Shown here in pieces: positions 1-51,195 of a DNA stretch of 51,195 nt. The DNA is from Nitrospirota bacterium (GTDB taxonomy: Bacteria > Nitrospirota > Nitrospiria > JACQBW01). Numbering within the stretch: the stretch's first letter is position 1; each line of letters opens with the position of its first letter. The stretch covers positions 1-51,195 of the forward strand of contig JACOTA010000043.1 of NCBI GenBank assembly GCA_016178585.1, given 5' to 3'. Below the pieces are notes generated by a model. It was not told the DNA's origin and did not search any database. It was given only the letters and a program-made list of their open reading frames with translations. Both the position numbers and the translations under genes were made by a program.

Positions 1-198
1 AAGAGCCAGCGCTATGCCAACCGGCCTGGACTTGATACGATTTTTACGGAAGAGGTCCTTCAAGTAAAGGCGAGGCGGAACAAGAAGGTTGTTGAGGCGG
101 TTGAAAAATACGGGTATAAGCAGCGTGAGATTGCGGATTATCTGAGTTTGCATTTTACATCAGTGAGCCGACTGATCAAACAAAACGAGATGGCTTAA
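1..198 (+). CDS. REP-associated tyrosine transposase (RAYT), C-terminal fragment
   Basis: The frame is open from base 1 to a TAA at 196-198 and encodes about 65 residues. It opens with the stretch KSQRYANRPGLD and ends in a helix-turn-helix (YGYKQREIADYLSLHFTSVS). This tail is typical of IS200-like REP-associated transposases, which handle short palindromic repeats through a Y1 HUH domain; that catalytic domain lies outside the window. The gene may be intact upstream. Directly downstream is the short string GACCTGACCCC (about 216-226), a motif that recurs near other accessory genes here (for example near 45330). Family call is from recognition of the tail only. Confidence 0.75.
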   Translation, partial: KSQRYANRPGLDTIFTEEVLQVKARRNKKVVEAVEKYGYKQREIADYLSLHFTSVSRLIKQNEMA

Positions 199-267
199 AA
201 AATGACAAGAAAATAGACCTGACCCCGTATTCAGCCACCCCGTATATGTAACCTGTGTTTTTTATCA

Positions 268-1137
268 TTAATAAAAGAAATAGTCGGTAACGATTCCGAT
301 GAAAATAAGAAATCCAAAAAGACCATGATTTTTAAAGAGGCGGAAGAGAATGTCTGAAGATGGATTTCTCTTTAACGTTAGCGTCTGTATAAAGAAAGCA
401 AAACCCATTAAGATGATCATCGAAAAATAGATGAAGTGAAGCCCGGCGACCCATCCTGTCCATCCCAAAAAAAATAAAACGCAGAATAGAAAAAAAGCGG
501 TGGCAAGCCACACGCGATCCCCAAAAAGAATCGCGGTCGATTTGACTCCGATTTTGATATCATCTTCCCGGTCCATTAAAGCGTAGATCGTATCGTAAGC
601 CAGCGACCAGAAGATATTGGCGATAAAAAGCAATATCGCCGGAAGTTCTATTTTATTCTTTACGGCGGCCCAGGCGAGAATCACACCCCATCCAAAACTC
701 ATTCCCAAAATAAATTGAGGAAATGAAATAAACCTTTTTGTGAATGGATAGCCGATGGCCAAAAAGAGGCCGGCAAAGGCAAGTAAAATAGTCAGGCGAT
801 TGAGCGGGAGGATCAGCAAGAAAGAGAGGGCCGCGAGAACCAGAAACAAAACAAGGCCTTCTTTAACAGTGATTTCGCCAGAGGCAATCGGACGTTCCCT
901 GGTCCTCGTCACATAAGGATCGAAATTCCTGTCCGCGATATCGTTGATGACGCATCCCGCGCTTCGCATCAAAAAACTGCCCAGCGTAAAAATGACGACC
1001 AGTAACAGAGAGGGGCGTCCTTGACTGGCGATCCAAAGTGACCAAAGCGTCGGCATTAAGACTAAAACCGTGCCAATCGGGCGGTCAACCCTCATTAACC
1101 GAAGGTATGCCCCAATCTTTTTTAAAAAGGGATTCAT
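268..1137 (-). CDS. ubiA: UbiA-family 4-hydroxybenzoate polyprenyltransferase
   Basis: An integral-membrane prenyltransferase that attaches a polyprenyl chain to 4-hydroxybenzoate in quinone synthesis. The 289-residue length is normal for UbiA. Both Mg/diphosphate aspartate motifs are visible: NDIADRNFD at residues 65-73 and the second one at about 182-193 (YDTIYALMDREDD). Between and after them are eight or nine hydrophobic stretches. It lies 11 bp behind ubiC on the same strand, so the two are almost certainly cotranscribed, which matches chorismate lyase supplying its substrate. The start ATG follows the weak ribosome site GGAAAAC region. Other UbiA-superfamily substrates are possible, but the ubiC partner argues for 4-hydroxybenzoate. 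Confidence 0.93.
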   Translation of the reverse strand: MNPFLKKIGAYLRLMRVDRPIGTVLVLMPTLWSLWIASQGRPSLLLVVIFTLGSFLMRSAGCVINDIADRNFDPYVTRTRERPIASGEITVKEGLVLFLVLAALSFLLILPLNRLTILLAFAGLFLAIGYPFTKRFISFPQFILGMSFGWGVILAWAAVKNKIELPAILLFIANIFWSLAYDTIYALMDREDDIKIGVKSTAILFGDRVWLATAFFLFCVLFFLGWTGWVAGLHFIYFSMIILMGFAFFIQTLTLKRNPSSDILFRLFKNHGLFGFLIFIGIVTDYFFY

Positions 1138-1148
1138 TTGGAAAACGG

Positions 1149-1721
1149 TTAAGTTTCAAATAAGGAGGGAGAGAAAACCTCCTGGATAGACGCCAAAAGA
1201 TGGTTTTGGACTTTCAAACGGTAATGGCGGCACCACATCAAGCTTTCCTTAACCAGGTTAAATTCCCGGGCAAGAGGTGCCGATTCAACACGGCTAAAAG
1301 TCATTTTATCTTTAAGTGAGGGAAGATTTGAAAAATCGATGAGATCGCCAATAGACCTGCTTTTTAACTGCAACTGTTGAAGAAGAAAAGGGTCAATTGA
1401 ATTCATGGGAAGATAAGATCTGGCATAGACCATCCGTTCTTTCTGATCATTTAAAAGCCACACCTCTCTATATAGGACTTTTTCAGGTTTTTTTAATTCA
1501 AGGAATTGAACCGTTTCCGTATCGGTTTCCGCAATCGTTTGACTGGCCACCTCCAAATAGACAGGACCCATCATCAGAGCCTGTAAAGAGGTTGTCAAGG
1601 TTCCGCCTGAGGTTAAGAGAAGACGAAGGGTAGAATTAAGACCGTTTTTTTTTGAGTCGTGAATAAAAGATTGACTGTCCGGCCAGAATTTTCGGCAGGT
1701 AATAGAAAAAGGCTGATCCAT
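1149..1721 (-). CDS. ubiC: chorismate--pyruvate lyase (UbiC-like)
   Basis: Converts chorismate to 4-hydroxybenzoate and pyruvate, the entry step of ubiquinone synthesis. Family marks, numbered from the proposed start: LLTSGGTLT at 35-43, the REVWL block at 85-89 (substrate-binding Arg), ARSYLP at 100-105, SIGDL near 123-127, WCRHY at 163-167 and the C-terminal Glu in IQEVF. The ATG at 1721 is chosen (190 residues) because a TTGACA-N17-TATTCT promoter overlaps the nine codons that an upstream ATG at 1748 would add. Sequence identity to proteobacterial UbiC looks modest, so exact activity is inferred from motifs plus the ubiA neighbour. Confidence 0.85.
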   Translation of the reverse strand: MDQPFSITCRKFWPDSQSFIHDSKKNGLNSTLRLLLTSGGTLTTSLQALMMGPVYLEVASQTIAETDTETVQFLELKKPEKVLYREVWLLNDQKERMVYARSYLPMNSIDPFLLQQLQLKSRSIGDLIDFSNLPSLKDKMTFSRVESAPLAREFNLVKESLMWCRHYRLKVQNHLLASIQEVFSPSLFET

Positions 1722-1727
1722 GGGGGT

Positions 1728-1756
1728 AGAATACAAAATGGCCTCCACCTTGTCAA
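1728..1756 (-). promoter_or_regulatory. sigma70-type promoter for ubiC-ubiA
   Basis: On the minus strand TTGACA (1751-1756), a 17-bp spacer and TATTCT (1728-1733). The ATG at 1721 starts only six bases after the -10 box, so the transcript would begin at or within a base of the start codon, giving a leaderless mRNA. Confidence 0.7.
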
Positions 1757-1810
1757 GGCATCAGCCGGTCCCAAGACCAGCGATAGACTTCGCACCCACT
1801 TATTAATCAT

Positions 1811-1886
1811 GTCATTGCGAGCACCGAAGGGTGCGTGGCAATCTTATCGTAAAGTCTTGAGATTGCTTCACTTTGTTCGCAATGAC
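1811..1886. repeat. imperfect inverted repeat of the GTCATTGCGAGC family
   Basis: Begins GTCATTGCGAGC and ends GTTCGCAATGAC; the arms also share GGCAATCTT / GAGATTGCTTC. It can fold into one long hairpin. A related copy is inside the element at 27524-27721. Such sequences are common dispersed palindromes in bacterial genomes. Short open frames running through it are by-products of the repeat. Confidence 0.7.
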
Positions 1887-2030
1887 AGCTTTCTAACTCT
1901 GTTCTTGTGTAACCTATTGTATTTTATATTCAATTTTTAACGTATTTTTAAAATAAAGAAAAAGGTTTCATCAAACCTTCGTTTCGTAAATAAGTTCGTC
2001 GTAGTCCTTGTTAGATCAAAAGGGTTTAAA

Positions 2031-2354
2031 ATGAGAAAGACCGATATTACCACAGAATTATTTGAAAAAATTGGGATCTCAAAAAAAGAAGGCTCTGAAA
2101 TTTTAGAAATAATCCTTTCTACAATTAAAGATGTTTTAAAAAAAGGTGAAATCTTTAAAGTCGCCGGTTTCGGAAATTTTGTGGTGAGGCAAAAAAAAGA
2201 AAGAAAAGGGAGAAATCCAAAAACGGGTGAGGAAATTGGAATTACACCCAGAAAAGTGGTCAGCTTCAGACCCAGCCAAGTTTTTAAAAAATATGTCAAT
2301 ACGGCCGAGAATACAGAGAATACAAATGTTTCAGAAAAATCCAATGTTCCCTGA
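2031..2354 (+). CDS. ihfA: integration host factor alpha / HU-family DNA-bending protein
   Basis: A small basic protein that binds the minor groove and bends DNA as a dimer. Over residues 1-92 it follows the IHF/HU fold: MRKTDITTELFEKIGISKKE, GFGNF at 46-50, and the beta-arm tip RNPKTGEEI at 61-69 with the intercalating Pro63. FRPSQVFKKYVN closes the domain. An extra tail of about 15 residues (Thr/Asn/Glu rich) follows. IHF-alpha is preferred over HU because of the arm sequence and the downstream MerR-like gene and tRNA-Pro, an arrangement often seen with ihfA. The start ATG follows an AAAAGGG site. The dimer partner is not in the window. Confidence 0.9.
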   Translation: MRKTDITTELFEKIGISKKEGSEILEIILSTIKDVLKKGEIFKVAGFGNFVVRQKKERKGRNPKTGEEIGITPRKVVSFRPSQVFKKYVNTAENTENTNVSEKSNVP

Positions 2355-2412
2355 AGGGTTACCCTGATCATTAAAGGTTAGACTTTATCTGTTTTAAAAT
2401 CATCCGATATCG

Positions 2413-2769
2413 ATGAAAAACTCAAAATCGAGAAAAAAACAGAGAAACAATACCACCGGAAAATCCGAAAAAATGTTTTATAAAATAGGGGAGGTCAGTC
2501 AAATAACGGGGTTAGAGTCTTATGTTCTTCGATTCTGGGAAAATCAGTTTCCGGTTCTCCATCCTAAGAAAAATAACGGAGGACAACGGGTTTATCTTTC
2601 AAAGGATATTCAACTGATCCTTAAAATAAAGAAGATGCTCTACGAGGAAGGATACACGATCATAGGCGCTAAAAAAGCTTTAAGGCAACATTCAGGCGGC
2701 CCGGCTCCTGCTTCAGACCTTTTTCAGATTCAGAAGGAACTGAAGGGCATCCTCGATCTTTTACACTAA
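2413..2769 (+). CDS. MerR-family transcriptional regulator (small)
   Basis: The DNA-binding winged helix of the MerR family is clear: FYKIGEVSQITGLESYVLRF, then the wing NNGGQRVY, then the start of the helical region that ends after about 118 residues. There is no effector-binding domain and no Cys ligand, as in the short MerR-like proteins that follow ihfA in many Proteobacteria and Nitrospirota. The start is uncertain. The ATG at 2413 gives a lysine-rich 20-residue lead; the ATG at 2473 begins right at the domain. Neither has a strong ribosome site. The gene lies 58 bp after ihfA and is probably cotranscribed. Its regulon is unknown. Confidence 0.85.
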   Translation: MKNSKSRKKQRNNTTGKSEKMFYKIGEVSQITGLESYVLRFWENQFPVLHPKKNNGGQRVYLSKDIQLILKIKKMLYEEGYTIIGAKKALRQHSGGPAPASDLFQIQKELKGILDLLH

Positions 2770-2781
2770 ATAAAGGCGTAA

Positions 2782-2865
2782 GTGAAGCAACTGGCTTAGC
2801 CAGTGCGAAACGCGGGGTTTGGGGGCATTGGAGGATTTCACGAAGTGAAACCGCACAGGTCCCCA
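2782..2865 (+). repeat. dispersed intergenic element, copy A
   Basis: Shares GTGAAGCAAC, the small hairpin CTGGCttaGCCAG, and GCGGGGTTTGGGGGC with copies B (10836), C (12101) and D (14598). In this copy the usual ending GCCCCTGAATATAAATAGACA is replaced by a short GTCCCC. It lies between the MerR-like gene and tRNA-Pro. It also contains a local hairpin TTTCACGAAGTGAAA. Confidence 0.7.
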
Positions 2866-2884
2866 AGTAAAATAGTAAAATTTT

Positions 2885-2958
2885 CGGGGCGTAGCGCAGC
2901 CCGGTAGCGCACTCGCTTGGGGTGCGAGTGGTCGCTGGTTCAAATCCAGTCGCCCCGA
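2885..2958 (+). tRNA. tRNA-Pro (anticodon GGG)
   Basis: A full cloverleaf: acceptor CGGGGCG (2885-2891) pairs with CGCCCCG (2951-2957), discriminator A. The D stem is GCGC/GCGC and the anticodon stem CTCGC/GCGAG with loop TTGGGGT, giving anticodon GGG. The T arm is GCTGG-TTCAAAT-CCAGT. CCA is not encoded. It reads CCC/CCU codons. Confidence 0.95.
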
Positions 2959-2970
2959 TTCTTTACATAG

Positions 2971-2993
2971 GGACAGGCCCATGTGGCCTGTCC
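2971..2993 (+). other. perfect 9-bp hairpin downstream of tRNA-Pro
   Basis: GGACAGGCC, loop CATGT, GGCCTGTCC. It starts 13 bases after the tRNA and could help end or process its precursor. There is no T-run after it. Confidence 0.5.
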
Positions 2994-3027
2994 TGGCACC
3001 CGTAGAGAGGGTCAAATCCCCAAACGT

Positions 3028-3051
3028 AGTCCCGAATTTCGGGACTTTTTT
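3028..3051 (+). terminator. Rho-independent terminator after tRNA-Pro
   Basis: Stem AGTCCCG / CGGGACT with loop AATTT (arms can extend to 9 bp), followed by six T. It separates the ihfA-MerR-tRNA unit from surE. Confidence 0.85.
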
Positions 3052-3098
3052 ATTTCAGGAAACATCCGGTTGTTTTTAACTTTTCAGAGCAGAGTATT

Positions 3099-3872
3099 AT
3101 GATCGACATTCTTGTTTCCAATGATGACGGGATTCAATCTCCCGGGATCCATGCGTTAGCCGAAGTTCTTCGAGAATTAGGAAATATTTACGTTGTGGCT
3201 CCGGATCGTGAAAGAAACGCCGTTGGTCATGCCCTGACCCTCCATAAACCGCTGCGCGTCGAAGAAATTAAAAAAAACTTTTTCAGCCTCAATGGAACTC
3301 CCACGGATTGTGTAAATTGGGGAGTGCTCCACCTTTTAAAGAAACCACCTGCCCTGTTGGTTTCCGGGATTAACAAAGGAGCTAACCTGGGCGATGATGT
3401 CACCTATTCGGGTACCGTTTCAGCGGCATTTGAGGGAACAATTCTTAAAGTGCCTTCGATTGCCGTATCCCAAATGGGCCCGCCTCCCTACGAATTTAAG
3501 TCCGCCGCCCAGTTTGCCTTGCAAATTGCCAAACAGATCTTAAATAAAGGACTCCCAAATGATATTTTATTAAATGTCAATGTCCCGAATCTCCCGATCG
3601 AAAAAATCAAGGACATTAAAATTGTTTCCCTCGGCAGGCGGGTTTTTGAAGATAACGCCATCATTGAGAAAACAGACCCCAGAGGGAGAAAATATTATTG
3701 GATAGGGGGAACAAAAATTCTTTGGGAGGATAAACCAGACACGGACAACGATGCGGTCTCCCATGGCCATGTGTCAGTTACCCCTCTTCATCTCGACCTA
3801 ACCCATTATGAATTTCTGAAAAAGATGAAAAAATGGGAAAAGGCGCTCAACCGCGATAAGAAAGACGATTGA
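3099..3872 (+). CDS. surE: 5'/3'-nucleotidase SurE
   Basis: Metal-dependent nucleotidase that dephosphorylates nucleoside monophosphates, linked to stationary-phase survival. The 257 residues match the family. Metal site SNDDG at residues 7-11, then APDRERNAVGHALTLH near 34-49, TPTDCV near 67, and the second metal and phosphate region SGINKGANLGDDVTYSGTVSAA. The C-terminal DNDAVSHGHVSVTPL block is also typical. The TGA stop overlaps the TTG start of dedA (TTGA), so the two are translationally coupled. The start ATG follows a weak purine-rich site. Confidence 0.95.
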   Translation: MIDILVSNDDGIQSPGIHALAEVLRELGNIYVVAPDRERNAVGHALTLHKPLRVEEIKKNFFSLNGTPTDCVNWGVLHLLKKPPALLVSGINKGANLGDDVTYSGTVSAAFEGTILKVPSIAVSQMGPPPYEFKSAAQFALQIAKQILNKGLPNDILLNVNVPNLPIEKIKDIKIVSLGRRVFEDNAIIEKTDPRGRKYYWIGGTKILWEDKPDTDNDAVSHGHVSVTPLHLDLTHYEFLKKMKKWEKALNRDKKDD

Positions 3873-4504
3873 ATTTTTTTGATGCCATAATCGGGTACCT
3901 TGGCGAATGGATCCTCTCGATCATTTCAAAATATGGGTATTCCGGAATTGTTTGGAGTATGGCCATTGAAAGCGCCTGCATTCCCCTCCCGAGTGAAATT
4001 ATCATGACCTTTTCAGGTTTTCTGGTGTCTGTGGGAACTTTTTCATTGACCGGAGTAACCCTGGCGGGGGCGTTTGGAAATCTATTGGGATCATGGGTCG
4101 CCTACGTGGCCGGACGGTTTGGAGGGAGAAAATTTTTAGAAAACCACGGGAAATACTTTTTGATATCGAACGAAGATCTGATTAAAGCCGACCAATGGTT
4201 TTTAAAGTATGGAGAGTTCACAGTTTTTGCAACGCGAATGCTTCCTTTAGTCAGGACTTTTATTTCTCTTCCCGCGGGAATTTCTAAAATGAATTTCGTG
4301 AAATTTTCCATTTATTCTTTTGTCGGATCAATTCCATGGTGTTTTGGCCTTGCTTATCTTGGAAAAGAACTTGGGGTTCACTGGAGGGGATTGGGCCCTT
4401 ATTTCCATCAGTTTGATTTTTTAATTATTTTAGGTTTAATTTTCTTTATTTTTTGGTTCAAGCGAGCCAACGGAAAGAAAAAAAACAGGGTGATCCATGA
4501 TTAA
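3869..4504 (+). CDS. DedA-family membrane protein
   Basis: A polytopic inner-membrane protein of the DedA/SNARE-associated (VTT) family, whose members act in membrane homeostasis and lipid-carrier recycling. Visible hallmarks: ESACIPLPSEIIM in the first half (re-entrant loop), GAFGNLLGSWVAYVAGRFGG, and TRMLPLVRTFISLPAGISKMNFVKFS, the conserved F-x-R-x3-P-x3-R core. The C-terminus is one long hydrophobic helix followed by a basic tail. The only usable start in frame is a TTG at 3869 overlapping the surE stop. The end overlaps cysS by an ATG/TGA junction. Its exact substrate cannot be read from the sequence. Confidence 0.88.
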   Translation: MNFFDAIIGYLGEWILSIISKYGYSGIVWSMAIESACIPLPSEIIMTFSGFLVSVGTFSLTGVTLAGAFGNLLGSWVAYVAGRFGGRKFLENHGKYFLISNEDLIKADQWFLKYGEFTVFATRMLPLVRTFISLPAGISKMNFVKFSIYSFVGSIPWCFGLAYLGKELGVHWRGLGPYFHQFDFLIILGLIFFIFWFKRANGKKKNRVIHD

Positions 4505-6008
4505 AATTAAAATCTTTAATTCGATGAACCGGCAAAAGGAAATTTTTAAACCGCTCATTTCTGAAAAAGTCAATATGTATGTCTGTGGCGTAACCGTTTA
4601 TGACGACTCTCATATAGGACATGCCCGGAGCGCGATTGTTTTTGATATGATCGCGCGCTATTTCCGGTTCAGAGGGTTCGAAGTCACGCTGGTTAAAAAT
4701 TTTACAGACGTCGATGACAAAATTATTAAACGGTCGCATGAGGAAAATATTCCGTGGAAAAATTTAACAGAAAAATATATCGACGAATATCACAACGACA
4801 TGGATCGATTAAATGTAACGCGTCCAACCCATGAACCCAAAGCCACTGAGTACATTTCAGATATGATTAAAATAATTCAGAGGCTAATGGAAAAAGGGTA
4901 TGCTTATGAATCGGCCGGAGATGTTTATTACCGGGTCAATGCCTTTAAATCTTATGGACAGCTGTCCCGGCGTGATTTATCGATCGAGTCTGCCGGTATA
5001 AGAGTTGACGTCAATGAGTTAAAAGAGAACCCTCTCGATTTTGTGCTCTGGAAATCATCAAAACCGGGGGAACCGTCATGGGATTCTCCCTGGGGAAAAG
5101 GACGTCCGGGATGGCACATTGAATGTTCCGCAATGGCCATGTCCCTGTTAGGGGAAACCATCGATATTCATGGCGGCGGAGAAGATCTTTTATTTCCCCA
5201 TCATGAAAATGAAATCGCCCAGAGTGAAGGATTTTCAGGAAAGAAATTTGTCGGCTATTGGATTCATAATGGATTTGTGACGGTTAATCAGGAAAAGATG
5301 TCAAAGTCGCTAGGGAATTTTTTTACGATAAAGGAAATCTTTAATAAATATTCGTATCCTGTTAATATAACAGGGGAAATTTTACGCTATTTTATTCTTT
5401 CTACGCATTACCGTCAACCCATCCAATTTTCTGATCAAGCGATTGATGAAGCGAAAAGTAGTCTCGACCGGTTTTATGATCTATTAAAACGATGTAAAGA
5501 GGCTTCCGGAGAAAAGAAGGATGGAGGAATCGACCTGAATCAGGCACTTAACAAAACCCGAACAAGATTTATTGATGTAATGGATGATGATTTTAACACA
5601 CCTGAAGGCATTGCTCATCTTCATTTGCTACGGAGTGAATTGAATAAACATTTCTCCCATGGCATAGATGCTGAAGAGGGACGTAAAGTTTTAAGTTTTT
5701 TCGCGGAGGTCGGAAAACCGCTCGGCCTCTTTCATGTATCGCCTGAGCAATGGCCCTTTTTTGTTCCTATTCCTGAGGTTTCCAGTCCATTTTCTTCTCA
5801 AAGGAAACAAAATACGATTTCCGGAACCTCTACCTTTAAACCCGTCCTAGTACCGGAAGACGAAGCCATTAAAAAATTAATTATGGAACGTGCCGAGGCC
5901 AAAAATAAAAAAGATTTTAAAAAGGCTGACGAAATTCGCAAAGATCTATTAAAAGAGGGTGTTATTCTGGAAGATCATCCTGGTGGGAAAACAACTTGGA
6001 AAAAATAA
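4497..6008 (+). CDS. cysS: cysteinyl-tRNA synthetase
   Basis: Class I aminoacyl-tRNA synthetase charging tRNA-Cys. HIGH signature HIGH at residues 39-42, KMSKS at 267-271. The zinc site is complete: C30, C210, H235, E239. The acidic stretch GGGEDLLFPHHENE and the GWHIECSAMA block are textbook. 503 residues is slightly longer than the usual 460-480 because of an insert at about 425-450 rich in Ser/Pro before the anticodon-binding tail. It overlaps dedA by eight bases and rlmB by thirteen, so surE-dedA-cysS-rlmB read as one tightly packed operon. Confidence 0.97.
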   Translation: MIKIKIFNSMNRQKEIFKPLISEKVNMYVCGVTVYDDSHIGHARSAIVFDMIARYFRFRGFEVTLVKNFTDVDDKIIKRSHEENIPWKNLTEKYIDEYHNDMDRLNVTRPTHEPKATEYISDMIKIIQRLMEKGYAYESAGDVYYRVNAFKSYGQLSRRDLSIESAGIRVDVNELKENPLDFVLWKSSKPGEPSWDSPWGKGRPGWHIECSAMAMSLLGETIDIHGGGEDLLFPHHENEIAQSEGFSGKKFVGYWIHNGFVTVNQEKMSKSLGNFFTIKEIFNKYSYPVNITGEILRYFILSTHYRQPIQFSDQAIDEAKSSLDRFYDLLKRCKEASGEKKDGGIDLNQALNKTRTRFIDVMDDDFNTPEGIAHLHLLRSELNKHFSHGIDAEEGRKVLSFFAEVGKPLGLFHVSPEQWPFFVPIPEVSSPFSSQRKQNTISGTSTFKPVLVPEDEAIKKLIMERAEAKNKKDFKKADEIRKDLLKEGVILEDHPGGKTTWKK

Positions 6009-6760
6009 GTAGAAATGAAAACCTGGTGATCGGGATGCATCCGATGCTGGAAGCCTTAAGAGCCAAGGGACGCTCTTTTAGTCAGATTTATATTCAAAAA
6101 GGGAAAAAAGAATCTTCTCTGAAGGAAATGATTCAACTGGCCAAAGAGCAGAATATCCGGGTGACCTATGCCGCAAAAGAAATCCTTGATCAAATTTCCG
6201 GAACCTTAAAACATCAGGGCGTTTTGGGACTCGGAGCGTCTAAACGGTATGACACCATCGACCACCTCCTCGAACATTCCCGGCAAACAGGAGAACCGGC
6301 TTTTTTCTTGATTCTTGACGAAATCGAGGACCCGAGAAATCTTGGAGCTATTTTAAGAACGGCTGAAGGGGCGGGCATACATGGCGTTATTCTTCCAACC
6401 CGGCGTTCAGCGGGAATTACTGAAACAGTTGCAAAGACCTCTGCCGGAGCCATAGAATACGTCAAGGTTGTTCAAGTCGTTAATATCGTTCAAACGATTG
6501 AATTTCTAAAAACTCAGGGGATTTGGGTTTACGGCTTAGACGGCGAAGCAAAAGCAACCTATCTTCAAATGGATTACACTGCACCCGCTGCTTTTGTCTT
6601 AGGTGCGGAAGGAAAAGGACTCCGTCCGCTGGTTAAACAAACCTGTGACATGACGATCTCAATTCCGATGAGGGGAAAAGTCCAATCGTTAAACGTATCA
6701 ACCGCCGCAGGTATCGTCGTTTATGAAGTCCTCAGGCAGAGAGCCAAAATTTCGAAATAA
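5996..6760 (+). CDS. rlmB: 23S rRNA (guanosine-2'-O-)-methyltransferase RlmB / TrmH family
   Basis: SPOUT-class 2'-O-methyltransferase. An N-terminal substrate-binding domain (about 1-85; GMHPMLEAL, KHQGVLGLGA) is followed by the SpoU fold with its three motifs: DEIEDPRNLGAILRTAEGAG, FVLGAEGKGLRPLV, and IPMRGKVQSLNVSTAAGIVVYE. The knot cysteine is absent, as usual in this group. It starts with TTG inside the last codons of cysS. RlmB (G2251 of 23S rRNA) is the usual annotation for this architecture beside cysS, but a tRNA target cannot be excluded. Confidence 0.9.
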   Translation: MEKISRNENLVIGMHPMLEALRAKGRSFSQIYIQKGKKESSLKEMIQLAKEQNIRVTYAAKEILDQISGTLKHQGVLGLGASKRYDTIDHLLEHSRQTGEPAFFLILDEIEDPRNLGAILRTAEGAGIHGVILPTRRSAGITETVAKTSAGAIEYVKVVQVVNIVQTIEFLKTQGIWVYGLDGEAKATYLQMDYTAPAAFVLGAEGKGLRPLVKQTCDMTISIPMRGKVQSLNVSTAAGIVVYEVLRQRAKISK

Positions 6761-6794
6761 AGAATAAAAAAGGTTTAATCAGAAAGAAAAATGT

Positions 6795-8132
6795 ATGCTG
6801 AATGAATTAACCGACAAATTAAATACAATTTTTAAAAAAATCAGGGGTGTTGGTGTCTTAAAAGAAGAAAACATCAATGAGGCATTGCGTGAAGTCCGCC
6901 TGGCCTTCCTCGAAGCCGACGTTAATTTTAAAGTCGTTAAAGGTTTTATTGATGCCGTAAAAGCAAAAGCTCTTGGCCAGAAGGTGATGGAAAGCTTCAC
7001 CCCCGGCCAACAGATGATCAAGATCGTCTACGAGGAACTCTGTCTTCTTCTTGGCGGGCAACAGAATAAAATACCCATGGCTTCCATGCCCCCCACGGTT
7101 TTCATGCTCATTGGTTTACAGGGAGCGGGTAAAACAACCACGGCAGGGAAAATAGCGGCCTTTTACAAAAAAGAAGGAAAAAGGGTCTTGCTGGTTCCCG
7201 CAGATCCCTACCGGCCGGCGGCAAAAAATCAATTGGAGTTTATCGGAAAACAGATTGAAGTCGACGTCGATTCCTCAGACCAAAAAGATCCAATAACGAT
7301 CGTAAAAAACGCACTCTCCCGGGCAAAACAACAGGGATATGACTTAGTCGTTATCGATACCGCGGGACGGCTTCAAATCGATGAAGCTCTGATGGAAGAG
7401 CTCCAGATGATCAAATCCCTGGTCAATCCCCATGAAATTCTTATGGTGGCCGACGGGATGATCGGGCAGGAAGCCGTAAAAGTGGTCGAAGGATTTCATC
7501 AGCGTTTAGGAATTACCGGGATCGTGTTAACAAAAATGGAAGGCGATGCCAGAGGTGGAGCGCTTCTTTCCATGAAGCAGGTGACCGGAACACCGGTACG
7601 ATTTATCGGGACCGGCGAGAAATTAGATGCCCTTGAATTTTTTTACCCCGACCGGATGGCCTCCCGAATTCTGGGAATGGGAGACGTTCTGTCGTTGATC
7701 GAACTTGCTCAGGAAAACTTCGATAAAAAACAGGCGGAAATCGTTACCAAAAAAATCCAGACCAATCACTTTACCCTTACAGACTTTAAAGAACAGATAA
7801 AACAGCTTAAAAAATTCGGTTCTTTTGAAAAAGTTCTTTCTATGATTCCTGGCGCCGGCCAACTTAAATTAGGCGGAGATATGGCGATGCCGGAAAAAGA
7901 GCTGGCAAGGATTGAAGCCATCATTAACTCCATGACTCTTAAGGAAAGAGAAAACCCGGGTATGATAAACGGCTCCAGGCGGAAAAGAATTTCCAAAGGA
8001 AGCGGCACGACTGTGCAGGAGATCAATAAATTACTCAAGCAGTTCATGGAAGCCAAAAAAATGATGAAAACCTTGAGTGCAAAAGGAGGCGCGGCGAAAC
8101 TATGGCGTTCAATATCGATGAGGAAGGGTTAA
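6795..8132 (+). CDS. ffh: signal recognition particle protein Ffh
   Basis: SRP54-type GTPase that escorts nascent membrane proteins together with 4.5S RNA. N domain, then the G domain with G1 GLQGAGKTT at 107-115, DPYRPAA, DTAGR and TKMEGDARGG, then the methionine-rich M domain starting near 320 (KQLKKFGSFEKVLSMIPG, RRKRISKGSGTTVQEINKLLKQF). 445 residues is the normal size. Its final eleven codons overlap the next gene in another frame, so its C-terminus (LWRSISMRKG) does not look like the usual Ffh end. Confidence 0.96.
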   Translation: MLNELTDKLNTIFKKIRGVGVLKEENINEALREVRLAFLEADVNFKVVKGFIDAVKAKALGQKVMESFTPGQQMIKIVYEELCLLLGGQQNKIPMASMPPTVFMLIGLQGAGKTTTAGKIAAFYKKEGKRVLLVPADPYRPAAKNQLEFIGKQIEVDVDSSDQKDPITIVKNALSRAKQQGYDLVVIDTAGRLQIDEALMEELQMIKSLVNPHEILMVADGMIGQEAVKVVEGFHQRLGITGIVLTKMEGDARGGALLSMKQVTGTPVRFIGTGEKLDALEFFYPDRMASRILGMGDVLSLIELAQENFDKKQAEIVTKKIQTNHFTLTDFKEQIKQLKKFGSFEKVLSMIPGAGQLKLGGDMAMPEKELARIEAIINSMTLKERENPGMINGSRRKRISKGSGTTVQEINKLLKQFMEAKKMMKTLSAKGGAAKLWRSISMRKG

Positions 8133-8944
8133 AGTCTCTTTTTTATTACACATCAGACGGGGTTATCATCCTCGATTCCTCTCTGAACATCGAAGCGTTA
8201 AATCCCTCAGCCGGGGAAATTACGGGGTGGAATATGGAAGAGATGATTGGGAAAAAGTTCCCTGTTCACCAACTCATCTATTTGAATTCCTCTCAAAATA
8301 AGGCCAATCATCTGCTCTTTAACCCTTCCGGGGCAAATTTCGACCTGGAAATGGAGGTAACGCTTGGATCTGGCAATAAAGTTCTTCTCCCTGCCATTTC
8401 CTTTCCCATCACCACTCCTGAAGAAAAACCCTGCTATGGTTTAATTCTTGAAAATGTTCTTTTGAAATATGGTCTTGGAGAAAAACAGATTAAAACAGAG
8501 CGGCTGGATGAATTAACAGGACTTTATCATAAAACTTTTTTTGAACAGGCCGCCGAAGAGGAAATTAAAAGGATGCGGAAACATGGCGGCGTTTTAGGCG
8601 CCCTTCTTGTTCAAATCGGCAATTTAGCGTTTATTAATCAAAGTTACGGCAAGGCTAAAGCCAACGAGATTGTTAAAAAAGTAGGGGAGATTGTAAAAGG
8701 AAATTCCCGCGATGTCGACCTGGTGGGCCGGTTTTCCGAAGATGAAATAATGGTTTTACTCATTCATTCCGACAATCATAAAATGAATATTATTCTAAAA
8801 CGGCTTAAAGAAAAATTCGTTCAGGAGAACCAAACTCGGGCCTTTCCCGTTCCGGTTAACATAAAAGTGGGAAAAACCCTGATGAATCATGATTACGAAC
8901 AAATTTTCAATCATGTAAAACTCTCTCTTGAAAATTTTATTTAA
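8102..8944 (+). CDS. PAS domain protein with degenerate GGDEF domain
   Basis: Residues about 8-115 form a PAS sensor domain (GVIILDSSLNIEALNPSAGEI, ITGW, GKKF). Residues about 130-280 follow the diguanylate cyclase fold (LDELTGLYHKTFFEQA, then the position of the active-site loop). The signature GGDEF is replaced by FSEDEI (RFSEDEIMVLL), so cyclic-di-GMP synthesis is doubtful; a role as a sensor or protein-interaction module is more likely (inference). The ATG follows AAGGAGG and lies inside the 3' end of ffh, giving a 31-bp overlap. Its 3' end contains the promoter for rpsP. Confidence 0.8.
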   Translation: MAFNIDEEGLKSLFYYTSDGVIILDSSLNIEALNPSAGEITGWNMEEMIGKKFPVHQLIYLNSSQNKANHLLFNPSGANFDLEMEVTLGSGNKVLLPAISFPITTPEEKPCYGLILENVLLKYGLGEKQIKTERLDELTGLYHKTFFEQAAEEEIKRMRKHGGVLGALLVQIGNLAFINQSYGKAKANEIVKKVGEIVKGNSRDVDLVGRFSEDEIMVLLIHSDNHKMNIILKRLKEKFVQENQTRAFPVPVNIKVGKTLMNHDYEQIFNHVKLSLENFI

Positions 8945-8956
8945 CCAGGTTATAAT
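8928..8956 (+). promoter_or_regulatory. sigma70-type promoter for the rpsP translation operon
   Basis: TTGAAA (8928-8933), 17-bp spacer, TATAAT (8951-8956). It sits in the last codons of the PAS/GGDEF-like gene, about 45 bp before the rpsP start. Confidence 0.75.
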
Positions 8957-9000
8957 TACAGCTTTTGAAAATTGTAAAACTCTAAACGTAAGGAGATCCT

Positions 9001-9252
9001 GTGGCAGTAACAGTAAGACTATCCCGGATGGGAAGACATAAAAGACCCTTTTATAGAATCGTGGCAACCGATTCAAGATTTCCCAAAGAAGGTCGTTTTC
9101 TGGATATTTTAGGAACTTACGATCCGTTGGGAAAGGAAAAAAAGGTTACGATTCAAACCGATCGGATTCAATATTGGTTGGGCCAGGGAGCTCAAATGTC
9201 TGACACTGTCAGAAGCATTTTCCAGAAAGAGGGTCTTTTCAAAAACAAATAA
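9001..9252 (+). CDS. rpsP: 30S ribosomal protein S16
   Basis: Small-subunit assembly protein. MAVTVRLSRMGRHKRPFYRIVATDSRFPKEGRFLDILGTYDP is a clear S16 N-terminus, and 83 residues is the family size. The start is a GTG seven bases after AAGGAG. It opens the cluster rpsP-khpA-rimM-trmD-rplS-rnhB-yraN, the usual bacterial order. Confidence 0.97.
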   Translation: MAVTVRLSRMGRHKRPFYRIVATDSRFPKEGRFLDILGTYDPLGKEKKVTIQTDRIQYWLGQGAQMSDTVRSIFQKEGLFKNK

Positions 9253-9288
9253 CGTTTCGAGAAAGCACCTGAGCCCAAGGAGCCTGCT

Positions 9289-9534
9289 ATGGAAGTTGAG
9301 CCGATGAAAAACTTAATTGAATACATCGCAAAATCTTTAGTGGATAAACCAGAAGGGGTCGTTGTAAGAGAAACTGATGGTGAAAAAACCACGATTATTG
9401 AGTTGCGGGTCAATCAGGAAGATCTGGGAAAAGTAATCGGAAAGCAGGGAAGAACCGCTAGAGCCATGAGGACCATCCTAAATGCCGCCGGGACAAAATT
9501 AGGCAAGAGGTGCGTTCTTGAAATATTAGAGTAA
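9289..9534 (+). CDS. khpA: KH-domain RNA-binding protein KhpA
   Basis: A single KH domain of 81 residues with the RNA-binding loop VIGKQGR and the following helix [13 protein letters not shown]. KhpA (YlqC) partners with KhpB in RNA binding in several bacteria and is encoded between rpsP and rimM in many genomes, as here. Start ATG at 9289 is supported by AAGGAG seven bases upstream; a second ATG at 9304 lies too far from it. The gene ends 13 bp before rimM. Confidence 0.92.
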
Positions 9535-9547
9535 CTGAAAAAAGCCC

Positions 9548-10053
9548 ATGGAAAAAGATTGGATTATCATCGGAAAAATCCTTAAACCCAGAGGGCTTTC
9601 CGGCGAGCTTAAGGTAAAACTTCTGACAGACTTTCCGGAACGTTTTGCCGCAGGAAAAACGGTTTTATTAAAAAAAAAGAACTGATTCCATGTTTAATCG
9701 CCGAGTCACAGATTCAAGGGGACTTTGCCTACATTCGTTTAGATCATATTCGGTCCGTTGAAGAAACGAAGGAATTAATCGGAGAGACGTTTGTTATCCC
9801 TTTTGAGGAACTGGCCCCGCCAGGAGAAGGCGCTTTTTATCCCTTTCAACTGATTGGGTGGGATGTTTTTACGGAAGAAAATGAACATATCGGACAAATT
9901 ATTGAGATTTATTCATTCCCGCATCAGTCTATTTACGAAATAAAAAAAGGGAAAAAAGAATATTTAATACCGGCAACAAAAAATTTTATAAAAAAAATAG
10001 ATTTACTTGAAAAAAAAATCATCATTCATGCCATTGACGGCTTATTAGGATAG
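9548..10053 (+). CDS. rimM: 16S rRNA processing protein RimM, reading frame broken in an A9 run
   Basis: RimM binds S19 and helps mature the 30S head. The N-terminal part (MEKDWIIIGKILKPRGLSGE...) reads from ATG 9548 to a TGA at 9083+600 (9683-9685). The rest of the protein (ELIPCLIAES..., then GAFYPFQLIGWDVF, FPHQSIYEI, YLIPATKNFI, IIIHAIDGLLG) continues in the -1 frame to TAG 10051-10053. The join is at nine A followed by G (9670-9679), which in the zero frame is the slippery heptamer A-AAA-AAG. Both halves are well conserved, so the gene is probably functional, either through a missing A in the assembly or through ribosomal or polymerase slippage. Confidence 0.85.
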
Positions 10054-10056
10054 AAG

Positions 10057-10821
10057 ATGATACGGGTAAAAATTTTAACCTTGTTTCCCGACATGGTGCT
10101 CCCTGTTTTAAATCATAGTATTTTGAAAAGAGCCATAGAAAACAGGGCCTTACAGGTTAAAGTGATCGATATTCGGGATTTTTCTAGAAAGAAACACAGA
10201 CAGGTGGATGATACCCCTTATGGCGGCGGTGCGGGGATGGTCATGTCTCCTGAACCGGTTTTTGAAGTCTTTGATTCATTGAAGACCGAAGGGCCCATGC
10301 GTATCATTTTGACCAGCCCGCGCGGAAAGATCTTTAATCAGGAAAAAGCTCAGGAATTAAGTCAAGAAACAAAAACAATTGTTTTTCTATGCGGGCGCTA
10401 CGAAGGCCTCGATGAAAGAATTTCGATTGCTTTTGCCATGGAAGAAATTTCAATCGGAGATTTCATTTTAACAGGAGGAGAATTGCCAGCTCTGGTGATT
10501 TTAGACGCGATGAGCAGATGGGTGCCAGGAGTATTAGGCTCCAAAGAATCGATTCAAGAAGAATCTTTTTCGTCAGATCTTCTTGAATATCCCCATTACA
10601 CAAAACCTTCTGTTTTCAGGGGAATGGAGGTTCCGCCTGTTTTATTGTCAGGTCATCACGAAGCGATCCGTAAATGGCGTTTAAAAGAGTCGCTCCGTAA
10701 AACAATGCAAATGCGGCCTGATTTGATGGCAAAAAAAGTCTTTAACAATGAAGAACTGGATCTTTTAAAAGAAATAGAGAAAGAAAATCATCAAACGGAA
10801 GTGGAAATAGTTAAAAATTAG
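10057..10821 (+). CDS. trmD: tRNA (guanine37-N1)-methyltransferase TrmD
   Basis: SPOUT methyltransferase that makes m1G37 and prevents frameshifting. Motifs in order: LFPDMV at the start, VDDTPYGGGAGMVM near 50-63, the knot region CGRYEGLDERI near 112-122 and IGDFILTGGELPALVILDA, then the C-terminal domain with YPHYTKP. 254 residues is normal. It starts three bases after the rimM stop, so translation of trmD may depend on ribosomes that reach the end of rimM. Confidence 0.97.
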   Translation: MIRVKILTLFPDMVLPVLNHSILKRAIENRALQVKVIDIRDFSRKKHRQVDDTPYGGGAGMVMSPEPVFEVFDSLKTEGPMRIILTSPRGKIFNQEKAQELSQETKTIVFLCGRYEGLDERISIAFAMEEISIGDFILTGGELPALVILDAMSRWVPGVLGSKESIQEESFSSDLLEYPHYTKPSVFRGMEVPPVLLSGHHEAIRKWRLKESLRKTMQMRPDLMAKKVFNNEELDLLKEIEKENHQTEVEIVKN

Positions 10822-10835
10822 CGACATTGCCAAAA

Positions 10836-10955
10836 GCGAAGCAACCGGCTTTGCTGGTGCGTAGCGAGGGGTTCGGGGGCTTAAAAAACATAGTTTCGCT
10901 GCGGGAGCGCTCGCGAGCAAGCTTTGTGGGACAGCCCCCTGAATATAAATAGACA
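10836..10955 (+). repeat. dispersed intergenic element, copy B
   Basis: Contains GCGAAGCAACC, the hairpin ACCGGCtttGCTGGT, GGGGTTCGGGGGC and the ending CCCCTGAATATAAATAGACA. A middle hairpin (GGGAGCGCTCGCGAGC) is private to this copy. The 5' and 3' blocks TTCGGGGGC and GCCCCCTGAA can pair to close the element. It lies in the trmD-rplS gap in the same orientation as copies A, C and D. CTTTGTGGGA occurs at its 3' part and again just before rplS. Confidence 0.75.
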
Positions 10956-10981
10956 GGCAGCTTTGTGGGAGGAACAGGGTC

Positions 10982-11419
10982 ATGAATCAGAAAGAAAGAA
11001 TTGAACGGGGGCTCCTCAAGAAAGAGACTCCAAGTTTTAAAATCGGGGATACCGTCAATATCCATGTCAAGGTTATTGAAGGGGAGAAAGAGAGAATTCA
11101 GGTTTTTAAAGGATTGATCATCGGGCGGAAGGGAACGTTAAATCGGGAAACATTTACCGTCAGGAAAATCTCCTATGGCGTCGGCGTCGAGCGTATTTTT
11201 CCGGTCCATTCCCCTTTTATCGAGAAAATTGAAGTATTAAGGGAAGGGAAAATTCGAAGAGCGAAACTCTATTATCTTCGTGGCAAAAAAGGGAAAGCCG
11301 CCAGAATTGCTGAAAGAGAATATAAGGCAGAAGGACCGGTTGCTACCCAGATCCCTGTGATTGAAGAGAACGTTGAAACCCTGGCGCCCGTTGGCGTTGA
11401 GACCAAAGGCGCTGCCTAA
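10982..11419 (+). CDS. rplS: 50S ribosomal protein L19
   Basis: Large-subunit protein at the 30S interface. Core: [26 protein letters not shown], the [15 protein letters not shown] block and [19 protein letters not shown]19 is normally 115-120 residues; here the last 28 or so form an extra Glu/Val/Ala-rich tail. The start ATG follows GGAGGAACAGGGTC. Confidence 0.97.
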
Positions 11420-11438
11420 ACCTTTTGATGATCTCCTA

Positions 11439-12071
11439 ATGGATTCCGCTCTCGCCAGCAGATGGGAAAAAATGGCCCGGTTTGAAAACCAGGTGCTAAA
11501 AGCCGGTTTTCATTCCACCGCTGGAATCGATGAAGCAGGAAGGGGCCCGTTGGCCGGGCCGGTCGTTGCGGCGTCCGTGATTTTCCCCGTTGATTTTAAG
11601 CTCTTGGGACTAAATGATTCAAAACAGCTGACCGCCGGACAACGAAACCTCTTCTACAAAGAAATTATAAAAAATGCCCTGGCAATAGGGGTTGGGATCG
11701 TAGAACCAGAGGTCATTGATCAAATCAATATTCTTCAGGGAACTTACCTCGCCGCCCAAATTGCGGTTTCAAATATGCCTTTTCCTCCCGAATTTTTACT
11801 CATTGACGCTCTAAACCTTTCTTTTTTAAACATTCCCCAAAAATCTATCATTAAAGGGGATACCCTCTCTTATTCGATTGCCGGGGCCTCCGTCATTGCC
11901 AAAGTGACTCGAGACCGTTTAATGGACGCTTATCACATTCAATTTCCCCAGTATCATTTCAACCGTCATAAGGGATATGGGACCAAAGAACACCTATCCA
12001 TTTTACGCCAATTGGGTCCATCACCGATTCACCGAAGGTCTTTCCGCGGTGTCAAACCGTCACCTTCTTAG
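11439..12071 (+). CDS. rnhB: ribonuclease HII
   Basis: Cleaves the RNA strand of RNA-DNA hybrids and removes misincorporated ribonucleotides. The catalytic Asp-Glu pair is in GIDEAGRGPLAGPV near the N-terminus; the other acidic residues are in LLIDAL and SVIAKVTRDRLM, and HKGYGTKEH is conserved. ATG 11439 gives 211 residues; an in-frame TTG farther upstream would overlap rplS and adds only low-complexity residues. No clear ribosome site is visible, so coupling to rplS (20 bp upstream) is likely. Confidence 0.93.
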   Translation: MDSALASRWEKMARFENQVLKAGFHSTAGIDEAGRGPLAGPVVAASVIFPVDFKLLGLNDSKQLTAGQRNLFYKEIIKNALAIGVGIVEPEVIDQINILQGTYLAAQIAVSNMPFPPEFLLIDALNLSFLNIPQKSIIKGDTLSYSIAGASVIAKVTRDRLMDAYHIQFPQYHFNRHKGYGTKEHLSILRQLGPSPIHRRSFRGVKPSPS

Positions 12072-12100
12072 TCTGGAAATTTTATTTTTTTCTTGGTATA

Positions 12101-12246
12101 GTGAAGCAACCGGCTTTGCCGGTGCAGAACGCGGGGTTCGGGGGCATTGAGCCTCCGAGCTGGCTTTAGGAGCGTTTTCACAGCGGACATGAGACTAGAT
12201 TTTTAAAAACATTAGCTCCGTTGCGAAGGCCCCTGAATATGAATGA
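12101..12246 (+). repeat. dispersed intergenic element, copy C
   Basis: Best-preserved left half: GTGAAGCAACCGGCTTTGCC, then GGTGCAGAACGCGGGG, TTCGGGGGCATTGAGC, and at the right end GAAGGCCCCTGAATATGAATG. The hairpin ACCGGCtttGCCGGT is perfect. TTCGGGGGC pairs with GCCCCTGAA. It fills most of the gap between rnhB and yraN. Confidence 0.75.
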
Positions 12247-12273
12247 AAAAACCGTTAAAAAAGCCAGGCGCAA

Positions 12274-12639
12274 ATGACTTCAATTACCCAGGAGTATGGT
12301 CAGGAGGCTGAAAATCATGCCGCCCAGTTTTTAGCCCGCAGGGGATATGCCATTCTGGAGAAGAATTATAAAACCCGTTTCGGAGAAATAGATTTAATTG
12401 CAAAAGATCAAGAATATCTTGTCTTTGTTGAAATTAAAGCCCGGAAAAATGACCATTTTGGAGGCGCCCGCGCCGCGATCACGCCAACTAAAAGGAAAAA
12501 AATCATTCAGATGGCTAAATTTTATATCTTTTCAAAAAAAATCGAGAGCGATGTTCGATTTGATGTTGTGCTCATCTTGGGACCGATCGATTCGCCCTCT
12601 GTTGAACTCATCCAAAATGCGTTTGATTTAAGTCTTTAA
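12274..12639 (+). CDS. YraN / UPF0102 family nuclease-like protein
   Basis: A small protein with the restriction-endonuclease-like fold: GQEAENHAAQFLARRGY, then KTRFGEIDLIAKD and VFVEIKARKND, which carry the Glu/Asp and E-x-K residues of that fold. 121 residues is the usual size. It commonly follows rnhB, as here. Its cellular substrate is unknown. Confidence 0.92.
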   Translation: MTSITQEYGQEAENHAAQFLARRGYAILEKNYKTRFGEIDLIAKDQEYLVFVEIKARKNDHFGGARAAITPTKRKKIIQMAKFYIFSKKIESDVRFDVVLILGPIDSPSVELIQNAFDLSL

Positions 12640-12693
12640 GGAAATGATCGAAAACTCTCTTCTTTCCCTGAAAAAGATGTTATAAAGTGAACT

Positions 12694-13020
12694 ATGCAGA
12701 CAGGTTTTAATACGGATATCGAATACCAGAAAATGATTTTCCATGTGCAAACGGAAGACAGCGGACCTCAAAATCCGGTGATCATTACGCACCTTTTTTA
12801 TAAAGGGGCGATTTTATCCTCAAAAAAAACGAATTATTCGGCTTTATTTATTCCAAAACATGAAATAGAGAAATTAAAAGATTTAATGAAACGGCAACAT
12901 GAAGAAATGATCGCCTCTCTTTTAAACGGGCAATGTAATCATTTTCTGGGAAGCGGTGAAAAGAAGAAGAAAACAAGTCTGGACGATTATGTAGATGAAT
13001 ACATTAAAAACAAGCAATGA
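12694..13020 (+). CDS. conserved hypothetical protein upstream of ftsE
   Basis: 108 residues with the block IEYQKMIFHVQTEDSGPQ followed by NPVIITHLFYKGAILSSKK. The HVQTED-x-G...THLF...G-x-I pattern recalls a small domain I have seen in Deltaproteobacteria and Nitrospirota proteins of unknown function (recollection, not proof). The C-terminal third is charged and ends DDYVDEYIKNK. There is no signal peptide or membrane helix. Its stop overlaps the ftsE start by ATGA, which ties it to the ftsEX-envC operon. Confidence 0.7.
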   Translation: MQTGFNTDIEYQKMIFHVQTEDSGPQNPVIITHLFYKGAILSSKKTNYSALFIPKHEIEKLKDLMKRQHEEMIASLLNGQCNHFLGSGEKKKKTSLDDYVDEYIKNKQ

Positions 13021-13691
13021 TTCAAATTTCTAATCTTTACAAAGGCTACCACCCCGATCGTTATACACTCAAAGATTTTAATTTAAAAATTGAGAAAGGG
13101 GAATTTGTATTTATCATGGGGCCGAGCGGCGCCGGCAAGACAACCCTTCTCAAACTTCTTTTTTGTGAAGAAAAAATTGACCAGGGATATATCCTGGTTC
13201 AAGGCCAGAATATTTCCCGCCTAAAACCCTCTGCTATTCCTTATTATAGAAGAAAAATTGGATTCATCTTTCAGGACTTTAGACTTATCCTTCGGAAAAC
13301 CGTATTCGAAAACGTTGCGCTTGCCCTCAAAGTCCTTTACCTGCCAAATAAGGAAATTCAAAAAAAGGTTCACGAAGCGCTTAGCCTGGTCGGACTTGAA
13401 TATAAAAAAGACTTAAAAAGCATAGACCTTTCCGGAGGAGAACAACAGCGCGTCTGTATCGCAAGAGCTTTTGTCAATCGTCCGGCGATTATTTTAGCCG
13501 ATGAACCCACCGGAAACCTTGATTTTGATCTCTCCCTCCATTTTCTACAGCTCTTAAAAGGTATTCAGGCGCGCGGGACAACTGTGGTCGTCGCTACCCA
13601 CAATAAGGAATTGGTTAACCTGTCCAGGAAACGAGTGGTTTACATAAAAGAAGGGCGGGTGGTTACCGATCAACCCGCGGGCTTAGCCTGA
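13017..13691 (+). CDS. ftsE: cell-division ATP-binding protein FtsE
   Basis: ABC ATPase that with FtsX controls septal peptidoglycan hydrolysis. Walker A GPSGAGKT at 35-42, Q loop in FIFQDFRLI, signature LSGGEQQRV, Walker [13 protein letters not shown], and H-switch ATHNKEL. 224 residues is the FtsE size. ftsX starts six bases after its stop, and an EnvC-type partner is the next gene, so the whole FtsEX-EnvC module is present. Confidence 0.95.
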
Positions 13692-13697
13692 ACCCCC

Positions 13698-14597
13698 ATG
13701 GCCACTTTATATTATTTTTTTAAGGAATTTTTATATAATTTAAACCGTCATCGGTTATTAACGCTCGGGGCGGTATTAACCTCCGCGTTTATATGGGTGA
13801 TTCTCGGGTTTTTCGCGATCATTTATTTCAATCTTTTCGAGCTTTATTCAAGCCTGAAGGAAGATGTTAAACTCATTGTTTATCTTCAAGATGGGTTAAG
13901 CGGAGGCGATGTAAAATTTTTGGAAGAGAGGCTTTCTGCCGAACGAGAGGTTTCGTCCATTCGTTATATTTCAAAAGAACAAGCCTTGACCGGTTTTCGA
14001 AAAACGCTCCAGGCTAAAGATGATTTATTTAAAAATTTTGAAGGGAATCCCCTTCCGAGTTATTTTGAAATCAAATTCAAAGACCTCTACCAATCTTCGG
14101 AAGATTACACGAGATTTATTCAAAAAATAAGGGGAAATAAAGGAATCGAGGACATTTTTTACGGAAAAGAGTGGGTCGATCTTTTAACCCGGTATGTGGA
14201 GTTCATTCAGATCTTAGGCATCGCGATTGGTTTTATTTTGCTGATCGGGATGATCTCCATGATAGGAATCATCCTTCGATTAACCGTTTATTCAAAACGA
14301 GAAGAGATTCAGGTTTTAAAATACATCGGAGCAACCCATTGGTTTATCAAGGTGCCTCTTTTGCTGGAAGGGGCGTTTTTGGGTTTGGTCAGCGTCGGGT
14401 TATCTTTGATCGCCCTTTACGGGGTCTTCCAATTATTAATCGGCTTTTCTCCATTCTATGAATTATTTGTCGGGGCTCCGTTTAAGACCACATTCCTGCC
14501 GTTAAATTATATTTTTATCTTTCTCATTTCAGGTCCTTTTTTGGGTGTCATGGGAAGTTTTTTTCCTTTGCAAAAATATTTAAAATCTTTTAATTAA
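13698..14597 (+). CDS. ftsX: cell-division protein FtsX
   Basis: Four-helix membrane partner of FtsE. Transmembrane helix at about 20-45, then a periplasmic domain (about 50-165, EDVKLIVYLQDGLSGGDV, ISKEQAL), then three more helices (about 170-195, 220-250, 270-290). The cytoplasmic coupling loop RLTVYSKREEIQVLKYIGAT is the FtsX signature. 299 residues is normal. Confidence 0.94.
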   Translation: MATLYYFFKEFLYNLNRHRLLTLGAVLTSAFIWVILGFFAIIYFNLFELYSSLKEDVKLIVYLQDGLSGGDVKFLEERLSAEREVSSIRYISKEQALTGFRKTLQAKDDLFKNFEGNPLPSYFEIKFKDLYQSSEDYTRFIQKIRGNKGIEDIFYGKEWVDLLTRYVEFIQILGIAIGFILLIGMISMIGIILRLTVYSKREEIQVLKYIGATHWFIKVPLLLEGAFLGLVSVGLSLIALYGVFQLLIGFSPFYELFVGAPFKTTFLPLNYIFIFLISGPFLGVMGSFFPLQKYLKSFN

Positions 14598-14746
14598 GTG
14601 AAACAACTGGCTTTGCCAGTGACGGACTTTGGAATGGTCGTCGTTAGACCGAGACGGGCTTGGGAATGGTCGTCGTTAGACCGAGCATAACGTGGGGGTT
14701 CGGGGGCTGAGCGCCTTTTGCGAAGGCCCCTGAATATAAATAGACA
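14598..14746 (+). repeat. dispersed intergenic element, copy D, with internal 23-bp tandem duplication
   Basis: Starts GTGAAACAACTGG with the hairpin CTGGCtttGCCAG and ends GGCCCCTGAATATAAATAG, with the envC start codon immediately after the terminal ACA. TTCGGGGGC and GCCCCTGAA can pair. Between the two blocks, bases 14631-14653 and 14663-14685 are identical 23-mers (period 32). The element therefore forms the whole ftsX-envC gap. Confidence 0.75.
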
Positions 14747-15889
14747 ATGGAACGAAAAATAATAGGCCTCTTTTTAACCGCTTTCCTGTTATTTTCCCCG
14801 GAATGGGTATTTTCCGAATCTCTTTCCCAAAAAAAGAATGAGCTTGAAAAACTACAGCGGGAACTTTTGGAAAAACGAAAAATTGAAAAGAAAAATAAAA
14901 AACTGGAAAATTCTATTCTAAGTGAATTTGAAAATATCGATAAGAAATGGAGCAATGGAAAAAAGGAGCTTCGGCATTATGAAAGGAATATCAAAAATAA
15001 GGACCAGGAAATCAACTCGCTAAACCAACAGATAGAAAATTTAAAAAAAAGAATTGAAGAAAAAAAGATAATTATTAACGCCAGACTTCGCCGGATTTAT
15101 AAGGAAGACAAAATGGGAGATTTACTCATTTTGACAACCGGGAAAAATTATCAGGATTTCACGACCCGCGTTCATGCGATGGTCGGCATTTCGAAAAGAG
15201 ATGTTACCGCTTTAAACGAATACGAAGACGGGATGCGCCTTTTAAAAGAAAAAGAAGGCCAGGTGGAAGGAAAGCGTAAAGAACTGGTTGAGATTAAAAA
15301 AGAAGCTGCCGGGAAAATAGAGCTATTGGAAAATGAGAAAATCAATAAAAAATTGCTTCTCGCCAAAGTACGCACCGAAAAAGAGCTGACCCGGCAGGCA
15401 ATCAGAGAATTGGAAGAATCCACTTTAAAAGTTCAAGAACTTATGAGAAAATTAGAGCTTAATCCTTCGAACCGGTCCGGGTTCTTTGCGGAAAAAGGGA
15501 GACTTCCCTGGCCCAATCGGGGAGAGGTCGTAGGGAATTTTGGACGGAATAAACACCCTAAATTTGATTTTTATGTCATGAAAAAAGGGTGGGAAATTAA
15601 ACCGACAGAAGAAGATTACATCCGGGCGATTTACGATGGTGTCGTGGTTTACGCCGATTGGTTTAAGGGGTATGGTCTGCTGATGATTATCGATCATGGA
15701 GAAGGTTACTATTCTTTATATGCCCATGCTTCCAAGCTTATGGTTGGGGTTGGAGACAAAGTTAAACAGAATCACGTCATCGGTGAAATAGGGGAAACGG
15801 GTTATTCCATGGACCGGAATTTATATTTCGAGATCAGGCAGGGAGAAAAAGCGGTAGATCCTTCCCTCTGGCTTACCAGAAAAAAATAA
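14747..15889 (+). CDS. murein hydrolase activator, EnvC-like (coiled coil + LytM domain)
   Basis: A signal peptide (residues about 1-24, ending VFSES) is followed by a long coiled coil rich in Lys/Glu (about 25-240) and a C-terminal LytM/M23 fold (about 260-380; GVVVYADWFKGYGLLMIIDHGEGYYSLYAH). Metal-binding positions look lost: the first H-x3-D site reads HPKFDF in a changed context and the last His-x-His reads LYFEIR. That fits an EnvC-type activator of amidases rather than an active endopeptidase. Position after ftsEX supports the role at the septum. The ATG directly abuts repeat copy D, with no evident ribosome site. Confidence 0.88.
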   Translation: MERKIIGLFLTAFLLFSPEWVFSESLSQKKNELEKLQRELLEKRKIEKKNKKLENSILSEFENIDKKWSNGKKELRHYERNIKNKDQEINSLNQQIENLKKRIEEKKIIINARLRRIYKEDKMGDLLILTTGKNYQDFTTRVHAMVGISKRDVTALNEYEDGMRLLKEKEGQVEGKRKELVEIKKEAAGKIELLENEKINKKLLLAKVRTEKELTRQAIRELEESTLKVQELMRKLELNPSNRSGFFAEKGRLPWPNRGEVVGNFGRNKHPKFDFYVMKKGWEIKPTEEDYIRAIYDGVVVYADWFKGYGLLMIIDHGEGYYSLYAHASKLMVGVGDKVKQNHVIGEIGETGYSMDRNLYFEIRQGEKAVDPSLWLTRKK

Positions 15890-15991
15890 TTCTTTAATCC
15901 TTTGCTATGACTGAAGGCGATTGGTATTATAAATCATAAATCAGCTTTGCCGTGGAAACAGGCTTCGGCAGGCTTTGTGGGAGATAGGCGA

Positions 15992-17386
15992 ATGAGATGG
16001 AAAGATAAATATAAAACGACGATTTTTCTAACTGCGTTGATGACCATGCTGGTGGTTGGAATTGTAGCCGGGCGGGGATTTGAAAGGGTGTTTGCCCAAC
16101 CGGACACCTATGATGATCTGAAAACGTTTTCAGAAGTTTTGTCTACGGTTCAGAAAAATTATGTGGAAGAGACAAAATCCAAGGATCTCATTTATGGAGC
16201 CATCAAAGGGATGTTAAATACTCTGGATAGTCATTCCTCTTTCATGCCTCCGGAAGTTTACAAGGAAATGCAGGTGGACACCAAAGGAGAATTTGGCGGT
16301 TTGGGGATCCAGATCGGAATGAAAGATAGTAAATTAACCGTCATTTCCCCCATTGAGGGAACGCCGGCCGACGCGGCTGGAATTAAAGCCGGAGATATCA
16401 TTTTAAAAGTAGATGGTCAATCGACTGCGAATATGAATTTGCAGGAAGCGGTTGAAAAAATGAGAGGTCCAAAAGGCAGCAAGGTTACCTTAACCATTGG
16501 CCGTGAAAATACGGCAGACCCGCTGGTTTTCACGATGATCAGGGATACGATCAAGATTCAGAGTGTAAAGAGTAAAATGTTGGAACAGGGGATCGGTTAT
16601 ATCCGTCTCACCCAGTTCCAGGAACATAGTTCAAGGGATTTAGAAAAAGTTTTTAAAAAATTAAAAGAAGAAAAAATGCAGTCTTTAATTCTCGACCTGA
16701 GAAACAATCCCGGAGGACTGCTGACCTCGGCAGTAGAAGTCAGTGAAATGTTTCTCGAGCCAGGAAAATTGATTGTTTCAATTAAAGGGAGAGACGGAAA
16801 AAAGGAAGAGTATTCTTCCAACGGGCCTCCAAATCAGGAAAATTTTCCCATGATTGTCCTCGTTAACGAAGGAAGCGCCAGCGCTTCCGAAATTGTTTCG
16901 GGAGCCTTACAAGACTGGGGACGAGCTGTGATCGTCGGCGTTCAAACCTTTGGGAAAGGGTCGGTCCAGACGATTCTTCCTCTTTCGGATGGCTCCGGAT
17001 TACGTTTAACGACGGCAAAATATTACACGCCTAAAGGCAGATCGATTCAAAATGTAGGAATTGACCCTGATATTGTCGTTAAACCGGCGCCGATCAAAGA
17101 TCCCAAAGGGATGGCGATAAACCGGCAAATCGTGAGAGAAAAAGATCTCGAACGTCATTTAAAAAACGAAACCGCCAAAGAACCGGCAAAAGAGCCTCAA
17201 CCTGCTTCACCTCAGAGCGAGGACAGTCTGCCCATTCTTGAGGAAAAAAAGGATCCGGAAGATCTCCAGCTTTTAAAAGCAATTGACCTCTTAAAGAGTT
17301 GGAAAATCTTTAAGCAGTTAATGCCGACTGTAACGACAAAAAACTCGGAACAAAACACTCAAAAGGAAGTTCTGGTCGGTAAATAG
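15992..17386 (+). CDS. C-terminal processing protease, S41 family
   Basis: Periplasmic serine protease of the CtpA/Prc type. Numbering from ATG 15992: signal or anchor helix 9-27, PDZ domain about 97-187 (EFGGLGIQIG, GTPADAAGIKAGD), then the S41 core with LRNNPGGLL at 236-244, the Ser region VNEGSASASE at 291-300 and Lys322 in FGKGSVQT. A Pro/Glu-rich linker leads to a helical tail. ATG 15992 is preferred over a TTG at 15947 because of GGGAG upstream and because the extra residues come from repeat-like sequence (GGCTTTGTGGGAG). It follows envC, so envelope turnover is a natural context. Confidence 0.93.
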   Translation: MRWKDKYKTTIFLTALMTMLVVGIVAGRGFERVFAQPDTYDDLKTFSEVLSTVQKNYVEETKSKDLIYGAIKGMLNTLDSHSSFMPPEVYKEMQVDTKGEFGGLGIQIGMKDSKLTVISPIEGTPADAAGIKAGDIILKVDGQSTANMNLQEAVEKMRGPKGSKVTLTIGRENTADPLVFTMIRDTIKIQSVKSKMLEQGIGYIRLTQFQEHSSRDLEKVFKKLKEEKMQSLILDLRNNPGGLLTSAVEVSEMFLEPGKLIVSIKGRDGKKEEYSSNGPPNQENFPMIVLVNEGSASASEIVSGALQDWGRAVIVGVQTFGKGSVQTILPLSDGSGLRLTTAKYYTPKGRSIQNVGIDPDIVVKPAPIKDPKGMAINRQIVREKDLERHLKNETAKEPAKEPQPASPQSEDSLPILEEKKDPEDLQLLKAIDLLKSWKIFKQLMPTVTTKNSEQNTQKEVLVGK

Positions 17387-17418
17387 ATTTGTGGTATTTA
17401 AAAAAAACAATTTTTTAC

Positions 17419-17474
17419 TTGAAATTCAATTTCATTTAATGTATTAATTAGCACTCATCGGGTGAGAGTGCTAA
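17419..17474 (+). promoter_or_regulatory. groESL promoter with CIRCE operator (HrcA site)
   Basis: TTGAAA (17419-17424), 17-bp spacer, TATTAA (17442-17447), followed at once by the CIRCE inverted repeat TTAGCACTC-N9-GAGTGCTAA (17448-17474). Both arms match the consensus perfectly. The groE operon is thus expected to be repressed by HrcA and induced by heat. Confidence 0.95.
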
Positions 17475-17529
17475 TTATTCGGATTAGCCGTTCATTGAAT
17501 TTATCAATTAATAAACAAAGGAGGATCTT

Positions 17530-17820
17530 ATGGCGACTGCAACAAAAAAAGGAACATTAACTTTCAAACCCTTAAAAGACAGGGTATTTGTAAGTTATTC
17601 TGAAGAAATGGAAAAAACCGCCGGTGGAATTTATATTCCGGAAGCGGCAAAAGAGAAGCCTCAAAAAGGAAAAATTGAAGGGATTGGCGCGGAAGTAAAG
17701 TCAGTAAAAATAGGGGACCTTATTTTATTTGACAAATATTCCGGTTCCAAAATAAACATTGATAACGTGGAATATCTCATTTTAAAAGAAGAAGATATTC
17801 TTGGTATTTTCGAAGCTTAA
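17530..17820 (+). CDS. groES: co-chaperonin GroES
   Basis: Heptameric lid of the GroEL chaperonin. KPLKDRVFVSYSEEMEKTAGGIYIP carries the mobile loop; GLY/Ile-rich loop positions and the C-terminal EYLILKEEDILGIFE are typical. 96 residues. Starts nine bases after GGAGGATCTT. Controlled by the CIRCE promoter upstream. Confidence 0.97.
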   Translation: MATATKKGTLTFKPLKDRVFVSYSEEMEKTAGGIYIPEAAKEKPQKGKIEGIGAEVKSVKIGDLILFDKYSGSKINIDNVEYLILKEEDILGIFEA

Positions 17821-17861
17821 TAAAAACAAAAAGATCTACCATTAAAATTACATTATTCTAG

Positions 17862-19511
<1,650 letters not shown>

Positions 19512-19533
19512 ACTTTAAACCGTTTTCCATTTT

Positions 19534-19568
19534 AAAAGCCCCTTCACAAAAGAAGGGGCTTTTTTTTT
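19534..19568 (+). terminator. Rho-independent terminator after groEL
   Basis: AAAAGCCCCTTC, loop ACAAAA, GAAGGGGCTTTT, then a run of T (19559-19568). Confidence 0.95.
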
Positions 19569-19572
19569 AAAA

Positions 19573-19601
19573 TTGACAGGGTAAAAGGTATCATATAGAA
19601 T
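19573..19601 (+). promoter_or_regulatory. sigma70-type promoter for trxA
   Basis: TTGACA (19573-19578), 17-bp spacer, TAGAAT (19596-19601), starting just after the groEL terminator and about 40 bp before trxA. Confidence 0.85.
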
Positions 19602-19642
19602 TTACTTTTCTAGCATACAAAAAAAATGAAGGAGAAATTTCA

Positions 19643-19969
19643 ATGTCGGAAGTGCTAAAAGCGGGGTCAGGAAACTGGGATCAGGAAGTATTAAAGACAA
19701 ATGGATTGGTGATGGTCGATTTCTGGGCCGTTTGGTGTGGTCCCTGTAAAATGGTTGCTCCCATTATTGACGAACTGGCGACCGAATATATTGGAAAATT
19801 AAAGGTTTTTAAATTGAACACCGACGAAAATCAGGACGTGGCCGGAAGGTATCAGATCATGGGGATTCCAACCCTTTTATTTTTTAAAGAGGGGAAAGTC
19901 ATTGAAAAATTAGTCGGGGCAATGTCAAAAAAACAATTTAAAGAGACGATTGATCGTTTGTTAGCCTAA
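19643..19969 (+). CDS. trxA: thioredoxin
   Basis: Cytoplasmic disulfide reductase. Active site WCGPCK with C32 and C35, VDFWAVWCGPC context, cis-Pro in GIPTLLFF. 108 residues, classic size. The ATG follows AAGGAG. Confidence 0.97.
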   Translation: MSEVLKAGSGNWDQEVLKTNGLVMVDFWAVWCGPCKMVAPIIDELATEYIGKLKVFKLNTDENQDVAGRYQIMGIPTLLFFKEGKVIEKLVGAMSKKQFKETIDRLLA

Positions 19970-19999
19970 AAATAAAAAAATACAAGAAAACGCTCTCCT

Positions 20000-21688
20000 A
20001 TGCTCCAGGGACTCCACATTAAAGACTTTGCCATTATTCATGACCTCCATCTTGATTTTGGAAAGGGCCTGAATGTCATTACCGGGGAGACAGGCGCAGG
20101 AAAATCAATTATTGTCGATGCCCTCCAAACCTTGCTTGGAGGCAAGGGTTTTCAGGAAAATATTCGGGAAGGCGCGACGGAGGCCCTTATTGAGGGAAAC
20201 TTTGTTCTCCCGCCTGATTTCCCTTTAAAAGAAAAATACAGGAATTTACATTATTTGAGTGAAGATGAGGATGAAATTGTCGTAAGGAGACTAATTTCCT
20301 CATCCGGCAAAAATAAATCCTTTCTTAATGGAAACCTCGTGAACCTGTCTCTTCTTTCGGAATTATCCGAAGCGCTCCTCGAAATTCATGGGCAAAACCA
20401 TCAGACCTCCCTGTTTAAGAAACACACCCAGCTTTTACTGCTTGATTCCTTTGCCGGCTTAATACCCTTAAAACGAGACTATGAAACTCTTTATCAAAAA
20501 TGGAACAACCTTCTTCAAAAGATTCAGGATTTAGAAAAAATAGAAGAGGAAAAAAAGTCAAAAAGATCCTTTCTTCTTTTCCAAATTGAAGAGCTGGAAT
20601 CGGCCAACCTGTCCCCGGATGAAGAATTGAATTTAATCCGGGAAAAGGAAATTTTATCCCAATCGGAATTTTTGAAAACAAAATCAGCCGAGGCTTACCA
20701 CCTCCTTTTTGAAAAGGAAGAATCAGCGGTTTTAACCAATCTTCAGCAAATCGACCGGCTAATAAACGACCTTTTTTCGGTCGACCCGCAGACCGAACCT
20801 ATGGTCCAACTTTTTAAAACCGGACAAATTCATCTTAAAGAGGCCTGCAATTTATTGCGAGATTATCGGGAGAAAATTGAGGATCAGCCTGAAACACTCG
20901 AAAGAATCGAGAGGCGTTTATTTGACATTTCTCAACTAAAAAAAAAGTACGGCGGTACGATTTCAGAGAGTCTAAACCTTTTGAAAAACCTTAAACAGGA
21001 AGTCGAAGAAATTGAAAACCTGGAAACCCATAAACATCAGTTAAATTTAAATTTGACTGAAACTGAAACAAATTTAAATGACCTGGCGGACCGGCTTTCC
21101 TCAAAAAGAAAAGGAGCTTCCCACGAATTAGAAAAAAAATTATTAAAGGAGCTCAAAGGACTTAAATTTGAACAAGCTCAGTTTAAGATCATCTTGACGC
21201 CATTGACTGAATCTGCGAAATTTTCCAGACACGGTAAGGAAACGGTCTCTTTTTTAATATCTTTAAATCCCGGATATACCCCGGTGGAAATTGAGAAGGT
21301 TGCCTCAGGAGGAGAACTGTCCAGAGTGATGCTCGCGTTAAAAACAATCCTGTCTAAAGAAGAAGCCGTTCCGGTTCTTATTTTTGATGAAATTGACACG
21401 GGAGTCGGCGGTGCGGTAGCTGAATTGATAGGAAAACGGTTATGGGAGCTATCCACGTCGCAACAAATTTTTTGTATCACCCATTTGGCCCAAATTGCGG
21501 CGTTCGGGAATACTCATTTTGCCGTGGAAAAAAAAATAAAAAGCGGTAAAACATCGGTTTTCGTTAACCAGCTCACTGAGAAAGATAGAATTATTGAAAT
21601 CGGCCGAATGTTGGGCGGCATTAAAATTACGCCGAATACGATAAAGCACGCTGAAGAAATGCTGGCCAGAGTTCCCGAAAACATCTAG
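20000..21688 (+). CDS. recN: DNA repair protein RecN
   Basis: SMC-like ATPase acting in double-strand-break repair. Walker A GETGAGKS at 29-36, GQNHQTSLF, a central coiled coil with the loop near the middle, then the C-terminal ABC half: LNPGYTPVEIEKVASGGELSRVMLALK (signature) and VLIFDEIDTGVGGAVAELIG (Walker B), ITHLAQIAAFG. 562 residues. No LexA box was recognised upstream. It converges on the next gene with a five-base gap. Confidence 0.96.
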   Translation: MLQGLHIKDFAIIHDLHLDFGKGLNVITGETGAGKSIIVDALQTLLGGKGFQENIREGATEALIEGNFVLPPDFPLKEKYRNLHYLSEDEDEIVVRRLISSSGKNKSFLNGNLVNLSLLSELSEALLEIHGQNHQTSLFKKHTQLLLLDSFAGLIPLKRDYETLYQKWNNLLQKIQDLEKIEEEKKSKRSFLLFQIEELESANLSPDEELNLIREKEILSQSEFLKTKSAEAYHLLFEKEESAVLTNLQQIDRLINDLFSVDPQTEPMVQLFKTGQIHLKEACNLLRDYREKIEDQPETLERIERRLFDISQLKKKYGGTISESLNLLKNLKQEVEEIENLETHKHQLNLNLTETETNLNDLADRLSSKRKGASHELEKKLLKELKGLKFEQAQFKIILTPLTESAKFSRHGKETVSFLISLNPGYTPVEIEKVASGGELSRVMLALKTILSKEEAVPVLIFDEIDTGVGGAVAELIGKRLWELSTSQQIFCITHLAQIAAFGNTHFAVEKKIKSGKTSVFVNQLTEKDRIIEIGRMLGGIKITPNTIKHAEEMLARVPENI

Positions 21689-21693
21689 ATCAA

Positions 21694-22776
21694 TTATTTT
21701 TTGATTTTCAGAATGATCTCCACCATATGTCTGACCAAAACAGGATCAAATTGTTTTCCTTCTTCCTCTTTTAGAAAATTCACCACCATTCTTCCATCAT
21801 TAAACTTTCTGGATAACTCCTCAACTTTTTCGGCAATCGAAATGATTCTTGAAAACATGGGGATTTGATCGCCCGCCAAGTGATCGGGGAGTCCCTCACC
21901 ATTGTATTTCTCGTTCTGATGAGCGATCGCATTTACGATTTCTTCCGGTAAATTAAGTGTTTTGCAAAATAATTTTCCCAGATCGGCCTTCTGAAAAGAA
22001 TAGTCTTTAACCCTGGGATTATCGCTGTTTTCAAAATCAAGATATCGATAATAGACCCCAAAAATTCCAAGATCATGGAGCCATGCCGCCGTCTCAAGAT
22101 CCTCGAGTGTTTTTGGGTCAAGGTTAATTTTTTTTCCAAGGAGATTTGCAAAATATGCCACGCTCGGCGAGTGGCTATCCCATGCTGAATGACTTTCAGC
22201 GGCGTTAATCAGGTCTTTCATTGAAGAAATAATGGCCTCTTCTTTTGAGGCAAACCGGGAATTAAACCCGGAAAAACAAATCTCCATTTTCTTTAAAATA
22301 TAGGCTCTCATCGAACTAAATTTTGAAAAATCATTTCTTGGAACAGGAACCCCCATCACCTGGGCCATCTCATTGACAAATTTATTTACCTGACTTTTTG
22401 ATTTCTTTTTATCCAGATTTTTTTTAACAATTTCAATAATTTCCATTATTTCAAAGGGTTTTACGAGATAATCTGAAGCGCCGTATCGAATTCCTTCGAC
22501 AGCGCTTTTCATCGTTCCAAACCCGGTGATCATAATGATCGAAATTTCTTCATTGGACTTTCTAATCTCTTTTAGTAATTCTGTCCCGGTCATTCCTGGC
22601 ATTTTAAAATCAAGGGTGGCCAAATCAATTGGCGTTTCATTAAGAATTTCCAAAGCTTTTTGAGCATTTTCCGCGGTAAAAACGTTGTAATACGGTTTCA
22701 GGATCATTTTCAACGATTCTCTTGGCCCCATTTCATCATCAACTACGAGGACATTCGTATCAAATTTACTCTTCAT
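21694..22776 (-). CDS. response regulator with HD-GYP-like output domain
   Basis: Residues about 6-125 are a receiver domain (VLVVDDEMGPRESL; phospho-Asp in TLDFKMPGMTG; LVKPFE with the conserved Lys). After a linker, residues about 200-355 are an HD domain with WLHDLG and HQNEKYNGEGLP, close to the HD-GYP consensus but with GLP in place of GYP. Such proteins usually hydrolyse cyclic-di-GMP; the changed motif makes activity uncertain. The ATG at 22776 is chosen because GGAG lies six bases before it; an ATG four codons upstream has none. Confidence 0.83.
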   Translation of the reverse strand: MKSKFDTNVLVVDDEMGPRESLKMILKPYYNVFTAENAQKALEILNETPIDLATLDFKMPGMTGTELLKEIRKSNEEISIIMITGFGTMKSAVEGIRYGASDYLVKPFEIMEIIEIVKKNLDKKKSKSQVNKFVNEMAQVMGVPVPRNDFSKFSSMRAYILKKMEICFSGFNSRFASKEEAIISSMKDLINAAESHSAWDSHSPSVAYFANLLGKKINLDPKTLEDLETAAWLHDLGIFGVYYRYLDFENSDNPRVKDYSFQKADLGKLFCKTLNLPEEIVNAIAHQNEKYNGEGLPDHLAGDQIPMFSRIISIAEKVEELSRKFNDGRMVVNFLKEEEGKQFDPVLVRHMVEIILKIKK

Positions 22777-22788
22777 TGGGATCTCCAT

Positions 22789-23139
22789 GTTTTTAAGGCT
22801 TTTTTTCGTATAAATGCAATTGTTAGACCAACTAAAAAAAGCATTTTTTAAATGATAAGTTATTGATTTTAAATGAAAAATAATGATATTTTTTTACAAA
22901 CTTATCTTTAGTCCTATACTTGAATTTTAAAAAATGAACAAATTTGAACAGGTTTTTGTTTAGATAAAAGAAGTTGAATTATTTTAAAGTTGTGAATCCT
23001 TTCTAAATAAAATATAATTTTGGAATGTAAAAGCTTTTTTATCCGATAACGACATAATATTTAACATAATATACCTTATCAGACGTTAAAGAGTTTAATT
23101 TTTTGTCCATTATTTTAACTATATTTTAACTATTTCAAT
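22789..23139. other. 351-bp AT-rich intergenic region with divergent promoters
   Basis: Very AT-rich, no coding potential seen. It separates the response regulator (minus) from the RCK_C-domain gene (plus). It holds the plus-strand promoter listed separately, and a short imperfect inverted motif TTATCcGATAA (about 23039-23049) that might be an operator. Confidence 0.5.
22990..23018 (+). promoter_or_regulatory. sigma70-type promoter for the RCK_C-domain gene
   Basis: TTGTGA (22990-22995), 17-bp spacer, TATAAT (23013-23018). It would give a leader of about 115 nt before the ATG at 23140. Confidence 0.6.
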
Positions 23140-23727
23140 ATGTTGAACTTTCTTAAAATTGAATTTCCTTCATGGTTCGCGGGTTTTAAAGAACTTATTT
23201 TTTCGTTGGCTGATAAACTGGATTATCGGATGAGGGAAGTTAAAATCTCCCTGACCGGAAATCTAATTGAAAGGGAATTGGATCGTGGATTTACCAAATT
23301 AGGGCGGAAAGCTCTGGAATATTATCAAAGAAATCCAAACCTTCAAAACCTAAACACTTCCCTGTTTCAACAGGAACTGGAGGTCATCCAAAGTTTAAAG
23401 GATAAATACTCTCAGGCCCTTCAAGAATTATCCGTCATTCAACGCAAGGCCTTAAAGGAGGCGCTCTCCGAATGTACAGACCAATTCAACCGAACAGGCT
23501 GGGGCCTTCTTCAAATCCCTGTTCCGGAAAATACCAAATATGCGCAAAAAAAAATCAAAGAGCTTCCTCTTAGACAAAACATTCTCGTTTTAATGGTCAA
23601 AAAAGAAAACCGGATGGAATTGGCTCATGGGAATACGGTTTTGGAAGGGGGGGATTTTCTGATTTGCATTGGAAATGAAAAAGGCCTCGCTGACCTTAAA
23701 CATTTGCTTCAACAGAGAGAAATCTAA
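23140..23727 (+). CDS. protein with C-terminal TrkA-C (RCK_C) domain
   Basis: 195 residues. The last 75 or so (WGLLQIPVPENTKYAQKKIKELPLR...NTVLEGGDFLICIGNEKGLADLKHLL) match the RCK_C fold, a ligand-binding domain found in K+ channels and transport regulators. The N-terminal 115 residues are helical and charged, with no TM helix and no Rossmann NAD motif, so this is neither a channel nor a normal TrkA. A soluble regulator is inferred. The start is uncertain because no ribosome site precedes ATG 23140; an in-frame ATG at 23230 would shorten it by 30 residues. Confidence 0.7.
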   Translation: MLNFLKIEFPSWFAGFKELIFSLADKLDYRMREVKISLTGNLIERELDRGFTKLGRKALEYYQRNPNLQNLNTSLFQQELEVIQSLKDKYSQALQELSVIQRKALKEALSECTDQFNRTGWGLLQIPVPENTKYAQKKIKELPLRQNILVLMVKKENRMELAHGNTVLEGGDFLICIGNEKGLADLKHLLQQREI

Positions 23728-23955
23728 AAAAATTCTTATTAAATGAAATCCCACGATTTTGTAAGGCCCGTTCTGATCAGGGTGTCCACAAAGGGCTATG
23801 GATAACTTGTGATTTGAATTGTGAATTAAGGCGAAACTGCCTGCGGGAGAGCGATTCAACCTCTTTGCCTAAAACTAGTGCAGTTTTTTGCCGTTATTTT
23901 TGCCTGAATTCACGTTAAAAAAAGAGACCATTCGAGATATTAAAATCCGTTATTT

Positions 23956-25281
23956 TTAAAATAAGTTGGCGATTAATTTGTCTCTTTGCAGAGTATGAGG
24001 GATAACGGTAATATATTGGTTGGGTTTTAAATGCGGAGCCTTTTCAATAAGAATTTTAAGATAATTATCGGATAAACCCCGTTTTGTTCCCGGGGGATCG
24101 TGTTCCCTGCTCTCTTCAACTAAAAGCTTTACGCTTTTTCCGATGAATCTCCTCTTAAAATTCTCCCCTTTAGTTTGACTTAATTGACGAAGGCGGCAGG
24201 ACCTTTCTTTTTTCTCTTCGGGTGAAACCTGGCCGGGAAAAAGGCTTGCGGCGGTCTTCTCTCTCGAGGAATAAGGGAAAACATGCAGATAAGAGACGGG
24301 CAGATCCGAAATCAATTGATACGTGGCATCAAACTCTTTTAAACCTTCCCCGGGAAACCCGACCATCACATCCAGTCCGATCCCCGCGTCAGGCATCTGA
24401 TCATGGATTTTTTCAACGGTTTTCCGGTAATCCTGCGGAGTATATTTTCGGTTCATTTTCTGTAAAATTCCCCGATCGCCGCTTTGCAACGGAATATGAA
24501 AATGGCGGCAAACCCGTTTTGAGGCCGTAAAGACGTCCACTAATTCATCGCTAAAGTAATCAGGTTCAATGGAGCTGAACCTGAAACGAATATGCGACGT
24601 TTTCCGTTCTACAAAACGAAATAACTCCAATAAAGAGGATTTCGGAGAAAAATCGAGGCCGTAGGCCCCTAAATTAATCCCGGTAAAAACGACTTCCCGG
24701 TACCCCTTTTCTTCAAACCGCAGAATTTGTTCGACGATCTCATCCGGTGTAAAGCTCCTGCTTTTGCCCCTGGCTTGAGGGATGATGCAAAAAGAACACC
24801 AGGCATTACACCCGTCCTGAACTTTTAGAAATGCTCTGGTTTTATCTAAGAAAAATTCAATAAGGGGCTGTTTGAAAAGTTTTTCCTTGGAAATCTCCCC
24901 GACACAACTGATCTGCTCAGTTTGCTCTCCGGTCAGTAACAAAGAGTTTAAAATCGGCAAATAAGACGAGATCTTTTTTTTCTCTTCATTTCCTAAGATC
25001 AGGTTGATTCCGGGTATTTTTTGAACCTCGGCCGGGTTGGTCTGGGCATAACACCCGGTTACGATGATTTTTGCCTGTGGGTTGGTCAGACGGGCCCTTT
25101 TAACCCATTCGCGGGATTCCAAATCGGCATTTTCTGTAACCGTACAGGTGTTGATGACGTAGAGGTCCGCTTTCTGGCCATAAGAAACCACCTGGTGGTT
25201 TTCTCCGGCCACTTCCTGAGACATGACGGCGGTATCAAACTGGTTGACCTTACACCCCAGGGTCGCAAAAGCAATTTTCAT
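23956..25281 (-). CDS. mtaB: tRNA t6A37 methylthiotransferase MtaB
   Basis: Radical SAM enzyme adding a methylthio group to t6A37 (ms2t6A). N-terminal MTTase domain MKIAFATLGCKVNQFDTAVM with three Fe-S cysteines (C10, C46 in INTCTVTEN, and GCYAQ), radical SAM core with C-x3-C-x2-C in CNAWCSFC, and a C-terminal TRAM-like domain. The GCKVNQ start distinguishes MtaB from MiaB. It overlaps miaB by four bases, so both methylthiotransferases are made from one transcript. Confidence 0.94.
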   Translation of the reverse strand: MKIAFATLGCKVNQFDTAVMSQEVAGENHQVVSYGQKADLYVINTCTVTENADLESREWVKRARLTNPQAKIIVTGCYAQTNPAEVQKIPGINLILGNEEKKKISSYLPILNSLLLTGEQTEQISCVGEISKEKLFKQPLIEFFLDKTRAFLKVQDGCNAWCSFCIIPQARGKSRSFTPDEIVEQILRFEEKGYREVVFTGINLGAYGLDFSPKSSLLELFRFVERKTSHIRFRFSSIEPDYFSDELVDVFTASKRVCRHFHIPLQSGDRGILQKMNRKYTPQDYRKTVEKIHDQMPDAGIGLDVMVGFPGEGLKEFDATYQLISDLPVSYLHVFPYSSREKTAASLFPGQVSPEEKKERSCRLRQLSQTKGENFKRRFIGKSVKLLVEESREHDPPGTKRGLSDNYLKILIEKAPHLKPNQYITVIPHTLQRDKLIANLF

Positions 25282-26582
25282 ACAAGTTCGCCGTCTACCG
25301 AGGAAATTCTTGCTTCTGTAATCCGAAGGGGAACGATCATCCCCTTTAAATCTCTCGGTGTGTTAAAATGGACCATCCGGTTGCAATCGGTTCTCCCCGC
25401 CCATCTTTCCGGGTTATTCTTGCTGACCCCTTCGACAAGTACCTCTTTCACGACTCCAAGCAATTTTTGATTCTTATTGCGGGAAATTTCCTGCTGAATT
25501 TCGAGAATTTCAGCCAGACGTTTCGATTTAACATCTTCCGAAACCTGACCGTCCATTAAAGGAGCAATCGTGTTCGGCCGGTTGGAGTATTTAAAAGCAA
25601 AAAGGGCGTCAAATTGAACTTCTCTTAACATATCAAGCGTTTCCTGAAACTCCGTTTCCGTTTCTCCCGGAAAACCGGTAATAATATCCGAAGTAATGCT
25701 GATTTCCGGCATGACAGACCGCAACAAGGAGACTTTTTCAAGATATTCGGGATAGGTATATCCTCGTTTCATGGATTGGAGAATCCTGTTCGATCCGGAT
25801 TGAATCGGCAAATGAATATGTTTACAAATTTTAGGGTAACGTCCTATCGTTTCCACCAGCTTCCGGGTCAAATCGTTGGGATGAGAGGTCATAAACCGGA
25901 TTCGTTCAATCCCATCCACACGCTGTAGAATAGCTAAAAGATCAGAAAAATCAATTATTTCCGGAAGATTCCTTCCGTAAGAGTTTACGGTTTGTCCGAG
26001 GAGGGTAATTTCCTTAAACCCTTCGCCGGCTAATCGCTCGACTTCATGAAAAATTTCTCTGCTGGGCCGGCTCCTTTCGGCCCCTCGGGTTGTGGGGACC
26101 ACGCAGTAGGTGCATCCATAATCACACCCTTCCATAATGGTGACCCAGGCTTTCAAATTATCTTTTCGATAGGAAGGGCGGCTTGGGGCAATCGGGTCTT
26201 CATCGCGAGTATGAACCACCCGCTCATTTTGCTCCATTTTTTCAAGAATGACCGGAAGGTCGCTGATATTCCTCGGTCCCATGACAAAATCCACATTTGA
26301 AATCCGCTGGAGGATCTTGCTTCCCTCTTGTTGAGCCACACATCCCGCAAATCCGATGATTAATTCCGGGTTTTTCTTTTTCAGGGTATCAAGTTTTCCA
26401 AATTCGCTATAGGCTTTTTGCTCGGCCTTATCACGAATACTGCAGGTATTCATGATAATCATATCGGCCTCTTCCTGCCGGTCAGTCAACGAAAAACCCT
26501 CTTTTTGAAGCAACCCGACCATTTGTTCAGCGTCGTGGTCATTCATCTGACAGCCAAACGATTTAATAAATAACTTTTTCAA
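25278..26582 (-). CDS. miaB: tRNA-2-methylthio-N6-dimethylallyladenosine synthase MiaB
   Basis: Radical SAM methylthiotransferase acting on i6A37. KSFGCQMNDHDAE opens the MTTase domain; NTCSIRDKAE and GCVAQ carry further cysteines; the radical SAM cluster is CDYGCTYC; the TRAM domain lies at about 370-434. 434 residues is standard. It is the first gene of the miaB-mtaB pair. Confidence 0.96.
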   Translation of the reverse strand: MKKLFIKSFGCQMNDHDAEQMVGLLQKEGFSLTDRQEEADMIIMNTCSIRDKAEQKAYSEFGKLDTLKKKNPELIIGFAGCVAQQEGSKILQRISNVDFVMGPRNISDLPVILEKMEQNERVVHTRDEDPIAPSRPSYRKDNLKAWVTIMEGCDYGCTYCVVPTTRGAERSRPSREIFHEVERLAGEGFKEITLLGQTVNSYGRNLPEIIDFSDLLAILQRVDGIERIRFMTSHPNDLTRKLVETIGRYPKICKHIHLPIQSGSNRILQSMKRGYTYPEYLEKVSLLRSVMPEISITSDIITGFPGETETEFQETLDMLREVQFDALFAFKYSNRPNTIAPLMDGQVSEDVKSKRLAEILEIQQEISRNKNQKLLGVVKEVLVEGVSKNNPERWAGRTDCNRMVHFNTPRDLKGMIVPLRITEARISSVDGELV

Positions 26583-26692
26583 ATCTCTCTCTTTCGTTTT
26601 GTCATTAAAAACATTATTTTAGATTTAATTTTGAGAGCTATTTTAACAACTTTAAATCAGCGGAGTCAAAACAAAACAGTGAGCGGAACCCG

Positions 26693-27478
26693 TTAAGGCT
26701 GGATCAGTTGAACGGAATCTTGAAGAGAAGCATGTAAAAAGTCTGCGGCATTTGATTTATTTTGGAAGATTTCTAAATGTCCTGAACTATTGATCGTAAA
26801 AGAAGGTTCTTTATCCCCGGCTTCACCGTAAAATTTTTTTCCTCCGGCAAGGCTGTAAGCTCCAATCATTAATCTGCATTTTGTTAAATCGATTTCAGAA
26901 AGGTTCGCAACTTTAATATTGGTAATCAGGTTCCCGTAACGGTCAATGTAAATGATTTGTCCGGTGATTTTATTTTTTTCGGTTACCGGTTTCGGAATGC
27001 GAAATTTGATAGGATTTTCAATGAGTTTTCCGAAAGAGGAGCTCTCCATTTCAGTAGATAGCCAGGCGGCCACCGGGGCAAAAACATCCCTCCCGTGAAA
27101 GGTCTGTCCGATGGACGGTAAGAAGAACTTCTTTTCGGTAATTTCATACACCTGGCAGGGGTCGTCTTCTTCATAAATGTAACTGAAAAGACCGTTATCC
27201 GGGCCGAGGAAAAATCCTGATCGACTTACCACTAATATTGATTTCCGTTCACTGCCTACACCGGGGTCTACCACAACCAGATGAATACTCCCTTTCGGAA
27301 AAAAACGAAAGGAAGAATAAATGACGAAGGCGCCGTCTTGAATAGAAAAAGGGGGAATTTCATGCGTGATATCAACAATTTTGATATCGGGATTAATTTG
27401 TAAAATTACCCCTTTGACGCTCCCGACAAAGTAGTCTTTGTTCCCAAAATCGGTGGTCAGCGTAATAACAGGTTTCAT
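26693..27478 (-). CDS. SAM hydroxide adenosyltransferase (DUF62 / chlorinase-fluorinase family)
   Basis: 261 residues. The N-terminal block ITLTTDFGNKDYFVGSVKGVI, DITHEIPPFSIQDGA and VVVDPGVGSERK are typical of the family that splits S-adenosylmethionine to adenosine and methionine using hydroxide. The C-terminal IYIDRYGNLITNI block is also present. Halogenase members carry specific changes, but the hydroxide version is far more common. The start ATG follows GGGGGGTAG. It is separate from miaB by about 110 bp. Confidence 0.88.
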   Translation of the reverse strand: MKPVITLTTDFGNKDYFVGSVKGVILQINPDIKIVDITHEIPPFSIQDGAFVIYSSFRFFPKGSIHLVVVDPGVGSERKSILVVSRSGFFLGPDNGLFSYIYEEDDPCQVYEITEKKFFLPSIGQTFHGRDVFAPVAAWLSTEMESSSFGKLIENPIKFRIPKPVTEKNKITGQIIYIDRYGNLITNIKVANLSEIDLTKCRLMIGAYSLAGGKKFYGEAGDKEPSFTINSSGHLEIFQNKSNAADFLHASLQDSVQLIQP

Positions 27479-27523
27479 CTACCCCCCAATCCCTTGTTTT
27501 CACACACACGGGCAAAGCCTAAC

Positions 27524-27721
27524 AGGATGTTGAAAAACTCTTTTTACCGTCATTGCGAGCGAAGCGAAGCAATCTCCCCTTCAATAAAATCAATAAGTTC
27601 TGAATTGCGGAGCCTGTTCCGAGCAAAGCGAGGAATCTCGTCTCCGAGTTTGCTTTGGCTTCGCCTCGCAACCACTGAAATCGTTCCTCGCAAAGACATT
27701 GAACGGGCTTTTCAACATCCT
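27524..27721. mobile_element. MITE-like element with terminal inverted repeats
   Basis: Outer ends AGGATGTTGAAAA (27524-27536) and TTTTCAACATCCT (27709-27721) are perfect 13-bp inverted repeats. Inside is GTCATTGCGAGCGAAGCG-AAGCAATCTC (27549-27576) and a decayed right half (CGAGTTTGCTTTGGCTTCGC... region). No transposase lies inside. The left end is about 45 bp from the start of the SAM hydrolase, and the right end is six bases from the greA stop, so it separates these two minus-strand genes. Confidence 0.7.
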
Positions 27722-27726
27722 AACGT

Positions 27727-28203
27727 TTAAGTTTCCTCAAAAAATATTTTAGAAATTTGGTATTCTATCGTTCTTGCCGGCGCTTTTATTTTAACCGTAA
27801 CACTGACTTTTTGTCCAATCAGGGCTTTTGCCACGGGAGAATGAATTGAAATTTTATTCTCTTTTAAATCAGCTTCATCCATCCCGACCAGGGTGTATTT
27901 TCTTTCTTCTTCCGTTTCCACGTCAATGAGAACCACCGTAGCTCCGAAAACAACTTTCTCGGTTGAGAGATTGGCCGTTTCAATGACCTGAGAATCGACT
28001 AATTTTGTTTCGATCTCCCGTATTTTTCCCTCTAAAAAAGATTGGTGTTCTTTTGCGGCTGAATACTCTGCGTTTTCAGAAAGGTCGCCATGCGCCCGGG
28101 CTTCGGCAATATCAGCTATGTTTTTAGGCCGCTCTACCCGTTTGAGCCTTTCAAGCTCTTTCTGTAGTTTCTCATAGCCTTTTCGTGTCATCGGTTCTTT
28201 CAA
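27727..28203 (-). CDS. greA: transcription elongation factor GreA
   Basis: Rescues backtracked RNA polymerase by stimulating transcript cleavage. An N-terminal coiled coil carries the acidic tip DIAEARAHGDLSENAEYSAA, and the C-terminal FKBP-like domain ends SPVAKALIGQKVSVTV. 158 residues. The start is a TTG at 28203, eight bases after AAGGAGG; an ATG four codons later is too far from it. It is the last gene of the pyr operon, 37 bp after carB, so its level may vary with pyrimidine supply. Confidence 0.95.
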   Translation of the reverse strand: MKEPMTRKGYEKLQKELERLKRVERPKNIADIAEARAHGDLSENAEYSAAKEHQSFLEGKIREIETKLVDSQVIETANLSTEKVVFGATVVLIDVETEEERKYTLVGMDEADLKENKISIHSPVAKALIGQKVSVTVKIKAPARTIEYQISKIFFEET

Positions 28204-28240
28204 ATGACTTCCTCCTTAAAAAATATATTATACAAGATTT

Positions 28241-31200
28241 TTATTTTTTTTGATGATACTGCTGGAGTGACTGAACAGAAACCTGATCCTTCAACAGGGA
28301 GCTTATACCCCGAACCGCCGCCCTTGCACCGGCCATAGTGGTAAAATAGGGAATTTTTTGCTGAAGCGTCGTTTGGCGGATGGGATAAGAATCGGTTTGA
28401 GATATTTTATCCCCAACGGTATTAATTGACAATTGAATTTCCATATTTTTCATATGATCGACAACATGAGGACGTCCTTCGACGATTTTATTGACCAACC
28501 CGATTTTAACCTGGTGACGGGATAGATATTCTACGGTACCGCGGGTCCCGATGAGCTTAAAACCCAGCTCAAACAAATCCCGGGCGATCGGGAGAAGCAA
28601 TGGCTTGTCCTTCACACTTAAAAAAACCGTGCCGCTTAATGGTAAAGGGCTTCCCGCCGCCGATTGGGATTTTGCAAAAGCCTTTCCGAAATCGACATCA
28701 ATTCCCATCACTTCACCGGTCGATTTCATTTCCGGCCCGAGAATCGGATCAACCCCCGGAAATTTATTAAATGGAAAAACCGCTTCTTTAACGGCTACGT
28801 GATGAAAAACCGGCGTATCAGACAGACCAAACTCTTTTAATTTTCTCCCTACCATAAGTTTAATGGCTAATTTGGCTAAAGGCAAACCAATTGTTTTACT
28901 GACAAAGGGGACTGTCCGGGAGGCTCTTGGATTCACCTCAAGAATGAATACCTCCCCATTCTTAACGGCAAATTGAATATTGATCAAACCCACGACTTTC
29001 AAGGCTTTCGCAAGGATAATGGTTTGTCTTTTGATCTCTTTAATCAGAACCTCTGCGAGAGAAAAAGGGGGGAGAGAACAGGCGCTGTCCCCGGAATGAA
29101 TCCCCGCTTCTTCAATATGCTCCATAATCCCGCCGACGACCACCTCATCTCCGTCGGAAATCGCATCGACATCGATCTCAATGGCGTCCTCCAGATATTT
29201 ATCAATCAAGACGGGATGGGACCGCGACGCGGAAACGGCGTTTTTCATGTACTGTTCCAGGCTTGTCGAGTCATACACAATCATCATGGATTTTCCGCCC
29301 AAAACATACGAAGGGCGGACCATGACCGGATAGCCGATGGTTTCAGCGATCTTTTTAGCGCCTTCAAAGGAACGCGCCGAACCGCTTTGAGGCTGGGCCA
29401 ACTGTAAATCTTCGACTAACTTTTTAAACCGCTCGCGGTCTTCGGCTAAATCAATGGAATCGGGAGAGGTTCCCAGAATCCTTATTCCCCGTTCTTCTAA
29501 AGGCAATGCGAGTTTAAGAGGCGTCTGTCCTCCGAATTGAACAACCACCCCTTCCGGTTTTTCAGTCTCAATGATTCTCAGCACATTTTCCAGGGTCAGG
29601 GGCTCGAAATAAAGCCGGTCGGCGGTATCATAATCGGTGCTGACCGTTTCAGGGTTGCAATTAACCATAATGGTTTCGTATCCCTCTTCCTTCAGACCCA
29701 TCACGCCATGAACGCAACAATAATCAAATTCAATCCCCTGGCCAATCCGGTTCGGCCCGCCGCCAAGGATCATCACCTTTTTTTTGGCCGTCGGAGAGGC
29801 TTCGCACTCTTTTTCATAGGTAGAATAGAGGTAAGGGGTATAGGCTTCAAATTCAGCCGCGCAGGTATCTACCCGTTTAAACACAGGAACAACGCCCTGC
29901 GCCTTTCGCGATTGATAGACTTCACTTTCCGGACATCCGATCATCTCCCCTATTTTTTGGTCGGAAAAACCAAACCTTTTGGCTTTTTCCAGCCATTCAC
30001 GGGTTCGGCCGTTAGATTTATTCTGAATCATTTCCTCTTCAAACAAAACAATTTCCTTAATCTGGTAAAGAAACCATGGGTCAATGTGCGTATCATGGGC
30101 GATTTCTTCCAAAGAAAAACCCTGCCGGAACCCTTCGGCGATATAAAATATCCTTTCCGGATTGGGAACCAGGAGTTTTTCTTTAATCGCCTCTTTTTCC
30201 CGTCCTTCCGGCAATGAGGTTCCCTTCTTCAGGTCAAGACCCATCCGATCGATTTCGAGAGAAGTAATCGCTTTTTGAAGGCTTTCCTTAAACGTTCTTC
30301 CGATGGCCATCACCTCTCCGACCGACTTCATCTGCGGGGTTAAGGTTTGATCAGCCTGAGGAAATTTTTCAAAGTCAAATCGCGGGATCTTCACCACGAC
30401 ATAATCGAGCGTGGGTTCAAAGGAAGCCGGCGTTGTTCGCGTAATATCGTTTGGAATTTCGTCCAGCGTGTAGCCGACCGCTAATTTCGCGGCGATTTTG
30501 GCAATGGGGTACCCGGTGGCCTTTGAGGAAAGAGCCGAGCTTCTTGAAACCCTCGGGTTCATTTCGATGACAAACATCTTGCCATCTTTCGGGTTCAACG
30601 AAAATTGGATATTGGATCCGCCGGTTTCAACACCGATTTCACGAATCACCCGGATGGCGGCATCCCTCATTCGCTGATATTCTTTATCGCTTAACGTTTG
30701 AATCGGCGCAACCGTGATGCTGTCGCCCGTATGCACCCCCATCGGATCGATATTCTCAATCGAACAGATGATGGCGACATTGTCCGCTTTGTCCCGCATC
30801 AGTTCGAGTTCAAACTCTTTCCAGCCGATAACCGATTGTTCAATCAGGACCTCATGAGACGGACTGGCCGCAAGACCCAATTCAACCAGCTCTTCAAACT
30901 CCTCACGGTTATAGGCAATGCTTCCACCAGCCCCTCCGAGTGTAAAAGAGGCTCTGATAATCGCGGGAAAGCCGATTTCCTCGATCACGCCCAGGGCTTC
31001 TTCCTTACTCCGGGCATAACCGCTTTTCGGAGTTTCGATGCCGGCCTTTTCCATGGCTTTTTTAAAGAGCTGGCGGTTTTCCGCCTTTTTGATGGAATTG
31101 TAATTGGCTCCGATGAGACGAACATGATATTTTTCCAGCACGCCGTTTTCTACAAGTTGGACCGCGGTATTCAGCGCCGTTTGTCCTCCCATCGTCGGCA

Positions 31201-31459
31201 AGAGCGCATCGGGACGCTCAATTTCGATGATTTTCTCCACATACTCCGGAAGAATCGGTTCAATGTAGGTGGCATCGGCCAGATCGGGGTCGGTCATGAT
31301 CGTCGCGGGGTTGCTGTTGATCAGAACGACCTTAAACCCCTCCTCCCTTAAAACCTTGCAGGCCTGGGTTCCCGAATAATCAAACTCACACCCCTGTCCA
31401 ATGACAATCGGGCCGGAGCCGATAATTAAAATTTTCTTAATATCTGTTCGTTTTGGCAT
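28241..31459 (-). CDS. carB: carbamoyl phosphate synthase large subunit
   Basis: Makes carbamoyl phosphate from bicarbonate, ammonia and two ATP. 1072 residues with the two ATP-grasp halves visible as an internal duplication: [20 protein letters not shown] near the start and [18 protein letters not shown] near residue 560, [20 protein letters not shown] and [20 protein letters not shown]. The last 130 residues are the MGS-like allosteric domain. It starts on the base after the carA stop. Confidence 0.98.
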
Positions 31460-32578
31460 CTATACGTTAGGCGGATTCTTTTCCATGAGTTGGATAAACC
31501 GGTCGAACAAATAACCGGCGTCATGGGGACCCGGTGACGCCTCGGGATGGTACTGCACCGAAAATACCGGTAAAGACCGATGCCTCATTCCCTCAACGGT
31601 TTGGTCATTCAGATTAATATGGGTGAGTTCCATTTCAGACGAGATGGAATCGATATCTACGGCAAAACCATGATTTTGCGCCGTTATTTCAACTTTTTTC
31701 GTGGTTAAATCCATTACGGGCTGATTCCCCCCATGATGACCGAACTTTAACTTGTAGGTTTTTCCTCCCATGGCAAGACCTAAAATCTGGTGACCCAGGC
31801 AGATGCCAAAAATAGGGAGCTTACCCACAAGCTTTTCCACGTTTTTAATGGCATAAGAGACCGCCTCCGGATCACCCGGACCATTCGATAAGAGAACCCC
31901 GTCAGGCGCCAGGTCCAATACTTTCGAACAGGAGGTGTCCGCCGGAAGAACCACCACTTCACACCCTTTGTCAGAAAGCATTCTTAAAATATTTTCTTTC
32001 ACGCCAAAATCATAAACTAAAACTTTAAGTTTTTGATTTTCCGGTTTTTCCCGACTGTGGATCCAGGTATGGATATTTGAACAGGTCACCTCTTTAGCCA
32101 GATCTTGTCCTATCACCCCTCTGTTTTCCTTGAGCCTGGACAACAAAAGATCAGGATCAAAATTCAGGGTGGAAATGATTCCGAGTTTCAATCCCTCATT
32201 TCGTAAATGGCGGGTTAAAGTCCTTGTCTCAATCCCATAAATTCCAATGATATTATTCTCTTTTAAATAAGAAGTTAAAGTTTTACTTAAATAATAGTTC
32301 TGAGGGGTAAAACAGACTTCTTTAACAATCAGTCCCTCCAAAAAAGGTTTTCTTGATTCATGATCAGAGTCGTTAATCCCGTAATTTCCAATATGCGGAT
32401 AGGTCATGGTTACAAGCTGTCCCTGGTAAGACGGATCGGTAATGATTTCCTGGTACCCGGTCATGCTCGTATTGAACACGACTTCTCCGGAGGTCTCGCC
32501 CTCGGCGCCAAACGAGAACCCTTCGAAAAGTTTTCCATCTTCTAAAATCAGAACCGCTTTTTTAGCCTTCATGTTCAC
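31460..32578 (-). CDS. carA: carbamoyl phosphate synthase small subunit
   Basis: Glutamine amidotransferase subunit. N-terminal CPSase domain (about 1-145: GETSGEVVFNTSMTGYQEI), then the class I GATase domain with the nucleophile in FGICLGHQIL and the His/Glu of QYHPEASPGPHD. The start may be GTG 32578 or ATG 32572; no ribosome site separates them. The stop is followed directly by carB. Confidence 0.97.
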   Translation of the reverse strand: MNMKAKKAVLILEDGKLFEGFSFGAEGETSGEVVFNTSMTGYQEIITDPSYQGQLVTMTYPHIGNYGINDSDHESRKPFLEGLIVKEVCFTPQNYYLSKTLTSYLKENNIIGIYGIETRTLTRHLRNEGLKLGIISTLNFDPDLLLSRLKENRGVIGQDLAKEVTCSNIHTWIHSREKPENQKLKVLVYDFGVKENILRMLSDKGCEVVVLPADTSCSKVLDLAPDGVLLSNGPGDPEAVSYAIKNVEKLVGKLPIFGICLGHQILGLAMGGKTYKLKFGHHGGNQPVMDLTTKKVEITAQNHGFAVDIDSISSEMELTHINLNDQTVEGMRHRSLPVFSVQYHPEASPGPHDAGYLFDRFIQLMEKNPPNV

Positions 32579-32584
32579 TCATTT

Positions 32585-33859
32585 TCAAGATCGGTAGACG
32601 ACTTTCCCGCTGACGATTGTATACCTGACCTGTCCATTCATTTTCCAACCATTAAACGGCGTATTCCTGCTTTTTGATTTCAATTGACCTGAATCCAGAA
32701 CCCACTCGGCCAAAGGATCAAAAAGGGTGATATCAGCAAACGCCCCCTCTTCGAGAGAACCCTTTTTAATTTTTAAAATGTTCGCCGGTTGATACGTTAA
32801 TAAACCGATCATCTGCTGGAGTGAAATAACCCCTTCCCGTTCCAGAGCGAGCGAAAGGGGAAGAACCGTTTCTAAACCAATAATTCCAAAAGGAGCCTTA
32901 TCAAACTCCTGCTCTTTTTCTTCCGGACTGTGAGGGGCATGGTCTGTTGAAATGGCGTCAATCGTACCGTCTCTTAAACCGCTTTTAACCGCTTCACGAT
33001 CTTTTAACCCCCGCAACGGAGGGTTCATTTTTGCATTGGTGTTATAGCCGATTGTTGCTTCATCGGTCAAGCTGAAATAATGAGGGCAGGTTTCGGCGGT
33101 AACTGGAATTCCCCGGGCTTTTGCTTCCCGGATCAGACGAACGCCTCCTTCACTGCTGATATGGGCAAAATGAACCCGGCTTTTGGTTAAATCAGCCAGG
33201 AGAATATCCCGGGCAATCATAATTTCTTCAGCCTGGCAGGGAATTCCCCGAAGACCCATTTCGGTGGAACTGCGGCCCTCATTCATGACGCCGCCCTCTG
33301 AGAGGTGCTTGTCCTCACAATGGGGCATCACGACCAGATCAAACGATTTGGCATACTCCAACGCTCTCCGCATCATTTCGCTGTTCATCACCGGCCAGCC
33401 GTCGTCCGAAAGCGCGACGCAACCCGCTTCCTTTAATTTACCGATTTCAGCCAATTCTTGTCCCTGCGACCCTTTGGTGATGGCGCCCACCGGTAAAACA
33501 TGGACAAAGCCCTCTCGCTTAGCCTTCTCGAGAATATATTGTGTCACGGTTTCATTGTCATTCACCGGGCGGGTGTTCGGCATACAGCACACAGAGGTAA
33601 AACCACCGGCGGCGGCGGATTCCGTGCCGGAGCGGATATCTTCTTTATACTCCTGTCCGGGGTCTCTCAGGTGGACGTGAAGGTCGATAAAGCCGGGAGA
33701 GATGATCATCCCTTTGGCATCAATGACCTCTCTGCCTTTGAGATCAACCGGTTTTGACGAGACCTGTGCGACCCGGTCCCCCTCTATGACCAGATTCATC
33801 ACCTGATCGATTTTGTTTTTCGGGTCGATTAGACGTCCCCCCTGAATAACCAATCCCAT
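32585..33859 (-). CDS. pyrC: dihydroorotase
   Basis: Zinc amidohydrolase closing N-carbamoyl-aspartate. Metal site DLHVHLRDPGQEYKED at about 60-75; other ligands in MPHCED, AETCPHYF and STDHAPHS. 424 residues and this motif set are those of class I enzymes as in Gram-positives and Aquifex rather than the short E. coli type. It lies between pyrB and carA. Confidence 0.96.
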   Translation of the reverse strand: MGLVIQGGRLIDPKNKIDQVMNLVIEGDRVAQVSSKPVDLKGREVIDAKGMIISPGFIDLHVHLRDPGQEYKEDIRSGTESAAAGGFTSVCCMPNTRPVNDNETVTQYILEKAKREGFVHVLPVGAITKGSQGQELAEIGKLKEAGCVALSDDGWPVMNSEMMRRALEYAKSFDLVVMPHCEDKHLSEGGVMNEGRSSTEMGLRGIPCQAEEIMIARDILLADLTKSRVHFAHISSEGGVRLIREAKARGIPVTAETCPHYFSLTDEATIGYNTNAKMNPPLRGLKDREAVKSGLRDGTIDAISTDHAPHSPEEKEQEFDKAPFGIIGLETVLPLSLALEREGVISLQQMIGLLTYQPANILKIKKGSLEEGAFADITLFDPLAEWVLDSGQLKSKSRNTPFNGWKMNGQVRYTIVSGKVVYRS

Positions 33860-33887
33860 ACCTTATGACTCCTGTTTAAAATATCGC

Positions 33888-34808
33888 TTAAGCCGGGCCT
33901 GACAATAAAAACAACACCGCCATTCGAACGGCGATTCCGTTTGTCACCTGCTCTAAAATGACTGAGGAAACGCCATCGGCGATGTCCGGCATAATCTCCA
34001 CGCCCCGGTTCACCGGCCCCGGATGCATCACCAGAACCCCGCTTTTAGCGAATTTTAACTTTTCCCTGTTTAAACCATAAAGTTCGCTATATTCGCGAAT
34101 GGTTGGAAAAAGCCCTTTCCCCTGCCGTTCGAGCTGGAGCCTCAGCATTAAAACCACATCAACGTCTTCGATCCCTTGCTTTAAATCGTAATAAACGGTT
34201 ACCCCGCTGGCTTCAATCTCTTTAGGAATCATGGTCGGAGGTCCGACAAGCCTTACCTCAGCCCCCATCTTGGTTAAACCGGCAATATCAGATCTTGCCA
34301 CCCGGCTATGGGTAATATCCCCGACAATCGCGACCTTTACCCCTTCGAGTCTACCCAACTTTTCCCGGATCGTGTAGAGGTCCAGCAATCCCTGGGTGGG
34401 GTGTTCATGAGCCCCGTCCCCGGCGTTGATAATCGAGCTTTTAAGATGCTTTGCCAGAATATCAGGAGCTCCGGAACTGGGATGCCGTATCACGATCATA
34501 TCGGCATTCATCGCTTCTAAATTTTTCGCGGTATCAAGAAGGCTCTCCCCTTTCACCGCGCTGCTGTTTGAATGGCTGATATTGATGACATCGGCGCTTA
34601 ACCGTTTTGCGGCCAGTTCAAAGGAGGTGCGTGTACGCGTGCTCGGCTCGTAAAATAAATTAATCAGCGTTTTTCCCCGAAGGGTTGGGACCTTTTTAAT
34701 ATCCCGGGTGGCCACTTCTTTAAAAGAGACCGCCGTATCGAGAATTAATTCGATCTCTTCTTTTTGAAGGTCTTTGAGAGCAAGAAGGTCTTTTCTTTTA
34801 ATAGACAT
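33888..34808 (-). CDS. pyrB: aspartate carbamoyltransferase catalytic subunit
   Basis: Second step of pyrimidine synthesis. The carbamoyl-phosphate site [19 protein letters not shown] is at about 51-69; [14 protein letters not shown] and the MLRLQLER loop bind aspartate. 306 residues. No pyrI regulatory subunit is next to it, which fits PyrR-based control. Confidence 0.97.
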
Positions 34809-34826
34809 TTACTTAAATGATGCTTT

Positions 34827-35378
34827 CTATTCCCGGCGGGAGTGCAAGATCACAACACGATCTTCCTCCCCCTCTTCTTCAAGTAATACTTTAACTTTTT
34901 CTTCCTTGCCTGTCGGAAGATTCTTTCCAACAAAATCTGCCCGAACCGGTAATTCCCGATGCCCGCGGTCAATCAGAACGGCAAGCTCGATGGCCTGCGG
35001 ACGCCCGAGATCCATCAGGCTGTCCAGCGCCGCCCGAATCGTTCTTCCGGTAAACAACACGTCGTCGACCAGGATAACCCTCTTTTTTGTAATGTCATAC
35101 GGAATCTCTGTCGTCTTCAAAACAGGATGTTCTTTTTTTGTCATTAAATCATCCCGGTAAAGGGTGATATCCAAAACCCCGATTGGGAGTTCAACCTTTT
35201 CCACTTCAAAGATCTTTTTTCGCAAACGGTTGGCCAAATGGATCCCCCCTGTGCGAATTCCCACAAGAATCAGATCAGACGTTCCTTTATTCTTCTCAAT
35301 GATTTCGTGGGCAATACGGCTAAGAGACCTTGCCATGCCGATCTTATCCAGAATCAGTTTTTCGTGAAGTTTACTCAT
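34827..35378 (-). CDS. pyrR: bifunctional pyr operon regulator / uracil phosphoribosyltransferase PyrR
   Basis: UMP-responsive RNA-binding attenuator protein with the PRTase fold. PRPP loop [31 protein letters not shown] and the dimer/RNA-binding basic patch region [19 protein letters not shown]. 183 residues. It is first in the operon and sits just behind a PyrR-binding hairpin and a terminator. No Shine-Dalgarno is seen between the terminator T-run and the ATG. Confidence 0.96.
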
Positions 35379-35383
35379 AGGGC

Positions 35384-35421
35384 AAAAAAAAGCCTTCTTT
35401 CTGTTAAAAAAGAAGGCTTTT
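35384..35421 (-). terminator. pyr operon attenuator (intrinsic terminator in the leader)
   Basis: On the minus strand AAAGCCTTCTTT, loop TTTAACAG, AAAGAAGGCTTT, then eight T, ending a few bases before pyrR. Its place downstream of the PyrR site shows it is the regulated terminator. Confidence 0.88.
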
Positions 35422-35483
35422 CGTAAGTCGATGACTGTTTAAATTTTGGGTGGAGAAAAAAGAATCAGGCGGCACGTCTAAAT

Positions 35484-35515
35484 CCTTTCTAGTCTCACAG
35501 GACTAGGTTTAAAGG
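35484..35515 (-). promoter_or_regulatory. PyrR-binding RNA hairpin (anti-antiterminator)
   Basis: Minus strand CCTTTAAACCTAGTCC, loop TGTGAG, ACTAGAAAGG. Stem CCTTT/AAAGG and CTAGT/ACTAG with the loop pattern AGTCC-N-GTGAG matches the PyrR consensus known from Bacillus. It starts within a few bases of the predicted transcription start. Confidence 0.85.
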
Positions 35516-35523
35516 TTCGTTTG

Positions 35524-35552
35524 ATTCTACAAAACATTCCCGCCAAAGTCAA
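35524..35552 (-). promoter_or_regulatory. sigma70-type promoter for the pyr operon
   Basis: Minus strand TTGACT (35547-35552), 17-bp spacer, TAGAAT (35524-35529). It places the transcript start near 35517, so the leader is about 140 nt. Confidence 0.85.
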
Positions 35553-35595
35553 GAAATCTTAAGGTATATTGTCGACAATTGAATAAACGGTGGCC

Positions 35596-35771
35596 AAGGC
35601 CATGGCAGGGGGGGTGGAGGAGTGGGTCGTGCGATAGAACCACGCGCGTCAGGAGGCAAACCACCTGCCTGAAACGTGTTTCATGAACGTTTTAGGCCAA
35701 AGTAAGAAGGATATACGAGGCAATAACGGTCGACGCTTTGACCCGCGAGGGAGTCACCCTGCCTTGGCCTT
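35596..35771 (+). ncRNA. candidate structured RNA, class unknown
   Basis: A 176-bp non-coding segment closed by AAGGCCATGGCAGGG (35596-35610) and CCCTGCCTTGGCCTT (35757-35771), 14 of 15 pairs. Inside are GTGGGTC / GACCCGC, a hairpin CGTGCG / CGCGCG, a hairpin TCAGGAGG / CCTgCCTGA, a hairpin AAACGT / ACGTTT and CAAAG / CTTTG. Two helices use U-G pairs that become C-A mismatches on the other strand, so plus orientation is favoured. No clear promoter was found for the plus strand; a TAATAT box precedes the minus-strand version. It lies between the pyr promoter and the end of nfuA. It does not show 6S, RNase P, tmRNA or SRP RNA signatures. Confidence 0.55.
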
Positions 35772-35785
35772 ATATTAGCGACGTC

Positions 35786-36406
35786 TTAGGATTTAAACGT
35801 GGGAATACTCCCCTTTTCATTGTTGAAAAATGGATTGGTGCCGGCAGAATGATCGGTGATGTCGATTAAATCGGTAATTTGCGGAAATTTTTCAGTGAGA
35901 ATCTTCATGACCCCATGTTTTAAGGTTTTGGCGGCCATCCCGCACCCCTGGCATCCTCCGGACATTTCAACATAAACCATGTTGTCTTTAAGGTTGACCA
36001 GACTGATATGTCCGCCATGTTCCCCTACCCCCGGATTAATCACCTCATCCAGAATTCGGGCAACTTCACGGGCCATTTCACTGTCCCAGGCAGGATTGGG
36101 ATTATCAATCACCCAGGCCTGGGTAAAACCGGCATGAACATAATCAATGACAGAACCTTTAATCAGATCTTCGGACTGCCAATCGATAAAAAACCGATAA
36201 TCACCGCAGGGTAAATTAAAATCACGTGGGTCTGCTTTTCCTTTTTCAACATAATCAAACTTATAAACAAAATCCCCTCCGCGCCGGCTTACGGTCATTT
36301 GGATCCCTTCGTAATTCCCCCCTTGAAGGGCTTCACGAACTTTTTCAACAGCCCCATCGGTCAATGTCGCGATGAGAGGCTTTTCCGCTGGTTTTTCACG
36401 ATTCAT
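35786..36406 (-). CDS. nfuA: Fe-S cluster carrier NfuA
   Basis: Delivers 4Fe-4S clusters to target proteins. The N-terminal half (about 10-105) is a degenerate A-type carrier domain without its three cysteines, and the C-terminal half is the NifU domain with the cluster-binding C152-x2-C155 (GGCQGCGMA) in the E. coli NfuA context (NPGVGEHGGHISL before, LKHGVMKIL and DLIDITDH after). 206 residues. A 68-residue gene lies 12 bp upstream, likely cotranscribed. Confidence 0.92.
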   Translation of the reverse strand: MNREKPAEKPLIATLTDGAVEKVREALQGGNYEGIQMTVSRRGGDFVYKFDYVEKGKADPRDFNLPCGDYRFFIDWQSEDLIKGSVIDYVHAGFTQAWVIDNPNPAWDSEMAREVARILDEVINPGVGEHGGHISLVNLKDNMVYVEMSGGCQGCGMAAKTLKHGVMKILTEKFPQITDLIDITDHSAGTNPFFNNEKGSIPTFKS

Positions 36407-36417
36407 ATTTTCATCTT

Positions 36418-36624
36418 TTAATTATTGGGGGGTAACGAAATATCAAAGCCGGTGGCCTGTAAAACCGCCGGTTGGAGTTTTAACCATATCTCAAGTTCGT
36501 ATTCCGCCTCTTCCGGATGGTTCCGGTCATTGGCGTCTTTTACTTTATCGGCCAGCATGGTGTAAATAAACAAAATATCTTTCGGCGTTAAATAACCGTC
36601 TGCGGCCTCAACCAGTTTCCACAT
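36418..36624 (-). CDS. small hypothetical protein upstream of nfuA
   Basis: 68 residues starting MWKLVEAADGYLTPKDIL. It is acidic and helical, with no signal peptide, TM helix or Cys. The ATG at 36624 is supported by GGAG seven bases before it; ATGs at 36630 and 36648 would either crowd or bypass that site. Family not recognised. The 12-bp gap to nfuA suggests a shared transcript. Confidence 0.65.
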   Translation of the reverse strand: MWKLVEAADGYLTPKDILFIYTMLADKVKDANDRNHPEEAEYELEIWLKLQPAVLQATGFDISLPPNN

Positions 36625-36648
36625 TGTCATTCTCCGACTTCGGTGCAT

Positions 36649-36986
36649 TCATTAAACATAGGAACACTTCCCTATTTTAGCGGAGCGCCCCCCGTACGTA
36701 TACAAAAAAATGACCTCGCCCACGCCCAGTTATTCCATTTTAGACGGAAAAAGAGCGAGGAAAGGCTAATACTGCCGGATTCCGCGGTTCATGAGCGGAA
36801 ACGGCCACGGAAACAACGCTGGATAGAAATTCTCCGATAGTCCGACTTTGGATCGACGACAGAATCCCTTTCCTTGCTCCGCTGCATAAAAACTGGCGGT
36901 GAACAATAGAAAATGATCCCTTGACTCTTTATCAGCAAACATGATAAAAAACCTCTCTCCTCAAGAGAAACCGATCATGTATTTTC
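36649..36986. other. 338-bp gap before tRNA-Lys
   Basis: No gene recognised. It contains a possible tRNA promoter TTGACT (36921-36926), 17-bp spacer, ATAAAA (36944-36949), about 40 bp before tRNA-Lys. The -10 is weak. The rest shows nothing I can name. Confidence 0.45.
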
Positions 36987-37059
<73 letters not shown>

Positions 37060-37101
37060 TCGATTAAATGAATAGAGGTATCGTTAACTTCGACAACCGA
37101 G

Positions 37102-37896
37102 ATGAAACTTCCCCTCTATCAGATTGATGCATTTACCAACCGCCTCTTCGGCGGGAACCCTGCCGCTGTCGTTGTGCTCAAATCATGGCTCCCCGTTAAA
37201 ATCATGCTGGCGATAGCCGCCGAGAACAACCTGGCAGAGACCGCCTTTGTGATTCCCCTCCCCGATACCTGCCCCATCCGGTGGTTTACACCGACTGTTG
37301 AGGTCGATCTATGCGGTCATGCCACCCTTGCCGCCGCTCATGTTCTGCTTACCGACTATTTTCCCTCAAAGCTCCGGATAATCTTTTCGTCTCCCGGCGG
37401 AGAATTAAGCGTAAACCGCGACGGGAAACTCCTGAGTATGGACTTTCCGTCCCGCCCCGGAAAACAGATCGAAGTCTCTCCGGCATTGATCGAAGCTCTC
37501 GGAGCAAAACCTCGTGAGGCGTTTCTGGCGCGAGACATCCTCGCCATATTTGAATCCGAGAAGGAAGTCCGCTCAATCCGCCCAAAGTTCGACAAAGTCG
37601 CGGTGCTTGATGCATTTGGGGTCATCGTTTCGGCACCGGGTGATTCCGTAGACTTCGTTTCCCGTTTTTTCGGTCCGCGAGCCGGTGTTCCGGAAGACCC
37701 GGTAACCGGTTCAGCTCACTGTACCCTTATTCCCTACTGGTCCAACCGTTTAGGGAAGCAGAAGCTCCTCGCCAGGCAGGTATCAACGCGCGGAGGTGAG
37801 CTGGTCTGTGAGATGCAGGGCGATCGGGTGATGATTTCGGGTAAAACGGTTGAATATCTTCGCGGGGAGATTTCGGTAGAAGGCGATCCCGGTTAA
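37102..37896 (+). CDS. PhzF-family isomerase / epimerase-like protein
   Basis: 264 residues with the diaminopimelate-epimerase-like double fold. YQIDAFTNRLFGGNPAAVV at the N-terminus, the presumed catalytic Glu46 in ENNLAETAFV, IRWFTPTVEVDLCGHATLAAAHVL, and FFGPRAGVPEDPVTGSAHCTLIPYW in the second half. True PhzF acts in phenazine synthesis; no other phenazine genes are here, so the substrate is unknown. It lies 42 bp after tRNA-Lys and has no obvious operon partner. Confidence 0.88.
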   Translation: MKLPLYQIDAFTNRLFGGNPAAVVVLKSWLPVKIMLAIAAENNLAETAFVIPLPDTCPIRWFTPTVEVDLCGHATLAAAHVLLTDYFPSKLRIIFSSPGGELSVNRDGKLLSMDFPSRPGKQIEVSPALIEALGAKPREAFLARDILAIFESEKEVRSIRPKFDKVAVLDAFGVIVSAPGDSVDFVSRFFGPRAGVPEDPVTGSAHCTLIPYWSNRLGKQKLLARQVSTRGGELVCEMQGDRVMISGKTVEYLRGEISVEGDPG

Positions 37897-37991
37897 TCCA
37901 GGCTCCATCTAAAAAAAAGTCTTATCACAAAGTCAAATATCAAGACGCGACTCCGCTTACACCATTCCTGGTCAAAGTAAGTTTCAACTTT

Positions 37992-38396
37992 TCAAAATAT
38001 GCGGTCCAGACTTTGACGAAAAAGATCCTGTGCTGTGGTGGCGTCGACAGGGAAACAAACCTCTCCAACTTTAATGTTTATACGGGGGAACTCATTTTGA
38101 ATTTTATTTACAATTCTTCTGGCTGTTGAGTTTGGGTTATCTGCAAAACCTAACAGTACCGCAAGCTTATTGTATTGAATGGCGCCTATTGTGTCGCAAT
38201 CTCGAATCACACATTTAATCAGCCTCGGAATTTCGGTTAAAGAAGGAGACTGTGAATCCAGATGATCTAACTTTATCATCAAAAGTGAGAAAAAATATTG
38301 ATATCTCTGAGCACGTTTACACTCATGCTCCAAAAGATATTTAAACTGCTCCTCTGGAAGAACATTAAATCGTTGATCGGGCATAGCATTAGTCAC
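37992..38396 (-). CDS. stand-alone degenerate GGDEF-like domain protein
   Basis: 134 residues that track a GGDEF domain: EFKYLLEHECKRAQRYQYFFSLLMIKLD, then VIRDCDTIGAIQYNKLAVLL where the GGDEF loop should be, then KVGEVCFPVDATTAQDLF. The loop reads IGAIQYNKLAVLL, so neither catalytic residues nor an I-site are visible. Probably not a cyclase; a binding or dimerisation role is inferred. No sensor domain and no neighbour indicates its signal. Confidence 0.65.
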   Translation of the reverse strand: MTNAMPDQRFNVLPEEQFKYLLEHECKRAQRYQYFFSLLMIKLDHLDSQSPSLTEIPRLIKCVIRDCDTIGAIQYNKLAVLLGFADNPNSTARRIVNKIQNEFPRINIKVGEVCFPVDATTAQDLFRQSLDRIF

Positions 38397-38491
38397 AGGC
38401 TCGTCGTCTAAATCATCACATCGCGAAATTGTTTTTATGGCTTCGGGAGTCGAACGCTTTGTGTGAATATAGGATAGCAGACGCTAACCTG

Positions 38492-38704
38492 TCAATGTCT
38501 TTTTAAACCACGTGACTGATGGGATTTTGAGACGACGTAAGCTTCGATGGACGAAACTTCGATCACCCAAATTTCTTGGGGAATTTTAACAATTTTCTTC
38601 CGAGCCTTCAGGCGTCCTTTTTGAATCGCCTTGAGAACAGACTCAGGAGTGATTCCGAGCTTTTTCGCAGCCTCTCGAATGGTGTAGGTTTTCTTGACGG
38701 CCAT
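38492..38704 (-). CDS. small excisionase/MerR-like HTH DNA-binding protein
   Basis: 70 residues. TYTIREAAKKLGITPESVLKAIQKGRLKA is the typical winged HTH of the excisionase/HTH_17 family, followed by a wing strand (KKIVKIPQEIWVIEVSSIEAYV) in which the last line matches 'W.i..sdle.y'. Found in mobile elements and as stand-alone regulators. It has no integrase partner here. Confidence 0.75.
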   Translation of the reverse strand: MAVKKTYTIREAAKKLGITPESVLKAIQKGRLKARKKIVKIPQEIWVIEVSSIEAYVVSKSHQSRGLKRH

Positions 38705-38755
38705 ACCATAAAGATAGCAGAGGGCGGGATTTTGTAAAGTTGGGGGAAAGGGCAG

Positions 38756-39049
38756 TTACTTCAGTTTATAGGCATAAAGCCATCGGGATTTTTCTTTTCC
38801 TATGTTCCGGACGGTATGATAAGTATTGGCAGGGATGAATATCTCTTCACCTATTTGGAGGAAACAAGCAGATCCTTCCATTTCAATTTCCACCTCCCCA
38901 TCGATGACCATCACCAGTTCATCGACGTTATGAATAAAGTCTTTCCAGACCTGGCCCGGAGGATCCATCCAGAGGCCTCCTTGAAATCCACGGGACCTCC
39001 ATTCTTTTTCTATCTTTTGAATATCAACGGATTGGTTTTTCAAAGGCAT
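38756..39049 (-). CDS. cupin-domain protein
   Basis: 97 residues forming one cupin barrel: DELVMVIDGEVEIEMEGSACFLQIGEEIFIPANTYHTVRNIG. The second motif retains P-x4-H-x-V. The first motif lacks the usual H-x-H; HNVDELVMV keeps one His and the Glu. It likely binds a metal or small ligand, function unknown. No clear operon partner. Confidence 0.8.
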   Translation of the reverse strand: MPLKNQSVDIQKIEKEWRSRGFQGGLWMDPPGQVWKDFIHNVDELVMVIDGEVEIEMEGSACFLQIGEEIFIPANTYHTVRNIGKEKSRWLYAYKLK

Positions 39050-39104
39050 GGCCTATGATCAAAGAAATTTGCAATATGGGAGGCAGTCCCTGTGTCTATT
39101 TCTA

Positions 39105-39539
39105 TCATTCTTCCATGTAGAGTTTAATGAGCTTTTGCCATTCCGGAAGAGAATGACATTCCTGTCCCGAAAAATGACAAAAGAATAAGGTCTTTTTTCC
39201 ACTCTTTCGATCCAGTTGCATAAAGAAGGATCCGACTTTTGCATTCTCTTCAACATCAAAAAAATCATAGGAAAGGGTCTCGATTACCGGCAAATCCAGA
39301 AGATTAAGATCGGTGGATATCTGGATAATCATGAAACAGGTTTTTAAACTTTTGTTGTAATGACTGATATAACTTAATTTATAATGATCCAGCTTCATTC
39401 TTCTGGTTTCTCTACCGAATATTTCTTGAGCGTCATTTTCACACAACTGCTTCAGCTTATATTCTTCATCAAGAGAAGCCGCCCATCCTTCGCCGGAGAA
39501 AAGGGAGAGGGCAAGCAGGACAAAAAACAATTTTTTCAT
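39105..39539 (-). CDS. small secreted protein of unknown function
   Basis: The start at 39539 is supported by GGAGC six bases upstream; an ATG ten codons earlier lacks one. Residues 1-20 form a signal peptide (KKLFFVLLALSLFSGEGWA-A). The mature part of about 125 residues has three or four Cys (KQLCEND, KTCFMI, FFCHFSGQEC) that may form disulfides. No family recognised. Confidence 0.65.
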   Translation of the reverse strand: MKKLFFVLLALSLFSGEGWAASLDEEYKLKQLCENDAQEIFGRETRRMKLDHYKLSYISHYNKSLKTCFMIIQISTDLNLLDLPVIETLSYDFFDVEENAKVGSFFMQLDRKSGKKTLFFCHFSGQECHSLPEWQKLIKLYMEE

Positions 39540-39621
39540 GAAAGCTCCGCGATATTTAAAAAAATTCATTATCTGATAAGCTGAAAAACAGGTTGTTTAA
39601 AACCTGGTTTCAATTATCCCG

Positions 39622-40191
39622 TTATTTTCTATTCTGTAGTATCTGCTCCCAGAACAATCGCTCGGTCTCAATGAGATTTTCAATATAACGATCGTCTCGT
39701 GCTATGCGGAGATGAACTTCCGGCCGCTCTGGCAGATAACAGTAGAAATCGATGTTTTGAAGATTGGTAATAGCTAGAATGTGTTGCAATTGACCATAAT
39801 AATAATCAGGGACGGCCCGAGAGGCTGACGCCTTGCGATAAACACTCTCTCCGCATTTGATTTCAACGACAGAGCTTCCGTTCATTGCCAATCCGTCTAC
39901 ACTGGCGCGCAACCATTCATATTTTACGCTTTGCAGGCAAGCCGGAACAACACGGATACCCGCTGTGGCTTCATACCGTTTTCTTGCCTCCGGCTCAAGC
40001 GCGGTGCCTCTCGCCATTGCGGCGTTTGAAACGGTTGTTTTCCCGCCACATTTCTCTTTCAACAAATCTGCCGGGGTCTTCCAGGGGTTCTCCCCCATGA
40101 TCGTCGGGGCATCCGATGCCCCTATTCCTTGACTGCGCCACTCAAGCCACTCCCTCTCTCCTTGTTGGAGATTTACGATGATGTAAAACAT
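39622..40191 (-). CDS. YqaJ-family (lambda exonuclease-like) nuclease
   Basis: 189 residues from ATG 40191, four bases after GAGGAG. The PD-(D/E)-x-K fold of phage recombination exonucleases: GIGASDAPTIMGENPWKTP, RGTALEPEARKRYEA, SVDGLA, VEIKCGES and YYGQLQHILAIT. D and E-x-K residues are all present, so it may be active. Such nucleases work with a single-strand annealing protein (RecT/Beta); none is nearby. It is probably a relic of a phage or conjugative element. Confidence 0.83.
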   Translation of the reverse strand: MFYIIVNLQQGEREWLEWRSQGIGASDAPTIMGENPWKTPADLLKEKCGGKTTVSNAAMARGTALEPEARKRYEATAGIRVVPACLQSVKYEWLRASVDGLAMNGSSVVEIKCGESVYRKASASRAVPDYYYGQLQHILAITNLQNIDFYCYLPERPEVHLRIARDDRYIENLIETERLFWEQILQNRK

Positions 40192-40362
40192 TTTTCTCCT
40201 CGGTTTAACATCCTGAACAGCAGGCAAAAGCAAACCGGCGCTTTTGGCCAGTTATTGGGTCACCCTCATTTTTCTAAACTTAAAGGTGAGTCAAAACACG
40301 ATTTGCCGCTTTTTATTATCAACAGAGTCATCAACACAACAGCAACAGGCTTTTATAAATAT

Positions 40363-40389
40363 ACATTCATTGTCAAACTGTCAAAGCCC
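40363..40389. repeat. accessory-region repeat, copy 1 (partial)
   Basis: ACATTCATTGTCAAACTG-TCAAAGCCC. It lies just after the 3' end of the VapC gene. Shares its core with copies at 42067-42131 and 44056-44121, but lacks the TGACCCGG end. Confidence 0.65.
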
Positions 40390-40401
40390 GTCCTTTTTAT
40401 C

Positions 40402-40800
40402 TTACACCCTCATCACTTGAAGTCCTGTACAAGCTTTAATATTGTCGAAATCGCTGTCTTTGTGAAAAAGGGTCAGTCTGTTCTCCATACAGATCGCGGC
40501 AATAATGCAGTCAACCGTTTTTCTGATAGTTTTCCCTTTTTTCCTGCAATCGCGATAAATTTGTGCGGCCTGAAGGTAGGTCTCAATCGACTTTGGTTTG
40601 TAGATTGGAAAATCCAAAAGAAAGCCCTTCATCGTTTGAAAATCTTTGTCTTCCTTAATACCTTGTAGAATTTCTGTGAAAATGATCTCGACAATCGCGA
40701 TATCCTCTTCATCATTAATGAGACTGTGAAGTTTCCTTTGTTCTGCGGAGTTTTCTCCCCTCAAAAAATCAATCCAGATGCTGGTATCAACAACGATCAT
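40402..40800 (-). CDS. vapC: VapC-family PIN-domain toxin
   Basis: 132 residues. PIN RNase acidic residues are visible: D5 (VVDTSIWID), E43 (FTEIL), D97 (TVDCIIAA) and D115/D117. VapC toxins cleave tRNA or rRNA. It starts in an ATGA overlap with the upstream antitoxin, so the pair is translationally coupled. Confidence 0.9.
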   Translation of the reverse strand: MIVVDTSIWIDFLRGENSAEQRKLHSLINDEEDIAIVEIIFTEILQGIKEDKDFQTMKGFLLDFPIYKPKSIETYLQAAQIYRDCRKKGKTIRKTVDCIIAAICMENRLTLFHKDSDFDNIKACTGLQVMRV

Positions 40801-40997
40801 CCCCTTCCCTTCCGCATTTCACTGAGGCTTCCTATCCATTCTATCTTGCCTTCCAGGGAAAGAAGTTTCTTTCTTTTTAGTTTTTTAACAAGTTCCCTGA
40901 GAGCATAATTAACAAGCTCTTTTTTGGTATTGAAGTGAGTGAGTTTCATCGCTTCATTTACCACTTTCTCGTCGAGTTCGATGTTTGTTCTCAGCAT
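40797..40997 (-). CDS. vapB: VapB-family antitoxin
   Basis: 66 residues from the ATG at 40997, which follows AAGGAG; an upstream start at 41072 would add a non-conserved tail. MLRTNIELDEKVVNEAMKLTHFNTKKELVNYALREL is a ribbon-helix-helix-type DNA-binding domain; the C-terminal part would mask the toxin. It overlaps vapC by four bases. Confidence 0.88.
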   Translation of the reverse strand: MLRTNIELDEKVVNEAMKLTHFNTKKELVNYALRELVKKLKRKKLLSLEGKIEWIGSLSEMRKGRG

Positions 40998-41034
40998 ATG
41001 TTGCTTCTCCTTCGTAACAACAAACGCGTTTAAG

Positions 41035-41066
41035 TATACACTAACCATAGCTTGTTTATGTGTATA
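41035..41066 (-). promoter_or_regulatory. probable vapBC operator
   Basis: Inverted arms TATACAC (41035-41041) and GTGTATA (41060-41066). A TATACT box overlaps the downstream arm on the minus strand. It lies 38 bp before vapB, where an autoregulatory site is expected. Confidence 0.5.
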
Positions 41067-41166
41067 AAGCAAGGTTCTTTAAAGACCGTGTTTCGGGGAC
41101 AGCAGGACCCCTTCATAGTCATAGATGAATCAAGACCAGCCTGATTCCTTTATTTATCCACCTACC

Positions 41167-41556
41167 TTAAACAACGCTTACCCGGGTTCTATTAATTTTT
41201 TTGGATTTTTTTGCGAACTCTTTATCAAATGTTACTAATTGGCTTGCGTTTCCGCTTGAGGCTAAATGCAACGCATCCGCAAAATCTAGTCCCGTTTCAT
41301 ACCATTCAAGCGCCTGAACAACGCGAAGTTCATCCTCGGCTTCCACGTTCATTAACCCAAGGATGTTTCTAAACGCTTTTAGAATAACTTTCTTTTCCAA
41401 CAAATACGCGCGGCGTAAAATCCATTCCATTTCTAAAAACACCGTCTTGGCAATAAACACCCGATCTTTTGCGAGTACGTTAGCCGCGCGCTTGGCCTGT
41501 CTTGGATCATCGTTCGTCACGATACGGATTAAAATATTCGTATCTACAGATATCAT
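41167..41556 (-). CDS. PIN-domain toxin-like protein paired with AbrB-type antitoxin
   Basis: 129 residues. PIN acidic residues D5 (SVDTNILIR), E42 (LEMEW), D94 (FADALHLA) and D111 (VTFDKEF). Fits VapC-type toxins that pair with AbrB/MazE antitoxins. It starts in an ATGA overlap with the antitoxin gene. It is a different branch from the VapC at 40402. Confidence 0.87.
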   Translation of the reverse strand: MISVDTNILIRIVTNDDPRQAKRAANVLAKDRVFIAKTVFLEMEWILRRAYLLEKKVILKAFRNILGLMNVEAEDELRVVQALEWYETGLDFADALHLASSGNASQLVTFDKEFAKKSKKINRTRVSVV

Positions 41557-41804
41557 TTTTTTGCTCTGGCCTCCGCGGCAATCGCTTCTTCCATATCTTT
41601 TAAAGTCTTAACGGGCCCCTTAAATCCAACACACCCCATGACTTCCTTTAAGGTCGTTGTCTTAAACGGTTTAACCGGTCTTAATAAGACTCCGTCTTCT
41701 CGATCTTCGACAGCAAGCTTAACGCCTGGCTCCCAGTGATGAGCCACTCTCACTGACTTTGGCAAAATGACCTGACCTTTACTGGATAATTTAGTGGTTT
41801 TCAT
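41553..41804 (-). CDS. AbrB/SpoVT-type antitoxin
   Basis: 83 residues starting MKTTKLSSKGQVILPKSVRVAHHW, the swapped-hairpin AbrB DNA-binding domain; the C-terminal half (VMGCVGFKGPVKTLKDMEEAIAAEA) is the expected toxin-neutralising tail. The ATG at 41804 follows GGAAGGGGAAAG. Overlaps the PIN gene by four bases. Confidence 0.88.
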   Translation of the reverse strand: MKTTKLSSKGQVILPKSVRVAHHWEPGVKLAVEDREDGVLLRPVKPFKTTTLKEVMGCVGFKGPVKTLKDMEEAIAAEARAKK

Positions 41805-41845
41805 ATCTTTCCCCTTCCAAGAAGTAAGACAATAGTAAGATGTAT

Positions 41846-41875
41846 TATATCCGACCATAGATTCGCATTTCAACT
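41846..41875 (-). promoter_or_regulatory. sigma70-type promoter for the AbrB-PIN pair
   Basis: Minus strand TTGAAA (41870-41875), 18-bp spacer, TATAAT (41846-41851), about 42 bp before the antitoxin start. Confidence 0.75.
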
Positions 41876-41971
41876 TAATTTTCTTGCTGGACTCTTGCTC
41901 CGGCAAACTCATTCCCTTTGATCTTCCCATTGGGTGGTAAAGAAAATCGACCGGAAGCGGCCAGACGAGGA

Positions 41972-42006
41972 ATGACCCGGCAATGCCTGATAAAAAACCG
42001 GGTCAT
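41972..42006. repeat. inverted repeat ATGACCCGG / CCGGGTCAT
   Basis: Perfect 9-bp arms with a 17-bp loop. It shares the TGACCCGG string with the repeat copies at 42098-42131 and 44091-44121, so may be a decayed relative. It is in an otherwise empty gap of about 230 bp. Confidence 0.6.
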
Positions 42007-42066
42007 CGATAAAGTAGATGAACTAACTGAAAAACAGGCTGTTTAAAAATTCCACACCGATCTCAA

Positions 42067-42131
42067 CACAATGAGCCAAACCGGACCCCTTCATTTACAT
42101 TCATTGTCAAACTGGTCAAAGCCTGACCCGG
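42067..42131. repeat. accessory-region repeat, copy 2
   Basis: Shares ACACAATGAG, CATTCATTGTCAAACTG and GTCAAAGCCTGACCCGG with copy 3 at 44056-44121. It begins near the end of the monooxygenase gene (42164), with its right side closest. Confidence 0.7.
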
Positions 42132-42163
42132 TTTTTTACGCCTCTTCAGTGCCAAATGGCGCA

Positions 42164-42487
42164 TCATTTAGAACAATGCTTGCCGATACCGCCCTTGTAG
42201 GAATAGGCTTCCTCAAAGAAGCTTGCGCTTGAGAGCGTGTGCTGTTCAATCGGCAGATTCTGAAACTGAGTCTTAAATTCTGCGGTTTGATGCGCCCGCT
42301 CCCAAGCCTCTTTGCTTTCCCAGGTTCCGTACACGACATACTCCTGAGGATTCTTCAGCGACCGGTGAACCTTTACCTCAATGCATCCAGGTTGGCCGCT
42401 CATAAACTGTGCAAGCGCGCTATGAAGTGATTCAAACTCATGGACCTTGGACGGTTGGACATGAAAATTTACCAAAATGTACATCAT
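42164..42487 (-). CDS. antibiotic biosynthesis monooxygenase (ABM)-domain protein
   Basis: 107 residues with the ferredoxin-like ABM fold: MMYILVNFHVQPSKVHEFESLHSAL, GCIEVKVHRSLKNPQEYVVYGTWESKEAWERAHQTAEF. It starts in an ATGA overlap with a MerR-type regulator, so it is probably that regulator's target. Such proteins often act on quinones or reactive organic compounds, but the substrate cannot be read. Confidence 0.85.
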   Translation of the reverse strand: MMYILVNFHVQPSKVHEFESLHSALAQFMSGQPGCIEVKVHRSLKNPQEYVVYGTWESKEAWERAHQTAEFKTQFQNLPIEQHTLSSASFFEEAYSYKGGIGKHCSK

Positions 42488-42960
42488 TGCTTTCCTCCTT
42501 TTCGGTTTTTTCGCTTCAAAACCGCTGTTGATTGTGTGATGGGTACGTCATACAGTTCATCAAAGAGGGGCACAAAGTCGCCCGACGATGCCCGACGAAG
42601 TCGTCCTTTCCATCGCAAGAGCACTTGTCTCAGTTTGGTGCGCAGAGTCGACAGATCGTCAATCTGCCGATCCAAATCAGAAAGTTTCTGCTTGAGGAGA
42701 TCTCGGACCGTGCGACATGGGGGACTTCCCTCGCGGTACATCCGAAAGATTTCGACCAGCTCGTGCAGCGTAAAACCTGCGCGCTTAGCCGGGGCCACCC
42801 ACTTGAGATACTGGACTTCTCGCGCAGTCCAGAATCGATATCCGGCTGGAGAGCGTTCCGCCCTCGGCACGAGCCCGATTCGCTCATAGTGGCGGATGCT
42901 ATCCGGCCCCACGCCTGCGATACGCGCAAGTTGGCTGACCGTTAATTTCTGAGACGACAT
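42484..42960 (-). CDS. MerR-family regulator controlling the ABM-domain gene
   Basis: 158 residues. Winged helix LTVSQLARIAGVGPDSIRHYERIGLV followed by SPAGYRFWTAREVQYLKWV, then a long dimerisation helix (about 78-115). C82 in PPCRTVRDLL sits where MerR has its first Hg-binding Cys, but no other Cys follows, so it cannot be a typical metal sensor. The last 40 residues form a basic tail. It starts seven bases after AAGGAGG. Confidence 0.88.
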   Translation of the reverse strand: MSSQKLTVSQLARIAGVGPDSIRHYERIGLVPRAERSPAGYRFWTAREVQYLKWVAPAKRAGFTLHELVEIFRMYREGSPPCRTVRDLLKQKLSDLDRQIDDLSTLRTKLRQVLLRWKGRLRRASSGDFVPLFDELYDVPITQSTAVLKRKNRKGGKQ

Positions 42961-42983
42961 ATTTGGCCTCCTTCATAATAAGC

Positions 42984-43015
42984 ATTCTAGACCTTGGAAT
43001 CGTTTCCAAGGTCAA
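42984..43015 (-). promoter_or_regulatory. stretched MerR-type promoter with operator dyad
   Basis: Minus strand TTGACC (43010-43015), a 20-bp spacer, TAGAAT (42984-42989). The spacer holds the perfect dyad GACCTTGGAA-tcgt-TTCCAAGGTC (42990-43013). A spacer of 19-20 bp with a central dyad is the hallmark of promoters that MerR proteins twist into an active shape. Confidence 0.9.
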
Positions 43016-43170
43016 GTGATTTTAACAAAAAGACAAAAATAAAATTTAAAACCCGGACACAATCTGATGGATTAGGCACTGAGATAAGAACGCTGGCTTA
43101 CTTTACTCACTTCTGAGGAGATTGTATAGAAGGTTGGTCCCAAAAGAAAAGCAATGCTATAGATGGTTAA

Positions 43171-43389
43171 AGCTTAATACAGGTAGGACCCCTCGTCATA
43201 ATTCCAACCTACAAGGAATTGGACGACTGTTTAGATTTTCTAGAGGAACTTCTAAAAAAATACTTAAATATAATTCGATTTGATGGATATCTAACGATCT
43301 TTCCAACATGGCAATACGACTGGAAAGAAATCTTTCGAGACCATGGATTCCTAAATATTAGAGGGGATAAACAAACAACAAAAGATTGA
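43171..43389 (+). pseudogene. possible gene remnant (open frame without start)
   Basis: The frame is open for 72 codons from AGC 43171 (just after a TAA) to TGA 43387-43389 and reads ...GPLVIIPTYKELDDCLDFLEELL..., then ...DGYLTIFPTWQYDWKEIF.... The composition is protein-like, but there is no ATG, GTG or TTG. It sits in the 480-bp gap between the MerR promoter and the next TA pair. No family recognised; it may simply be chance. Confidence 0.3.
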
Positions 43390-43504
43390 CCCCTTTTTAT
43401 AATTTTGAAAAGATGCCGTTTCTTAACCGGACACTACTGAAAAAAGATCTTTCCATAAAATGACTCATATGTGTTACACTTAGAACAAATAGGAGGAAAT
43501 AAAA

Positions 43505-43735
43505 ATGCATGGGAAAAACCCGAGAATCAATGTCGTTCTTGAACGACCCCTTTACCAAGTCATTCAAAAAAAGGCCAAAAGGGATGGATTATCCATGTCG
43601 CTGGTTGTCCGGGATATGGTCAAAGAAGCCATGGAGCTTCATGAAGATATTGGATTGGCCAAATTTTCCGAAGAAAGGGAAAAAACCTATTCAAAAAGCA
43701 AGTCTTTAACCCATAAAGAGATTTGGTCCAGTTGA
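43505..43735 (+). CDS. antitoxin, probable ribbon-helix-helix type
   Basis: 76 residues. PRINVVLERPLYQVIQKKAKRDGLSMSLVVRDMVKEAMEL is a CopG-like RHH pattern; the C-terminal half (EREKTYSKSKSLTHKEIW) would hold the toxin. ATG follows AGGAGG. It overlaps the RelE gene by 13 bp. Confidence 0.83.
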   Translation: MHGKNPRINVVLERPLYQVIQKKAKRDGLSMSLVVRDMVKEAMELHEDIGLAKFSEEREKTYSKSKSLTHKEIWSS

Positions 43736-44007
43736 CCTTTGAATTAAGATATCATCCTGATGTCAAAAAGAATGATCTCCCCTTAATTAACAAAAAATTA
43801 AAAGAACGAATTAAAAAGGCTATTGAAGAGAGGCTTTTAGTTTCACCGGAACAATATGGAGAACCTTTAAGGAAAACACTCAAACGTTATTGGAAAATGC
43901 GGGTTGGAGATTATCGGGTGGTTTTCAAAATAACAGGGCAGGAGATTTTAATTTTAGGAATTTGTCATCGAAAAGAAGTTTATCAAATCGCTGAAGACAG
44001 AATATAA
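43723..44007 (+). CDS. RelE/ParE-family toxin
   Basis: 94 residues. ELRYHPDVKKNDLPLINKK, then PEQYGEPLRKTLKRYWKMRVGDYRVVFKI and LGICHRKEVYQI: the typical RelE core with the R-x-G-x-Y-R motif. It acts on translating ribosomes or gyrase depending on the branch, which the sequence does not settle. The ATG at 43723 lies inside the antitoxin; a TTG at 43732 is an alternative start. Confidence 0.9.
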   Translation: MVQLTFELRYHPDVKKNDLPLINKKLKERIKKAIEERLLVSPEQYGEPLRKTLKRYWKMRVGDYRVVFKITGQEILILGICHRKEVYQIAEDRI

Positions 44008-44055
44008 AAATCGGCAAACTAAAAAAATCTAAAACCCTTGCTACACTCCCTTTCT

Positions 44056-44121
44056 ACACAATGAGAGCAAAACGGGACTTGTCCTCTTTTTTCATTGTCA
44101 AACTGTCAAAGCCTGACCCGG
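44056..44121. repeat. accessory-region repeat, copy 3
   Basis: ACACAATGAGAGCAAAACGGG, then TTCATTGTCAAACTG, TCAAAGCCTGACCCGG. It covers the last codons of the truncated antitoxin gene at 44106-44186. Confidence 0.7.
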
Positions 44122-44186
44122 GTTTCGGGTTTCAGCTCTATCGCCTCCATAATATCTTTGGGGATTCTGATTGATTTTGTTTTCAT
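44106..44186 (-). pseudogene. truncated antitoxin-like gene
   Basis: Encodes MKTKSIRIPKDIMEAIELKP..., the start of a short RHH/CopG-like antitoxin, and stops after 26 residues where it runs into repeat copy 3 (TGA at 44106-44108). A real antitoxin of this kind would be two to three times longer. The toxin partner is absent. Confidence 0.5.
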
Positions 44187-44224
44187 ACAAATGGCACTAA
44201 TTGGGAAATCAACGGGCTACGATC

Positions 44225-44524
44225 TCACCAAACCTTTCTGATGGTTTTTAGACTTTTCAGATAATCTTCTTCTTCAAGATTGGCCTCAACGCCGTAATCT
44301 TTAAACAGATCCATCATCTTTGAGATGGAAACACCGGCTATTTTTGATGCCTTTTCGATAGAAGCCTCAGATTTTTTATATTTGTCTATGGCAAGTAACA
44401 CCCTGCCAAGATCAACGAGTTCTCTGACTGTTTTCGAGACATCTTCTTTTTCTTCCTTAGCTAAAGAAGAAAGGAATTTAAAGTCGTCGTCATTTATTCG
44501 TATACTTAAAGTTTTGGTAGCCAT
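44225..44524 (-). CDS. UPF0175-family antitoxin-like protein
   Basis: 99 residues from ATG 44524. It starts TKTLSIRINDDDFKFLSSLA and ends with the block ASIEKASKIAGVSISKMMDLFKDYGV, the UPF0175 helix-turn-helix. Such proteins accompany DUF3368 PIN proteins. It starts one base after the toxin stop, after AGAGAGGCG. An upstream start would extend it into the toxin gene in another frame. Confidence 0.85.
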   Translation of the reverse strand: MATKTLSIRINDDDFKFLSSLAKEEKEDVSKTVRELVDLGRVLLAIDKYKKSEASIEKASKIAGVSISKMMDLFKDYGVEANLEEEDYLKSLKTIRKVW

Positions 44525-44525
44525 T

Positions 44526-45026
44526 TTACGCCTCTCTACGAATTTGTTTTGTTGCACCTTCAATGATTTCCTTCTTAAATCTACCAAACAATTGCAGGTT
44601 TTGTAATTTAATCAATGCTTCTTCTTTTTCCAGGAGACCTTTTTCAAAGGCACGTATTAATATAGAAATCGATGTAACATAATCAATCTTTAAAATCTTA
44701 CAGGCCCTAATTGCGTTCCTGTCATCGGTTGCAAGAACATTGTTTTTATCATTGACAGCAATGGCAATCGCTTCCGTTTCTCCAAGGTCGATATTAAAGT
44801 CTGCCATAAGCTTTATTAATTCTTTTTTGTTTTTTACTTTCTGCACTTTGATTTTTTTATCTTTGATTAAACTTAAGATTAAAGGAACTTCTTCCCGATC
44901 TTTGGCGCTAACCTCCATTTTTACCTGCTCAGGAATAACAACCAATCCCGGAAAATCTAAAACAAACAAATCCAGCAAATGAATTTTTGCCAGCAGAATG
45001 AGAGTAGAAGAATCAAATATGATCAT
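44526..45026 (-). CDS. DUF3368-type PIN-domain protein (toxin-like)
   Basis: 166 residues. PIN fold residues D5 (IFDSSTLILLA), E38, E83 (LGETEAIAIA) and D101-D102 (ATDDRNA). DUF3368 proteins pair with UPF0175 proteins, usually with the antitoxin gene first; here the order is reversed, toxin first. Its promoter would make a leaderless mRNA. Confidence 0.87.
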   Translation of the reverse strand: MIIFDSSTLILLAKIHLLDLFVLDFPGLVVIPEQVKMEVSAKDREEVPLILSLIKDKKIKVQKVKNKKELIKLMADFNIDLGETEAIAIAVNDKNNVLATDDRNAIRACKILKIDYVTSISILIRAFEKGLLEKEEALIKLQNLQLFGRFKKEIIEGATKQIRREA

Positions 45027-45034
45027 ATGTGTTA

Positions 45035-45064
45035 ATTGTATGACAAATGTATGATGTTTGTCAA
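45035..45064 (-). promoter_or_regulatory. promoter and operator of the PIN-UPF0175 pair
   Basis: Minus strand TTGACA (45059-45064), 18-bp spacer, TACAAT (45035-45040). The inverted repeat TGACAAA-tgtatgatg-TTTGTCA (45041-45063) fills the spacer and touches the -35, so a bound repressor would block the polymerase. The ATG at 45026 is eight bases after the -10. Confidence 0.8.
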
Positions 45065-45565
45065 CTAAAGGGCACCAATTTAGTTTGCCTCAACAGAGGG
45101 GTTCACCCCAGGACTTGTCCCCTCTACAAACAACAAAAGATGTAACCGTTTACTAAAGATTAAAGATTCGACCCTCTCCGTTCGCAAAGAAAGAAATAAA
45201 AGTAAAAAAAAATAATTTTTTCTAAAACGTAACCTCCGTAAATATCCCTTCAAACCAAACATCTTCCCTGAAAATATAAAAACTAATTACCAGCACAATT
45301 ATGTAAGCTATTCAATAATAAAGACCTGACCCTCTAATTTTTTTCCTTGTTGAGATTAGGTAATTATTTTTACATTAGATTTTCGGTTTAAAGTAAATCT
45401 ATTTTAAAAAACCTACCATGTTAAATGTATATTAAGGAGGGAAGTCTGTCAAACCGAGCCCGCTAATTTTGTAAATGAATATAATTTTAGATTTTTTTTA
45501 AGAAAGACAGTTTTATGGGCATTTATATAATAAATTTACCTCCCATTTGACCAAAATGAAACCCA
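45065..45565. other. gap of about 500 bp between TA pair and DUF488 cassette
   Basis: AT-rich, no gene recognised. It contains GACCTGACCC at about 45330, the same tail string seen after the transposase fragment at the left end of the window, and a perfect AAGGAGGG ribosome-site-like string near 45435 that is followed by no reading frame of note. Confidence 0.45.
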
Positions 45566-45594
45566 TTGAAAATCCTCTCTAAAACGGGCATACT
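45566..45594 (+). promoter_or_regulatory. promoter of the DUF488 cassette
   Basis: TTGAAA (45566-45571), 17-bp spacer, CATACT (45589-45594). The first ATG (45603) is eight bases downstream and no ribosome site is present, so a leaderless mRNA is predicted. Confidence 0.65.
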
Positions 45595-45602
45595 TTTTAA
45601 TT

Positions 45603-46229
45603 ATGATTCATACTCTTTATACAATTGGGCACTCCACTCATTCACTTCAGGAATTTATTCAACTCCTGAAATTAAATAACATTTCGGCTGTTGGGGATGT
45701 CCGATCTACTCCCTATAGCCGGATTAATCCTCAATTTAACAGAGAGACTATTAAGGCAGAGCTAGAAAGGAACCAGATTGCCTATGTCTTTCTGGGCAAT
45801 GAGCTTGGAGCCCGGAGTGATAATCCTTCTTGTTATGTCAATGGCAAAGTCCAATACAAATCACTTGAAAAACAACCCTTATTTTTAGAGGGTCTGGATC
45901 GTATTAGATTTGGTTTGCAGAAATATCGAATTGCATTAATGTGCGCAGAAAAGGATCCCCTCACTTGCCATCGGACGATTTTAATTTGTCGGAGTCTTCG
46001 AAAAGAAAATATTGAAATTAAACATATCTGGTCGGATGGAACAATAGAAAACCATCAAGACTCTGAAAAACGACTTCTGAAAAATCTAAATCTTGCCACT
46101 CCCGAGCTTTTTGCCACAATGGAAGACCTGATAAACAAAGCCTATGATCTCCAGAGTGAGAAAATTGCCTATACTACCGATTCAAATAAAACAGTCAATC
46201 AGCCCATAACCTATACCGAAAAGGTTTAA
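45603..46229 (+). CDS. DUF488-family protein, first of two
   Basis: 208 residues. Family motifs TIGHS at 7-11, GDVRSTPYS at 31-39, LGNELGAR near 64-71 and C114-x7-C122-H-R (MCAEKDPLTCHR). DUF488 function is not established. The conserved Cys/His/Arg cluster suggests a metal or nucleotide site (inference). The C-terminal 40 residues are extra. The next gene is a second, shorter DUF488 protein and the third a dual-OB protein, all in the same direction. Confidence 0.85.
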   Translation: MIHTLYTIGHSTHSLQEFIQLLKLNNISAVGDVRSTPYSRINPQFNRETIKAELERNQIAYVFLGNELGARSDNPSCYVNGKVQYKSLEKQPLFLEGLDRIRFGLQKYRIALMCAEKDPLTCHRTILICRSLRKENIEIKHIWSDGTIENHQDSEKRLLKNLNLATPELFATMEDLINKAYDLQSEKIAYTTDSNKTVNQPITYTEKV

Positions 46230-46234
46230 AAAGC

Positions 46235-46681
46235 TTGGACAAAATCAAGCTATTTACAATCGGATTTACAAAGAAAACAGCGGAACAATTTTTTAATTTG
46301 ATTCAGAAGGCTGGAGTTAAACGGGTAATAGATATTCGCTTAAATAATAATTCTCAACTTGCAGGATTCTCGAAAAGAGATGATTTACGTTATTTTTTAA
46401 AGTTGATCTGCAATATTGAATACGTCCATATGCCAACTCTGGCACCTACACAGGACATGCTTGATGAGTATAAGAAGAGAAAAGGGGATTGGGCACTTTA
46501 CGAAAAGAAGTTCTTGGAATTGATCTCGTCTCGAAAAATTGAGGATAGTCTTTCAAAAGATGTTTTGAAGAGCTCCTGTCTTTTATGTAGTGAAGATAAA
46601 CCCCACCACTGTCATCGAAGGTTAGTCGCAGAATACCTCAATCAAAAATGGGGAAATTTCGAAATAAACCACCTTTCTTGA
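46235..46681 (+). CDS. DUF488-family protein, second of two
   Basis: 148 residues starting with TTG. Motifs TIGF at 8-11, DIRLNNNSQLAGFSKRDDLRYF at 33-54, and C115-x2-C118-x7-C126-H-R (SCLLCSEDKPHHCHRR). It differs from its neighbour by having an added Cys and no C-terminal extension, so the two are paralogues of different subtypes rather than a recent duplication. Five bases separate it from the first gene. Confidence 0.83.
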   Translation: MDKIKLFTIGFTKKTAEQFFNLIQKAGVKRVIDIRLNNNSQLAGFSKRDDLRYFLKLICNIEYVHMPTLAPTQDMLDEYKKRKGDWALYEKKFLELISSRKIEDSLSKDVLKSSCLLCSEDKPHHCHRRLVAEYLNQKWGNFEINHLS

Positions 46682-46757
46682 AAAAGTCAAAAAGTTTCTT
46701 TACCAAGCACGACCACAAAACTTATTTATAAAATATTGGTGAACTAGAGAAATAAAA

Positions 46758-47465
46758 ATGATTTTTATAGTTACCGACTTAACAAGATTTCAAAACGAAG
46801 ATATCGTATGTGTCGCTGGGGTTGATATCAAAACAAAAAAATGCGTGAGGCCACTTCCATATATTGAAATGGAGTATTGTAAGAAATTAAATATCCTTCC
46901 GGGAGCCAAAATAAAAGGCAAACTGATAAAAGCAAAGGAACTGAAAAAACCACACTTAGAGGATAAAAACTATTCTGAACTTGAATATGAAGGGCCTTGT
47001 TCTTCAGTCGAGTTTGAAGATGTTTTAAAAAATACAACTTATGATTCTATAAATGAAGGATTTGAGGGCAAAATTCCCGGGAGCAGTAAGGTTATCCCTC
47101 ATAATGATCCACCGGGCCGCTCCATAATCTCGTTGAAGTTAAAACCAGGACAAATCACCATTATGCGCGACGGATTTAATCCGGAAAAGATAAAACTGCA
47201 TATATTAGATAACGACGAGAAAGAGTATAAGTTTCTACCGATAACGGACCTTGGATTTTATAATTTGGCAATTTCAAAACAGACCCAGCCACTGTTAATT
47301 GAAAATTTAAACAACTTCATACAGAATCAAAACCGGATTTATCTAAGGATTGGGTTAAGTAGACGATATTGCTCTCCAGATGGAAGGAATGGATTTTGGA
47401 TTCAAGTGAATGGCATTTACACTTTCCCGGATTTTTTAACTGAAGTCAGAACGCATTCAAAATAA
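46758..47465 (+). CDS. dual OB-fold domain protein
   Basis: 235 residues. It starts with MIFIVTDLTRF and a CVAGVDIKTKKCVRPLP strand pattern and ends with RIYLRIGLSRRYCSPDGRNGFWIQVNGIYTFPDFL; these two blocks are typical of the proteins called dual-OB (DuOB), inferred here from recall. OB folds often bind nucleic acid or nucleotides. It follows the two DUF488 genes by 76 bp and is likely in the same operon. Confidence 0.75.
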   Translation: MIFIVTDLTRFQNEDIVCVAGVDIKTKKCVRPLPYIEMEYCKKLNILPGAKIKGKLIKAKELKKPHLEDKNYSELEYEGPCSSVEFEDVLKNTTYDSINEGFEGKIPGSSKVIPHNDPPGRSIISLKLKPGQITIMRDGFNPEKIKLHILDNDEKEYKFLPITDLGFYNLAISKQTQPLLIENLNNFIQNQNRIYLRIGLSRRYCSPDGRNGFWIQVNGIYTFPDFLTEVRTHSK

Positions 47466-47500
47466 TCATCTCTTTTGAGAACTTCTATTCCCAATCCTCC

Positions 47501-47735
47501 AGCCATCTTATTGTATTTTGGCGGATGGCTCCGGTAGAAATGGAAAAGTGAGGTTTTTCCATTACAACCTCCGGGTTTGTGTTTCCCTCTGCTGTCGCTT
47601 CCACCCTTCATATGGAAAGGGAAACCCTGCACCCTGTTCGGATTGATCAGATCCCGCCCTCTGGCGCTCATAAAGCCACTAGGGCTTAAAGAGCGCGGGC
47701 CAGAAGTCGGGGCCTGTTTTTTCCAAAACTTTAGT
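47501..47735. other. hairpin-rich segment, possible structured RNA
   Basis: In the 416-bp gap after the dual-OB gene, four separate perfect inverted pairs occur: AGCCATC / GATGGCT (47501-47530), ATGGAAAA / TTTTCCAT (47540-47562), GTTTCCCT / AGGGAAAC (47581-47625) and GCGCTC / GAGCGC (47664-47696, with inner AAGCC / GGCTT). A minus-strand frame of 84 codons runs through it (MSARGRDLINPNRVQGF...), but its product looks unlike a real protein. Orientation is not decided. Confidence 0.45.
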
Positions 47736-47881
47736 TTTTATAAGGAACATCTGTAAAGGCGTTTTTCCTTCACACCCAACGCAATGAATTTGCTGATTTG
47801 TAAAACGATTTGTTAAACAATTCTCCGAAAAAAAGCTTTAAGTGACTGTTTTCAGATTTATATTTTGTTAAACAGATTTGT

Positions 47882-48151
47882 TTAACTGCTTTTCTTGTCG
47901 GCTGATAATTCTTTTAAACTAAAAGTTGTTAGATTGATGATCTTTTCTTCTGGTTTAGATCTATCGGGTTGACGTTTTTCTTCTCTCCACCGTTTTACCC
48001 TATTCTTCGATTCTGGGCATTTTCCACAATATTTATGGTTTTTATCTCTTGGAATGAAGAGAGTTGGGCACCCAGCGCATTTAATCTGTGCTTTATTATT
48101 TTTCAATGTGAAGTCAATGGATTCCGCTCGTTCCTTATCAATTCCGAGCAA
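47882..48151 (-). CDS. small zinc-ribbon-like protein, start uncertain
   Basis: Residues numbered from a TTG at 48151: C25-x2-C28 (IKCAGCPTLFIP) and C42-x2-C45 (KYCGKCPESKNRVKRWREEK) form a treble-clef or zinc-ribbon site followed by a basic helix. The frame stays open for another 37 codons upstream, to a TAA at 48263-48265, and reads sensibly (KVLINKRCDPLVLVSYIYS...), but there is no ATG, GTG or TTG there and no ribosome site at the TTG. Either the N-terminus is lost or a frameshift or odd start exists. Confidence 0.55.
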   Translation of the reverse strand: MLGIDKERAESIDFTLKNNKAQIKCAGCPTLFIPRDKNHKYCGKCPESKNRVKRWREEKRQPDRSKPEEKIINLTTFSLKELSADKKSS

Positions 48152-48366
48152 TTGCTGAAACTTGACCGCGTTTTTAACAACTTTATTTGAATAAATGTAA
48201 GAAACTAAGACTAAGGGGTCACATCTTTTGTTAATTAATACTTTTATATCGGTTATCGTTGATTATGATGTTCCGACTGCTTTGAATAGAATAGGCTCGC
48301 ATAGAATATGTTGGTGTGTTTTTAACTGATAAAAAAAAAGAAAGGGGGATTTGATTAAAAACAAAG

Positions 48367-48399
48367 GCCGGGATTTATGTCTTCAGAATAAATCCCGGC
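48367..48399 (-). terminator. terminator after the charged-repeat gene
   Basis: Perfect 12-bp stem GCCGGGATTTAT / ATAAATCCCGGC with a 9-base loop, followed on the minus strand by CTTTGTTTTT. It is 32 bp after the gene end. Confidence 0.75.
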
Positions 48400-48430
48400 T
48401 GGATAATTGAAGGCTGGAAAAACTTAAAAA

Positions 48431-48814
48431 CTACTTCTTGGCATGGGTTTTGCGGTCATGCCTTAAATCCCGCCGGTCTGTGCGGCGATCATGCCTGTCC
48501 TGCCGTATATCTTTACGGTCTGAATGAAGTTCTTTTTTTTCCTGGTGAATTTCTGCCCGGACTTTGGCGACTCCGGCTTTATCCCCTTCCCGTTTTTCAG
48601 CGGCCAGTTCACGCCTGTCCTGTTGTAAATTCTGTTTGTCTTTGGCGATATCACGCCTGTCCTGCCGGACATTGGCATTGTCCAGTCTGATATCTTTACG
48701 GTCCTGCCGGATGTCTGGCGTTCCATCATTATCAGCCGCCATGGCGGGGCCTGCAAACGATAAAAGACCCAATACCGTGCCAAGGGTCAGTGTAAGGAGA
48801 GTTTTTTGAAACAT
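48431..48814 (-). CDS. secreted charged-repeat protein
   Basis: 127 residues. Signal peptide at 1-26 (LLTLTLGTVLGLLSFAGPAMA-A), then an almost purely Asp/Arg/Lys/Gln/Glu/His helical region built from a loose repeat D-x-R-Q-D-R-x-D-I (DIRQDRKDIR, NVRQDRRDIA, NLQQDRRELA, DIRQDRHDRR). It is expected to be a long charged helix in the periplasm. Function unknown; similar proteins are common in environmental Gram-negatives (recollection). ATG follows AAAGGAG. Confidence 0.75.
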   Translation of the reverse strand: MFQKTLLTLTLGTVLGLLSFAGPAMAADNDGTPDIRQDRKDIRLDNANVRQDRRDIAKDKQNLQQDRRELAAEKREGDKAGVAKVRAEIHQEKKELHSDRKDIRQDRHDRRTDRRDLRHDRKTHAKK

Positions 48815-48887
48815 AGGATAACTCCTTTAAATAGAGGGTTGTTAGTTGTTAAAACATGGAAAATGGGTCATTTTTTCCCATTTATTA

Positions 48888-48915
48888 AGTATACCGCTCG
48901 TAAGAAATCTGTCAA
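48888..48915 (-). promoter_or_regulatory. sigma70-type promoter for the charged-repeat gene
   Basis: Minus strand TTGACA (48910-48915), 16-bp spacer, TATACT (48888-48893). The leader of about 65 nt can form a hairpin AAATGGG / CCCATTT (48861-48883). Confidence 0.8.
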
Positions 48916-48989
48916 ACTAGGGCAAGATCAGGGTGACCCCTTTACTTTACTCTTACTGATACTGATCTCATCCCAAGGTGTTTATCCCC

Positions 48990-49787
48990 TCACTTTTGAG
49001 CTTCGATCTCTTTTAATCCCTGCAAAAGGTCTGGATACCTGAATAGATATCCTAACTTCTTGATCGCTTTCTGATTTGAAAGTTGTTTCCCCTGGTTGAT
49101 TTGTTCCGGTGAAGGGGTTTTTTGCACACTCCAGATTTCAGCCGCGGCGTCAATCAGGTCCGAGCATCGGCGGGGGAGGCCGTCGGAGGCAATATAAACT
49201 TCGCCCGGTTTCCCCCTTTCCAAAGCCCGAACGCAAATACCCGCCAGATCTTCGACATGGATTAAATTTAAAACCCGGTCTGAATAACCGATCCTACCCC
49301 GGCGGATCCACTCCAAGGGATTCCGGCCGGGTCCATAAATCCCTGCCGAACGGACAATGACGGCCCCGGGAGTTTCTCTTAAAAATTCTTCTCCCTGGAC
49401 CCGTGGCAGGGCGGGATCAATAGCGCTTTTTTCGTCAATGATTTCCGGCGCTCTGGCTGGCTCTACCCGGTAGGCAGAGGTACTCCCCAGAACGACCATC
49501 CGGCCGGCTCTGATCTGAATTGTTTTTATAAATTCAATGACCTTATCAAGAGGAATGGGAGGGAAAGTCCAGATGAGATCGGCTCCGGCGGGGATATGCT
49601 CCCAGGTTTCCGGGAGGAGAAGGTCAAAAAAGACTCTCTGTTGGGGAGGAATCCCGGTTAGATGTTTCTCCGGATTCCGGCTTGAGATTAAAACAGACCG
49701 TTGAGTTGAAGCGGCCTGCCGAAAAATGACCCGGCCGGTATAGCCCCCCCCTAAAATGAGGAGTGTCTTATTTTTTTCTCTTTTCAA
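48990..49787 (-). CDS. NAD(P)-binding SDR-type epimerase/dehydratase-like protein
   Basis: 265 residues. LLILGGGYTGRVIF (Rossmann GGxxTG variant) at about 9-22, GSTSAYRV near 101-108, and RSAGIYGPGRNPLEWIRRG, then INLIHVEDLAGICVRALE. The YxxxK catalytic pair is not obvious (the Tyr/Lys region reads VQGEEFLRE), as in atypical extended SDRs of the YeeZ type. No genes nearby suggest a pathway. Confidence 0.82.
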   Translation of the reverse strand: MKREKNKTLLILGGGYTGRVIFRQAASTQRSVLISSRNPEKHLTGIPPQQRVFFDLLLPETWEHIPAGADLIWTFPPIPLDKVIEFIKTIQIRAGRMVVLGSTSAYRVEPARAPEIIDEKSAIDPALPRVQGEEFLRETPGAVIVRSAGIYGPGRNPLEWIRRGRIGYSDRVLNLIHVEDLAGICVRALERGKPGEVYIASDGLPRRCSDLIDAAAEIWSVQKTPSPEQINQGKQLSNQKAIKKLGYLFRYPDLLQGLKEIEAQK

Positions 49788-49813
49788 AGTGGTTGGCTCT
49801 ATGAACGGATCGG

Positions 49814-51195
49814 TTAACCTGCCGCATCCTTTTTCTTCAAGACCTGATCAAGGGTTTTTCCCAGGTCCGCCAGCCGGTAGGGTTTAGAAAGAACGGAGCA
49901 GAAATGATATGATTTCCAGTTGGCCAGGACAGGTTCGCTGAAATACCCGCTGGAGGCGATAGCCCTGACGCCGGAATCCATTTTCAGCAGTTTTGGCAGG
50001 ACTTCTTTTCCTCCCATTCCACCCGGGATTGTTAAGTCCATAATAACCGCGGCAAACGGTTTTTTGGATTCCATGGCATTTTGATAGATTGAAAGGACTT
50101 CTGTCCCATCACGGGCCAGGGCGACTTCATACCCGAGTTCCTTCAGCATATAAGCGGTCACCTCCAACACATCTTCTTCATCATCCAATAGCAAGATTCT
50201 CCCGGTTCCTCTTAAGAGGGGTTCTTTTTGAACCACTGTATCAGAACTGATTTTATCCAATGCCGGGAGGTAAAAAGAAAAGGTTGTTCCCTGGTTAAGC
50301 CGGGAGGTCACGATGATTTCTCCCCCATGTTTTTTAATAATGGAATAGGAGGTGGCCAGTCCAAGGCCGCTTCCGGTTGGTTTGGTGGTAAAATAAGGAT
50401 CGAAAATTTTGGTCAGATTCTCCTCCGGGATTCCGACCCCCTGATCTTGAATAGATATCCTGACATATTTCCCCGGAAGGAGGTTGACCGGCGGGGAATC
50501 CTCTACTTCACCCGATGCCTGAACGGCATTGATGATCAGGTTGTTAATGACCTGATTGATCTGCCCTTCGTCGACCTCGACAACCCATAAATCAGGAGAG
50601 AGGTGAAAGTCACATTTAATACTTGTGCCGCGGGAGGCAAACCTGGCCGCCTCAATGAGGAGATTTTTAATGGAGGCTTCTTTCTTTGCAGGGGACCGTC
50701 CTTTGGAAAAATCGAGAAGCTGCTGGGTTAATTCCTGCGCCCGAAGAGAGGCTTTTTCCGCCGCGGCTAGACGGTGAAAGGCGGGGTTTCCCGAATCGGT
50801 CGACAAAAGGGCCAATGAAATATTTCCTAAAATGGCGGTGAGGAGATTATTAAAATCATTGGCAATCCCCCCGGCGAGAATGGTAATTGATTCCAGTTTT
50901 TCAACTTTAATGTGGTTTTCTGCTTCTCTTTTCCGTGATGTAATATCGCGCATAATGGCCTGAAATCTTCCATCAGCGATCCGTTTTGCATTGGTCTCCG
51001 TTTGAATGACCGACCCGTCCTTACATTTAATCCGCATTTCACACAAAACCGTTTCTCCCATTCGCTGGGCTTCAAAATATTTTGCCGCAATCGAGAGATC
51101 TTCATCCAGTATAAAATCCTTGATTTTCATTTTTAAAACGTCTTCATGCGTGCATTTCAAAAGGCTGAGGCCTGCCGAATTTACCTCGATAAAAG
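49814..51195 (-). CDS. hybrid sensor kinase (PAS-HisKA-HATPase-REC), 5' end cut by window edge, phosphoacceptor His replaced
   Basis: The frame is open to the window edge; the visible part begins FIEVNSAGLSLLKCTHEDVLKM, a PAS core. Then a PAC-like end, a HisKA-type dimer (LAGGIANDFNNLLTAILGN, where the normal His of AGGIAHDFNNLL is Asn: codon AAT at 50858-50860), HATPase (NLIINAVQAS, DQGVGIPEENLTKIFDPYFTTKPTGSGLGLATSYSI), and a C-terminal receiver with the phospho-Asp (VIMDLTIPGGMGG) and Lys (LSKPYRL). The N box, G1 and G2 are intact, so ATP binding may persist while autophosphorylation at the usual site is lost. Confidence 0.9.
   Translation of the reverse strand, partial: FIEVNSAGLSLLKCTHEDVLKMKIKDFILDEDLSIAAKYFEAQRMGETVLCEMRIKCKDGSVIQTETNAKRIADGRFQAIMRDITSRKREAENHIKVEKLESITILAGGIANDFNNLLTAILGNISLALLSTDSGNPAFHRLAAAEKASLRAQELTQQLLDFSKGRSPAKKEASIKNLLIEAARFASRGTSIKCDFHLSPDLWVVEVDEGQINQVINNLIINAVQASGEVEDSPPVNLLPGKYVRISIQDQGVGIPEENLTKIFDPYFTTKPTGSGLGLATSYSIIKKHGGEIIVTSRLNQGTTFSFYLPALDKISSDTVVQKEPLLRGTGRILLLDDEEDVLEVTAYMLKELGYEVALARDGTEVLSIYQNAMESKKPFAAVIMDLTIPGGMGGKEVLPKLLKMDSGVRAIASSGYFSEPVLANWKSYHFCSVLSKPYRLADLGKTLDQVLKKKDAAG

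What the first reader, a model, noticed from the sequence alone, without database searches (positions are those of the whole stretch)
35596..35771. A 176-nt structured, non-coding element of unknown class beside the pyr promoter
A closing helix of 14 of 15 pairs encloses several further helices (listed with the feature). Two of these contain U-G pairs on the plus strand that would be C-A on the minus strand, so the plus strand is favoured. It does not match the known 6S, RNase P, tmRNA or SRP RNA motifs I can recall. It is separated from the pyr transcript and from nfuA.
Basis: partly seen in the sequence, partly recalled or inferred. Interest (0 to 1): 0.68.

Follow-up and report, generated by a model that had tools for sequence, protein, structure and literature searches.

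The report
Mobile repeat encoding a structured RNA
The stretch is a real, evolutionarily maintained folded-RNA sequence, but it is not a one-off gene beside the pyr operon: it is one of about 18 scattered copies of a small mobile DNA element that carries this RNA, and it matches no catalogued RNA family.

Summary
The 14-of-15 closing helix is present and the plus strand folds better than all 200 shuffles (z -3.55). Rfam 15 has no matching family. Several copies carry ~20-bp terminal inverted repeats (CTTGCCCACCCCCAGTTTT...) and three have perfect 10-bp target duplications, as a DDE-type MITE would. Covariance models, extended stepwise, found diverged copies in 8 further genomes of the class (3 families, 38-58% identity between lineages). 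Across 23 copies 87.8% of pair cells are standard, 24 of 32 pairs show changes on both sides, and there are 114 compensatory cells against 37.8 in shuffles. G-U outnumbers A-C 66 to 11, pointing to plus-strand RNA. Closely related genomes lack the element at sites where a sister species has it. In three species it sits at the same place beside uvrA and keeps its fold. Best reading: a MITE-like mobile element whose ~176-nt interior is a selected RNA. What the RNA does is inferred, not shown.

The parts
35594..35772 (+).
   Evidence: covariance model R1 hit at E 2.9e-38 (training sequence), blastn copies at 74-77% identity elsewhere in the genome
35596..35610 (+). 5' side of closing helix P1 (14 of 15 pairs with 35757-35771)
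   Evidence: read; MFE; P1 helices 92-95% paired with double changes in 23 copies
35757..35771 (+). 3' side of closing helix P1
   Evidence: as above
35616..35621 (+). purine-rich internal loop, 5' side (GGAGGA type), facing the conserved GACGGA-type strand at about 35747-35753
   Evidence: conserved between diverged copies in A6/A7
35622..35628 (+). 5' side of helix P2 (with 35740-35746)
   Evidence: P2: 7 of 8 pairs (7 here plus the adjacent single pair) with double changes, 87.7% of cells paired
35740..35746 (+). 3' side of helix P2
   Evidence: as above
35631..35633 (+). short helix P2b GCG, pairs with CGC 35734-35736
   Evidence: G-C in 5, A-U in 3 of 8 close copies at one pair
35667..35697 (+). 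hairpin P3: 35667-35677 pairs with 35687-35697, loop GTTTCATGA
   Evidence: compensatory changes in close copies and diverged copies
36715..36907 (+). second copy in the window: TIR-bounded, internally deleted, of the subtype also seen at C53:2671-2850 and C32:15895-16073
   Evidence: model R2 hit 36745-36849, E 6.4e-5; left TIR CTCGCCCACGCCCAGTTAT 36715-36733; right TIR ending CTGGCGGTGAACAAT at 36907
36705..36714 (.). left target-site duplication of the second copy, AAAAAATGAC
   Evidence: 8 of 10 identical to AGAAAATGAT at 36908-36917
36908..36917 (.). right target-site duplication of the second copy, AGAAAATGAT
   Evidence: as above

Best explanation
The feature is one copy of a dispersed mobile element of the MITE kind. 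Its ~176-nt interior encodes a plus-strand RNA with a conserved fold: closing helix P1, purine-rich internal loop, P2, then an open junction that carries hairpin P3. Shown: the repeat family, its mobility (TIRs, 10-bp target duplications, occupied versus empty sites) and selection on the fold across three bacterial families. Inferred: full copies in this genome were moved in trans by a DDE transposase that was not found, and some copies, the window's among them, have lost the TIRs or never had them. Inferred and least certain: the RNA is transcribed and its folded form is what selection sees, most likely because it helps the element persist or spread, with some copies later kept in place by the host (the uvrA-linked copy).
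For: Copies in the same genome: blastn 74-77% identity, 12 loci with R1, end fragments with TIR patterns. TIRs with perfect 10-bp target duplications GTTGTTTTTT, CTCAGAAACC and ACACAAACGG. Homology between unlinked copies ends at the core edges. Occupied versus empty sites: G006 against G022 (ABC ATPase/permease) and G015 against G025 and G019 (rlmN/M16 peptidase). Stepwise discovery: R1, trained only on this genome, found G006; R2 found G002, G011, G015, G028, G036, G042; R3 found G050. Covariation: 17 of 32 pairs on a plain MAFFT alignment of 11; 24 of 32 pairs and 114 double-change cells against 37.8 shuffled (0 of 500) and 16-36 in slid controls. Window copy versus G006 copy L047, 53% identical: 7 compensatory pairs against 1.9 expected and 4 broken against 12.9 expected. 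G-U 66 against A-C 11. The uvrA-linked copy sits at one locus in three species and shows a two-pair swap TC/GA to GA/TC in P1.
Against: No autonomous partner transposase was found: PF01609 is absent from this genome and no transposase was noted beside the TIRs inspected. The window copy has no recognisable TIR or target duplication. No transcript data, and no promoter or terminator signal inside the element. In the uvrA-linked lineage the G-U signal does not favour the plus strand (1 G-U against 5 A-C). Some alignments were fitted to the model, which leans towards its structure. Patchy distribution (9 of 270 genomes of the class) fits mobility but argues against an essential RNA.
Confidence: 0.72

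Rival explanations
1. A host-beneficial small RNA gene (regulatory or RNA-polymerase-binding, in the manner of 6S RNA) that has been duplicated by a hitch-hiking transposon.
For: Same-site inheritance beside uvrA in three species with the fold kept; fold kept over 38-58% sequence identity between lineages; core-only copies without TIRs in other families.
Against: Present in only 9 of 270 genomes of the class; copy number varies from 1 to about 18; many copies are truncated; no match to 6S or any other Rfam family.
Confidence: 0.25
2. The fold works as DNA: a cruciform or single-strand hairpin needed by the enzyme that moves the element, with no RNA role (as with REP or attC hairpins).
For: The closing helix lies at the very ends of the mobile unit in core-only copies; DNA hairpins are known transposition substrates (own knowledge).
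Against: G-U is kept six times as often as A-C, which a double-stranded DNA role would not favour; this holds for copies in either orientation to neighbouring genes. A role for one single DNA strand, where G-T pairs are tolerated, is not excluded.
Confidence: 0.15
3. An mRNA-level element: a stem-loop in 3' untranslated regions that blocks or recruits RNases, as proposed for Neisseria NEMIS repeats.
For: Several copies lie close to stop codons, e.g. 14 bp from nfuA and 4 bp from the M1-type peptidase in G042.
Against: Orientation to the flanking genes is mixed, yet the G-U bias follows the element's own plus strand in both orientations.
Confidence: 0.12
4. A chance stable fold in GC-rich intergenic DNA, with apparent covariation due to repeat homology alone.
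For: Shuffled sequences of this composition already fold at about -57 kcal/mol.
Against: Compensatory changes far exceed shuffled and slid controls and the pairwise substitution null; independent genomes were found by structure-based models.
Confidence: 0.02

Closest known systems
QMITE2 / CbsR16 of Coxiella burnetii (PMC5896051)
   Same: 150-190 bp repeat; full-size copies have TIRs and direct repeats of 7-11 bp, small copies have neither; sits between genes and near 3' ends; stable predicted RNA fold; one copy yields a small RNA.
   Different: Sequence, TIR and host differ. The passages read rest on a single-sequence mfold prediction; here the fold is supported by compensatory changes across three families of another group. 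No transcript is known here.
CIR repeats of Caulobacter/Brucella and Correia/NEMIS repeats of Neisseria (reviewed in PMC2229807)
   Same: Small TIR-bounded intergenic repeats whose transcripts fold; for CIR a phylogenetically conserved RNA fold is described.
   Different: CIR are two long inverted-repeat arms with a GANTC motif; NEMIS are short stem-loops proposed as RNase III targets. Here a closed branching fold of about 176 nt with conserved purine-rich internal loops.
Transposon-encoded guide RNAs (IS110 bridge RNA, HEARO/IscB and TnpB omega RNAs)
   Same: Mobile elements that carry a structured RNA of similar length (own knowledge).
   Different: No associated recombinase or nuclease gene noted, no Rfam match. 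TIRs plus 10-bp target duplications do not fit IS110 or IS200/IS605 (own knowledge).
PyrR binding site (RF00515)
   Same: Neighbouring structured RNA at 35384-35519, minus strand.
   Different: A separate, known element; not part of this finding.

Membership tests
MITE (non-autonomous DDE-type transposon) | multiple dispersed copies under about 600 bp without coding capacity | tested here: met
   about 18 copies or fragments in G000, about 230-260 bp when full, between genes
MITE (non-autonomous DDE-type transposon) | terminal inverted repeats | tested here: met
   CTTGCCCACCCCCAGTTTT at both ends of several G000 copies; 15 pattern hits against 1 for the reversed control. Not found at the window copy 35594-35772 nor in other families
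MITE (non-autonomous DDE-type transposon) | target-site duplications | tested here: met
   three perfect 10-bp duplications (C53a, C6a, C35); imperfect at C6b, C18 and the second window copy (read)
MITE (non-autonomous DDE-type transposon) | related autonomous element sharing the TIRs | tested here: inconclusive
   no PF01609 transposase in G000; TIR pattern search in 12 genomes showed no transposase-bearing partner among the loci inspected; other transposase families not searched
Any Rfam 15 family (including 6S, RNase P, tmRNA, SRP, HEARO) | match at or above gathering score | tested here: not met
   no match on the element at gathering or E<=10 beyond chance-level microRNA models; none on 14 homologous loci
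Structured non-coding RNA | covariation exceeding controls | tested here: met
Structured non-coding RNA | transcript with the predicted fold | not testable with these tools
   no expression or probing data available
IS110 bridge RNA | adjacent DEDD recombinase and guide loops matching target and donor | not tested
   no recombinase recognised near copies in the ORF lists, but PF01548 was not searched

The most novel reading that the evidence does not exclude
The RNA itself takes part in the element's mobility, as a guide, scaffold or template for a trans-acting enzyme. The family would then be an RNA-dependent mobile element without its own protein, able to move both inside a TIR transposon and as a bare RNA-length unit.
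Probability: 0.15. Interest if true: 0.85.

Novelty: new variant of a known kind. Interest (0 to 1): 0.58.

Why it matters
Bacterial MITEs are usually treated as DNA debris with incidental hairpins. Here the interior keeps one branching RNA fold while its sequence diverges to 38-58% identity, over three families and either side of mobile insertion. That makes it testable whether small bacterial transposons carry RNAs under selection, and whether the benefit goes to the element or the host. It would also be a new RNA family for Rfam.

Tried and rejected
Rfam at gathering and at E<=10: no match on the element. Blastn in plasmids and phages and one viral-contig pattern scan: nothing. Pattern scan of 84,980 genomes: 17 stretches, about the number expected by chance (my estimate about 11), none convincing with R2; two Spirochaete loci look like coding sequence. 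Blastn over 58 class genomes: only the own genome; structure models were needed. DDE_Tnp_1 transposase in the own genome: absent. Target-duplication search for core-only copies: nothing convincing. Literature searches for this element in its host group: nothing.

Full report
Observation. The closing helix 35596-35610 / 35757-35771 pairs 14 of 15, and the plus strand folds at -71.7 kcal/mol against -57.0 +/- 4.15 in shuffles, z -3.55. The minus strand is nearly as good, z -3.05, so strand cannot be decided by energy. Rfam 15 finds only the neighbouring PyrR binding site (35384-35519, minus, 58 bits) and two tRNAs in the window. On the element itself nothing rises above chance even at E<=10.

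A dispersed family. Blastn of the element against its own genome (2.45 Mb, 82 contigs) returned six further copies at 74-77% identity, and a first covariance model (R1, from eight copies) raised this to 12 loci. Adding a second copy in this window and end fragments found by their terminal repeats, I count about 18: ten full or nearly full (C6 twice, C13, C17, C18, C29, C32, C43 = this one, C53 twice), three with internal deletions (C5, C35 and C43:36715-36907 in this window) and five end fragments (C6:5892, C25, C30, C67, C73).

Mobility. Full copies in this genome end in inverted repeats CTTGCCCACCCCCAGTTTT / AAAACTGGGGGTGGGCAAG. The pattern with up to 3 mismatches has 15 hits in this genome against 1 for the reversed control. 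Three copies are flanked by perfect 10-bp duplications (GTTGTTTTTT at C53, CTCAGAAACC at C6, ACACAAACGG at C35). Three others read as decayed ones: CTGTATTTTT/CTAGATTTTT at C6b, AGTCAAGATT/AGCGGAGATT at C18, and AAAAAATGAC/AGAAAATGAT at the second window copy. In other genomes the repeats stop at the RNA's own ends. Comparison with sister genomes shows occupied and empty sites: G006 holds a copy between an ABC ATPase and its permease where G022 has none, and G015 holds one between rlmN and a peptidase gene where G025 and G019 have none. In G011 the ABC site holds a copy in the other orientation beside what reads as a remnant of another copy. The window copy has no recognisable TIR; the nfuA C-terminus PTFKS is shared with G002, so its right edge must lie between 35772 and the nfuA stop at 35786.

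Selection on the fold. R1, trained on this genome only, detected three strongly diverged copies in G006 (E 2e-8 to 5e-7). R2, trained on 11 copies, then found G002, G011, G015, G028, G036 and G042. R3 found G050. In all, 9 of 270 genomes of the class, in three families, hold it; the sampled rest of the phylum gave none (with stricter filters). Identities between lineages are 38-58%. On a plain MAFFT alignment of 11 copies, 17 of 32 predicted pairs show changes on both sides. On 23 copies aligned to R2, 87.8% of cells pair, 24 of 32 pairs have double changes, and 114 cells are compensatory against 37.8 in shuffles (0 of 500) and 16-36 when partners are slid. That alignment was fitted to the model and so leans towards it; the slid control and the MAFFT alignment limit this concern. 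Between the window copy and L047 (53% identical) 7 pairs changed on both sides and stayed paired against 1.9 expected, and 4 broke against 12.9 expected.

Strand. Over all pairs there are 66 G-U and 11 A-C cells. The window copy has 6 and 0. The bias follows the element's own plus strand whichever way the element faces its neighbours, which argues for an RNA of its own. The exception is the uvrA-linked copy of the g16 genomes (1 G-U, 5 A-C). There the element is at the same site in three species (flanks 81-87% identical), and P1 shows a two-pair swap TC/GA to GA/TC, so the fold is kept in place, but the strand is open.

How it most likely works. Steps shown: repeat family, TIRs and duplications, occupied versus empty sites, selection on the fold. 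Steps inferred: a DDE transposase acting in trans (none with PF01609 in the genome), transcription of the plus strand, and a role for the folded RNA. I favour selection through the element's own persistence or spread, because distribution is patchy, copy number varies and many copies are broken, with occasional retention by the host. I give about 0.25 to a host small RNA, 0.15 to a purely DNA-level hairpin and 0.12 to an mRNA 3' element.

Comparison with what is known. The nearest described case is QMITE2 of Coxiella burnetii (PMC5896051): 150-190 bp, full-size copies with TIRs and 7-11-bp direct repeats, small copies without either, near 3' ends of genes, stable fold, one copy giving the small RNA CbsR16. 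CIR and NEMIS repeats are similar in kind (PMC2229807). The MITE criteria tested here are met for the family in this genome, except that no autonomous partner was found; the window copy itself lacks TIRs. It belongs to no Rfam family. The distinguishing point is comparative support for one branching RNA fold across three families.

Limits. Distribution scans over hundreds of genomes used strict filters and may miss weak copies. No expression data were available.

Noticed in passing
window 36715-36907: Second, internally deleted TIR-bounded copy of the same family between the small ORF after nfuA and a tRNA gene (36987-37059), with an 8-of-10 target duplication.
   Followed up: yes
window 35384-35519 (-): PyrR binding site/attenuator (RF00515, 58 bits) ahead of pyrR; a sigma-70-like promoter (TTGACT-17-TAGAAT) lies at 35552-35524 just outside the element.
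   Followed up: partly
L005/L038 (G000:C29), L147 (G000:C30), L021 (G000:C53): A different dispersed repeat (AAGAACAGAG...TCATTGCGAGCG...GCAATCTC) interrupts copies of this element at nearly the same internal position in two loci.
   Followed up: no
L059 and L077, 188 bp upstream of the element; inverted copy upstream in L047: Another palindromic repeat (CCTCCCTGCTCCGGCGGCTTTTGTTTGACCCGG...) sits next to the element in f5 genomes; 83% identical between two unlinked loci.
   Followed up: partly
L058 (G011:C42): What looks like a remnant of an inverted copy lies directly upstream of an intact copy, at the site that holds a single, oppositely oriented copy in G006.
   Followed up: partly
G000:C53:2646-2884 and 2937-3110 (L034): Two very different subtypes of the element lie side by side; one bears the same perfect TIR as subtype I copies although its core is only about half identical.
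   Followed up: partly
L124 (G011:C67:5554-5716): Degenerate further copy, third within 6 kb of contig C67, found only with R3 (E 1e-5).
   Followed up: no
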